From: Erodium maritimum
Taxonomy: Eukaryota > Streptophyta > Magnoliopsida > Geraniales > Geraniaceae
DNA length: 64,000 bases
Assembly: GCA_963921825.1 (NCBI GenBank)
Contig: OY997589.1
Coordinates: 3,162,001-3,226,000, forward strand
Reading direction: 5' to 3'
The translations under genes were made by a program, and so were the position numbers. The notes beneath the pieces are model-generated. The model saw only the letters and a list, made by a program, of their open reading frames with translations, was not told the origin of the DNA and did not search any database. Position 1 is the stretch's first letter. The number at the start of each line of letters is the position of its first letter. This document shows positions 1 to 64,000 of the stretch, in pieces.

Positions 1-778
1 CGATGAGATCGGAGTTCAGCAGAGCCCGGAGAATCTCTTCCCTGACGGGAAGAGTCCGGTAAATCTCCGACGAGGGGAACGGGCTGTGGAGAAAAAAACC
101 CATTCTCACCTGATTGAATCTTCTCCTCAGAAATGTTGGCAACACCATCAAATGATAGTCATGGATCCAAATGTAATCCTCCTCAGGATTGATCACCTCC
201 ACAACTCTCTGAAAGAAGTACTTGTTAGCCAAAACATAAGCTTCCCACATCGACCGGTCGAATCTCCCTCCGAGATCAGCGGAGAACGGTAACATGTAAT
301 GAAACAGAGGCCATAGCTGTCTCTTGCAAAACCCGTCGTAGAATTTATCATAAATGTCCGGGGGGAGGAAGGTGGCTACACAGTTGAACTTATCTAAAAG
401 CTCCTGGGAGACATCGTCCTGGTCCTTGGGAGGGACATCGGCTTTTAAGGATCCGATGTAGAGGACCTCCATGTCTTCGGGGAACCCGTCTTTGAGCCTC
501 AGGAGTAATGAGTCTTCGTTCCAGCTCAAGTTCCAGGCTTTGGTGTCTGGGTTTCGTTTTGCGTTGAGAGGGAGCTGGTTTGCTACCAAGATCATTCGGG
601 TGGGGGAGGCTGGAGATGGGTTGTCCAGAGATGGTGATGGTGATGGTGATGATTCGTTTTGGCCTGATGTATTGCTTGTTGTTACTCTGGGGAGCCGCTT
701 TGGTTTCTTTTCTTTCTCCATTGTTGGGAAGTTCCCGGAGGCTAAGTCTAGGAGATTGGTGTACGATCTTGACATCAT
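1..778 (-). CDS. Class II alpha,alpha-trehalose-phosphate synthase (TPS5/TPS7-like), N-terminal part
   Basis: About 259 residues of the N-terminus are present; the rest lies beyond the left edge. The protein opens MMSRSYTNLLDLASGNFP, the signature start of plant class II TPS proteins and closest to Arabidopsis TPS7 as I remember it. A variable Ser/Pro linker follows, then the glycosyltransferase-20 domain with RMILVANQLPL, FCKRQLWPLFHYMLP, GGRFDRSMWEAY, IHDYHLMVLPTFLRRRF and LHSPFPSSEIYRTLPVREE. No intron interrupts this part. The two adjacent ATGs at 778 and 775 give either start; I chose the first. Class II members carry a TPS-like and a TPP-like domain and are thought to be mainly regulatory, with little synthase activity. 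That is family knowledge; the C-terminal domain is not visible here. TPS7 versus TPS5 is a guess. Confidence 0.93.
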   Translation of the reverse strand, partial: MMSRSYTNLLDLASGNFPTMEKEKKPKRLPRVTTSNTSGQNESSPSPSPSLDNPSPASPTRMILVANQLPLNAKRNPDTKAWNLSWNEDSLLLRLKDGFPEDMEVLYIGSLKADVPPKDQDDVSQELLDKFNCVATFLPPDIYDKFYDGFCKRQLWPLFHYMLPFSADLGGRFDRSMWEAYVLANKYFFQRVVEVINPEEDYIWIHDYHLMVLPTFLRRRFNQVRMGFFLHSPFPSSEIYRTLPVREEILRALLNSDLI

Positions 779-829
779 CTTGAAATCCTCGGGTTTGATT
801 CACTAAACTCCTTCGAATGTTCAAAGAAA

Positions 830-1869
830 CTGCATACAATCCATGGGAAACAATCAGAAAATGAAGCAAAGTCGATAATGGATAATCACATAAAAATAGT
901 GAGTACTTTAGTTTGGTTACGGGTTATTACTGTCATCTTCAATTCACTGTTGACGGATTGTTACCTTCTCTTATAACCCCTCAAAATCTTCATTTGGCCG
1001 CACCAGAATCTTTTTTGGTTGCACCGTCTATAACGGAGTTCAAAACCAATTGAAAAGACTAAACTACTCCTAGAAAAACCTTCACTTTGTGACAGGTTGT
1101 TACCTTATTCTTTCTTTTTTGGGGTTGCATTGTCTATAACGGAGTTAAAACAAGCGATTACCCCTAAAAAGATCTTCATTTTGCGACAGATTGTTACCCT
1201 CTACTTTCTTTTCTAGTTACACACATAGTGATCAAAGTGAAATTCATGGTATATTTCTGCATTATCAACCCAAACAACACCACCAGACCTGTTCTAATAC
1301 CCATAGCTGAGATAGAAAATTAGAGTTCATCAAAATTAGCCCCAAAAATAACTAAACAAACAGTCTCATTTGATCACACAATGCAATGCATAATAATTTC
1401 CATATATTCTCATAATCAAAATTGAAATGGGTTTTATTTGATCACACAATCTTCAACCAGAGTGATGATTTCAGAACAAAAACTCTGAAACAATACCAAT
1501 AAATCATAAAAATAACTGGAAACAAATTGGATTTCCAAAATCAACAGAAGAAAAAAAACACGAAATTGAAACCACAATCACAACCCATCCCCAGATTATA
1601 ACTTAATATCGATTTGCATCACGCAATCTTCTTAAGAATCGAAGATAAACCGAAACCCTAGAACTACATCCCAAATCAAAATCATCAAAAATCGCACATT
1701 GTGTGAAATTCAAAACGACCCACAAACCAGAACCAGAATCAAAACCATACCCAGATCTTCAAACGAACAATGTACGGATTGCGATTCGAATCACAGAAAC
1801 ACCCAAATCAGACGACCCGAAACGAGCAAGAGATCGGCCAAAATGTCGAGAATCGGGAGTGAAACTAAC
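830..1869 (-). other. 5'-UTR intron of the TPS gene (predicted)
   Basis: Reading the minus strand, a consensus donor (ACAAG|GTTAGT) starts at 1869. A pyrimidine-rich tract ending TGTATGCAG gives an acceptor at 830, about 50 bases before the ATG. A 5'-UTR intron just ahead of the start codon is usual in plant class II TPS genes. No transcript evidence is available here, so the boundaries are prediction. The intron also contains a degenerate tandem repeat near 950-1215. Confidence 0.6.
950..1215. repeat. Degenerate tandem repeat in the TPS leader intron
   Basis: Three imperfect direct units share a 'GACRGATTGTTACCYTCT' segment near 952, 1090 and 1186. Two of them share a 'GTCTATAACGGAGTT' segment near 1027 and 1131. 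Spacing is irregular (about 140 and 96 bases), so this is an old, eroded repeat. Confidence 0.5.
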
Positions 1870-1978
1870 CTTGTAACTGAAGAAATCGAAGAAATGAGGA
1901 CTAAACGATTCGTCGTTTCACAGTAACGATCTCTTATATCCGAATTGCCGAACAATTTCGAGGGTTTCTGGGAAATAT

Positions 1979-1990
1979 ATTTATATATAT
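1979..1990 (-). promoter_or_regulatory. TATA box of the TPS gene
   Basis: On the minus strand this reads ATATATAAATAT. It lies about 110 bases upstream of the predicted 5'-UTR splice donor, a sensible core-promoter position. The surrounding DNA is AT-rich, so the match is suggestive only. Confidence 0.5.
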
Positions 1991-2212
1991 AGCAATAATC
2001 GTATTGATCATCATCATCGTCCTCTCGATTGTGAAACGGGAAAGTCCGAGAATTTATGAATATTCATATAATTGTGATATTATTTGGATTGATTAATACG
2101 AAATATTCAGAAAAAATGGAAAAAATTATCCACCGTTTGATCTTATTGAATATTCACGGTGGTGATGAACGGTCCAGATCGACTGGAGTGAAAACTGGGC
2201 GTTATAAATTAG

Positions 2213-2394
2213 CACGTGACGAATAGTCAAATTGGTGTAGAGGACCGGCTGCTTATAAATACGGAAATAAAAAGAAAATAAAATCGTGAAATGAATAGAA
2301 ACTAAAACATTTTCGTTGGATAAGGTTTGACAGCCGACTTTACGCGACGCTTTGTCGCGCGGAGTACACGCGCGTTGAAGGGTTAGGACACGTG
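2213..2394. promoter_or_regulatory. Two G-box/ABRE motifs upstream of TPS
   Basis: CACGTG occurs at 2213-2218 and again at 2389-2394. The second sits in ACACGTGGC, the strong ABRE/G-box core bound by bZIP and bHLH factors. They lie about 220 and 400 bases upstream of the TATA box. ABA or stress control is an inference from the motif. Confidence 0.5.
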
Positions 2395-2699
2395 GCGTCG
2401 AAGTACTCTCGGAGCGGAAGCAATGAGAGAGTGATGATTAGGAGAGTGGGGGACAATGTGAAACGTCACTGTGATGACGTGTACAGTTTCTACTTATCCA
2501 AATAAAATGGTGCAATAATTATTGTTGAATGTATAGTCTATTGTAATGAAAATTATTGACTTTGAGAACTTACGATCCTAGTCCTCCTTCATGGTTGGTA
2601 TTGTGTTTTAAGGTGCATCCGAGAGTTCGATAATCGGATCTTGTGTATTAATGATTGTGTCGCAATTCGATCTTGTAGTCGTTGTTGTACAATCTGTCA

Positions 2700-3010
2700 T
2701 CGATGAAAAAGCTCTCTTCATGTCTGCTAGAGTTTCGTTCGCGCAACCTTCAGTTATCGTGCCGTTGGCTCCCCTTCGCCACCAACGACGTGCCTTCGGT
2801 TTCTGTTCAGGTCCCCCCTGCTACCTCGAAGGTTGTCACTTGTTTCTCTTCGATATCAATCAACCTCCCCGCCTCAGATCCCCTCCCCTGAGTAGCAACC
2901 GTCGTATCTGAAGCCGTCATCGGTGTATCCACCTCCTTGACCTCCACCGATGCCTCTTCCTCGATCTCTGATCGTTTGGTTTTAGCTTATTTTATCTGTT
3001 TTGTTCTTTT
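2700..3010 (+). repeat. Partial copy of a dispersed repeat (family R1), plus orientation
   Basis: The stretch with 'CACCAACGACGTG' and a following CT-rich segment matches, in inverse orientation, the copy near 12.7-13.5 kb (its region around 13350-13450). Related copies lie at 9.4-10.3 and 46.9-47.3 kb. No intact coding frame is visible. The family is probably a retroelement fragment, but no reverse transcriptase is present. Confidence 0.45.
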
Positions 3011-3706
3011 TTGCAAGGTTCATGTGTAGGGAACGGTAATTCGAGAATTTTACCCAAGGAATCAAAGAATTTTATGTGTACGACATTTTGTGTCTCTCAT
3101 CTTTTCAATTATATTCTAAAAGTTAAATTTCACAAATCAGAGTTTCAAGTTTCTGACTAATCTGACAGAACGATAAGTCGGATGGTTTTCAGATTTTGGG
3201 GCCTACATAAGACGGTGAATCGAACGGTTTTACAAATGTTGGGGCCTAAACGGACTAGGAGGGAGTTTGACAACAATGAGCGTATGGGACATGCAGAGAA
3301 GGAGCAACAATATGAAAAACGAAATAAATGGAAGATCATCGTAAGAAATAATGTCGACATAATGACGGGACAGTGAGGATTGCAGCAACCCTTCACTAAA
3401 TTTTAGTGAAGAATAGTGAGCTTCTTAATCACAATCATTTCTCACAACATTAAACTACTTTATCATTGATTTAGGTCTATATCTTGATTATGGACTTGAA
3501 TTTATTTATCTTTATCCAAAGTGATCTATCATTTTTAATATACATACTAACAATACCAATTATCGAAACAGAACAATCCAAGGGAATAATAGTGCAATAA
3601 ATACAATTTTGTAGCCTCACAGTGTTCATGTCTTTGCTTTGTTTGATGATAGCAACAAAGTTTTGTTCCATTACAACGAGTCGACAAACAAAAGGGGTCC
3701 ACAGTG
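3011..3706. other. Intergenic, no gene recognised
   Basis: AT-rich spacer beyond the 3' end of the WRKY gene. Short frames here have no recognisable domain or gene-like codon structure. It will include the WRKY 3' UTR. Confidence 0.6.
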
Positions 3707-6203
3707 CTACCCTGTGCCGCCCAAGCAGGGTATCCCGCTTAAACTACACCGCCCACCCCGCGCGTCGGGCTCCACCCCGCTCCGCCTAAAAACCATCGAG
3801 CACTCCGGCAACTCCCCGAGATCGGCGAAAAACGACTCCTCCTCCGCCTCCACGTCACCCCCTCTCCCCGACAACACCACCATCGAAACGTCGTCGTCGG
3901 CGCAAATGGGGCTGTGGAGCAGCGACGTGGACGCCACGTCGGCGAGCCACCCGAACTCGAACGGCGAGTCGTGGCCGAGTTGAGTGAACCCGCCGTCGGG
4001 GGAGAAGACCGCGAGGTCCTGGTCCGGCGGGAACTTGGCGGAGGGGGACGAGGAGGTCGCCGGAGACGGCGGCGACACGGCGGAGGAAGGGTGGTGCTTC
4101 GTGGCAGGGACGGCGTGGTTGTGGTCGCAGGCGTAGGTGATTACGAGCGTCGTGGGGTCCACGCGACTTCGCTCCACTTGCTTACGCGCCGGACAGCCCT
4201 TCGAGCTACTGCATCGATAATATCCCCTGCAAAACAAATATATAATTGCATAAATTAATTATTGTTTTCTCGTAGTCAGTTAAGTAAAATATCTAAAATA
4301 ATTATTTTATTAATTCAATAAAAAAGACATAGTTATTTATTTCCCCATACCTACTGCATAATTTACATTATCTTGACTTAAGTATGACATATACTATTAG
4401 TTAATCCATAAAACTGAAAATTTACACGATTATAATAAAATTATAAATACAGGCTTGATTATTTCGAATTGTACTGATTTATTATCTATACTCATTAATC
4501 TTCGTATCGAATTTGTTAGATATTCAGCGAATAAGATAGTTATTGGCTCGCCTATAGAGCTATTTTTTTGTTTGGATTTGAGTGGTGATGGGAAATTATC
4601 TCTGACACTCTTCTATGTATTTTGATAACAGATAATTATATAAATGTTACTTCCACAAATATATACATATAGAAAGTCCTAATATAATTACAATTATGTT
4701 TCGATTAAAACTTATACCATTGTTATTGTTTTCAAAGTTCTTTAATTTCAAATTTATAATATTAAAACATGAATAGTTCATCTCCTTATTTAGATAAACT
4801 GTAATTTCATAATGTGAGAGATGTGATAACTAATATATTTTTCCTTGGAAAGCATGGATTAAACAGTATTTAGACATCACTTTAAACGGTTCTTCTCGGT
4901 TTATTAGCTTCAATCACTTTTAGTTTCTTCAGAAAGATAGTCTAACAATCGAACTTGTTAACAGAATTACGAACAAAACTTCTTATTTCGTTTTATGTCT
5001 GTTTTTCAGTGGTCTGAAGATCTTTTCTACGAGACACTATGTTGTATTGCTTTTTTTTAAATAATTAATAAAATTACAACTTTTTCTCAAAAAAACATCC
5101 CTTTATTCCTAGTTTCCTACCCTATATAAGACGATTAAGAGAGGATATTAATTTCTGGTATTGGCAAAACTCTAGCATTAAATACATGTTAATCTAATAA
5201 TCCCAACTATTATAATTTTATCTTTGGTAAAAATAACACTAAAAAAACCCAGAAAAAAAAAGATTTAAAAAAAATACAGATCCGCATTGTGTTGGAGTAA
5301 CACGTGCAAATTTACCGGATATATCGGAGCCACTTTTAAGCAAAACCGAAGTGGAAACAAAACAAAGTTTATCCTTTTTCTCCCTTCCCGTGTGATTCTG
5401 TCCGAAACAGACAAAAACAGAGACCAGTCAATCCTCACGTTTCACTCCTCCGATTCGGAGCGTGACACTCACGCTCCAACTCCAGATCGTGACTCGCGGA
5501 TCCAACCCCACAGACAGCAACGTCCCCAACTACCCCGCGCATTTTAGCCCAGCCGCCCCGCGCTAAAATACGCCGCCCCGGCGGCGTTTACGAAGAAACC
5601 CCTCATTTTCTTCGCGAAAACCCCGAAATTTGCTAAATTTATAATTTTAATTAAATAAAAGTTAATTTTTTTCGACGAATTGTACGCACAAACCTGGGAT
5701 AAGGAGAGCCCTTGATGGGTTTCTGTCCGTACTTCCGCCAGGCCCACGAATCCGACGGTGGATACGCCTCGCCTCTGCTCTTAGATCCCTCCACGTCACC
5801 GATCGGGATCGATACCACCCTCTTCTTCACCCCTCTTTTACTGTACGAACAAATTTGGATTTAAATAAAATCGAACCACAAATTAAAATTAAAAGAAAAG
5901 AAGAAAAAAAAAGAGACATGACTGTTAGAGATATACTCAAATATACTCATTTGTATTCGTGTTGGAAATTAGAATCAAACGAGCTTTTACCCTTTTGTTC
6001 CACACGAGATTTCTGTTCTCGTTCGATTCTGATTTGCAGTACGAATACAAATGGGTATATTTGAGTATATCTCTAACAATAACGAACCTCTTTTTGGGTG
6101 ACGGTGCGGCGGCGGATTTGGAATCGTCGCCGGAGAGGGGGGAGCCGGGGGGGTCGTCCTGGTCGGCGACGAAGGGGTTGGTGTAGGACCTGCGGTGGCT
6201 CAT
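3707..6203 (-). CDS. WRKY transcription factor, group IIe (WRKY65/WRKY69-like)
   Basis: Three exons: 6203-6088, 5840-5694 and 4226-3707, joining in frame to 260 residues. Exon 1 encodes a short N-terminus ([11 protein letters not shown]...). Exon 2 carries a basic [14 protein letters not shown] segment and [20 protein letters not shown]. Exon 3 carries the zinc-finger half, [20 protein letters not shown] through DHNH. The intron splits the codon between PR and GYYR, the classical WRKY intron position. The C-terminus has acidic patches and an [16 protein letters not shown] block shared with WRKY65/69. WRKY proteins bind W-boxes (TTGACC/T) in the nucleus; group IIe members act in stress and development. 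The second intron is 1.47 kb and the first holds an inverted-repeat element. Confidence 0.93.
5923..6078. mobile_element. 156-bp inverted-repeat element (MITE-like) in WRKY intron 1
   Basis: Arms of about 38 bases, TGTTAGAGATATACTC... and its inverse complement ...GAGTATATCTCTAACA, flank a loop of about 80 bases. The arms are nearly perfect, so the insertion is fairly young. I see no clear target duplication, so the superfamily stays open. The right end lies only 8 bases inside the intron from the exon 1 splice donor (intron starts at 6087). Confidence 0.75.
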
Positions 6204-7239
6204 AATCGGAGGCGCGGCGGCGGAGCGGTGGCCGGAGAGGGGAGGAGGAGAGGTGAGGGGGTGTTTTGGGGGATTTGGGTTATAATCAGCTTGGCCGTCA
6301 TGTTGACAGAGTGGCTGTTGTGTAGTTTATTGGGGACGTGCAGGCACATACGCAACGATATGGATAGTATATTGGGTTGTGTTATTGTGTTGTCGGGTGT
6401 ATTGTAATGGGTTTGGAGCCGGTCCAATGATTGGGTTTTTTTTTAAATTTTGGTGGGGCCCGTGATGTGGCGTTGGCAGCCGGCGGGGAGGGGTGTTTTA
6501 ACGGTTGTGATCACGGCGAGGGAGTGTGTTCGGTGTTCGCATTGGCAAATGTGGACTTTAGTCGCAACTCACTGGTATGAACAAATATAGAATGGTCACG
6601 TTTTTTTTCAACATACAGATGAAATTTTGTAGATATAGAGATGAAAAGGTAAGTAAAGTAAAAATAAAATATCTTTGAACATTTTCAAAGAAGAATCATT
6701 CAAAAACCCTCTGGAGAGAAGCCTAGAACTTCACCCTCACCCAACCTTCTCTTGAGCTCCGTTGTAGCCCTCAATGATCGGGCTGGTTTTTCTCTAGGCC
6801 AGGTGGTTATTGGTGGTTGCTTCCCTTCTTCCCCACTCTTCTTGTTTGGCGAGTTTTGGGGGTTAGATCTGGAACCTCAGTTTCTCAGATCTGTCCCTTT
6901 TCGTCAATGATCGTTTTACTCCTCTCTCTTGTCTCTATAGGATTCAATTCAAACTCGCCTTTGGATTCGCCATTGAGTGATGGCTCTAGTGGGCTTCCTT
7001 TTGGGAAGTTGAGCAATGCATGGTGAAGATTTGTCCTTGGAGCTGGTGAAAATTTGGTATTAGACTTTGTTTCGGTTTTAGGTTAAGGCTTAGAGTTGTC
7101 TCAAACCTTGGGTTGGTTTTGTTAATTCTCTGTGAGGCTTAGTTCCTCGTGTTCTCGTATTTCATCTCAAATTCAAGAATCTATAATAATTTTGCTGAAT
7201 AAAAATATAGAGTTAAAAAGATAATAGTGATCGTATAAA
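6204..7239. other. WRKY upstream region, no further gene recognised
   Basis: This holds the WRKY promoter and leader; a TTATAA motif lies about 80 bases upstream of the ATG. From about 6700 the sequence changes to unclassified, repeat-like DNA without an intact frame. Confidence 0.5.
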
Positions 7240-7860
7240 AGTGGAAATCAATTAACACGATGAGATATAGTTTCGGTGATGACCGAAAAACTGATCATAT
7301 AACTAAATGTCCAGTAGAACCCATGGAGATACTTGGGGGTGGTTCCTTATTCCATTTTTGTTTGGCGTTACGAATCCATGAGACTTTTCTCGTCTCGACT
7401 TGACCGGTCATGTTATGTCGTAGTAGTCATCTAATGAATATGTCAGGAAAACGAGGAGGCTTGGAATCATAAGGTCTCTGATTCATAGAGGACGGGGTGT
7501 TGCTCCTCATCGACACTTCGAAGTGCCCAGGGTGACTCATGGCGACCCGCGAGGCAGCTCAATGTGCCTCGCTACTTCCCCACTGGGCCAACCTCCTCGG
7601 CATCGTCCGTGTAGGCAAGACTACCTTGGGTAGGGGTGTCGGTTCCATCCGACCCTGGGGAGGAGAATTACCAACGGGGCTCCGCCATCTGGTGGGTAGG
7701 GATGTCGGAATCACCCGACCTAAGAGTTGAGGGATACCAACAAGGATCCTTCTTTCATATCCCAGAAGGACATGTGAAGGAAGGATTAAGCCGACGGTCC
7801 TCATTCTGTCGGTTGTCTCAAGGTTTTTGATGATCACCTCCTATATGGTATATGCAACGA
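7240..7860 (-). repeat. Diverged repeat shared with the 55.6-56.4 kb region
   Basis: On the minus strand a GGTCGGATGG block near 7650 and a block around 7260-7320 (…ACCGAAACTATATCTCATC) reappear in the same order on the plus strand near 56226 and 56330. Spacing differs, so both are degenerate copies. I recognise no protein domain in either; the class is unknown. Confidence 0.35.
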
Positions 7861-9439
7861 CATGTGTCCACCGCAACACGGATCTGTAACATCATATCTG
7901 TCACCAGCGTTGATCGGATAGGGAATACTCGTCCGGTCCAGCGTTGATCTGTTCAAAGAAGACTCGTTCATGGTGGTGGATCAGCTTCCATGGGTAGGGC
8001 TCCCTTGATCGGGACCATCGATCCTCCACCGGGTGTAGTTGTGCCTCCTCACAAGACCATACATGTCACGTGGTTTCCTAGCAATGCTTGGAACAAGATC
8101 TGGAGTTAGAGTTCCATCTGTAGGGGTGGGGTAAAGACGAGGCCAACGTTAGTGCCCAAACAAATCCTCGAGTCCTAGTACCCACTACATCTTCATGCGA
8201 TATCCATTGAAGGAAGGGATTGTCGGTGTTAGTTGGCAAGGATCTACCTTGTGTTTTCGGTCCCTAGTCTGGGAGTACGACATCTCATGTAGGAGTAGTC
8301 GGTGGTTCGTATAATCCACGGTTCCCATCTTGTCAATCGAGTTGGTTAAGGTCGACAGACAGGCAGTCGGGAGGCAGCAAGGGCCAACGGTCATGTGTTT
8401 GTGAGGCCATGATGATCGGTCGGGAGCAAGGTTCAAAATAATGGTGATCGGAAAGAGGCGGGTTGAAATGGTTCGGTCGGAAACAGAGATGGGAAAAGAA
8501 ATCCTAGAGGCTACAATTTTATAAAAGTTATTATTTAAATTGTAATTGTAAATTGTCTTTTTTTTAATTGGTCGTATTAATATTTCGATTGAATAGATTG
8601 TTCGAGAGGGATGCACTAGTCACCGCCCATCTTACCCTCTATAGGGTTCAATGTCGCGATGGTACTACAAGCGAATTCATCGGCAACTGGATTGATTTCT
8701 CCATCCGCTCTGGTAGGGTTTGAGAACCGCGACAACCATATTTGGTCGTGTTGGTGAGACACACAAGGCTGACAAACGCTATCATGATGGCAAGACAAGT
8801 AGGGTCGGCGAGCAATGAACTCAACAACAATTCTAACATCTACAAGAGGTATGGTCGCGATCCTCGATGGTATATAGAGCGGTTTCTCATCGTTCGTTTT
8901 GATCGTGTTGGTAAGATATTCAATGATGCACGAAACTCATGCAAGGTCTAGAAAGCAGTCTCGTCATGCCCCATGGGGTCTTACATGAGCAACGAGTCGT
9001 CTACAAGGAGGACAAACCAGTGACCCAATAGGCCACTCTCGGTCACCTATCCTCAGCCGCCACTTCACGGGTTACTTCCGTTTAAGCTAACATCTCCCAA
9101 CCATTACCTGACGAGCCTTCATCTGGAGGACAACATGCATTGAGGACAACTATTGAGCTTAAATCGAGACATGGATAGTTGCACGCTTACCCATTGCACC
9201 CTTCGTAATCCAACAATACTCAGCTGACTTCTTGTCATCGAGATGGAGGATTGGCCTCGACCAATCAATACTCTCGCTCATTCTATTTCCTATTACTTAT
9301 GTTTTGTTATTTCATGAAATAACAGGAACATTTGTTTCTCCTAACAAACAAAGAAATATAATAAACTGATTATACTCACGATATTATCTTTGAACGTTAT
9401 AATAATCAGTTGTTTTGTTTATTTATTTACTTATTGACT
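7861..9439. other. Intergenic, repeat-like DNA without a recognised gene
   Basis: Moderately GC-rich sequence in which every frame is interrupted. It looks like decayed transposon DNA, but I could not assign domains or find terminal repeats. Confidence 0.5.
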
Positions 9440-10285
9440 TTAGATTTTTATTGAGCGAAAGGTGCAATTTGTATTAATTATATGAGAGAACGATACAACG
9501 AAGTGCATCAAGGAGCAAGTTTCCTGACCACTGAAGAACAAACATAGAACGAGCCTCGTTGGTTTGCCAATGAGATGCTACATATTTGTAATTCTTTTAA
9601 CAAACTCAAGAGATATACCCTCTTTTTGAAGAAGCAAATGTTGAATATCCCATATGATCGTCTTTATTGGAGAGACAAGAATTTCTCGACTGGAAACTAA
9701 AATATGATACTGTTGAGAAATGCTCAAGATGGTGCATGAATGGTGGTTGATCATATGGGGGCTCTTTTTGTCGTGAGGAGAACGATCGGGCCTAATCTCA
9801 ACAATATTAACAAGAGGATATACGTGATTCAGGGTTCCCTCCCAGTAAACGTCTCTGAATCCCTGCTCACTAGCCATTGACCTTGCAAAAAAAGAAAACA
9901 GAAAAAATAAAATAGACCCTATCGATTAGCCTAATCCAGAATCGAGAGGGAGATCGAAGAGGGAGCATCGATGGAGGCCTCCTAGGTGGTTACGTCGATG
10001 GTGGGGTCATGGCCTGTTGAGGCCGATCGGGAATAGAGATTTGAGGCGACGACATCGGCGATCACATACTTGAGGAAAATGGAAATAATGGGATTAACCA
10101 GTGTCGATGAAAGAAACCAGTCAACTACTATGAGGGTTGCAAGAGGGGACTAATAAAAGACTAGAGGACACATCACTTATGGCAAGAGAAGGCCAAAGAC
10201 ACGGTAGCTAGCAACAACTTGATTGAAGCCCTAACAAAAAACCCTAACAAAACTCTTCATGCGAATAAAATCTCTATAAAATAAC
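9440..10285 (-). repeat. Dispersed repeat family R1, copy at 9.4 kb
   Basis: It aligns by eye over almost its whole length with 12735-13540 in the same orientation. Shared blocks include ATTGAGCGAAA at one end, GAAACTAAA.CTGATACT in the middle and CCCTAACARAA.CTTCATGCG at the other end. The two copies are diverged by many substitutions. The minus-strand frame at 9578-9877 is not matched by an intact frame in the other copy, so I do not call a gene. Confidence 0.65.
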
Positions 10286-12734
10286 ATAAATCCCTTTAAG
10301 AAGATAAATTTGACATTTTAAAAGCTTATTTGTCTCGCAAAAATTACGATAAACAAATAAATGGTAACTTCTCATTAAATGATGAACTACCCTTCTCACA
10401 AATAATTTCGTAGACAAATACTGGGTTGGGCCTGAGAATTGGGCCTGCTTGATGATCATTGGCCCACCACCTGGTTCAAACCATTATATGAAAAAGTCAA
10501 TCAAGTAAATGCATCACATGCATAATTGGATATAATATAAATCAAAATCATAGTCAATAAACAAGTAAAAGCACCCTAAGAAGTATGTACCATTTTGGAA
10601 ACATCATATTAATCAAGACTCAACTTCTCCTATAAGAAGTGTGCATTTTATTTTGTTGTTGGAGTTTGTATTTTCTTATATATATTTTTATATTAATAAA
10701 TTTTATACTTTTTTGTTTGTCACATATTTTTATTAATAAATGTGTATATTTTTAATCGATTGAAAAAACATCAGAACCCGATGTCAAAACCTTACTAGTG
10801 ACTTAAAGATATAAAAACATATGTCATAAGGTGAACTCAAAATATATGAATAGTTTTATATCTCTTTTAACTCATGCCTCTTCATTTATTTTATTTATTA
10901 TTATTATTATCATAATTTAAAATTTTATGAGTATAATTATTATTTTGAAGTAAATTTAAATATTTTTTTAAGATTGTCTATACACCTCAAATAATTATGC
11001 TCGTAGTTTTTACTTTTTAATATAAATCACACGTTGAAATATTTTGATATTCAAATAATGATGTTGATTTTTTTAATAAAGACAATTTTTTCGATCATTA
11101 AGTGCATACAGTGATCTTAAGGCGTGTTCCCTATTTTCACATGGACGTTGCCGTGGGAATCAAACCATCTTCATTAATTGATTCACAAATAAGATTCCTT
11201 TCATTTTCTTTATTTTTAAAATTAGTATGATTTTTTTTACACATGTTGATCACGTGGGCATGTAACAAATATACTTTAAAACATAGGACCCACAAACAGA
11301 CTCATAAGTTTGGTAACAAAATAGTGATCTTCACTCATATTGAGGTTTCAATCGAGATTTGAACCATGAATAGTCAAGGTATTGGTCTGTTTTAGATTGA
11401 CTCGTTATATTAATAAAAAACATGTTTGAAAATTATAAAAGGTGAACATATTAAACCAGAGTTTATAACTAAAATATTGAGACGTGAATATGATTCAAAT
11501 TCTTACATGTAACATTGTTTTCTTAGTTTCGATCATGCGTTTGAATTTTTAAAACACATGTTTTTAGGTATATATATGAATAATATCCGATACAAACTGT
11601 CTTTATTGTACAAACTACGAATCATTATGAGCCGTGTCAAATACGAACAATGGACATAGGAGATCAAAAACGTCAACTTTGATTTGTTTGTGTTACTGTA
11701 ATTTGTGTTGGTCGTTACTACAACGCAATTGACTGCTAACATTCATATACGAAATGAGTTGATGAGTTGATACATAACATACAAAAATGAGACACCTTAC
11801 ATACAAAGTGAATATACTTACGTACAAATGAGTTATATGTTACATACAAAAAAATAATGGCATGTTACATACAATGATACCGATATAGTGATATCTTATA
11901 TACACGAGTGTATGTACCTTTGTGCATTACAATTATGGTCAACATGCATTATAATATTGTCAAATGACGGAAAATTTTGCGTAATTTACAAAATTATCAC
12001 AACGTGTTAGTTATATCTATAGGACTTTAGATCTTGCGTTGACGAAATGAAAATATAGATATATGGATCAAACCAAAATATGTATGATGGTTGAATTGTG
12101 TTTTTATACGTTAATTCTTTGTAAATGATGATTTTGTTATGACCTGATATCGACTGCCAAATTTCATTATGAAACAATTATAAAAAAAAATTCAATGACT
12201 ACTTGTGAACACATACCTGCTGACGTAATAACAAATAAATTACGCTACAATTGTTTTGAAAAAAAAATAGAAACCATGTATTAATTATAAGATATCTGTA
12301 AATAAAGGCGTCCATACTGACAATAAAATATTAGAAGTTTAGATTATGAAAGGAACAGTGCATCTGACGGCTAGATCTGGGATTGATATCGTAATTTCTG
12401 ATAGAATACGGGGGCATTTTGGGCAAAGAAAACGCTTACCGCCATTTTCTCTCACGTGTGCTTTGAAAAAATCGGCCTAGTACTCGTCAACTTTACGCTC
12501 CCTACTCGGCCTACTCCAATTATGCGCATCTTAAGATTCCAGATGCTTTGTCACAATTACCATAATACCCTCCCTTTTTAAGACTATTCCTTAGGATTGA
12601 CATTTCTTTTCTTCTCTTTATTCAAAGTTTGAATTCCACGTCAGATTATGATATGTCCGAAAATAGACACTAGCATTTCCGTGAGTATATTATTATTTAA
12701 CAATTTTGATAAGATTGCTTTTAAAAAAAAATTG
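10286..12734. other. AT-rich intergenic DNA
   Basis: No gene recognised. At about 11765-11900 a short phrase resembling TTACATACAAAATGA recurs about five times with irregular spacing, a small degenerate repeat. The rest is low-complexity A/T sequence. Confidence 0.6.
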
Positions 12735-13540
12735 AGCGAAAAAGTGCAACTTTATTAATTACCCGAAAGAATGATACGATGAAGTTCATCAAGAAACAAG
12801 TTTTTTGACCATTAACGAACAGATGTAAAACGAGTCTCCCTATCTGGTCAATGGGATGCTACATTCGTAGTTATTTTAACAAACTCGAGAGCTATACTTT
12901 CTTTTTGAAGAAGTAGATGTCGAATATCCTTGTTGATTGTCCGCACTGGAGATATAGGAATCTCTCGAGTGGAAACTAAATCTGATACTATTGAGAACTG
13001 CTCAAGATGGTGCCTGAACGTCGCTTGATCTTATGGGGGGACTCTTTTCGTCACGAGGAGAACGATCAAACCTGATCTCATAGTAGCAACGAGGGGGGGT
13101 ATACATGATTCATAGTTTCCTCCCGATAAGCGGACCTGAATCTCTTCTCACTAGTCTTTGATCTTGCAAAAAAAGAAGACAGACAAATTAAAACAAACTC
13201 AATCGATTAGCTTGATCCATAATCGAAAGAGAGATCGAGGAGGGTGCATCAGTGAAGGCCAAGAAGGTGGCTACATCGTAACAGGGTCATGGACAATGGA
13301 GGCCGATCAAGAATAGATATCTGAGGCAATGACGATCACATATACGATAGTAGTGGGATCAACCGATACCGATGATAGAAACCATCGACCATCAAAAAGG
13401 TTGCAGGAGGGGACTGAAACAGTACCAGAGAACACGTCGTTGGTGGCAGTGGAAGGCCAGAGATACGAGACAACTTTATTGAAGCCCCGACAAAAACCCT
13501 AACAGAACACTTCATGCGGAGGAGAAAGTTCTCTTCTCTT
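12735..13540 (-). repeat. Dispersed repeat family R1, copy at 12.7 kb
   Basis: Second long copy of the repeat at 9440-10285, in the same orientation, 2.5 kb further right. Its right half is also similar to 46905-47290 and, inverted, to 2700-3010. Frames are broken in all copies. Confidence 0.65.
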
Positions 13541-14017
13541 TTATTCAATAGCAAGTTGTGAAATTTTAATTTAATTAAATTAAAATAGTATACGGCATTC
13601 GATAATTGTTATTTTGTTATATTAGTTTACTTTAGAGTTGACCGTTTCCATTATTTTAGAAAAGAGTTGACCAACCAATAGCTTGAGCCTTGAGCAAGAG
13701 TAAGACAACTCTAATATGTTGTCATTTTGTTCTATTTTATTTTAGAAATGTTGCCATCTTATATATATATATATATATACATATATATTTTGAGCAAATA
13801 GGAAGTATATTAATCATTAATCATTAATCAATAATAAGGAAGTAAATAAACTCCAAAGACCGGAATAGAAGAGGCGGACTAGATAAGTCATAAGATGACC
13901 CTTCCTCTTGCCCTTTTATATTAAAAATTAAAAACTCCAAATAAAAAAATACACATCATGACAAATAATTTGGTAATAATAGCACGAAAACAGGGGCAAT
14001 AATGTAAACTATCCCCA

Positions 14018-14024
14018 TATATAT
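14018..14024 (+). promoter_or_regulatory. TATA box of the DUF1685 gene
   Basis: TATATAT lies about 90 bases upstream of the ATG at 14111, within CCCCATATATATCCC. A separate (AT)n tract at about 13761-13780 is a microsatellite, not the core promoter. Confidence 0.45.
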
Positions 14025-14110
14025 CCCTTGCATGTAATAACAAGCAACCCATTCCTTATCTCTCCTATCTCTTCATCTCTATCCATTTTCCCCACAAAAC
14101 CGCCATTAAA

Positions 14111-14815
14111 ATGGCAGCCGAAGAAGTACTCAACCTCTTCGACTCTCGCTGGTTCGGCCACGAAACCTCCACAAAAACACCATCTCCACAACCTCACGAA
14201 CAAAACCCATCTCTCCAAACTCAAAACCATGTCCTAAAAGTCAACGAACCAGACCTCCAAGCCCTCAAGGTCAGGTCTTTAAGCGACCAATCCCTCTTGT
14301 CCAAAACCAGCTCCGACCACTTCTCTTTCTCCCCCAACTCCGTCCTCTCCGCCGCCACAAAGCTCCAGCCAATCCTCTCCGGCAAGGTCATGAAAGATCA
14401 AGATCAATCCCATGACCTAAAGATAGAGATCCCTAAGAACGAAGTTGACCTAGCAAAGGGTTCGAGGAGGAGGAAGAAGAAGATGAGCAAGAGCTTGTCG
14501 GAGCTTGAGTTCGATGAGCTCAAAGGGTTCATGGATCTCGGGTTCGTGTTCTCCGAGGAGGACAAGGATTCTAGTTTGGCCGACATCATTCCTGGCTTGC
14601 AGAGGTTTGGGTCTAGTGAAGACAACAAGGTTGTTGAAGAGAAGAACCATGTTGGTGTCTCGAGGCCTTACTTGTCCGAATCTTGGGATGCTATGGACAT
14701 GAGGAAAGAGAAGGCTCCGGTGATGAATTGGAGAGTACCGGCTTTGGGTAATGAGATTGACATGAAAGACCATCTCAAGGTTTGGGCTCACTCGGTCGCA
14801 TCTGCAGTCAGATAA
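14111..14815 (+). CDS. DUF1685 family protein
   Basis: A single uninterrupted frame of 234 residues. The diagnostic segment is about residues 124-165: KKKMSKSLSELEFDELKGF, then MDLGFVFSEEDKDSSLADII and PGLQRFG. This matches the conserved core of the plant-specific DUF1685 family. The N-terminus is Ser/Pro/Gln-rich and looks disordered; a basic SRRRKKKMSK patch precedes the core. There is no signal peptide or membrane segment. The C-terminus ends in LKVWAHSVASAVR, also typical of the family. The molecular function is unknown. The ATG at 14111 is the first in frame and follows a CT-rich leader. An inverted repeat begins 6 bases after the stop. Confidence 0.88.
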   Translation: MAAEEVLNLFDSRWFGHETSTKTPSPQPHEQNPSLQTQNHVLKVNEPDLQALKVRSLSDQSLLSKTSSDHFSFSPNSVLSAATKLQPILSGKVMKDQDQSHDLKIEIPKNEVDLAKGSRRRKKKMSKSLSELEFDELKGFMDLGFVFSEEDKDSSLADIIPGLQRFGSSEDNKVVEEKNHVGVSRPYLSESWDAMDMRKEKAPVMNWRVPALGNEIDMKDHLKVWAHSVASAVR

Positions 14816-14821
14816 CCCGAG

Positions 14822-15013
14822 TTAATTACATCTAACTATATTTAATTCTATCTATTTTTCACTTATAAAGTTCGTCTGGACAACATCCAATTCTCCATAA
14901 TCGTCAGGGGACATCCGATTTTCACAACAATACTGTAGAAATGTAGACGGATAATTCAGCGCAACTATGTGAAAAAGATATAGAATTAAATATAATTAAG
15001 TGTAATTATCCTT
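14822..15013. mobile_element. Fold-back (MITE-like) element in the 3' region of the DUF1685 gene
   Basis: The left arm (TTAATTACATCTAACTATA...) and the right arm (...TATAATTAAGTGTAATTATCC) are inverse complements over about 45 bases with a few mismatches. It starts 6 bases after the stop codon, so it would fall in the transcript's 3' UTR. No unambiguous target duplication is visible. Confidence 0.6.
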
Positions 15014-15423
15014 GGTTTATCATCAATAATTGTGAGTAAGAAAAGAGAAATGAGGGTCATTTTGATTGTGTTGAGATTTGTGGGTTTGCTTGGGAAAGAT
15101 GTAATTGTAAATAAATTGAGCACATGATACACAACTTTCATGAGTGGGTGTGGTGTAATGTTCATATAACATGCAATGTTGACCAATAGAGCCGTTTTGA
15201 GGTATATTTAATCATGAATGATAATTGTGGATAGGCCCCATATGTTTTAGGTTGAAGCAATAATAGCAGTTCCACCATCATTAGTAGTGGGAAAATATTT
15301 TTTTAGGGGACAAAACGTCAAGAGTACAAATATTGGGTTGAATTGGTTATTTTTTTAAATGTTGTCGTAGATATGGTTTTTGGGGTACTGAGTTTTATGA
15401 TAAGAACTTGAGGATTTATATAT

Positions 15424-15806
15424 GAGAAAACACCAAGAAACAACTATACCCCAACTTTATAGCTCAAAATACAACTATAGATAATTTTATCGATCAAATC
15501 ACATCGTCCCTAAAGTTAAACTCTAAAAACCATAAACATCCGTCTAAAAATAGACGGACCTTTAACCGTGTGATGGGAAAACTGGTTTGACTTTATATAT
15601 TACAAAATACAACTATAGAGTTATGACTGAAACTGAGGGCAGTTTGGTCTTTACACCAACGCTGTTAACGGACCGTCACAATTTTGACAGATTATTATGG
15701 TTTTTAAAGTTTAACTTTGGGGACGATGTGATTTGATCGATAAAATTGTCTATAGTTGTATTTTGAGCTATAAAGTCGAGGCATAGTTGTTTCTTGGTGT
15801 TTTCCC
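15424..15806. mobile_element. 383-bp MULE-type MITE with 9-bp target duplication
   Basis: Terminal inverted repeats of about 115 bases begin GAGAAAACACCAAGAAAC and, on the other side, GGGAAAACACCAAGAAAC. The flanks are a perfect 9-bp duplication, TTTATATAT, at 15415-15423 and 15807-15815. A 9-bp duplication and long TIRs point to Mutator-like origin. No coding capacity. Confidence 0.85.
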
Positions 15807-15815
15807 TTTATATAT

Positions 15816-18060
15816 TTGTAGTATACCTTGTATATGCCGATTCCTAGGTTACTCTAAAATTTCATGAGTAGTTGAACTTATCTTTAAGACGTAAGTAATC
15901 AACAGACAGGATTATCGACGCCACAAGACGCTTTTGTTGATAGACTCAGGTGGTAGACCTCACGTTTATAGGTGGTCGTTTTTTTATGGCTAATAACTAT
16001 TGCTTGGATATAAACACGATTAGAGGAGCCGCAAGCTTCAAGCATATGGAGATCCAATTGGACCATGAGTTCTCACTGGAGATCTGGCGTCCCACCCTCG
16101 ATAAGGTGGGTCTTGGACCATGTTCTCCCTTTTGTCGGGACCCTTCGCGGGGAACAAGGGACCTCGCACCGGAGGGAACATGACTCCGAATTTGCACAAG
16201 GAGGATCGTCATGGACGAGGTCATTGGCGTCCACTTCATTCAACTATGAATACGTGATGCGAGTGCCTATTAATGTCGCGTCGTTGTTTTCCAGGAGTCG
16301 TCTGGGACCCCAAGGTCGGGAGTTCCTCTGGTTCTGAATCCAGGTTGACATCCTCCTAAAAAAGAAAAAATAGTTCTCTTCAAAGGTCGACAACGATGAT
16401 GGGGTTCATGATTTGTATAAACGAAATTGATGGATTTCGGGGAGGACTCACTCACTCAACACTAATCAGAGCCTTTCTAGATTCCCTCCATAACATCTTG
16501 TTCTCATTAGGATTAATTTTTGTTACGAGTCCAAAGTTGCACGAATGCATGAAACCACACATTCTAGATATAGATTGCTTCTGAAGATCGTCATCAATAT
16601 CACAGGAGGTGTATGAGGTTGGCTCCTATCACTTTAAAAGAAGACTAGTAAAATCGGGTTGAAGATTTTTTTTAATAACGCCTAATGTGTATGATTTCAG
16701 ACAAAATAATCGACATATGATTGAGTTAGATATTTTTGTAGGATGAATTAAATTACTATCTTAAATTTATTGAGCTCGGGGTTTTAAATCAACAAACAAA
16801 CAAGTTTATTATGAAATATGTTAAAATAATCTCTATGATTCATTGTTTTGGAAAGTGTTTGAGTTGGAAGTGATATAAAGCAATGTGGTATTATTAAAAT
16901 GAAAGGAGTGATTGGAACAATCCAAGTTGGGTTTCTTTATATCGAAAGAGATCTCCCACTAATGTGGTACACGTTTCAATGTATCTATGGCCCTATCTGT
17001 TTCATTTTCATACCTCTTGTTTGTCATAATCAAGTGTATCATTGATGTATCGAATTGCTTCGTAGCCATCGAAAAAGACGACAAAGAGGTGTTAGCTGCA
17101 AACGGACTGGACCAAGGACGCGGGAGGTGAAATAGAGGGCATCATATAGCGTCCGGGCCATTTTTGTGGGATTTAACATCACCGACTCTGATTGGGAAGT
17201 ACACGACATCAATGTTTAGGGGAGACTCCGACTATAATTTGGTCTTCAACTTTATCAACTTTTGTAACCACAGTCATATATTCCTATTCGTTAAAACAAA
17301 TTATGTATGTTTTGTGAATATTATCGTGTGAAAATGACATCCCTAACTATTATCGATCTTCTGAACTTCTGGAAGCCATCAAAAGGAGGCCCCAAATTTG
17401 TCAACGACGGGCCTGCCATTAATTTCGCTGCTATACATTAAGACCATGAACTTCTAGATAACGAAGCATGCAATAGATCTTGCGGGAGTAACAACGACAT
17501 ATGTGGGTGGAGTTGTCTTGTAGGTCGTTAAAAAATAAGAGACGATGAAACCGGGAGACAGTAAAGAAGGCCACAACTACCACAAGGCCTCGGTTCCTCA
17601 ATTTTGTTATGTAAACTGAATTTTGATTATAGGGTACGAGAATCTCAAAGAATTAAACGTTCAAGACGTGTTCGGAAGATCCCCATCTCCAAATTACATA
17701 CGATAAACATTCAATTGTGAAATTTTATTTCATATAATATTATTTTCTAAAAATTGTCTTGGTCGTATACACTAATTAAATTAATTTTTTCTAAGGAGAT
17801 CTAACCATTCTATTGAGATGTTCGGAAATGAATGTTATGGTAGTGTCTGAAGAAACCGATATATGGATCGTATGCGAAAAAAAGTTCGTAGACCAAACAT
17901 AAATTATGAAAAAGGTTTATGGACCGAACATAAAAATATTAAAATAATTATTCCCAAACATGTAGAACTTTAATGTCTGTATATAAGAGTATTAAAATGT
18001 ATTTAACCCAATAAAAATCATATATGTATACTGGAGTGGAGGGCATTATTGTAATTTGAC
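15816..18060. other. Intergenic, no gene recognised
   Basis: Mixed sequence with short broken frames; the stretches near 15.9-16.6 and 17.0-17.6 kb look like old repeat debris. No domain recognised. The final few hundred bases include the RPL11 promoter. Confidence 0.55.
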
Positions 18061-18072
18061 ACAGGCTCAGCA

Positions 18073-18080
18073 AAACCCTA
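18073..18080 (+). promoter_or_regulatory. Telo-box upstream of RPL11
   Basis: AAACCCTA, about 120 bases before the ATG and followed by a CT-rich leader. Telo-boxes are a known feature of plant ribosomal-protein promoters, which supports the gene call beside it. Confidence 0.6.
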
Positions 18081-18105
18081 GCTCATTTTTGTCTCCTCTT
18101 AATAG

Positions 18106-20323
<2,218 letters not shown>

Positions 20324-21176
20324 GCTGCTTATGCTTAGTCTTAGTCTTGGAATAGTTAATTATGTTTCTTCACTGGTTAATGTTGTATTACTTGCACCAG
20401 TTTCTACTATTATCAAGTTTTGATGTTTTGGATTATTGCTCTTTTTGACACAACCTTCAACTCATGTCTCTCTGCAATATATATTTTCAGCTTAATGCAC
20501 TAAATTGTTATTTACAGTTTGAGCTATAAAAGTTCATTCGGTTAGTATAAATTATAATAATTTATTTATTCCTGAATTCTATTGTATTTGATTGTTTATT
20601 TGAAAAGCTCAAAATGATGAATTTATCTGCATTTCAGATGTTTTAAACTCACTGGATAAGCTAAATCTTGGAAAGCTCAAATTCTACAATTTGTAGGCTT
20701 ATACTTTTTGGAGACAATTCTCTTAGACTAATCTATAAACATTAAGAGTATCTCTATTGATGGAGTTGGCCAATTTGTAATTAGATAGCAGGAGAGAAGG
20801 AAACAATTTAAGAGAGAGAAAGTGTACCATTAGAGCATTTATGGTGGAAGGTCGAATCGGTAAGTCAAGGCTCTACCAAACAGTGGAGGTCAGATTAAGT
20901 GGGTTGATTTTGATGTGGGTCGATTTTGACCGAAATCATCAAACGACGGTAGAAAAAAGACCGAGAAATCAGAGAAGAAAAAAAGAGAAGAGAGAGATAA
21001 AGAGGGATATCTGTCTTTTGACGTCGAAGAAACTATCGATGCGTGGAGAGAAAATTGATTAGAGAGAGAAGACACGTCACATTTTTGTTACGTTTCTCCA
21101 TTTTTTGCCCATTGGACGCTTCAATTGGCCTCTACTATGGTTGTTTTTACATTACTTCTCTAGTAAAACTACTTAA
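20324..21176. other. RPL11 3' flank and intergenic DNA
   Basis: Contains the RPL11 3' UTR and AT-rich spacer. No further gene recognised. Confidence 0.6.
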
Positions 21177-21185
21177 TAGAAGAAA

Positions 21186-22845
21186 GGGTTATTATCATCC
21201 GAGTACCCTAAAAATACTTGGTTTTCATCCGAGTACCCTAAAAATACTTTGTGACAGATAAGTACCCAAAACGAAACATTATTTTCAAATCAGTATCCGC
21301 CGTTAGTTTTCCATCCATTTTGGATGGAAAATGGTCATGTGACTAGCACATGACCCCAATTTTTTGAAAAATGGCAATACTACCCCTACCAAAAATAATA
21401 AATTAATTAAAAAATAAATAAATAAGATTTAAAAAAGATGGAAATTTTAAAAATTAAAAATAAAAACATAAAATAGAACTCTCACAACTCTCTCACGAAT
21501 CTCTCTCCCAATCTCTCAAAATCTCTCACATCTCTCACAATCTTCATCTCTACAAGAACAAGCTGGAGAAGGCTCTAACCTTACTCGGTCCGGCGAGGGA
21601 TTTTCGAACCACCACCTGCTCTGTCTTCTTCATCAGCCGACACCATTTAACTCCAACCTGGATCTTCCTTCTCTCCACCTATTTCTCTATGTCTTGTTTC
21701 AGATCTTGTGGTGTTCGTCCGGAGAAGAAGCCACCGTCTCCTCTCTTCTTATTCTTCCTTGTTTTCAATTTTTTGAGTTAGGGTTTGTGACTTTGAGGGA
21801 TTGATTTTGATTTTTTTCCAGATCTGAGATGAACACCACCAAAATGTTCATCCTCTTTATTGATTTTGGTTTTTTTTCTCTATCTAAGATGAGCACCAAA
21901 ACGTGGAACTGTTACAGATCTGAGATGAAGAAATTTTGATTTTGATTTTGATTAGGTTGTTAGTTTTGGGGTTTCATCAGTACTCGTGAATTTGGTTCCT
22001 TTTTCCATCTCAATTTCAGATTTTGGATATTTTCCTTTTCTCTAATTTCTGATTTTGGGTATTTTCCTTTTCTCTAATTTTTGATTTTGGGTGGGTGTTA
22101 TTCCATATCAGTTTCAGTACTCGTGAATTTGGTGTTGGATATGTTGGAAGTTCAAGAATGAAAGAGGGATGTGTTGATTATGATGAAGGATGGACAAAAA
22201 ATGTGTGCTTCTGTTGTGGATTATACATGAATTGTTAATGACAAAATAAGAGAACAAAAAAAGGTAGTAAAATGAAAACTAAATAAATAATATAAATTAA
22301 TTAATTTAAAAAGAATTAAAGAAAATATTACAGATTAAAAATAATAACTTAAAAAAATTAAAATCTGATTTATATATATATATTTTTAAATAAAATATGT
22401 TTTTATTATATATTTATAAAAATATGAATTAATATATTTATATGTATTTTTTAAACTAAAATATGAATTTTAACAATTAAAAATGATTTTTGAAAATTAA
22501 AACTGATTTTTTGAAAATAAAAATGAATTTTTAAAAATAAAAACTGATTTTTTGAAAATAAAACTGATTTTTTGAAAAAACAAAAATAAAAAAGATTATA
22601 AAATAAATAAATAAAAAGAAATTTTGAAATTCAATGGCATGGGTTTGAAAATTTGAGTGTTAGGGAAGGGTATTTTGGACTTTTTGATGTTTTGGATGGA
22701 AAAATGGATGGAAATAGACAGAAACTAACGGCGGGTACTGATTTGAAAATAATGTTTCGTTTTGGGTACTGATATGTCACAAAGTATTTTTAGGGTACTC
22801 GGATGAAAACCAAGTATTTTTAGGGTACTCGGATGATAATAACCC
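21186..22845. mobile_element. Non-autonomous Mutator-like element (1.66 kb)
   Basis: Near-identical terminal inverted repeats of about 125 bases, 21186-21310 and 22722-22845, begin GGGTTATTATCATCCGAG. Each arm contains a short direct repeat, ATCCGAGTACCCTAAAAATA, twice. The 9-bp target duplication TAGAAGAAA is perfect at 21177-21185 and 22846-22854, the hallmark of Mutator-type insertion. The interior has a CT-rich then coding-like stretch (21480-21800) and a long A/T-rich part, but no transposase. The interior may be captured host sequence (Pack-MULE), an inference. High arm identity implies a recent insertion. Confidence 0.9.
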
Positions 22846-22854
22846 TAGAAGAAA

Positions 22855-24352
22855 ATAGTTGTATGAGTATATTGAAGAAAAAGAAGAAGTGAAATAAGGC
22901 ATATGGCATGTCGTACCTGTTTGAAGTAACATTGAATGACTCGGTTATGAAATGGGATTTGTTGGATAACCCACGACCCCCATGTTCTTTGCGATCGAAG
23001 TGTGATTTCTTAGTGCTACAAGGTATACTGCCCCCTCCCGACCTTTCCCATTGGATCTCGCTCTCATATCCCTTCCTCCACTACTGGACCAAACGAACAT
23101 CCCTATTAATGGTGAGGTCTACCACTACCTGACCTACCCCTTCAGTGGGGCAGGAGCACCGAAGTATCCCTCCTTTCTCTCGGCCTAATGATCATGGCTC
23201 CATCGCTGAGGAGCTTCGCCTGACCGCCATACACTATCAAGCGCCATGACAACTGAGAGTTTCCTTCCAAGGCCCCTGCCAAACTGGCTGCACCGATGGG
23301 ACGCAACAGGTTGGGAACTTTCCCCTACCTCATTCAAGCGGTGATTGGCTGACATTGGACATCCCCATAGCTACCTACTAACCATGAAAGGGACGGAATG
23401 CTGAGGGCCTCCCGATTACCCCTTCGTATGACAACACCGTGGTTTTCCGCTCTGTTGGGATGGAGAATGACAGTCACAACTCAAGATCTCTTGCCTACCA
23501 CGACCGCACATCCGTAACGCTGAAAGCATGTGTGCCACTACTCGAACCTACCGCCTCCAACTCAAGAGGCAACAAGACCAAGTGAAGCTGGTACAACCAA
23601 AGATCTCCTGCCTAACTAGAAGGATCTTATCCTGGGCTCCAAGCACCTACACACTTCAAGGGAAACACACCTCTCGACTATGACACCGGCTTGCCAATGG
23701 ATCTCACAAGCGAGGACTGCAGGGCAACCTCACACCAGAAAATGAGTGCAATATCGAGAACCAAGACGTGTATGGGGATGCACGCCTCACCCTGCCAGCA
23801 CCGGTGCAAGTCTGACGCCCTCCTTCCCCCATTATCAAGTGTTCTCCCTAGATGCCCATTATCCCCTTAAACACCCCATATCACTCATCACATACATTTT
23901 CAGGTCGAGTTAGATAATGATCACTATGCGTTACAACTGAATAGTCATCCGTGTGGAAACTATCCACCAATCGATAGTCTCTAGATTTGGGGTCTCTAGT
24001 CATAAAGTTAGCATCTGATATCTACGAATCAAGACTTATATCTCACCTTTTTCCTTTGATTTTTATTTTTGGTCTTATGATTATGTTGACTTTAAAAAAT
24101 AATCAAATTTGATGTAATAAATATTTAATTGAAATGGAAAGAAAGACCTTATCTAAAAAGCAACGAATCATCACATTCGTAGTACATTACTGTCTGCAAA
24201 TGTCATCGATTAATTGGGCAGCCAAAAGGGCAAAAAAGTCAGAACAAACGAACCCCAAAGTCAATATAACCAAGCCAGTTATCCAACCAAAGGGCATAAT
24301 AGTAATTCCACATCCTCTCACGCATTTCAAAACCTTCGCATTCGCTAACCGG
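22855..24352. other. Intergenic, no gene recognised
   Basis: The 22.9-23.9 kb part is GC-richer than its surroundings, with broken frames, and resembles a decayed retroelement. I found no terminal repeats or domains. The last 300 bases are AT-rich promoter DNA of the next gene. Confidence 0.5.
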
Positions 24353-24360
24353 TATATAAA
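24353..24360 (+). promoter_or_regulatory. TATA box of the aspartate aminotransferase gene
   Basis: TATATAAA, 76 bases before the ATG at 24436. A start site about 30 bases downstream would fall after the in-frame ATG at 24370, which argues for 24436 as the true start. Confidence 0.65.
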
Positions 24361-24435
24361 CACCACTGCATGTCCACATTTCCGAACAACACGCCTCCGA
24401 TTCTCGAGACGACGAAGAAGAAGATAGAAGCTCCA

Positions 24436-28760
<4,325 letters not shown>

Positions 28761-29100
28761 CAAGTCAGTTTATGGATTTATATTCTTCTGAAGAATTAGG
28801 AACTTCATCAGATTGCAACACATCTCGATCTCTCTTTCCCAAACCCTCGGAGTAGAAAGGTAAGGGACAATAATGTCGGTTTTGAACATTCAAAGGGAGA
28901 TGATTGATTAGATTTTACATCAATAATCCACAAATACTTTCATCATGAAGAAGAGAACACCCATTGAGTTATCAATTTTTTTCTTCTCTGTATCAAATAC
29001 CTTATTGGATCAAAACACCATATGCTTTGATTTTCTGCCATGTTTGATGAATTTGAAAGAACTTGCATTATATTGCTTATCGATGAACTAAGTTTTTCTA

Positions 29101-29268
29101 GCCGGTATAGTTTGGCCGGTTTAGACTAATATTACCTAGTAAGACGTATACAGTGTTTGGATCATAATAATCAACCCGTACACTAGTCTGAGGGTGGATG
29201 ATTTACTGAGATTCGAACTCCTGACCTCATAAAGGTGAGAGAGTTACTTGACCTTCAAGGCAACCCCA
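29101..29268 (-). mobile_element. tRNA-derived SINE (candidate)
   Basis: On the minus strand a tRNA-like head contains GAGGTCAGGAGTTCGAATCTC, close to the polymerase III B box (GGTTCGANTCC). An A-box-like segment lies about 35 bases earlier. A non-tRNA body follows. Ends and target duplication are not resolved. Confidence 0.5.
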
Positions 29269-29601
29269 AATTCTATTATGTTCCGGTATACAAGTTTCAA
29301 GATTGAAACTTGGAATACAAACTTCAACAAGTTTAGATGAAAAATTGTATGATATTGATTGATAAATAATGAAACAACAAAATAATGAAGTAGAACTCAT
29401 AAAAGGAAGCTCCTTTAATTCTTCTGAACTTCTCTCCTACTCCTACTTAAATTTAAAAATTATTCCATACAACTAGAAAATGATATTACCTAACAAAAAA
29501 TTACCTAGATTATTCCAAAACCTAAACCTATGGAGTATTGATTAGTAATAGTAGGGGAAGAAACAAAATTATTCCAAATAACTAGAACTTAAAATAATAT
29601 C

Positions 29602-29738
29602 TTTAAAGTCTTATTTTGGACTTGTTGCTCAACTAATTTCTTGACCTTTATTTCCATTTGGTGTAGAAAGTAGAAACAGTTCAGCTATGATATCCCCTCG
29701 AACCCTTATGGTGGTGACTCTGCTACAAGCTTCTCCTC
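29602..29738 (-). other. Conserved downstream exon of the 30.3-kb F-box locus
   Basis: On the minus strand TTTTTGATGCAG is followed by GAGGAGAAGC. All full F-box copies share this acceptor-like site 0.5-1.2 kb after their stop codon. If joined to the donor at the end of the frame, five more residues (RRRSL) and a stop follow. The exon's 3' limit is uncertain. Confidence 0.45.
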
Positions 29739-29816
29739 CTGCATCAAAAAGATCTTTAAAGTCCATTCGAATAAATTCAATTTCTAAATAAAACCATAAT
29801 TAGAGTATTAGACTAA

Positions 29817-30183
29817 GGGATAGTCCCACAAAATAACACTAAAGTTGTCATCCCTCTCACTTAATTGCATTGACTTTTAAATTTTCTCATCCTACTACAC
29901 TAAACTTTCAATTTTTCTCACTGCACCTTATTTGGGTAATGAATGACAAAATTACCCCTGCAACAATGAATCATGACTTGATTTTCCACAATTACGAGGT
30001 TCCTATATTAATTTGTAATAACTTTGTTTACGATAATAAATAAAAGAAATTGATGGTACACACATATTGTTGTTCGGCTTCCCTAAATTGTTGTAGGGGT
30101 ACTTTTGTCAAGTGAGGAAAAAAATGGAAGTGTAGTTATGTGAGAAATGTGATAAGTTCTGCGTACTTGTGTGAGATTATCCC
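29817..30183. mobile_element. 367-bp MULE-type MITE downstream of the first F-box locus
   Basis: The ends GGGATAGTCCCACAAAA and ...GTGAGATTATCCC are in inverse symmetry. A perfect 9-bp target duplication, TTAGACTAA, lies at 29808-29816 and 30184-30192. It sits between the F-box frame and its conserved downstream exon, so it would be intronic. Confidence 0.85.
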
Positions 30184-30345
30184 TTAGACTAATCAAGCAT
30201 CAAAGAATAGAGAAAATATCATGAACATAAGCTTCAAATACAAGAAAAGAAAACAATCTACACAATCCGACAAAATTTTATATGCACACACAATTACAAT
30301 CCGTCTTGTATTCATCGATATGGAACAATGCAAGTAAAGTAAACA

Positions 30346-31517
30346 TTACCTTGAATTCACATTGTGGATACAAGCTTCATATCCTGCCAAAAACTCCTTG
30401 AGCCGAATAAGAGTTGGACTGTAAGTACCCACTTCCATTGACTTCCTAGCACCAAGCCTTATAGTGCTAATACTACTTACAACCGGGTTATATGAAACCA
30501 AATGTTTACCGTCATGTTTATGCCACATGAGTATCTCACCATTTTCCAGTCGCTTGATGGGTACAAGAGGACAACTATACGTTAGTAAATCATACGGAAC
30601 ACAAAACACTTTTGTCCATGGATTGCTAAAACCATTTTCCTTCCTCACCCATATCTCATAACCAAGTCTTCCATGCTGGCTTGTAAAAAGACAACACTCG
30701 AAGACTCCAAACTGTACCCTAGAATCATTGCTGTTGCGGTATTGTGATTGGATTGGTTCTACTCCAAACTGTTCCTCCTCGAAATCAAAATAAGCTATCC
30801 CATAATGAAATCTACCAAAACTATATAAATTACGAAAAGGGACAAAATCAAAATAAAGCTTCCCTTCTAAGAAAACTAAACCTTTCCCGGAAAATGGGTA
30901 TGGGCAATCTCCAACATCTCTCCAAGAAGACGATCCTTTCTCAAATGTGCATATCTCAGCAGACCGTTTCGATCCATTGGTTACTTGTAAGAGTTTGAAT
31001 CGATTTTCCTTGACACTGAAACCCAATCCAAGATTAGAAGTTCCTTTTACATTCCTCCATTTAGTACTCATAGGAACAGTTATGAACTCGCCAGTAACGG
31101 GATTGGTTATCACAGCATATATTGAGCTACTGTTACAACACAACGGAAGCAGACTAACCCATTACAGGAATTGGCAAATTCAATTTGATACCTAACGTTT
31201 GTGACAGGAAGGTCAAATAAAGGACTGGGCTTTACCTCAATAACAAGTTGATCCTGAAATTGGAGGTTACCCAAGTAAAGTTTTGGTGAGGCGGCGGGTC
31301 GGAGGAGGAGCTCGGTGGTGGCGGATCTGTGACGGTGCGATTCGGCCAAGTGGGTGTCGGTTGGGACGAGATCGAGCCACGATTTGAAGAAGCCCTTGAA
31401 GGCGACGATGGTTCTGATGGGCAATCTGCAGAAAATCTCCGTCACGACTTGATTCGGAAGGTCTGTAAAATTGGTCGAAGGTTCGTCTCTTTCAGCCTCG
31501 TCTCTCGGAGCTTCCAT
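30346..31517 (-). pseudogene. F-box/FBA-domain gene, frameshifted
   Basis: The N-terminal part starts MEAPRDEAERDEPSTNFTDL at 31517 and has a degenerate F-box (LPNQVVTEIFCRLPIRTIVA, then FKSWLDLV). It runs to FANSCNGLVCF near 31150. There the frame shifts by one base and hits a stop after about 11 foreign residues. The remaining FBA part, AVITNPVTGEFITVP through GYEACIHNVNSR, continues in another frame to 30346. Paralogues read straight through. The usual KCVCKSW of the F-box is replaced by KGFFKSW, which also suggests relaxed selection. A sequencing error at one base cannot be excluded. Confidence 0.8.
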
Positions 31518-32420
31518 GGCGGCGATTTGATCGTCTGGAGAAGAAGGCAGAGATTTGGGAATATTGAGGAACCCACATTTCAAGTTGGGAAGGGGAATCC
31601 ATGAAACGGATTTGAGGCCGATTTTGTGAAACCATTTGTGTTCTTCAAAGTTTATGCGAGTATATGTAGTCCATAACATCTGCAGTAGGGTTTTTCTGTC
31701 TAAAATGGACTCAAAAGCTGAATTGCTTTGTCGGTTGGTTGAAATCGGGTTATTTTTAAAGTCGAGTCGGCGTGTTTGTAACAAATCGTTTACGATTCTA
31801 CAGATGTCGTTACATGTCGTTTTTGAAGAGACGACTTTGACCGACCTTTTTAAACGAACGACACGTGGTACGATTCCGCGTAGAGACTCTAGCGAGATTC
31901 GGAGATTCAGAATTTGTGTTTAAAAAAAATAAACAAACAATTTGAAGTCAAATAAACAAACAATGAGGCGGTAGTACCTGCAAACCCTTACGACTAATGA
32001 AACGGTTGTTCCTGCAAACCCTTCAATGGTCTACCTGCTCCTTATTGGTCGAGACGAGGGTGCTTTCCGTCCCTTGCCGGTATTCTCAAAGCTCCATCAG
32101 ACTCCGTAACGCCCTATGATTCCGCAAATCTACCGGCATCGCCCACAACTCTAGCCACCATGTCCTTGACATTACTCCACTCTCGATTCCACCGTCACCA
32201 CGCACAACTCCATCTGCCACAATCTTCACAAACATCGACTGCACTCAACTCGTGACACACAACCCCAACCACTAGAAAGAAGGTGAAGCACAACTCTAAT
32301 CACATAACGAAAAGACTCACGTCCTACGTCTCGAAAAAACACGAACCGGGCCACGGGACGCAATCCAGGCCGTCCTATTGTGCGTACTCTAAAGCCCCAT
32401 TATGCCCTCCTCTTTCTTAA
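31518..32420. other. Spacer between divergent F-box genes
   Basis: A divergent intergenic region between a minus-strand locus and the plus-strand 32.5-kb gene. The frame upstream of the first locus stays open to 31784, and part of it resembles the leaders of other copies. No separate gene is seen. Confidence 0.55.
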
Positions 32421-32426
32421 TATAAA
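32421..32426 (+). promoter_or_regulatory. TATA box of the 32.5-kb F-box gene
   Basis: TATAAA lies 75 bases before the ATG at 32496, a typical plant promoter position. Confidence 0.6.
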
Positions 32427-32495
32427 TGCACCGAGGAACCGAAATTGGGGTTAGTCAAGTGTCTCGACTCTTCACAAGACGATCAGATAGCAGCC

Positions 32496-33671
32496 ATGGA
32501 AGCCCCGAGCAACAAAGCTGCAAGAGACGAAACATCGACTCTCCTACATCTTCCGAGTGACGTGGTGACGGAGATTCTCTGCAGATTACCCATCAAAACC
32601 CTCGCCGGCGCCGCCAAGTGCGTCTGCAAATCGTGGCTCAATCTCATCTCAACCGACGCCGACCTGGCCAAATTGCACCGTCAGAGATCACCCACCACCG
32701 AGCTCCTCCTCCGATCCACCGTCAACACTAGTCCCGCCACCACAACACTCTACTCCGGTAACGTCCTATCTTACATTGGTAGTAATCGTGAGAGTGTTTA
32801 TGAAGTAAAGCACAGTCTTTTATTCAACACTATGATTTTGGGGAAAACAGAGAAGAATCGTCTTGTATTTGCCAATTCGTGTAATGGGTTACTCTGCTTC
32901 CATAGTCTTTATTCTGGGTTCGATGTGATAATCAATCCCATTACCAGCGAGTTCATAACTGTTCCTGAGAGTACAAAATGGAGCACTGAAAGCATACGAA
33001 CTGTTAAATACAAGTTAGGCTTTAGTGAGAAGAAAAATCGATTCAAGCTCTTACGAGCAATGTGTGGAGCTGGTTCTGGTTCATGTAAACAGTTTGCTGA
33101 GATATGCACATTTGAGAAAGGATCTAAATGGAGAGATATCGGAGATTGCCCTTACCCAATTCCCCTAACTTATGGGTTAGAATCAGTAATCCTAGAACAT
33201 AAGATTCATTATGGTTTTGCGCGTTCTGGAAAGATTGTTAATGGTATATCATGTTTTGATTTCGAGAAGGAACAGTTTGGAGTAGTACCAATCCCGTCAT
33301 TACAAGACTGTAATGCTCCATGTTCTTTATTCGGAGTCTTCAGGGGTTGTCTTTCTCTAAGTTGGCATCCGCTTGGAGCAGTTTGTTTTGAGATGTGGGT
33401 GATGAAAGAATATGATGTTGGAGATTCATGGGAAAAACTGTTTTCGATTCATTGGTGTATTGTACCTCTCAAGCAACTTGAAAATGGTGATATACTCATG
33501 ATGTGGAAACGTAAATATATTGTTTTGTACAACCCAAATCCGTATAGGATTAGAACTATATCGTTGGGTGTTAAATGTTCGGAAGTGAGGGCTTATAGTC
33601 CAACTCTTCTTCGCCTCAAGGATGCTATGGCGGGATATGAAGCTTGCATTCACGATGCGAATTCAAGGTAA
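32496..33671 (+). CDS. F-box protein with F-box-associated (FBA) domain
   Basis: The frame gives 391 residues. The F-box lies at about residues 19-60: LPSDVVTEILCRLPIKTLAG, then KCVCKSWLNLIS, the Skp1-binding element of SCF ubiquitin ligases. The rest is the FBA substrate-recognition domain: FANSCNGLLCF, NPITSEFITVP, YKLGFSEKKNRFKLLRA, FDFEKEQFGVVPIPS, GCLSLSWHP, IWVMKEYGVGDSWEK-like and GYEACIHDANSR. I chose the ATG at 32496 over an upstream in-frame non-ATG because paralogues begin ME(A/S)PSN here and it follows the TATA box. It is the only plus-strand member. The stop overlaps a splice donor, so the C-terminus may extend (see 34834). Resembles At3g06240/At3g07870-like proteins; target unknown. 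Confidence 0.88.
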   Translation: MEAPSNKAARDETSTLLHLPSDVVTEILCRLPIKTLAGAAKCVCKSWLNLISTDADLAKLHRQRSPTTELLLRSTVNTSPATTTLYSGNVLSYIGSNRESVYEVKHSLLFNTMILGKTEKNRLVFANSCNGLLCFHSLYSGFDVIINPITSEFITVPESTKWSTESIRTVKYKLGFSEKKNRFKLLRAMCGAGSGSCKQFAEICTFEKGSKWRDIGDCPYPIPLTYGLESVILEHKIHYGFARSGKIVNGISCFDFEKEQFGVVPIPSLQDCNAPCSLFGVFRGCLSLSWHPLGAVCFEMWVMKEYDVGDSWEKLFSIHWCIVPLKQLENGDILMMWKRKYIVLYNPNPYRIRTISLGVKCSEVRAYSPTLLRLKDAMAGYEACIHDANSR

Positions 33672-33778
33672 AATGTCTTGTTAAAAATGTGTGTTTATGT
33701 ACTTGTACTATTGCTTGTTTTGTTGGGATTCTTTTAAATGGTAATACCAAGTAAAAGTAGGACAACAATTTGTTGGAA

Positions 33779-33870
33779 GTCGGGATAGTTGCAAAATGTA
33801 CCCTGATGTGTTTATTTTTGTAGTCATCTTATTTGATAATTATAAAATATGCTTTGAATTTGGGATGAGA
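33779..33870. repeat. Truncated MITE fragment
   Basis: Starts GGGATAGTTGCAAAATGTACC and matches the left end of the MITE at 36238-36632; the right end is missing. It lies in the predicted last intron of the 32.5-kb F-box gene. Confidence 0.5.
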
Positions 33871-34833
33871 AACTCTTCTCCCCGGGGGCTGGGAGGTGAT
33901 GATTCATTTTGTTCTTACCTCTTTCCCAACTTACATTATGTCCACCTTTCGGGTGTCACGATCGATAACTTATAATCTACATGTGGCCATAGCTCGATTC
34001 GGATGGGTCTCGTAAGAAAAGACTAAGCCAATTATATGACAAGATTGGATGAATCTGTGTCGACCAAAGGTCTTAGGGGATAGTCTTCAGGAATCTTCAA
34101 GACTCCAACTATGCACATTGGGAAAACATGCCTGGAACTTGATCACCAAGGCGAATTCACTGATAGGTTGCCTAGTAAACCCTATATATTACCCAAATGA
34201 GGACTCTCAGATCGTAGGGTGAGGCACGAACCCGAGCTATATCAGGACGAGTGTTGGGCGAACCAGGGTTTCATCACTGAGATACTACGCCGATCCCTAG
34301 GAGATGGTCGACCACGACCATTCTTGACACACCTTGGCTCCTAACCCCGGACCCATGCACCCACACCATGTGCTCGGCCCTTGAAGGGGATTTGATTAAC
34401 TCTCTTATGTTGTCCAACCCACATAGGAGGGGCCCCTCGCATTTAGGCCTTATTCTCGCCCCGGGACCAGGCATCTATTTTAGCCATCCCTTATTCACAT
34501 CTCGGGCAGAGGACTCGTGGTATTGGGATGAGGATCCAAAAAACTGGTACACAACGAAGGAAGGTAGGGTACAAAGCCATGTGCCTGTTGGGAGACACCC
34601 CATCCCTCAGGGGAGGGGGCTGCATAATAAGTAAGAATTAAAAATCTAGAATTTTCATCTCCTTCGGTGAAAATTTTAGATTTTTGGGTTCTTTATTTAT
34701 TATTTTTGAATATTGAAAAGAAAGTCAACACATTTGTGATTGTCTAAGTTTTCTGTATGATTGATTAGTCTAATTATGGATTTATTTGGAAGTTGAGTTT
34801 ATTCAAATGGACCTGAGCGATCTCTTGATGCAG
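33871..34833. other. Predicted last intron of the 32.5-kb F-box gene, repeat-filled
   Basis: About 1 kb between the F-box stop/donor and the conserved downstream acceptor. The 33.9-34.6 kb part is GC-richer than its flanks with interrupted frames, and looks like an unidentified transposon fragment. Confidence 0.5.
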
Positions 34834-34915
34834 GAGGAGATGCGAGGAAGGTCAATGAAGGTCAAATTTTCACTCAAGAGGTTGAACAAGAAGCCCGAAA
34901 AATGTAAGTAAGACC
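34834..34915 (+). other. Conserved downstream exon of the 32.5-kb F-box gene
   Basis: The acceptor is TCTTGATGCAG|GAGGAGATGC. Splicing from 33667 would replace the terminal stop and read NSRRRCEEGQ, stopping at 34856-34858. The exon has homologues after the other F-box copies. Confidence 0.5.
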
Positions 34916-35789
34916 CAACAGATATTATTTGAAGTTTTAGTTATTGGAAAGAATTTAGTTATAGTCTTGCTAATTTTCTATTATGAGAGTGTAATCTAGT
35001 TTAAATTTTGAAGTGTAGGAGAAAAGTTAGGGGGCTTCCTTTTATGGAGGTGCTATGAATTCTACCTCAGTAGGTTTTTGATCCCTTATTCATCAATCCA
35101 TATCATAAACAATTCTTCTTTCAGACTTGTTGAAGTCTGTATTCTAAGTTTCAATCTTTAAATTTGTGTTTGTATAGTTAAAAATTAAAATATTTTAAAT
35201 GAAGATCGGCCTGTTGCTATGTAACCGATTTATAAAATTAATGTTTTAAAAGAAAGATTAAAGTTTCTTTACTACGTTTTTGAAATGCTAAAGTTACATG
35301 TTGTATTGAAAATGATGGCTAAATGGTTACTAATACACCATGGCCAATTTTTACTAAACAAGTAATTGTTGTATACTTATCAACATATTCAACCAACATA
35401 ATGAATATGTACACAACAAATGGATGGAAAATTTAGACGGAATGGGTAAATCGTTAAACGTGAAAACATAAAGGTATGCATCAGTTAAAAAAAACATAAG
35501 TATATATCACATAATCGTGACAAGTTGAAGGAAGACAATTATAGTTTTCCCAATAATTAAACAACATACCAAGCCATTTACATAAGCATAACAAAATATT
35601 CATAATTGATGTAGGTTTATCATTTCCAAAATATTCATAATTCATAGCACAGCCATAAAAGGAAGGTCCCTAATTTGTTCTAAACTTTTCTCTCACACTT
35701 AAATAAGATTATACTCACATAATAGAAAATTTACAATTACCACGATTATAACTAAATTCTTCCAAATAACTAACAATTTCTATAGTATC
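34916..35789. other. F-box gene 3' flank, no gene
   Basis: AT-rich DNA between the convergent ends of the 32.5-kb gene and the 36.8-kb fragment. It includes sequence homologous to the distal flanks of other F-box copies. Confidence 0.5.
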
Positions 35790-35840
35790 TGCAGGGTCGT
35801 ATTCAGGACTTCATACTACGTTTTTTTGGGCTTCTTGTTC
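35790..35840 (-). other. Conserved downstream exon of the 36.8-kb F-box fragment
   Basis: TCTTGATGCAG|GAACAAGAAG on the minus strand. Joined in phase it would read RNKKPKKT and stop. It is shorter than in other copies because of an internal deletion. Confidence 0.4.
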
Positions 35841-36237
35841 CTGCATCAAGAGATTGTTCAGTCCATTTGAATAAACTCAACTACCAAACAAAACCATAAC
35901 TAGACTAATCAAGCATACAGAATACTTAGACAATTACAAATGTATTGACTTCAAAGGATAGAGAAGAAAACATTTCCAATCTTTGTAAAGGTACAAGAAA
36001 TGAAAACCATCTAAACATATAACAGATCATAGTTGTGTATTCATATAAAACATAGACAATTACAAATGTATTCACTTCGAAGGATAGAGAAAATAAAACA
36101 TTTCCAATCTTTGTCATGAAACAAGAAACAAAACCATCTAAATATGTAACAGATCATAGTTGTGTATTCATATAGACATAATTATATCGAGGTTCCTATG
36201 TAAGCACATGCAAAACAAAAACAAAATACTTCCCGGG

Positions 36238-36632
36238 GATAATTGCGCAAAATGTACCCTGAGGTATTCACTTTTTGCTAGTTTTAACCCTCTCCTTTGA
36301 TGATTGTAAAAAGTGTAAACTTGTCTTTCTCCATACTCTGTGTAAATTTATTTCAAAATGACGTTTTACCCTTAAATTTTTTTAAATTGAAAAATAATAA
36401 ATAAAAAACCAAAAAATCTAAAATTGTCACCTCATTAAAGGAGATGAAAATTCTGAATTTTTTGTTTTTTACTTACTATTTTTGACAATGGTAATATTGT
36501 TGTTTTGAAACAAATTTACACCGAAGTGCAACAAAAAGGCAAGTTCAAGGAACTTTTTTTTGTAATTATCAAATAAGAGGGCTACAACTTGCAAAAAGTG
36601 AATATATCAGGGTATTGTTTGCAACTATCCCG
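36238..36632. mobile_element. MULE-type MITE in the 3' flank of the F-box fragment
   Basis: GGGATAATTGCGCAAAATG... to ...TTTGCAACTATCCC; same family as 28281-28630. Intact paralogous flanks read GTACTTCCAATAATG, and here TACTTCCCG before and GACTTCAAA after the element look like a decayed 9-bp target duplication. Confidence 0.65.
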
Positions 36633-36810
36633 ACTTCAAACAATGGTTGTTCGACTTTTACATGCTATTACCATTTAAAAGAATCCATTATAACTATAGA
36701 ACAAACCCAAAAGCCCAACTTTCCAAAGCAACATTTTTTTGATCACTTGTGTTCAACAAAACAAGCAATAATGCAAGTATATGAACACACTTTTTTTAAC
36801 AAAAGACATT

Positions 36811-37529
36811 TTACCTTGAATTCGCATTGTGAATGCAAGCTTCATATCCCACCATAGCATCCTTGAGGCGAAGAAGAGTTGGACTATAAGCCCTCACTTC
36901 CGAAAAGTTTTGATCACCATTGGGGGATCAGTATATGACCATTTTCAAGTTGCTTGAGAGGTACAGGACACCCACAATGAATTGAAAACAGTTTTTCCCA
37001 TAAATTTTTCAACACCATATTCCTTCATCGCCTATGTCTCATGAAAATATGCTACAAGCGGACACCAACTTAAAGAAAGACAACCCCTAAAGACTTCGAA
37101 TAAAGAATTTGAAGCATAATAGGCTTGTAATGATGGGGTTGGTACTACTCCAAACTGTTCCTTCTCGAAATCAAAACAAGCTATGCCATTAACAATCAAA
37201 TCAGAACGCACAAAATTATAATGAAGCTTATGTTCTAGGATTACTGATTCTAATACAGCAGTTTGGGAAATTGGGTATGGGCAATCTCCGATATCTCTCC
37301 ATTTAGATCATTTCTCAAATGTGCATATCTCAGCAAATTGTTTAGATGAGTTAGTTCTATATGTTGCTCGTAAGAGCTTGAATCGATTTGTCTTCTCACT
37401 AAAGCCTAACCTGTAATTAATAGTTGGGATGGTTTTAGAGCTCGATTGTGTACTCATAGGAACAGTTATGAACTTGCTGGTAATGTGATTTATTATCACA
37501 GCAGAGCTTATGGCCTGCCCAATGATCAC
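36811..37529 (-). pseudogene. F-box/FBA gene fragment (3' half only)
   Basis: The FBA domain is recognisable from NHITSKFITVPMSTQSSSK to FAEICTFEK, then in scattered frames down to the family end (GYEACIHNANSR) and the stop at 36811. The F-box and first third are missing; homology stops near 37529. Several frame changes and lost codons lie between 36880 and 37310. Clearly a truncated pseudogene of the 39.6-kb type. Confidence 0.85.
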
Positions 37530-37999
37530 TGGGGTCTAAAGCGAGAATTGATCGATGTCTTTTTTCTTTACGAAAGAATATAATAAACAAAATAAGTAAA
37601 CACATTCGTATAGAAAGATTATACTTGATGGTATTGAAAGAATGAGCTTGAACATCTACTTATAACACTCAAAATCTAAAATGAATGATGAAGATTAATT
37701 TCTAATAAGACATCCTCCATGGATAAGATGCACCGTCTAAAATTCTATACAAAAATCTAAAAATTCAATTATTCACATTTATCTATAAACACGATACATT
37801 CATGTCATGTTAAAATATGATAGGTTCAAGATAATTCTAGACAGTTACACCAATTTATGCTAGCTTATATGTGATGTCGTGTATGGCTAACTATCACCAT
37901 CAACTTCTAGAACTTTCTGCCCCGGAAACAATTGTATGATAACGGGAAATAAGACTTGGCCAATCCTATATACATTCTGGTTGCGCGCAAATGAACAAT
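37530..37999. other. Spacer, no gene recognised
   Basis: AT-rich DNA beyond the truncated end of the F-box fragment. No coding signal. Confidence 0.55.
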
Positions 38000-38180
38000 A
38001 TAACCTTGCCCACATGGGTTAGCCTGATGATGAATACCTCTTCACATCTCATTTCTTCTTGAGGTCACATGTTCGAATCCCGATGGGTACATTTGCTTGG
38101 GAGTAAGTGTGGGTGTTGAATGGTGGGTTAAATTAAGATTTCTTTGTATTTCTCTCTGATAAGAAAAAACAAAAAAATAA
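38000..38180 (+). mobile_element. tRNA-derived SINE (candidate)
   Basis: An A-box-like GGTTAGCCTGATGATG is followed about 50 bases later by a B-box-like CATGTTCGAATCCCG. A body of about 70 bases and an A-rich tail (GATAAGAAAAAACAAAAAAA) end it. This is the layout of plant SINEs. Target duplication not resolved. Confidence 0.55.
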
Positions 38181-38264
38181 ACGGTATCACCTCTCAACAT
38201 TCCAACATTGTTGTCCCCCCTTAATAAAGTCCGAGAGCCTGAAAAGGAATGAGAGTACTAAACC

Positions 38265-38465
38265 GTAACCTGATAGAATATCATCCTGCCAATACTTGGT
38301 GGAGCCAGTGCCACCATCGGGTTGGTATGTGGAATGCATCAGCGCACCCCATCGACCCCAACTCCACTCATGGAAAGAGGCGGGGGTGCTTACCAAGGTC
38401 GCCATTTGAATGGAACCCTTTACAAATCCCTCGGCCTCCAATGAGACAGTGTCCGTGTTAAGGAC
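38265..38465. repeat. Repeat shared with 42617-42795
   Basis: Both stretches share GATAGAATATCATCCTG-like, CCCCAACTCCA.TCATGG and TTGAATGGAACCC.TACAAA blocks in the same order and orientation. Function and class unknown. Confidence 0.55.
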
Positions 38466-38924
38466 ATCATCTATTGTCCGGTCCCGAGGCCTGAGAGATC
38501 CACGGCGCCCAAAGACCGTTCCCAAACCGTTCCCAAACGCAATCATTAAATATATTTACTTTAAGGTTACATAACAACAGACCAGTCTTCATCTTTCAAA
38601 ATATATTTACTTTCAGTTGTACAAACTACAAACAAACAAGTTTAAAGATCGAAATTTAGAATACAAACTTCAACAAGTTTGAAAAAATAATTGTTTATGA
38701 TGAGATTGATTGATAAATAATGAAACAACAAACTACTGAAGTAGAATTCATAGCACAACCACAAAAGGAAGCTCCCTAAATTCTTCTAAACTTTTCTCCT
38801 ACACTTGAAATAAGATTATACTCTCTTAATAGAAAATTTACAATTACCACAATTATAACTAAATTCGTCCAAATAACTAACAATTCATATAGTATCTGTA
38901 GCCTGTAGGGTCGTATTCAGGACT

Positions 38925-39028
38925 TTAAACTAAGTGTTTTCGGCTTCTTGTTCAACTTCTTGAATGCAATCTTGGCTTCTTTTTCCCATCTAGTATAGAA
39001 ACTCAATCTCGGTCATGTTCCTCGCATC
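38925..39028 (-). other. Conserved downstream exon of the 39.6-kb F-box gene
   Basis: TTTTGATGCAG|GATGCGAGGAACATG on the minus strand. Joined in phase it reads RMRGT and stops. A three-base deletion at the start (one GAG lost) distinguishes it from other copies. Confidence 0.45.
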
Positions 39029-39254
39029 CTGCATCAAAAGAAAGTTCAAGTCCATTTGAATAAACTCATTTTTCAAGTAAAACCATAACTAGACTAATCA
39101 AGCATACAAAAAACATAGACAATTACAAATGTATTCACTTCAAAGGATAGGGATAAAAAAACATTTCCAATATTTGTCAAGATACAAGAAATGAAAACAT
39201 CTAAATATAAAACATAGTTGTGTGGTTCATATAGACAGAATTATATTAAGGTTA

Positions 39255-39492
39255 CTAGGCATTCACTTTTTGCTAGTTTTAACCCTCTTCTTTGATAATT
39301 ATAAAAAGAATCGTGAACTTGTCTTTTTGTCGTACTCTGTGTAAATTTATTTCAAAATGACGTTTTACTCTTAACATTTTAAAAATAATAATTAAATAAC
39401 CAAAAAATCTAAAATTGTCACATCTCTTAAACGAGATGAAAATTCTGGATTTTTTGTTATTTTTTAAAATGGTAAAATTGTCATTTTCAAAC
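39255..39492. repeat. Truncated MITE fragment
   Basis: Contains CATTCACTTTTTGCTAGTTT and TTTCAAAATGACGTTTTAC, matching the interior of the MITE at 36238-36632. Both termini are missing. Confidence 0.55.
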
Positions 39493-39602
39493 CAAAACCA
39501 AAAGCACAACTTTCCAAAGCAACGTTTCATTTTAAGCACTTGTGTTCAACAAAACAAGCAATAATGCAAGTATATAAACACACATTTTTAACAAAGGACA
39601 TT

Positions 39603-40781
39603 TTACCTTGAATTCGCATCGTGAATGCAAGCTTCATATCCCGCCATAGCATCCTTGAGGCGACGAAAAATTGGCCTATAAGCCCTCATTTCCGAAAACT
39701 TATCATCAGAAGACCATATAGTTCTAGTCCGATTGGAACTTGGGTTATACGAAACAACATATTTATGACTATAAAACATGATCATATCACCATTTTCAAG
39801 TTGCCTAAGAGGTACGGTAGACCCAAAATCAACTGAAAACCGTTTCTCCCAAGAATCTCCAACACCATATTCCTTCATAACCCATATCTCATACGAAACT
39901 GCTCCACGCGGAAGCCAACATAGAGAAAGACAACCCCTCAACACTCCAAACAAAGAATTTGAAGCATTACATCGTTGTCGTGATGAGATTGGTACTACTC
40001 CAAACCGTTCCTCCTCGAAATCAAAACAAGCTATACCAGAACGCGCAAAATCATAATGAAGCTTATGTTCGAGGATTACTGATTCTAATCCTACACTTAG
40101 GCGAATCGGGTAAGGGCAACCCCCAACACTTCTCCAGTTAGATCCTTTCTCAAATGTTAATACGTGAGCAATTTTTTTAGGTGAATCAGCACTACACATT
40201 ACTCGTAACAGTTTGAATCGATTTTTCTTCTCGCTGAAGCCTAACCTGTAATTAACAGTTGGGATGATTTCAGAGCTCCATTTCTTCCTCATGGGAACAG
40301 TTATGAACTCGCCCGTAATGGGATTGATTATCAGAGCAAACCCTAAATCGAAACCATGGAAACAGAGTAACCCATTACAGGAATTGGCAAATCTAAAATC
40401 ATGTCTCATTTTCTTCTTCCCCCAAATGATAGTGTTGTTACTTGTGATATCGAATCTTGGGATGTTAAATAAAAATTTGGGCTTTACTTCATAAACACTA
40501 TCGAATCTAGTGAGGTTACCGGAGTGGAATGTTGCGGAGGCGCGAGTAGCGGTGACGGCGGTTCGGAGGAGGAGCAAGGTGGTGGGTGGTCTCTGACGGT
40601 GCAATTTGGCCAAGTGGGTGTCGCCGGAGACGAGATTGAGCCACGATTTGCAGACGCACCTGGCGTCGCCGAGGGTTTTGAGGGGCAATCGGCAGAGGAT
40701 CTCCGTCACCACGTCACTGGGAAGACGGAGAAGATTCGATGTTTCTTCTCTTGAAGCGTTGTTGTTGCTCGGAGATTCCAT
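39603..40781 (-). CDS. F-box protein with FBA domain
   Basis: Uninterrupted, 392 residues, starting MESPSNNNASREETSN. The F-box is LPSDVVTEILCRLPLKTLGD followed by RCVCKSWLNLVSGDTHLAKL. The FBA domain shows FANSCNGLLCFHGFD, NPITGEFITVPMRKKW, NYRLGFSEKKNRFKLLRV, FDFEEERFGVVPISS, GCLSLCWLP, IWVMKEYGVGDSWEKRFSV and GYEACIHDANSR. It is the closest relative of the 32.5-kb gene and of the truncated 36.8-kb copy: all share single-unit GDSWEK loops and DANSR ends. Likely an SCF substrate receptor. A TATAAA box lies 41-46 bases upstream. The terminal stop overlaps a splice donor, with an acceptor at 39029. Confidence 0.88.
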   Translation of the reverse strand: MESPSNNNASREETSNLLRLPSDVVTEILCRLPLKTLGDARCVCKSWLNLVSGDTHLAKLHRQRPPTTLLLLRTAVTATRASATFHSGNLTRFDSVYEVKPKFLFNIPRFDITSNNTIIWGKKKMRHDFRFANSCNGLLCFHGFDLGFALIINPITGEFITVPMRKKWSSEIIPTVNYRLGFSEKKNRFKLLRVMCSADSPKKIAHVLTFEKGSNWRSVGGCPYPIRLSVGLESVILEHKLHYDFARSGIACFDFEEERFGVVPISSRQRCNASNSLFGVLRGCLSLCWLPRGAVSYEIWVMKEYGVGDSWEKRFSVDFGSTVPLRQLENGDMIMFYSHKYVVSYNPSSNRTRTIWSSDDKFSEMRAYRPIFRRLKDAMAGYEACIHDANSR

Positions 40782-40821
40782 GGCTGCTATGATATTGCTC
40801 TTGTAGAGACTCTTTGGTGCC

Positions 40822-40827
40822 TTTATA
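40822..40827 (-). promoter_or_regulatory. TATA box of the 39.6-kb F-box gene
   Basis: TATAAA on the minus strand, 41 bases upstream of the ATG, giving a very short leader. Confidence 0.5.
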
Positions 40828-40947
40828 ATGGTAAATTTTCAGGCCTAACGGCTATTGCTCTTCTAGAGACTATCAAAGTCTAATAGCTCTTACCCTTTGT
40901 GATGAGTTTGATATCGAAAGCATGACCAAGGTACCAATCAGGAGCAC

Positions 40948-42062
40948 TCACAATAAAACAGAGCACTCCATGCGGGGGGAGGCGATCTCTTGGAGCAAGC
41001 GGAATTCGCAGACAAGTAACACCGAAGTCTCGAATTGTGTCCGATGGTGGCTCTCGATGTTCGACAAACTTTTAATCAATGATGCGTCGATAGGAGTCTC
41101 GACCTTGGCCTTTCGCTTCTCCTTCACCTTCCTTACCCTTGCGGCCTTATGGCCCTCAGGACGACGACCGTGGACGAGTCTTGCCCCCCCTCTCGGCCTC
41201 TTCAGTGACAGCAACGCGAATGTCCATCTCAGACGTTAAAGTGCTAAGACCAGAGGCTCTTGGTGTACGACGACTGCCGGTGCAGATGAAATCCCCTGTG
41301 GTGGTCGAGAACTAGTTCTCAAAACGATGCAACCAGAAAGGCTTTTTTCGCGCAAGGACATACTAGTGCTTCCATACGAACACGTGATCGTACTTCTTGA
41401 CGTACTCCTTCTCCACATCCTTTATGATCTGGTCATCGGATTTACCGGATTGGTAGATGTGCTTGAACTTTGACCAGTGCCCTTATAACATCTTCATCTT
41501 CCGGTTCTTGACGTTCTTGTAGTTTTTCATTGGCCGCTTCGTCCGCGGTGTTTAGTGGGTTATGAGGGTGAGCTCCTTCCGAATGGGGTCCAAAAATACA
41601 ATGCATGTATGGTTGGCCCATTCCTCCGAGTTCTCAGAGTTGTTCAGTCATGCACATATCAACGCGACCTCTTCAGGGCAAGTCCATTTCTGGTAAATAT
41701 GGAGACGTTCAGATTGGTAGGATGGCGTCTCCGCTGGGGGAACACGAATGCGTATGACCGAGGATGGATGCTGAATTCCTGATATAGGCATCCCACTATA
41801 GCCTGACCCCGAGCCGAATGCCCTAATGGCAGAGCTAGAGATTGTCATCCTATTTGGGATGGTGAAGTTGAACCCGAATATGCGTTGAAAAAATTGAACA
41901 CAGGGGAGGGCGGAACCGTCTCTTGATCCGGAAAGGGCACATACTCCTTCTGTTGGCCTTAAAATCGTTTTTCCGTTTCGCACGAATAATGCTGCAAATC
42001 GGGGACGTAGTCCTATTGCAGTTGAACCATGTCAGATACTTTTTGTGGTTGTCATTGGCCAT
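40948..42062 (-). pseudogene. PIF/Harbinger ORF1-like (NAM-associated/trihelix type) relic
   Basis: Minus-strand frames, broken by stops and shifts, give in order KWTCPEEVALICAW, then KNVKNRKMKML, GHWSKFKHIYQSGKSDDQII, YVKKYDHVFVWKH and RKKPFWLHRFEN. RPEGHKAARVRKVKEKRKAK comes last. This order (SANT-like Trp motif, acidic linker, 'F..KHCW/VWKHW' helix, 'RP.G.KAA') is that of the MYB/NAM-associated ORF1 accompanying plant PIF/Harbinger transposases. Ordinary host proteins of similar design exist, but the many breaks and the setting inside the transposon-rich array favour a relic. The upstream stretch to 42350 may be its leader. Confidence 0.6.
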
Positions 42063-43049
42063 GTATGTAGGGGAGAATTGTTAAGCTTGAACACCGGAGG
42101 AGGTGAGAAACGATAATGAACTTGGTGCTCCGGAAGATTCTGCAGCGGCAAAACGACAGATATATTCTGTAGTGATTTGACGTCGGAGATTCTGCAAGAT
42201 CGACGGAGAGAGGTCTAGCTGGAACGCCAGAGGAAGTTCTACGTCGTCGTCGATTCGGATTGAACGTAATAGACGCTGAAGAAAGTTGCAGAAAAATCGT
42301 GCTTTGGTGAAGAAGAAGGAGATTGTATCAAACTCAGGAAACTTCAGCAGAATGAATGAGAGTGAATGAAAGTGCTAGACCGTCGATTGTATGACACTGG
42401 TCAAGTGCTTTGGTGAGCACTTGACCAATTGGTGATACAATCGACAAAGTTAGATGTCACTGTTATGAAGAAGAATCGACATCTGACTTTGTCGATTATA
42501 TCACCAACAGGTCAAGTGCTCATCCCCTCAAGGTCTCTTTCCAGAAGGGAAAGTTTCAACCGAAAATGACTTATCAAACTCACGCAACTTCAACAGAATG
42601 AATGAGAGTGCTAGACCGTGACCCGATAAGAGATCATCCTGTCGATACTTGATAGAATTGATGCCATCATTGGGTCAGTGCACAAAATGTATTAGCGGAC
42701 CTCCCACCACCCCAACTCCATTCATGGGGAGAGTCGGGTGCTTACCACCCCCGCCAGTTGAATGGAACCCCTACAAAGCACTTGACCTCCAATGGGTTAA
42801 AATATATTTATTTTTAATTATATGAACAAACAAGGGTTTAAAGATTGAAGCTTAGAAAACAAACTTCAACAACTTTGAAAGAGAGTTGTTTGTGATATTG
42901 ATAGACAATGAAACAACAAACTGCTGAAATGGAATTCATAATAAGATTATACTCTTATAATAGAAAATTTTAAATTACCATGAATATAACTCAATTCTTT
43001 CAAATAACTAACACTTCATATATATAGTATCAGTACGGTCGTACTCAGG
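42063..43049. other. Spacer with hairpin and a repeat copy
   Basis: Contains the inverted repeat at 42414-42522 and, at 42617-42795, the second copy of the repeat at 38265. The rest is the distal flank of the 43.9-kb F-box gene. No gene recognised. Confidence 0.55.
42414..42522. repeat. Inverted repeat with 45-base arms
   Basis: TGAGCACTTGACCAATTGG... pairs with ...ACAGGTCAAGTGCTCA around a loop of about 19 bases. Near-copies of the outer part also occur just left (GGTCAAGTGCTTTGGTGAGC). Confidence 0.7.
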
Positions 43050-43142
43050 ACTTTAAGCTACGTTTTTCGGGCTTCTTCAACTTCTTGGCCTTCACTCCCA
43101 TCAAGTGTAGAAATGTCTCAGTCATGTTCTTCACATCCCCTA
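43050..43142 (-). other. Conserved downstream exon of the 43.9-kb F-box gene
   Basis: TTTTGATGTAG|TAGGGGATGTG on the minus strand. Joined in phase it reads SRGCEEHD then stop. In a different frame it is open to a common end (KRSLKS), a frame used in the 49-kb copy. Confidence 0.45.
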
Positions 43143-43476
43143 CTACATCAAAAGATTGTTCAAGTCCATTTGAATAAACCCAATTTCCAAATAAAACCAT
43201 AATTAGACTAATCAAGCATACAGAAAACTTAGACAATTACAAATGTATCAACTTCAAAGAAAGGGGAAAAAAAACATTTCCAATCCTTGTCAAGATATAT
43301 ACAAGAAATGAAAACCATCTAAATATATAACCATAAAAAACAAAGTAATTCCAATAATGATTGTTCTACGTTTGTATGATTTCACAATTTAAAAGAATCC
43401 ATTGTAACTATAGAACAAACCTAAAAGCACAACTTTCCAAACTAGCATTTCTTTTAATCACTAGTATTTAACAAAA

Positions 43477-43864
43477 GGGATAACTCTGTTTCCTAACCTT
43501 TACAAACGTTTCATTATCAGATCCTAACCCAGTCCAACGTTTGGTCTCAATTCCTAACATAATAGGTTTGGAATTTCTCAGAAACTATAAAAAGCCGTCC
43601 AAAATCACGATTCCGTCAACTCGTCGAGCATTGGGTTCGGTTGCTTGAGAACGAGGATAAGTTCAACGTCGAGGAAGGCACCATGGGTAGTGTACGCCAA
43701 CAACGGCAACACTTGGATGAGTTGACGAAATCGTGAGTTTAGACGGCCTTTTATAGTTTATGAGAAATTCCAAACCTATTATGTTAGGAATTGAGACCAA
43801 ACGTTGGCCTGGGTTAGGATTTGATAATGAAACGTTTGTAAAGGTTAGGAAACAAAGTTATCCC
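43477..43864. mobile_element. 388-bp MULE-type MITE at the F-box 3' hotspot
   Basis: Terminal inverted repeats of about 130 bases start GGGATAACTCTGTTTCCTAACC. Perfect 9-bp target duplication TTAACAAAA at 43468-43476 and 43865-43873. The empty site is seen in paralogous flanks at 49046-49054 and 53864-53872. It lies about 55 bases after the F-box stop codon. Confidence 0.9.
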
Positions 43865-43919
43865 TTAACAAAATAAGAAATAATGGAAGTATGAACACAA
43901 ATTTTTAAGGAAATACATT

Positions 43920-45224
43920 TTACCTTGAATTTACATTGTGGATGCAAGCTTCATATCCGGCCAAAGCATCCTTCAGCGGAAGAAGAGTTGGACTATAAGC
44001 ACTCACTTCTGAGATTTTAACACCATACCTTATAGTTCTAGTCCTACTTTGACTCGGGTTATGCAAAACCAAACATTTCTTTTTACACAACATCAGTATT
44101 TCACCATTCTCAAGTTGCTCGAGAGGCACATAACACCCAAAAGGAATAGAAACCATTTTGTCCCACGAATCCTCAACACGATAAATACGTCCAAAACGAA
44201 TAGAAAACATTTTTTCCCACAAATCCTCAACACCATATTCCTTCATCACCCATATCTCATTACAAGTTGCCATATCCGGAAGCCAGCTTAGAAATAGACA
44301 ACCCCTGAAGACCCCGAATACAGAATCGTGCTTCAAAGCCTGAAAGAGTTGTACATGTGTTGGGAATGCTACTACTCCAAATTGTTCATTCTCGAAATCA
44401 AAACAAGCTATACCATCATCAACCGTATCAGAACTCACAAAACCATAATAAAGCATATGATCTAGGATCACTGATTCCGATCTAGCACTATGGAGAATCG
44501 GGTGAGGGCATTCCCCGGTATCCCTCCATTTAGAGCCTTTCTCAAATGTGAATATCTCAGCAAACTGTTTAGATGAGTTATCTCTATACGTTGCTCGTAA
44601 GAGCTTGAATCGATTTTCCTTGTCACTAAAACCCAACCTGTAATGAACAGCTGGGGTGATTTCCTTGCTACATTTTCTACTCATAGGAACAGTTACGAAC
44701 TCGCCGGTAACGGGATTGATTATCACAGCATGCCTCGAATCATACCTTGAATCAGACTTTGAACCAAAGCAGACTAACCCATTACAGGAATTGGCAAATA
44801 TAGGAAAATTCCTCTTTATCTTCATCTTCTCCAAACGGACAGTGTTATAACCAATCCTCTCCATCTCCCCCAAAAGGATGATAGTGTTGTTGCTTGTGAT
44901 GTAAAATTCAGGGAGGTCAAATAAAAGACTGAGCTTTACATTATAGACTAAACTATCGTAAAATTGGAGGTTACCAAAGTAGAGGGTTGTGGAATTGGGG
45001 TCGGATCGGAGGAGGAGCTCGGTGGTGGCGGGTGATCTCTGACGGTGCAATTTGGCGAAGTGGGTGTCGCCGGAGACGAGATTGAGCCACGATTTGCAGA
45101 CGCACTTGGCGGCGGCGACGGTTTTGATGGGCAATCTGATCAGAATATCCGTCACCACGTCACACGGGAGATGTGGAAGATTGGATGTTTCTTCTCTTGC
45201 GGCGTCGTTGCTCGAAGCTTCCAT
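43920..45224 (-). CDS. F-box protein with FBA domain
   Basis: Uninterrupted, 434 residues from MEASSNDAAREETSNL. The F-box is LPCDVVTDILIRLPIKTVAA followed by KCVCKSWLNLVSGDTHFAKL. FBA landmarks are FANSCNGLVCFGSKSDSR, NPVTGEFVTVPMSRKC, HYRLGFSDKENRFKLLRA, FDFENEQFGVVAFP, GCLFLSWLP, IWVMKEYGVEDLWEKMFSI and GYEACIHNVNSR. After EDLWEKMFSIRFG the segment is repeated as VEDSWDKMVSIPFG, making this the longest member. Closest to the 53.9-kb gene. The leader immediately upstream carries a stray piece of F-box coding sequence, and a retroposon is inserted just beyond it. Likely an SCF substrate receptor with unknown target. Confidence 0.87.
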   Translation of the reverse strand: MEASSNDAAREETSNLPHLPCDVVTDILIRLPIKTVAAAKCVCKSWLNLVSGDTHFAKLHRQRSPATTELLLRSDPNSTTLYFGNLQFYDSLVYNVKLSLLFDLPEFYITSNNTIILLGEMERIGYNTVRLEKMKIKRNFPIFANSCNGLVCFGSKSDSRYDSRHAVIINPVTGEFVTVPMSRKCSKEITPAVHYRLGFSDKENRFKLLRATYRDNSSKQFAEIFTFEKGSKWRDTGECPHPILHSARSESVILDHMLYYGFVSSDTVDDGIACFDFENEQFGVVAFPTHVQLFQALKHDSVFGVFRGCLFLSWLPDMATCNEIWVMKEYGVEDLWEKMFSIRFGRIYRVEDSWDKMVSIPFGCYVPLEQLENGEILMLCKKKCLVLHNPSQSRTRTIRYGVKISEVSAYSPTLLPLKDALAGYEACIHNVNSR

Positions 45225-45287
45225 GGATCCGGCGACTGAGCAATGAGGAAGCGATTTTCCTTCTCACCGAACCTAACCTGTAATTTA

Positions 45288-45295
45288 CTTATATA
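45288..45295 (-). promoter_or_regulatory. TATA-like motif upstream of the 43.9-kb F-box gene
   Basis: TATATAAG on the minus strand, 64 bases before the ATG. It lies between the stray coding fragment and the retroposon insertion site, so the native promoter has been rearranged. Confidence 0.4.
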
Positions 45296-45324
45296 GAAAA
45301 TAAAGGAGTACTTTTATTACTACT

Positions 45325-46643
45325 TTTTTTTTTTTGAGAAGAACAGGTAATATTTATTACTGGAAAGAAAGATAGTGTGATGAATACATAAATGTATCCA
45401 TCTTACTGGAGATACTCCAACTAAATAGCATAAAGCAATAACAGAAAATAAAAGTTGCTCGATGCTTAAGGGCGGTTGAAAGGGGATATCTGCGGTAGCT
45501 TCCAACGGAACCCTGGAAACCGATACAGCATGCTTCTACCATATGACACTGGCCGAGCCAGCCGAGTGAGAGGGAAATACTGGTGGACTGCCATCTCCCC
45601 CGGTGAGTCAGCGTGCGTCGTCCTCCCTTGACTGATAATGTTAGGGCTCCTGCGCGGGAATGCTGACACCGGACTGGTAGGGGAGACAGAATACGACTGT
45701 CGATGGTACCCTCGCCATCTGCTCGCCAGGAAGGGGTCACAGTCGACCACCCCCTTCCTGGACCACCTCAGACTCATTCCTGGAGGCGGGGGTGCTTGTG
45801 CCCCCCCGCCGCTACTACCTGTGATCCACCATCGGACCCTGCTTCCTGCATACGCGCATCCTGCATGAGCCCATTCGTACAACCAATCCCATCCCCAAGG
45901 CCCAGAGTCAGCCCATTAGGGTTAGGGTTCTCCTGCAATACTCCCTTGCCCTTGCTTCTTCGCCAAGCTACCGCCGCCGCCGACTCCTCCGTCGTGGCCT
46001 CCGTGTCCGAGGACACCTCCACCACCGGCACAAGAGCCGCCGTCCCCGGCACCACACCTGGCATCCCCCACGGGTCTGCCCCACCGACCCTAGCCGGTCC
46101 CGATCCCGCGCCCCTCCCAACCCGAGGGCGTGGACATCTCGCCGGCGTCCGGCGAATCCGGGCCACCGTAGTGTGCGACCAGCCTCCTCCCAGCATCGGG
46201 TCCCTCGTGGCCGAGAACTGCACCAGAGAGGACAGTTCCTACTTCGTGCTGAAATGCCCCAGAGAGGACTTCTCCGGCTCCATGCCGACCACCTCCTTCC
46301 CCGCCGTCTCGTCCTCCCACGCCACTTCCACCGGCATCGTCGGGACCTGCCCGGGCACAGCACCCAGAGCCCCCTCCAGTCCGATCACCTGATCGTCCTC
46401 ACCAGCCGCGTCGTCGATACCCAGCCCCGGCGACCTCCTCGCGTCCTCGACGCCCCCACCGACCACAACATCGGTCTCGTCTCTGCCGATCTCCTCTCGC
46501 CACAGTGATGAGTCATCGGACGGGCTTGATAACCTCGCAGCCGAGTAAGCCATGGATGTCGGCGAGCAAAAACCAAACCCTAGCCCTATACTTCGCAGAG
46601 AGAATAGGGAGAGCGGCTACACATATTTTTATCTCGTTGAACC
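45325..46643 (-). mobile_element. 1.32-kb LINE-type retroposon with 17-bp target duplication
   Basis: On the plus strand it begins with a run of Ts, the poly(A) tail of a minus-strand element. It is bounded by a perfect 17-bp duplication, GTACTTTTATTACTACT, at 45308-45324 and 46644-46660. Its 5' half is GC-rich and codes for an acidic, Gly/Pro-rich stretch from MAYSAARLSSPSDDSSLWRE. No reverse transcriptase is present, so it is non-autonomous: probably a LINE ORF1 region joined to a LINE 3' end, which is an inference. Long variable duplication plus poly(A) means target-primed reverse transcription. Confidence 0.85.
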
Positions 46644-46904
46644 GTACTTTTATTACTACTAAAAAGAGCTATTACATGTTTGATCTTTACGACAAGTTTA
46701 ATAATAACTCAGCAATAATAGAATGACTACGACAATTTTAATGAAAGTAAAAGGTTATAATAAAAAAAAATTGTAAAACACTGTGCAAGATGTGGTCAAA
46801 TCGCCGCTCATTCCCCTGAATAGGACTCATATAGTCTGGTTGAAAACCGAACCTGTGTTTAGCAGGAAGGACTGACTTTGATCGGAGATCCCTTCCAACA
46901 ATCG

Positions 46905-47290
46905 TTCATGAAGCCTTTGGTTGAGACCCACTCGATTAACCAGATCCGTAATCGAGAGAGGGGTCGAGGAGGGTGGAGGTCAGGGAAGAGGACGCGCCTG
47001 TGGCCTTAAAGACCGCGTCGACGGCTTCAGAGGCAGCTTTAGAGGCGACTTTAGAGGCGGCGTCTTCCAGAGACGGCTTTGAGGTCAATTGACACCGAGG
47101 TGAGCCAGGCAACAACCATCGGGGGTTGCAAAGGGGGGACCGAACAAGGCCGGGAGACGCTTCGTTGGCGGCGGGCGGGAGCCAACGTCCGGTGACTAGA
47201 GGCGGCTCGAAAGGGGGAGTCCTAGCAGAAAAACCCATCATAGGACCCATAGGAAAGATGCAAGGGAGAAGATATATATAGAAGAGAGAA
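46905..47290 (-). repeat. Dispersed repeat family R1, partial copy at 46.9 kb
   Basis: Matches the 3' half of the copies at 9.4 and 12.7 kb: CGATTAACCAGATCCGTAAT, then GGGGTTGCAAAGGGGGGACC, in the same order and orientation. It is GC-richer than the older copies and keeps a minus-strand frame of about 104 codons (46936-47250) with an Ala/Ser repeat. No known domain. Confidence 0.55.
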
Positions 47291-47593
47291 GCATAACCAT
47301 GATCATAGCCGTAGCTTTTCTCTTATGACGACAGAGAGCTCTAGAGGAGTCTACACAGGAAATAGTTAAGTTAGAGAGAGATCCCTTAGGTACTTATATG
47401 TTGATTGTGCAGAATAATAATTTAATTGTGTTCCACAGTGATGCTAAGACTTATATTAGGACTCATGTTTTGAGTGGATGATTACCGGATGCTGAATCGA
47501 TATTTTGTTGAATTTATTAAATTCTGATTTAAAATAATAAATACTAAAAAAAATTGAAACAAATTTGACAAAACTAATTAATAATAAAATAAG

Positions 47594-48060
47594 TTAACTA
47601 AATGAATTGAAACTTCTAATTTTATTCATCCACGAATAATACAACCCAAAACACTTTGACAAGACAATTCTTACAAACAAAAAAACTTTGTCACTCGTCC
47701 GCTTATCGGTAATACGCTCGAAACTGGCTCCATATATGCTCAAAAAGGTCCTCTTGGAGCCGCCGGTGGTCAGATCATTTGTCACACAGAGTCGAGTGGT
47801 TAAGCGTTATTGGTAGGACAAGGGCCCTCCCTGGTGCCATCGTTCAAGTAGTGTCCAATCTAGTATTTTCGGAGGGGAGTCGTAATATAAGTCTTCATCT
47901 CCTGCTTCGTACCGATCGCGTTCATCCTCTACAATCATGTTGTGTAAAATGATACAAGTGTAAAATGATACAAGTGTGCATGATATCAGCCAAATAATAA
48001 AATCGGTCATAACGACGCCCATTGATCTCATACTCCACGACAAAGTCCCGATCTTCAAAA
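47594..48060 (-). pseudogene. PIF/Harbinger transposase C-terminal relic
   Basis: The minus-strand frame contains TCIILHNMIVEDERDRY, the very characteristic C-terminal motif of plant PIF/Harbinger DDE (HARBI1-like) transposases. An aspartate/tyrosine-rich tail follows and ends in WHQGGPLSYQ. Only about 83 codons survive; the upstream catalytic domain is not present. Confidence 0.75.
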
Positions 48061-48652
48061 TACAGGTTAAGATAACGATTTGAATGTCAAAATATTTTGA
48101 TGTAAGGAGCTGATATCATCTCAATATGTCAATAATCCACTCTTATTTGATATTGATGATTAAAGTTGTACCAAACTAGAGTACTATTTGTCATGAGCAA
48201 CAAAGTTTCAATCACAATCTTGTGAAGTGTTCGTTATTGATCACAACAAATACATTGATGATTAATGATTTTGACACTTATTGACCAATAAGTCGGTGAG
48301 ACACATAACGGTTGATTGTGGCACAAGGTACTAATCGAGATGTAATTGTTCACATAACACCTCCAAATACAAATTTAAACCAATTTGAAAGAAAAATTGT
48401 CTATGATAATAACGGTTGATACATAATGAAACAAAAAGAAACCTACTCAATAGAACTCATACCACCACCATAAAAAAGACACTACCTAAACTCTTCTGAA
48501 CTTCTGTCCTATTAAAAATAACAAACTACCTAAATTATACTCTCACAATAGGAAAGTACCATGATTATTCTAAACCCTAAACCTAATAATTATTGAAATA
48601 ACTAAATTGTTCCAAATAACTAAAACTCAATATAATATCTGTAGGGTATTAT
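48061..48652. other. Distal 3' flank of the 49-kb F-box locus
   Basis: AT-rich DNA homologous to 57.9-59.3 kb: both contain CTTATTTGATAT.GATG.TTAAAG and CACAAGGTACTAATC-type blocks in the same order. It is part of the duplicated unit, not a gene. Confidence 0.6.
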
Positions 48653-48788
48653 TCAGGACTTTAAACGACGCTTTTTGGCCTTCTTGTTCAACTTCTTGAG
48701 TGCATTTTGACCTTCTGGGTAGGTCCTCTTGTTCAACTTCTTGAGTGTATTTTGACCATCTGGGTGACCCGGCGTCAAGTTTCTCCTC
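48653..48788 (-). other. Downstream exon of the 49-kb F-box locus with 44-residue basic tail
   Basis: TCTTGATGCAG|GAGGAGAAAC on the minus strand. In phase with the donor at the end of the F-box frame it adds 44 residues to a TGA at 48653. They contain two copies of a GQN(T/A)LKKLNK unit and end KKAKKRRLKS, a nuclear-localisation-like basic end. It is the longest open version of this exon in the array. Confidence 0.5.
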
Positions 48789-49082
48789 CTGCATCAAGAG
48801 ATATTTCAAGTTCAGTCGAATAAACTCAATTTCCAAATGAAACCACAATTAGACTAATCAAGCATACAAAACTTTTAGATAATTACAAATGTATTGACTT
48901 CAAAGAATAAAATTGATGTTACGGAACAAAAACAAAGTACTTCCAATAATAATTGTTCTATTTTTATATGCTCTCACCATTCAAAAGAATCCATTGTAAC
49001 TATAGAACATACCTAAAAGCACAACTTTCCAAAGTAACATTGTATTTAACAAAATAAGAAATAATGCAAGTATAAACACACA

Positions 49083-50430
49083 TTACCTTGAATTCACATT
49101 GTGAATGCAAGCTTCATATCCGGCCAAAGCATCCTTCATCCGAAGAAGAGTTGGACTATAAACACTCACTTCTGAAAGTTCAACATCATACCTTATAGTT
49201 CTAGTCGTATTTTTACTCGGGTTATGCAAAACTAAACATTTATGTTTACACAGCATGAGTATTTCACCGTTTTCAAGTTGCTTGAGAGGTACATGATACC
49301 CGTGATGACAAATACCCGTTTCTTTCCCGCATGAATCCTCAACACCATTTTCAAGTTGCTTGAGAGGTAAACTACACCAAGAAGGAACAGAAAACAATTT
49401 TTGCCATGAATCTTCAATACCATATTCCTTCATCACCCATATCTCAATACCTTCTGCATGCTGCGGAAGCCAACTTATAAATAGACAACCCCTAAAGACT
49501 CCAAATACAGATTTGTGCTTTGGAACCCTGCAACCTGGGATTGGTACTACTCCAAACCGTTCCTTGTCGAAATCAAAACAAGCTATATCTTTATGCATCG
49601 TACCGTCACACACAAAACCATAATGAAGCGTATGTCCTAACACTACTGATCTGGCATCTTGGCGAATTGGGTAAGGGCAATCTCCGACATCTCTCCATTC
49701 AGCTCCTTTCTCAAATGTGAATATCTCAGCAAATTGTTCAGGTGAATTAGCTCTACACGTTGCTCGTAAGAGCTTGAATCGATTTTCCTTCTCACTAAAA
49801 CCTAACCTGTAATTAACAGTTGGGATGATCTCCTCGCCCCGTTTAGTACTCAGGGGGAACAACTATGAACTCGCCCGTAACGGGATTGGTTATCACAGCA
49901 TTTCTTGAATCATACTTCGCATTCGAAGTACTTTGGAAGCAAACTAACCCATTACACACATTGGCAAATACAGGATAATTCATCTGTATCTTTATCTTCT
50001 CCGAACGGATCATTTCAATCTGACTCCTCTTTATCTTCCCCAAAACGATGATAGTGTCATTGCTTGTGACAAAGAATCCAGGTAGGTCATATAAAGGACT
50101 GAGCTTTACATCATCAACACTATCATTGTAAAATTGGGCGTTACCTAAGTAGAGTGTTCGGGACTTGGCGGCGGGTCGGAGGAGGAGCTCGGTGGTGGTG
50201 GGTGATCTCTGATGGTGCAGTTTGGCCAAGTCGGCGTCGTCTGAGATGAGATTGAGCCACGATTTGCAGACGCACTTCACGGCGGCGAGGGTTTTGATGG
50301 GCAATCTGCAGAGAATCTCAGTCATGACGTGAATTGGAAGATGTAGAAGATTAGATTTACCGGACCTAAGTTTTTTTCTTGCAGCTTTTTTTGCTCGGAG
50401 CTTCCATGGATGGTTTTGGGCATAAGCCAT
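49083..50430 (-). pseudogene. F-box/FBA gene with two frameshifts
   Basis: The N-terminal part, with LPIHVMTEILCRLPIKTLAA and KCVCKSWLNLI, ends at a stop after NPVTGEFIVVPPEY. The FBA remainder, from RGEEIIPTVNYRLGFSEKEN to GYEACIHNVNSR, lies in another frame. The shift sits in a run of five Cs where paralogues have GTTCCTATGAG. A second shift occurs in a run of seven As just after the family start codon (50406), so the open frame now begins at an upstream ATG, 50430. Both are homopolymer indels: either pseudogenisation or assembly error. The loop after EDSWQKLFSVP is duplicated (VEDSCGKETG, VPLKQLENG). Confidence 0.8.
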
Positions 50431-51331
50431 GTGGGAGTATTGACGAACCCCAATTTCAATTCCTCAAGTTTAGGGCTGGGTGTATTTATACTTTCTGTTA
50501 TGATTTTAATTTTTTTTTTTAGCATGATGGTATTTCATCTTTATTAAGAAAAACAGGTGAGAACATAAGAATACAGAGAATGACTAGAATTAGAATGGGA
50601 TCTTATCAGTTTCGAAACGTTAGTTCTGAAACAAGAATCTTCGCTTTGAAATGATGAAATGAAACACATAAGAAAGACATACACAATATGACTATCCTAT
50701 GTGTAAACTTAGGGGGTCTAACGTCATGACTGTGATTATACGTATCTGGCTGTTCTTGTGGCTCAATCCGAAGCGTGCAAGGAGGTCTCTACGAGAAGGA
50801 GGAGTAGGATCAAAGGACCGGCCGTTGCTGCCCATCTATGCCCCTCGATCATCAGGTCACATGTCCAGCACACCTAGGTTCTGCTTCGTTGTTGTTGCTT
50901 CCAAAACCATGGTATACTCATAGCCTCCACAATCCACCGAAGAACAGCTCCAGAATAGCTCCAACTTTGAGCCTCGTAAAAGAGATAAAAAAAAGGCTAG
51001 GTCGACCCAAAATCGGGAGACCCACCGTCGAAACCCCAAGAGGGATAGGACGACTAGATCGATCCTAAATTGGATGATCCGCCGACAAAAGTTCAAAAAT
51101 AATGAACAACCCATATATGTTAACAGAAAGAAAAGGAGTGAGCCAAAAGGATCAAAGGATCGAAGAAGAAAAAGAAGAAGAAGAGTCATCGCTGGAGGCG
51201 TCGACGGTAGTGGCTGAGGTTGATATTCTCTCGCAGAGCTAGAGAGTGAAACAGTGTTGTGTTTAAAAATATATTTATTTACTTAATAACTAAAATATTT
51301 TTTTAATGTATATGAGATATAAAATGACATC
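50431..51331. other. Spacer with a probable retroposon 3' end
   Basis: A T-run at about 50509-50520 is followed by AGCATGATGGTATTTCATC and then GC-richer repeat-like DNA to about 51230. This resembles the poly(A) end of a minus-strand retroposon, but no target duplication was found, so the ends are open. Confidence 0.4.
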
Positions 51332-51344
51332 ATATCAATCAGTA

Positions 51345-52110
51345 TGGACCGGGTCGGGCCCAATCGGATCGGGTCGAGGGGGTCGGGTCTGGGACTCAAC
51401 TGGCTGAGCTGTGGAGAAACCCGGGTTGGATCGGGTCGGGTCTGGGTGGACCCAATTTGAGTGCAACCTGGGTCACAAAGTGGACATGGGCAGGGTTTTG
51501 GGTCGGGTTTCGGGGCAAGACCGGGGCCCGGGAAATGGAGGAACACCACAAACGGCGAGGGGCGGAACGCTCCCTCGCCTAGATCAATGAGTCCTTCGTG
51601 GTCCAGTGGGGGGGTTTGCCGATAATACCGCCTCACTGGATGTAGGGTGGCATCGATTCCACCAAGTACCGGCGCGGCACTCTTCAATCAGATCAGGAAC
51701 CAACAATTATACGTTTTTAAAGGCCCTCATTATCATCCGAGGGGGGACGACGTCTGCTGGTTCCTCTGGAGAATGCAAAGTCCATCTGAGCCATTTCAGT
51801 TCCTGGTTACAGGGCTGTCCGGGACGTCACTGTAAGGACTCAGTATTCTACTGGAGCGAACCTCAGAGTCGATTTATGTTCAATCGGAATTCTCAACACT
51901 GGGCCTGCTCGGCCCGTGCTAATCAGTTTGGAGCCGTTGTATCGGTGATCGAAAGACGCTGTCGCAATATCCTCCTCCAGACTACCTTTGATCTTTATAG
52001 AGTAAGCTTACTTTCAGTGCTATTGCTATTTCAATTTGTTGCATTTTAGTATTTCTTTCTTGTACGTAATTTTCATTTATAATATAAGATCGTTCCTCCT
52101 CAAAAAAAAA
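51345..52110 (+). mobile_element. 0.77-kb retroposon with target duplication
   Basis: Ends in a run of nine As. ATATCAATCAGTA at 51332-51344 recurs immediately after the tail (52111-52122 plus the last A). From about 51530 it is nearly identical in layout to the 3' half of the element at 61775-63094 (GGAGGAACACCACAAACGGC, CGCCTCACTGGA.GTAGGG). It is 5'-truncated relative to that copy. No intact protein. Confidence 0.85.
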
Positions 52111-52122
52111 TATCAATCAGTA

Positions 52123-53459
52123 CCATGCATGATGAGTATGAGAGACAAGAATCATCTCTAGAGAATATCAGGGTTATCCCCTATTTCTTCATCTTTTCAT
52201 AACCGTCGTCCATCATGGTTGTGTCTGCTACCGTCGTACCAAGTCAATTCGGCCCCGACTCTCCGTCCTTCAAGCGAGGAGCCTACGCCCCTGGCCTTCT
52301 AGACTCTGTGCCCCTCAATCCCCCTGGTGTTGCCCCATGGTGCACCCGGCGAGGCTCCACCATCAGTTAGGCCATCCTTTGGCCACCCTAGAGGATCCTT
52401 CATGGATGTTCTTCTGCGAGCCCCTCACCGCCATCCACCTCAAGCATCGATGGGAACCCAAGGCAGTTTCTTCACAGCCATGTGAGCCCACTTCTCCATG
52501 CGCCACTAGCTATTGGGTCACCACCACGACCACCAGAAACAGATATGGTATCGAGACAAATCACACCTCCAATGGTCTCCCGCTCGGGCCCATCGTAGGT
52601 AACTTTGGAAGACATCCAGGGGCATTTTAAGTCATTTTCCCTAGAAGATGTCGAAGACCGTGAAGAAGAGGACGAATCCCTACAGGCGAGGGCGGCTAAG
52701 CTGTCCCGCTAGAAGCCATGAGTCGCCAGCAGGGAGGGGTGGCAGAGAGCTGGTGGCCTACTCCTCATGACCCGGGACCAGAAAGAAAGGGAGGACCTGG
52801 AAAGTGCGAGAAGTCTGATTTTTATGTTTTAGTTTCTCTTATGCATTATGTTTGACCGGTGTTGTTTTCAATTCTGTTTGGAATTTGGTTTATTTTGTTT
52901 GTGATGGAAAGACGAGGGATTTATTTATTTATGTCTAAGATGCAATTTAGATTGTTGCTTGCTTCTTGGAGAGCCAAGAGAGTAAAGAAGAGCCGAGAAA
53001 AATAGCATATCCACCCGTCGAGCGGCTGTCATCTGGGTCACCACCCCAATCACTATCCGTATAGCAACTAATACGAAAGTCACCAGTACGCGGGAAAAGA
53101 GAGTCCCAAATCAGTCGTACCCTTCAAATACCGAAGCACACGCTTAAGAGCTTGTCAATGTATCGTTGTAGGAGAGTGCATGAATTGACACAAACGATTG
53201 ACACTAAATGCAATGTCAGGTCTTGTAAATGATAAGTATTATAAAAACAAGTTGAAAGAGGATTTTTTTAATGATATTGATTGATATATAATGAAAAACA
53301 AACTGTTGAAGTGGAATTCATAGCACCACCATGAAAGGAAGGTCCATAAATTCTTCTAAACCTTTCTCCTACACTTCAAATAAGATTATACACTCATAAT
53401 AAAAAAAAATTAAAATTACCATGATCAGAACTAAATTCTTCCAAATAACCAACACTTCA
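52123..53459. other. Spacer, no gene recognised
   Basis: The 52.2-52.8 kb part is GC-rich with Pro/His-rich frames but no domain or paralogue. From 53.25 kb it is the distal flank of the 53.9-kb F-box gene. Confidence 0.5.
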
Positions 53460-53494
53460 TATGGCATCTGTAGAGTCGTATTCAGGACTTTAAA

Positions 53495-53570
53495 CTACGT
53501 TTTTGGGGCTTCTTGACCTTCATTCCCATCTAGTGTAGAAACGTCTCGGTCATGTTCCTCGCATCTCCTC
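53495..53570 (-). other. Downstream exon of the 53.9-kb F-box gene
   Basis: TTTTGATGCAG|GAGGAGATGC on the minus strand. In phase with the donor it adds RRCEEHDRDVSTLDGNEGQE and four more residues before a TAG at 53495-53497. All 24 codons are open. Confidence 0.5.
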
Positions 53571-53918
53571 CTGCATCAAAAGATCGTCCATTTGAATAAA
53601 CCCAATTTCCAAATGAAATCATAATTAGACTAATCAAGCATACAAAACACTTTGACAATTTACAAATGTATGAACTTCAAAGGATGGAGAAAAAAACATT
53701 TCCAATCTTTGTCAAGGTACAAGAAATGAAAACCATCTAAACATATAACAGATCATAGTGTGTATTGTTCTACTTTTGTATGCTTTCACCATTTAGAAGA
53801 ATCCGTTGTAACTATAATGCAAGTACAACTTTCCAAAATAGCATTTCTTTTAATCACTTATATTTAACAAAATAAGCAATAATGTAAGTATAAACACACA
53901 TTTTTAAGGAAATACATT

Positions 53919-55187
53919 TTACCTTGAATTCACATTGTGGATGCAAGCTTCATATCCGGCCAAAGCATCCTCGAGCCGAAGAAGAGTTGGACTATAAGCA
54001 CTCACCTCTGAGAATTTAACACCATACCTTATAACTCTAGTCCTATTTTGACTCGGGTTATGCAAAACCAAACATTTATTTTTACACAACATGAGTATTT
54101 CACCGTTTTCAAGTTGCTTGAGAGGCACATGACACCCGAAAGGAATAGAAACCATTTTTAGCCCCCATGAATCTTCAGCACCATTTTCAAGTCCAAAAGG
54201 AATAGAAAACATTTTTTCCCACGAATCCTCGATACCATATTCCTTCATCACCCATATCTCATTACAAGTTGCCATACGCGGAAGCCAGCTTAGAAACAGA
54301 CAACCCCTGAAGACCCCTAACACAGAATCGTGCTTCAAAGCCCGACAATGTTGTGTTGGGATTGGTACTACTCCAAAGTGTTCCTTCTCGAAATCAAAAC
54401 AAGCTATACCATCATCAACCGTACCAGAACTCACAAAACCATAATGAAGCGTATGTTCTAGGACCACTGATTCCGATCTACCACTATGGAGAATCGGGTG
54501 AGGGCATTCCCCGATGTCCCTCCATTTCGCCCCTTTCTCAAATGTGAATATCTCAGCAAATTGTTCTGATGGGTTATCTCTATACGTTGCTCGTAAGAGT
54601 TTGAATCGATTTTCCTTCTCACTAAAGCCTAACCTGTAACTAACAGTTGGGTTGATTTCCTTGCTCCATTTTGTACTAATAGGAATAGTTATGAACTCGC
54701 CCGTAACGGGATTGGCTATCACAGCATCCCTTGATTCAAACCTTGAATCAGACCTAGAATCAAAACAGACTAACCCATTGCAGGAATTGGCAAATATAGG
54801 AGAATTCCTCTTCATCTTCATCTTCTCCCCCAAAAGGATGATAGTGTTATTGCTTGTGATGTAGAATTCAGGGAAGTCAAATAAAGGACTGAGCTTTACA
54901 TTATCAACAGTTACACGATCATTGTGAAATTGGATGTTACCGAAGCAGAGGGTCGTGGAGTGGGCGGCGGATCGGAGGAGGAGCTCGGTGGTGGCTGATC
55001 TCTGGCGGTGCAATTTGGCCAAGTGGGTGTCGGATGAGACGAGATTGAGCCACGATTTGCAGACGCACTTGACGGAGACGACGGTTTTGATGGGCAATCT
55101 GCTCAGAATATCCGTCACGACGAGACTCGGAAGATTTAGAAGGTTCGGTGTTTCTTCTCTTGCAGCGTTGTTGCTCGGAGCTTCCAT
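53919..55187 (-). CDS. F-box protein with FBA domain
   Basis: Uninterrupted, 422 residues from MEAPSNNAAREETPNLLN. The F-box is LPSLVVTDILSRLPIKTVVS followed by KCVCKSWLNLVSSDTHLAKL. The FBA domain shows FANSCNGLVCFDSRSDSR, NPVTGEFITIPISTKW, SYRLGFSEKENRFKLLRA, FDFEKEHFGVVPIP, GCLFLSWLP, IWVMKEYGIEDSWEKMFSI and GYEACIHNVNSR. A tandem partial duplication follows EDSWEKMFSIPFG (AEDSWGLKMVSIPFG). The frame is open four codons upstream but without an ATG, so 55187, the family start, is used. Nearest relative is the 43.9-kb gene. The homologous MITE target site in its 3' flank is empty. Confidence 0.88.
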   Translation of the reverse strand: MEAPSNNAAREETPNLLNLPSLVVTDILSRLPIKTVVSVKCVCKSWLNLVSSDTHLAKLHRQRSATTELLLRSAAHSTTLCFGNIQFHNDRVTVDNVKLSPLFDFPEFYITSNNTIILLGEKMKMKRNSPIFANSCNGLVCFDSRSDSRFESRDAVIANPVTGEFITIPISTKWSKEINPTVSYRLGFSEKENRFKLLRATYRDNPSEQFAEIFTFEKGAKWRDIGECPHPILHSGRSESVVLEHTLHYGFVSSGTVDDGIACFDFEKEHFGVVPIPTQHCRALKHDSVLGVFRGCLFLSWLPRMATCNEIWVMKEYGIEDSWEKMFSIPFGLENGAEDSWGLKMVSIPFGCHVPLKQLENGEILMLCKNKCLVLHNPSQNRTRVIRYGVKFSEVSAYSPTLLRLEDALAGYEACIHNVNSR

Positions 55188-55199
55188 GGGGAAGAACAA

Positions 55200-55559
55200 T
55201 CCAGAGATTGTGGTACCCTTTCGTAAGACAGAGGACCGAAGGGGATGAACCTGGAGAGAAGGAGCAATGAGGAAGGAAAAGGGAAAGTGGAAATATAGGA
55301 CAATTCAGAATACATTCAATAGTTTTGTGAACAATTCATAATGCATTTAATAGTTAGTGGAAAATTACATTTTTCTAACAAACAATGATGGATATTGTTT
55401 TGTGCATCTTAAAAGTGCGGACAGAAACAAGGTATTTTTCTTTGGTCGTGGACAATACTTTAAGGTGGGTATTGGCAGTGAACCCAGATAATAAATAGTT
55501 ATAGTATCGTTCATCTATGTTTTCTTGTTAAATGTACTTAAGAATAAAAGTCGTATGTG
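55200..55559. other. Upstream region of the 53.9-kb F-box gene
   Basis: Promoter and leader. The phrase GAGCAATGAGGAAG at about 55261 is shared with the leader of the 43.9-kb gene. No separate gene. Confidence 0.55.
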
Positions 55560-56400
55560 ACCGTAGGAATTGTGTTTTTAGGATTCTTCTTCTCTTTTCT
55601 TATTGAGCTGTCGTTTGCTCTCCTCTTCTTGTGTTTGTCGTGGCTTTTATCGCTCTCCTTTTCAATCTCTTGTTGTTGTCAGTCACCAATCCTATGGTGA
55701 TTTATGTCCCCGTCCAGCCGGTGGTACTGTCTCGCTTCCTACCACGAAGTTCATCAAACCTGTGCAGGGAAGAAACCCTCAAATAGTCCCTAAAGTTATC
55801 TCTCTATCGTCGGCTCCACCGCTGCCAATAGCATCTCCGCCTTCGCTTCTGTCTCCGCCCCCTTTGTTGTATCCCCCTCCTTCTCCTTCGTCGTCTCCAC
55901 TACTACCTCCGCCTCCTTCGTCGCATCAATCACCGTCTTCGTTGCTGCCTCTGCCTCCGTCGCCTCATTCGCATCCTCCGTTGCCTCCTTCGCATCCTTT
56001 TCGGTCTCTGCTGCCGCCTTCACCTCCTTCACCGCACTTGCTGTCGCCTCTCCCGTTGTCGCCTTCGTTTCCTCCGATCCCAACCCATCGGAGGCATGAC
56101 CCAGTATCTGACGATCAGTTTGGAACACACCTGATCACTCGGGACCGTCGTGTAGGGTTACTCAAACCCCCTCCACTTGATCGAAGAGAAAATTCGATGA
56201 CGACGCGTTGGTACTTCTCTTCTCCGGGGTCGGATGGATCCGATACCCCCCACGGCGCTAAGCACAACTCGAATAGGGAACCACCCCTAGCCTCTTCTTG
56301 TGTATCACTGGGCATTTAGTCATATGATTAGTGTTTCGACCGTCACCGAAACTTTATCTTATCCAATAAGTTTATTTCCACTATTGTATGGTCTCTATGA
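55560..56400 (+). repeat. Diverged repeat with a low-complexity Ser/Pro/Ala-coding stretch
   Basis: The middle (55800-56060) is a CCTCCTTC-like imperfect repeat that stays open on both strands: Pro/Ser-rich on plus, Ala/Glu/Lys-rich on minus (KEATEDANEATEAEAATKT). Such mirror openness is expected of a simple repeat. The right part matches the region at 7240-7860 in inverse orientation, so this is transposon-related rather than a host gene. Confidence 0.45.
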
Positions 56401-56636
56401 CCTTTTTTTGAAACGTAGAGCCGTGGATTTTATTTAAGTTGTCTCAAAATACAAAACAATGTATTTGAAATTGTAAGTCCAATGAGCAGACCCGTTCGCA
56501 GTTCTAGGAATAAACTCGAGTTTGACATCCTCAAGGGAAGATAGTATGGACCGGGACTCCTAAAGAATGCGTCCCACCAGTGAGAAAAGAGGGGTGCTGC
56601 CCTGAATCATTCTCACCACAAATTGAGCGTCGCTCC

Positions 56637-57216
56637 TGTTAGAATATAAGTGGGCCTTCAACTATCAGCTTGAGCTTTTAGTTTAGTTGATCCTTTAATA
56701 TGGTACCAGAGCTTGGATTCTCATGGACAGGGGTTCAAACCCCACTCTTTACAAAAATTCTATTTTCTTCTTAATTTATCGATTTACCCAAAATGGGTCA
56801 TCCCTTATCACTCTTCTTAATAGGCTCATCTCTTATTCTAAATAACTCACCTTCGAACATGTGAACGGGTTTTGTCTGTGAGGGCGCGTGTTAAAATATT
56901 AATATAATTGAGCCTTCAATTATAAGCTTAAGCTTTTAGTTGAGTTGATCATCTAATATAGTATCAGAGCTTGGCTTCTCATGGACCCGGGTTCAAACCC
57001 CATCATCTACAAAAAAATTATAATTTTTTCTCAATTTATCAAAAAATTTCCAAATGGGCCAACCCCTATCTCTCTTCTCAATGGGCACTTCTCCCATTCT
57101 AATAATTCACCTCCAAACTCATAAGCGGGCTTGTCCGTGATGGTGCGTGTTAAAATATAACTATAATTGGCTTTCAACTATCAGTTTGAGCTTTTAGGTG
57201 AGTTGGTCCTCTAATA
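56637..57216 (+). mobile_element. Tandem TRIM retrotransposon (three LTRs, two internal regions)
   Basis: Three short LTRs start TGTTARAATAT and end CTAATA or TTAATA: 56637-56700, 56889-56958 and 57148-57216. After the first two comes a primer-binding site, TGGTACCAGAGC at 56701 and TAGTATCAGAGC at 56959, complementary in type to initiator tRNA-Met. The third LTR has none, as expected for the outer end. Internal regions are about 190 bases and non-coding. LTRs under 100 bases and a tiny interior are diagnostic of terminal-repeat retrotransposons in miniature. Confidence 0.85.
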
Positions 57217-57229
57217 ACTCAAAATAATT

Positions 57230-57771
57230 ACCTTCGATCTCCCCGAACCCCGGACCCAGGCGAGGGCCTGCTGAATTGCCACTGGTTCCTCCATTTCAGG
57301 CCCTTGATTCCCCGTCTTTGTCATTTCTTCCTTCTACAACAGTGGCATATTCATCCCTGTAGATCATACTCCAACCTAGATGATGTGTATCAGAGAAAAC
57401 TGCATCATCCACATTCAAAGACAACCAGTGTGGTGGTGGTGGCTTCGTACCGTGGCATCTAGAGCAACTGGTGCTTGCGAGGCTTGTTCCCAGATGATAT
57501 CGTTCCTAGCCTTCCATGGTTTCCATGCAGTCATGGCTATTTGACTCTTGAGGGCCATGTTCGGGAGAGCCATGACTATCGTCGGCCACCCAAGAATATT
57601 CATACCCGGGGAGCTGGGGATGTGTATCCAAGCTTGATTCCATACTTCTTGTGCAAACGGACAGTGAACTAATAGGTGTACGACTGTTTCCTGTGCACTC
57701 TGACATACCGGACACTCTCTGTCTATAAAAGTTTCATCTGTATGCTCAAAACAAAAAAGATTAAAAGACAT
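57230..57771 (-). pseudogene. LINE ORF2 C-terminal relic (zf-RVT and RNase H)
   Basis: The minus strand encodes CPVCQSAQETVVHLLVHCPF then AQEVWNQAW, the zinc-binding reverse-transcriptase-associated domain (CxxC...HxxxxC). Then LNVDDAVFSD..HLGWSMIYRD and, after frame breaks, EEPVAIQQALAWVRG, the start of a plant RNase H domain. Reverse transcriptase itself is missing, so the relic is 5'-truncated. Its left end abuts the TRIM. Confidence 0.8.
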
Positions 57772-59359
57772 ATAATTAAGTTTAATTAAGTGAATATTTT
57801 CCGTTATAAATGTGAAATATATAACGAGATTATATCAATCAGTAGTCTGGGTCTAATATAAAAAATCCTCTCCAATTTTAATTTATATATCATATATATG
57901 ACGGGTCCCGAACCCACTAGATCGAGAATTTGCTCTTATTTGATATCGATGGTTAAAGTTGTACCAAAGTACTATTTGTTACTAGCACCAACTTTCAATC
58001 ACAATTTTGTGGAAAGTTTGTCATTGATCACAACAAGTATTTTGACAATTATTGATCTAAAAGTTTTTGAGATATGCTTAACGATTTCGACAAAATTGTT
58101 TATGTACAAGTTTTTGAGACTGTTATTCAAGAATAAGAGCACAGATAACAGTTGCTTGTGGCACAAAGTACCCACAAAGTTGTAGGTCCAAGACATAAGA
58201 CATTAACTTCAAAGAACCTATACAAAATAAAGACGACAATAACAACCCGTAACCAAATTAAAGTGCACTATGCATTTTAACTTGATGGTTCGGATTGCAC
58301 AATCATAAAACACACATGACTAAAACATTACTTATTGCACATACTTCATACATGTTGAGAATAAGACTTCATGTATTTGGTATTGTATGAACATAACTCT
58401 AGTACCACTTAACAACTAAATCAAAAAAGAAACAACACAATAAAATACACATAGGAGAACCCAAGACAAACAAATACAAGATTACAATGCTTATCCGCTC
58501 GACTAAATGTCACAAATGATCAGACCTACCGATAACTCCAAAAAGACCTTGTTTAGCACATATAGGATTGGTTTGGAGCGACTCAAACAACGTGAGATGA
58601 TTTCTCTATGCACCAATTGTCTTGTCAATCATTGTATTATTCGGGGAGTAATAAAATTTCAAGTTTAATTTCTTAAAGTAAAACCTTAAATGCATCATAA
58701 TTTTTTTATTAATTAAGTTAACATTTTAGTTAATTTAATTTTTAAAAATTATTTATTGTTTTAAATCAGAATTTAATAAATTTAACATAATATTAATTGA
58801 TTATTTAATCAGCCTCTATTCAACATCTCTACAAATCATGATTCCCATACATGATTCGCACATTATGGTACACAACTCAATTTAAAAGACACGCATCACA
58901 AATCAATAGAGTCACTACATGATTTATGAATCATGATCCCCATATATGATCCTCTTGTTGTACATACTCTTATTGATAAAACAAGTATGTTGATGATTAA
59001 TGATATTGACACTTATAGGTCATAACAGTTACTTGCGGCACAAGGTACTAATCAAGAATATACTGTTCACATAACACCTACACAAATGCAAATTTCAATG
59101 AGTTTGAAAGAAAAACTGTCAATGACAATAACGATTGATGAAATAATGAAACAAAAAGAACTACTCAAGTAGAACTCTTCTGAACTTCTGTCCTACTGAA
59201 AATAACAAACTACCTAGATTATACTCATAATACAAAATTACCATGATTATTCCAAACCATAAACCTAATATTTATTGAAATAAGTAAATTGTTCCAAATA
59301 ACTAAAACATAATATAATATCTGTAGGGTCTTATTCAGGACTTTAAACGACGCTTTTTG
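57772..59359. other. Distal 3' flank of the 60.3-kb F-box gene
   Basis: AT-rich DNA homologous to 48.1-48.6 kb and, in part, to 63.18-63.32 kb. The tract at 58.68-58.80 kb is inversely similar to 47.50-47.58 kb. No gene recognised. Confidence 0.6.
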
Positions 59360-59474
59360 CTACTCTTGTTCAACTTCTCGAGTGTATTTTGACCTTCTTG
59401 CTGACTCGGCGTCAAGGTACTCTTGTTCAACTTCTCGAGTGTATTTTGAGTGACTCCGCGTTAAGTTTCTTCTC
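59360..59474 (-). other. Downstream exon of the 60.3-kb F-box gene
   Basis: TCTTGATGCAG|GAGAAGAAAC on the minus strand. In phase it adds 37 residues, including two copies of KYTREVEQE, to a TAG at 59360-59362. It is homologous to the exon at 48653-48788, but an 8-base deletion moves it into another frame. Confidence 0.5.
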
Positions 59475-59709
59475 CTGCATCAAGAGATCTTTCAAGTCCA
59501 GTTGAATAAACTAAATTTCCAAATAAAACCACAATTAGACTGATCAAACATACAAAACTTTTAGATAATTACAAATGTAGTGACTTCAAAATATTAGTGT
59601 TACTATGTAATCACGAAGTAAACAAAAATAAAAGTACTTCCAATAATGATTGTAATTATAGAACAGACCTAAAGGCACAACTTTCCAAAGCAACATTGTA
59701 TTTAAGAAA

Positions 59710-60018
59710 GGGATAACATCAGAAAACAACGTTTGACTTCCTAGTACGAATCACAACTATAGACTTTCTTATCGTCCATAGTACACAGTCCCGTTAGTTA
59801 AATTACCACAAACCATGAATTCCGTCCAAAAACACGGAATATTCTGTATTCTTGGCTAGAATATTCCGTGTTTTGAACAGAATATTCCATGTTTTTGGAC
59901 AGAATTCATGGTTTGTGGTAATTTAACTATCGGGACTGTGTACTATGGACGATAAGAAAGTCTATAGTTGTGATTTGTACTAGGAAGTCAAACGATAGTT
60001 GTTTTCTGGTATTATCCC
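59710..60018. mobile_element. 309-bp MULE-type MITE at the F-box 3' hotspot
   Basis: Begins GGGATAACATCAGAAAACAAC and ends in its inverse complement with small indels; arms of about 130 bases. Target duplication TTTAAGAAA (59701-59709) and TTTAACAAA (60019-60027), one mismatch. Different family from its neighbour. Confidence 0.8.
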
Positions 60019-60028
60019 TTTAACAAAA

Positions 60029-60280
60029 AGGGAAACCATGGTTCCTAACCCCGTTTGACCTTTGTTTTCCCGATCCTAACTTGGGTTTACCTTTTGTTGC
60101 ATTTTCCAACTATCACCTTTCATTTTTTTGCAAAAAGTATCATTTACCGTTTATTTTGACGATTTCTGATACTTTTTGCAAAAAATGGAAAGGTGATAGT
60201 TAGGAAATGCAACAAAAGATAAACCCAGGTTAGGATCGGGAAAACAAAGGCGAAAGGGGGTTAGGAACCATAGTTACCCC
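60029..60280. mobile_element. About 252-bp MULE-type MITE next to the preceding one
   Basis: Ends (A)GGGAAACCATGGTTCCTAAC and GTTAGGAACCATAGTTACCC(C) in inverse symmetry, arms of about 100 bases. TTAACAAAA flanks it at 60020-60028 and 60281-60289. Its ends are related to those of the MITE at 43477-43864. Confidence 0.75.
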
Positions 60281-60319
60281 TTAACAAAATAAGCAACAAA
60301 GCAAGTATAAACACACATT

Positions 60320-61609
60320 TTACCTTGAATTCACATCGTGGATGCAAGCTTCATATCCGGCCAAAGCATCCTTCAGCGGAAGAAGAGTTGGACTATACAC
60401 ACTCGCTTTTTCAACACCATATCTTATAGATCTAGTCGTGGTCTCACTCGGGTTATGCATAACCAAGCGTTGATGTTTACACATGAGTATTTCACCGTTT
60501 TCAAATTGCTTGATAGGTACATGACACGCACGAAGATGTTCTTCCCCGCATGAATCTTCAACACCATTTTCAAGTTGCTTTACAGGTAGACGACACACAA
60601 AAGGAACGAAAAACATTTTTTCCCATGAATCTTCAACACCATATTCCTTCATCACCCATATCTCATTACAAATTGCATCATACGGAAGCCAACTTAGAAA
60701 TAGACAACCCCTGAAGACTCCAAATAAAGATTTGCGCATTAAACCCTTACAATGTTGTGACGATGGTATTGGTACTACTCCAAACCGTTCCTTCTCGAGA
60801 TCAAAATAAGCTATACCAGAACCCACCACATCATAGTGAAGCTTATGTTCTAGGATTACTGATTCTGACCCGTCTCTTCCTAGAATCGGGTGAGGGCAAT
60901 CTCCGACATCTCTCCATTTAGACCCTTCCTCAAATGTGAAGATCTCAGCAAATTGTCCAGATGAATTAACTCTACCCGTTGCTCGTAAGAGCTTGAATCG
61001 ATCTTCCTTCTCACTAAAACCTAACCTGTAATTAACAGTTGGGATGCTTTTCTTGCCCCATTTTGTACCCATAGGAATAGTTAGGAACTCGCCCGTGACG
61101 GGATTGGCTATCACTGCACCCGCTGAATTAAACCTTGAATCATATACACTTTCGAAGCAGACTAACCCATTACACAAATTGGCAACCCTAAGACAATTCT
61201 TCCTTATCTTCCCCAAACTGTTAGTGTTAAGATCATTACTATTTATCTCACCCCAATGGACGATAGTGTTATTATTGGTTGTGATATAGCATTCAGGGAG
61301 GTTAAATAAAACACTGAGCTTTGCATCATAAACATTATCATTGTGAAATTGGAGGTTACCGAAGTAGAGGGTTGTGGAGTAAGCGGAGGATCGGAGGAGG
61401 AGCTCGGTGGTGGGTGGTCTACGGCGGTGCAATTTGGCCAAGTGGGTGTCGCCGGAGACGAGATTGAGCCACGATTTGCAGACGCACTTGACGGCGCCGA
61501 CGAGGGTTTTGATGGGCAATCTGCAGAGAATCTCCGTCAAGACGTGAGTCGGGAGATGTAGAAGATTCGATAGCTCTTCTCTTGCAGCTTTGTTCCTCGG
61601 AACTTCCAT
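60320..61609 (-). CDS. F-box protein with FBA domain
   Basis: Uninterrupted, 429 residues from MEVPRNKAAREELSNLLH. The F-box is LPTHVLTEILCRLPIKTLVG followed by KCVCKSWLNLVSGDTHLAKL. FBA landmarks are VANLCNGLVCFESVYDSR, NPVTGEFLTIPMGTKW, NYRLGFSEKEDRFKLLRA, FDLEKERFGVVPIPS, GCLFLSWLP, IWVMKEYGVEDSWEKMFFV and GYEACIHDVNSR. The segment after EDSWEKMFFVPF is duplicated (VEDSCGEEHL), as in the 49-kb copy, its closest relative. The frame stays open 32 codons upstream (to an ATG at 61705), and part of that, ELELGFVNTP, recurs in the 49-kb leader. I prefer the family start at 61609. Confidence 0.87.
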   Translation of the reverse strand: MEVPRNKAAREELSNLLHLPTHVLTEILCRLPIKTLVGAVKCVCKSWLNLVSGDTHLAKLHRRRPPTTELLLRSSAYSTTLYFGNLQFHNDNVYDAKLSVLFNLPECYITTNNNTIVHWGEINSNDLNTNSLGKIRKNCLRVANLCNGLVCFESVYDSRFNSAGAVIANPVTGEFLTIPMGTKWGKKSIPTVNYRLGFSEKEDRFKLLRATGRVNSSGQFAEIFTFEEGSKWRDVGDCPHPILGRDGSESVILEHKLHYDVVGSGIAYFDLEKERFGVVPIPSSQHCKGLMRKSLFGVFRGCLFLSWLPYDAICNEIWVMKEYGVEDSWEKMFFVPFVCRLPVKQLENGVEDSCGEEHLRACHVPIKQFENGEILMCKHQRLVMHNPSETTTRSIRYGVEKASVYSPTLLPLKDALAGYEACIHDVNSR

Positions 61610-61774
61610 GGATCGTCTTGGGAAGAAGACAGAGATTGTGGGAGTATTGACGAACCCCAATTCCAATTCCTCAGATTTAGGGTTTTGAATATCCATAATT
61701 TCCAAATATATTCTTACTTACTTGACAATTAAAACATTGTTTTTTATTACATGTTTAAGTAGATTGATTTTTTT

Positions 61775-63094
61775 TTTTGGTGCGGGATCATACCAGGGAT
61801 TGGTTTAGTGTACGGCTATCAGTACAGGGCTGCTAATGGTGCACGGAGGCGAGGCAGTGAGGGTGCACGACGGCGGAGAGGGACATGAGACGAGACATTG
61901 CGCAGAGCCGACTCTGTCTAAAACCATAGGGTTTGAGTTCGACTTTTTGCGATTATCCTTCATCTTCTTCGGCGAAGCACTGATATTCTCAGGAGACATA
62001 GGTGGAGGCGAGGCGGATCATGAAGATGCTCTCACTCGGGAGCCAGACAATCCTCTTGGTCTGGTTTCGATGGGATCGGAACCGGAGGAGGAAACTTTCT
62101 CGCGGCAACCCATCTCGTCGGAGGAGCACGGCGCAGATCTCGTTGCAAAGAATCTGGAAGCACCGGCGGTGGCGCTAACGCCGCGAGGTGACGAGGAGGT
62201 TTTGATGGTGTTCACGGCGCGGGAGTAGGAGGCACGTGAACCGTGGCCACCGCCGATAATGGTGACGCTTGTGGTGTCTGCGATGTCTAAGTCCGACGGA
62301 CGGGTGGACACGAAGGCGGCATTGCCGAGAAAGGAAGCACAGGAGACTAGGGTTCCGAAAGAGTTATCTTGGACCGAGATGAGCCTGGTTTATGGGGCGG
62401 GCCGAGTTGTTTGGGCCGTGTCGGGTGGACCGGGACCTGGTCAAGTCAGGTCTGGACAGACCCGAGTCGAAAGCAACCGGGGTTGCGGATCGGCCAGTGG
62501 TAGGGTCCCGGGTGGGGTTTCGGGGCGAGATCGGGGCCCGAGAAATGGAGGAACACCACAAACGGCGAGGATCGGAATGCACCCTCGCCTAGATCAATGA
62601 TGCCTTCGTGGTCCAGTGGGGGGTTTGCCGGTAATACCGCCTCACTGGACGTAGGGTGGCATCGATTCCACCAAGCACCGGCGCATCATTCTTCAATCAG
62701 ATCGGGAATCAAAAACTTTACGTTTTTAAGGGCCCTCATTATCATCAGAGGGGGGACAACGTCTGCTGGTTCCTCGGGAGGATGCAAAGTCCAATTGAGC
62801 CATTTCAGTTCCTGGTTACAGGGCTGCCCGAGACGTTGCTCTAGGGCTTCGGTATTACACTGGAGCATACCTCAGAGTCGATTTATGTCCAATCGGTCCT
62901 TGCCAATCAGTCTGAAGCCGTTGTATCGGTGATCGGAAGACACTATCGCAGTATTCTCCTCCAGACTACCCTTGATCTCTATAGAATGACTTTACTTTCA
63001 GTTCTATTGTTATTTCAGTTTTTAATATTTCGGTACTTCATTTTTGTAAACAAATTTCAATTATAATATAATGATCGTATTTCTTATAAAAAAA
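61775..63094 (+). mobile_element. 1.32-kb retroposon with 18-bp target duplication
   Basis: AAGTAGATTGATTTTTTT at 61757-61774 recurs at 63095-63112, right after an A-rich tail. The 5' half codes for an acidic stretch (61836-62228) without a known domain. The 3' half from about 62540 is the same sequence as the shorter element at 51345-52110. No reverse transcriptase, so mobilised in trans by a LINE. It lies about 70 bases beyond the open leader of the 60.3-kb F-box gene. Confidence 0.85.
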
Positions 63095-63112
63095 AAGTAG
63101 ATTGATTTTTTT

Positions 63113-64000
63113 AAAATTTGGAGAGAAGGCTCTGTCTAGTAACGGTCCTAGTCATTCTCTTCGATCATGGAGTAACAAAACCATTGATCTAAAAGTTTCA
63201 GAGATATGCTTAATGATTTAAGCAAAATGACCGATAGACCAGTTTTTGAGATTGTTACTCCATAACAAGAGCACACAAATCGATTGTTTGCGATACAAGG
63301 CACTATTATTCAAGAATATTGTTGGTCGGAGCTAATCAAGGAACTGGAACTGTCATTTGGTATGACAACACTCTTAGCCGGTTCAGAAAGTTTGAAGAGA
63401 TGATCTCATAAACATGTTTCGATTGGCGGTTCAGCTTACTAAGAACCGGTCATCGACCAAGTGGCACCCATTCGCCGGTTCTGACAGCTACCAATGGATT
63501 TTGCCAGTACCAGTGAAATTTTACGTCCCAACATACCACCACCGTAAAGGTAAACTAGCTAAATTCTTTTGAATTTCTTGTTAGATCACGAAAAAGAATG
63601 GAGTTGCAATAAGACGTTGCTATTGACTTTCCGTAAGGAATTTATGCCCCATTGTATTGGGCATATCCTTCGGGATACAATACTGCTATATTATACCTTT
63701 CTATGTACAAAAGTGAGACTATTGTTCTGAACAAAAATGATTGATATATATAGCAGATGACGTGACTGTTCATAAGAGTCACAATTCTTCAATTAGTAGC
63801 AGTTAAGCAGTTACATGCTCCATTTTAATAAGACCCATGACAAATATACCAACATATTGATCACTTGGTACATACTCCATTGTAGTTAGAGTAATGACAC
63901 ATTACTATATAAACACATTAGTTTGCTCTATCTTTTATCAATATGGCACCCACCACATTTACACAAACTAAATGTTCCAACATTTGTACTGACATAATAG
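63113..64000. other. Right-edge spacer with F-box distal-flank homology
   Basis: 63180-63320 matches 58040-58170 (ATTGATCTAAAAGTTT, GAGATATGCTTAA, then AAGAGCACA) in the same orientation. This sequence elsewhere lies downstream of an F-box gene, so a further copy may follow beyond the window. No gene inside the segment. Confidence 0.55.

Follow-up and report, generated by a model that had tools for sequence, protein, structure and literature searches.

In a tandem family of F-box genes, one predicted intron has likely been hit in separate events by non-autonomous MITEs of the Mutator type that belong to different families. The elements C, A, B and H occupy homologous sequence of three gene copies within a span of 8 bp, and each is flanked by a 9-bp duplication of its own; other copies are empty.

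Results

Three MITEs share a homologous site in two F-box paralogues

The window, i.e. the whole stretch of 64,000 nucleotides analysed here (C2:3162001-3226000 of a searched genome whose 40 contigs total 763 Mb), contains a tandem cluster of F-box genes, most of them on the minus strand. Its gene content suggests a plant. The initial annotation had placed three MITEs at one homologous site of two F-box paralogues, a single element in the 43.9-kb copy and two consecutive ones in the 60.3-kb copy, and re-reading the sequence confirmed this arrangement and its coordinates. The 43.9-kb copy (F-box/FBA_1 open reading frame at 43920..45224, minus strand) bears the near-palindromic, 388-bp MITE C (43477..43864), delimited by inverted-repeat arms and by flanking target duplications that both read TTAACAAAA (left, 43468..43476; right, 43865..43873). 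The 60.3-kb copy (F-box open reading frame at 60320..61696, minus strand) bears the 309-bp MITE A (59710..60018), a distant relative of element D, and, in tandem with it at a target site common to both, the 252-bp MITE B (60029..60280). The duplications of B again read TTAACAAAA (left, 60020..60028; right, 60281..60289), the left one overlapping the right duplication of A. Those of A read TTTAAGAAA, with one base different (left, 59701..59709), and TTTAACAAA (right, 60019..60027). The claim that every element had duplicated the very same 9 bp thus stands for C and B, whereas the duplication of A is offset by one base from the C/B site and its two copies differ by one mismatch. Either B inserted into the right site copy of A, or A into the left site copy of B.

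The inverted-repeat arms of C, A and B measure 151 nt (94%), 118 nt (97%) and 116 nt (90%), respectively. When the window was scanned for a 9-bp duplication combined with GG...CC ends, six matches came up, A and C among them, compared with a mean of 0.5 and a maximum of 2 in 20 first-order Markov shuffles. B is missing from these matches because its left terminal base is altered (A, where its relatives carry G). Another match, at 39150-40422, has an F-box gene inside its span and was taken as spurious.

The F-box search fetched 15 stretches outside the window, with six weaker places on C2 (2.83-2.90 and 3.04 Mb) left out and the distant copies L073 to L077 excluded from the tree and from the set of 18 copies considered below. 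A fourth element, H (366 bp), was found in copy L069, 7 bp from the C/B site and with AATAAGCAA on both sides. The C/B site itself is occupied in two of the 18 copies (43.9 and 60.3 kb), present as an exact empty site in five (49.1 kb, 53.9 kb, L064, L065 and L068), empty with a base change in four (36.8 kb, 39.6 kb, L063 and L070), and deleted or too diverged in six (30.3 kb, 33.7 kb, L066, L067, L071 and L072). The 49.1- and 53.9-kb copies, sisters of the 60.3- and 43.9-kb copies, respectively, had been described as empty, and each indeed retains an intact, unduplicated 9-mer (49046..49054 and 53864..53872, both on the plus strand).

Element families with Mutator-type features

First-look genome searches yielded 1056 candidates for C, 373 for A, 1328 for B and 1214 for H, from which 40 copies were scored per family; the 40 scored A copies showed 91-100% identity and those of C 96-100%. 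A 32-base pattern for the C end matched the genome 754 times at up to three mismatches, a control pattern not at all. For C and A, the best 30 of the 40 scored copies were taken as loci, while for B and H we hand-picked 20 loci and 16 single loci, respectively, from places listed by the genome searches. With ends chosen to fit, a 9-bp duplication with at least 8 of 9 bases matching was present at 27 of 30 C and all 30 A loci, and at 25 and 29 of them when the element length was also required to fit; loci with acceptable ends and a 9-bp duplication numbered 17 of 20 for B and 10 of 16 for H. Five of the 30 C loci and one of the 30 A loci (unclear ends), the window copies of C and A, three of the 20 B loci and six of the 16 H loci were dropped.

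As expected of MULEs, the elements have GG(G) ends on long terminal inverted repeats, e.g. GGGATAAC and GGGGTAAC. A, B and C are 252-388 bp long and repeated in the genome, as are short non-coding MULE MITEs, and no open reading frame of at least 120 aa was found inside any of the three. Judged by the 9-bp duplications and GG...CC ends of the sampled copies, families A, B, C and H are of Mutator type. The genome also contains MULE transposase domains (PF10551; 1627 candidates, of which 150 were scored, all over the cut-off). Compared by eye, none of these 150 domains lay less than 5 kb from the 100 listed C ends of the 754, and no transposase whose ends match emerged among them.

Two further elements of the window were noted. 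One, of 1660 bp (21186-22845), has a perfect 9-bp duplication, TAGAAGAAA, and inverted arms of 125 nt that are 98% complementary; stretches resembling it occur near several A and C loci. Element D (15424-15806), with the duplication TTTATATAT, is about 70% like A in parts.

The shared site lies in a predicted intron

Introns were predicted from sequence alone at 43143..43923 in the 43.9-kb gene (minus strand, AAG/GT...TAG), containing C, and at 59475..60323 in the 60.3-kb gene (minus strand, AAG/GT...CAG), containing A and B. At the seeming stop of the F-box frame, all 18 copies have an overlapping splice-donor sequence (AAG/GTAA in 17, AGG/GTAA in L068), a count that is biased upward because the copies were retrieved by likeness to a donor-containing query. 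Pattern searches matched an acceptor-like sequence in 12 of the 18 copies, in most cases GATGCAG and then GAGGAG or the like; the same patterns found no match in the stretch searched of the other six. Joined at this acceptor, the 49.1-kb copy gains 44 further residues after the split arginine of NSR and then a stop, and several other joined copies, e.g. 39.6 kb and L063, reach a stop after a few residues. The insertion site lies about 50 bases downstream of the donor. Because every copy shows this overlap of donor and F-box "stop", the site probably belongs to an intron and not, as the initial annotation had it, to the 3' end of the gene.

Another MITE, E (29817..30183, duplication TTAGACTAA), sits elsewhere in the same predicted intron, in the 30.3-kb copy. 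Its target, TTAGTCTAA in gene sense, falls at a TTAGTCTAAT stretch that is kept in several copies and that looks like a branch-point region. In the 33.7-kb copy (33715-33724), 60 intron bases are missing directly after the target-site TTTTGTT, which could be the scar of a lost element or a matter of chance. Element F, with the duplication TTGTTTTTT, lies at 28281-28630, and inserts that look F-like are present in the introns of the 33.7-kb, 36.8-kb and L063 copies; these perhaps go back to a single ancestral insertion passed on by duplication. The introns of L066 (1-760) and L067 (1-822) have in common an insert with GGTTTGAACCCG that resembles a tRNA-derived SINE.

A degenerate AT motif predicts the targets of four families

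With the window copies set aside, 52 sites of C and A yielded a symmetric 15-base profile, TWA-(TWNWWWNWA)-TWA. When the profile was trained on the remaining three families each time, held-out sites reached median percentiles among window 15-mers of 0.985 for C (24 sites), 0.977 for A (28), 0.981 for B (17) and 0.975 for H (10); AT content of the 9-mer alone gave 0.94. In the empty intron of the 53.9-kb copy, where all F-box sites ranked had been left out of profile building, the targets used by H, C/B, A and E came 3rd, 5th, 9th and 12th out of 338, and an earlier two-family profile ranked H 2nd, C/B 7th and A 15th.

The 9-mer TTAACAAAA as a fixed target was ruled out, given that no two of the left duplications read at 27 C and 30 A loci are identical. 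It occurs eight times in the window versus 2.44 expected, a number reached in one of 100 shuffles. Followed by GGGATAAC, it occurs at two places in the genome, compared with one for a reversed control; the second place is a C-like element on contig C1 (L001:1501-1954) that carries TTAACAAAA on both sides within other flanking sequence, indicating at least one further use of this 9-mer.

The motif is weak, and no one site stands out by it: of its total weight in the intron, 14% falls on the nine positions that span the hits and 17% on another nine-position stretch, starting at 48. As the motif predicts held-out families and the used sites rank high in an empty intron, the preference is probably for a degenerate AT motif and not for these genes, and this motif probably explains the clustering in large part. 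The strong preference for the genes' 3' ends that was originally proposed is not supported by the data, in which the duplications read all differ and one degenerate AT motif fits the sites of four families. Mutator-type transposases would recognise such a degenerate, symmetric AT target; each insertion would leave a copy of the target on both sides, so that the site would remain available and A and B could stack, and the intron would tolerate insertions that exons would not.

Any clustering beyond the motif is modest

Four of seven insertion events fall within 8 bp, with a probability of 0.0019 under uniform insertion and 0.045 when positions are weighted by the motif. If B is omitted, being stacked on A, three of six events fall within 8 bp (0.034 uniform, 0.18 motif-weighted). 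These questions, like that of intron enrichment, were posed after the pattern had been seen, and the number of events is uncertain, with a range of four to seven, through which alone the F-like inserts (33.7 kb, 36.8 kb and L063) and an insert in L070 enter the statistics. Because the motif-weighted probability is about 0.05-0.2, any extra local effect beyond the motif is possible but modest at most. Among the elements of the window with duplications read (A to G, only seven in this calculation, with intron ends off by one base), four sit in predicted F-box introns, whereas the F-box coding frames contain none. Of the window's bases, 7% lie in these introns, as does 10% of its motif weight, which gives probabilities of 0.0007 and 0.0024, respectively.

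A local feature beyond sequence, such as open chromatin, DNA structure or a protein bound near the intron start, might create a true hotspot in which the motif sets only the exact base. We regard this as unlikely. In its favour, clustering is mildly unusual even when the motif is allowed for (0.045, or 0.18 if B is left out), elements are enriched in F-box introns, and, in the passages of PMC545602, the authors of the maize RescueMu study favoured DNA structure or a gene-associated protein over a motif, but much of the effect is accounted for by the motif, and the counts are small and were asked for post hoc. In a more speculative version, to which we give a similarly small chance, the F-box intron start would be a self-renewing landing pad, at which a local chromatin or DNA-structure feature together with the symmetric AT motif attracts several Mutator-type families, the target being duplicated each time and elements stacking over time. 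If so, the tandem paralogues would be parallel replicates of one insertion experiment.

It is somewhat less probable still that selection acted as the filter, with insertion occurring widely and survival chiefly in introns of redundant genes, so that the focus would reflect survivorship. The distribution of the window elements (four of seven in predicted F-box introns, none in an F-box coding frame) and further inserts in these introns, e.g. the one common to L066 and L067, are in line with such a filter, which accounts for intron versus exon but not for four hits in 8 bp when the intron measures 352 bp. Mere chance in the absence of any target preference is very improbable. Uniform simulations placed at least two of six to seven events within 1 bp of each other in 13-17% of runs, and 3% of runs had three of six events within 8 bp; against this stand the uniform probability of 0.0019 for four of seven within 8 bp, the rank of the used sites (12 or better of 338) under an independently trained motif, and the prediction of held-out families.

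The insertions are independent

Indels in the flanks on either side of the site pair the 43.9-kb with the 53.9-kb copy and the 49.1-kb with the 60.3-kb copy. A tree of the 18 copies likewise groups 43.9 with 53.9 (support 100/99) and, with moderate support (83/79), 49.1 with 60.3. A clade of the two occupied copies was rejected (p-AU 0.00019), as was a clade of these two plus L069 (p-AU 1.65e-5). Each occupied gene is thus paired with an empty one, and the elements themselves differ. Among the six pairs of C, A, B and H, only C-B is clearly above shuffles, its ends being distantly related (score 35, reached by 0 of 200 shuffles); the likeness of the A and C ends is marginal at most (score reached by 4 of 200), and four pairs are within shuffles, including A-B (121 of 200). 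C is 96-97% identical to other genomic copies and bears only a distant likeness to B. The proposals that the insertions were independent and that more than one element family was involved are therefore borne out, A not being B-like and C and B related only distantly.

A single ancestral insertion duplicated with the genes, which the initial annotation had named as the outcome that would overturn its reading, was examined through flanks and tree and ruled out by the flank indels and the p-AU of 0.00019. Its remaining form, with precise loss from the empty copies, is extremely unlikely: C and B do have distantly related ends in the same register, and excision activity is stated for peanut AhMITE1 in passages of PMC9277781, but both flanks join each occupied copy to an empty sister, the occupied clade is rejected, C is 96-97% like other genomic copies and only distantly like B, and five copies keep an intact, unduplicated site. 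This rejection covers the elements present today; an older element may have occupied the site and been precisely lost.

Discussion

Recurrent insertion at a single site is known already from Mu, PIF and Stowaway elements, and the present case is a clear natural example of such a hotspot. According to the parts of the reports consulted, maize RescueMu makes 9-bp duplications, with identical sites recovered in independent grids (PMC545602), and Mu has a weak, dyad-symmetric 15-base target profile (PMC545602, PMC2774946). The insertions described here are alike in their 9-bp duplications, weak symmetric target and same-site recurrence. They differ in that the Mu target is G+C-rich in these sources (CCT-(TSD)-AGG; SW::SWNNNNNWS::WS; PMC545602, PMC2774946), whereas ours is the A+T-rich TWA-(TWNWWWNWA)-TWA, and the CCT...AGG type does not describe the families studied here; moreover, our insertions involve MITEs from several families, located in paralogues within a single assembly.

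For Stowaway elements in intron 4 of Triticeae beta-amylase genes, the consulted part of PMC1925063 describes repeated independent insertion at one intron site, based on gene-tree polyphyly and element divergence. Recurrent independent MITE insertion at one intron site is common to both cases, but Stowaway is of Tc1/mariner type with a TA duplication, and its insertions were compared across species, not paralogues. Excision footprints were reported there (PMC1925063), while we noticed none. PIF elements, which belong to another superfamily, are cited in the same source for recurrence at one site of the maize r gene. Peanut AhMITE1 has AT-rich 9-bp duplications, nearly all different, with TTATTTTAA favoured, and GG ends (passages of PMC9277781). 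It resembles our elements as a MITE with varied 9-bp duplications and GG ends, and differs in its length of 205 bp and its 25-bp ends; same-site recurrence is absent from those passages. A literature search that covered few subscription journals returned neither the present insertion case nor the TWA-(TWNWWWNWA)-TWA motif.

Tandem paralogues in which one site is occupied or empty amount to a naturally replicated test of Mutator-type MITE targeting. With a weak symmetric AT target common to four families, hits at the same site can recur in paralogues or species, and a shared MITE position should not be taken as common descent unless the element itself has been checked.

Stacked and nested copies were also found at other loci. 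Several H-like stretches follow one another in a row at L099, L100 and L101, with a spacing of about 28 to 84 bases in L099 and L100. A reading of the H tandem arrays (L098 to L101) as repeated insertion into their own duplications was set aside, and the arrays were not used as evidence, since L098 has no clear shared duplication and reads rather as a dimer. At L035, A adjoins H with overlapping target copies; at L118, C is nested in an H element with the duplication TAGTTAGTT, 14 H bases remaining beyond it; and at L039, a D-like element hosts A. These families thus nest in one another outside the F-box genes as well.
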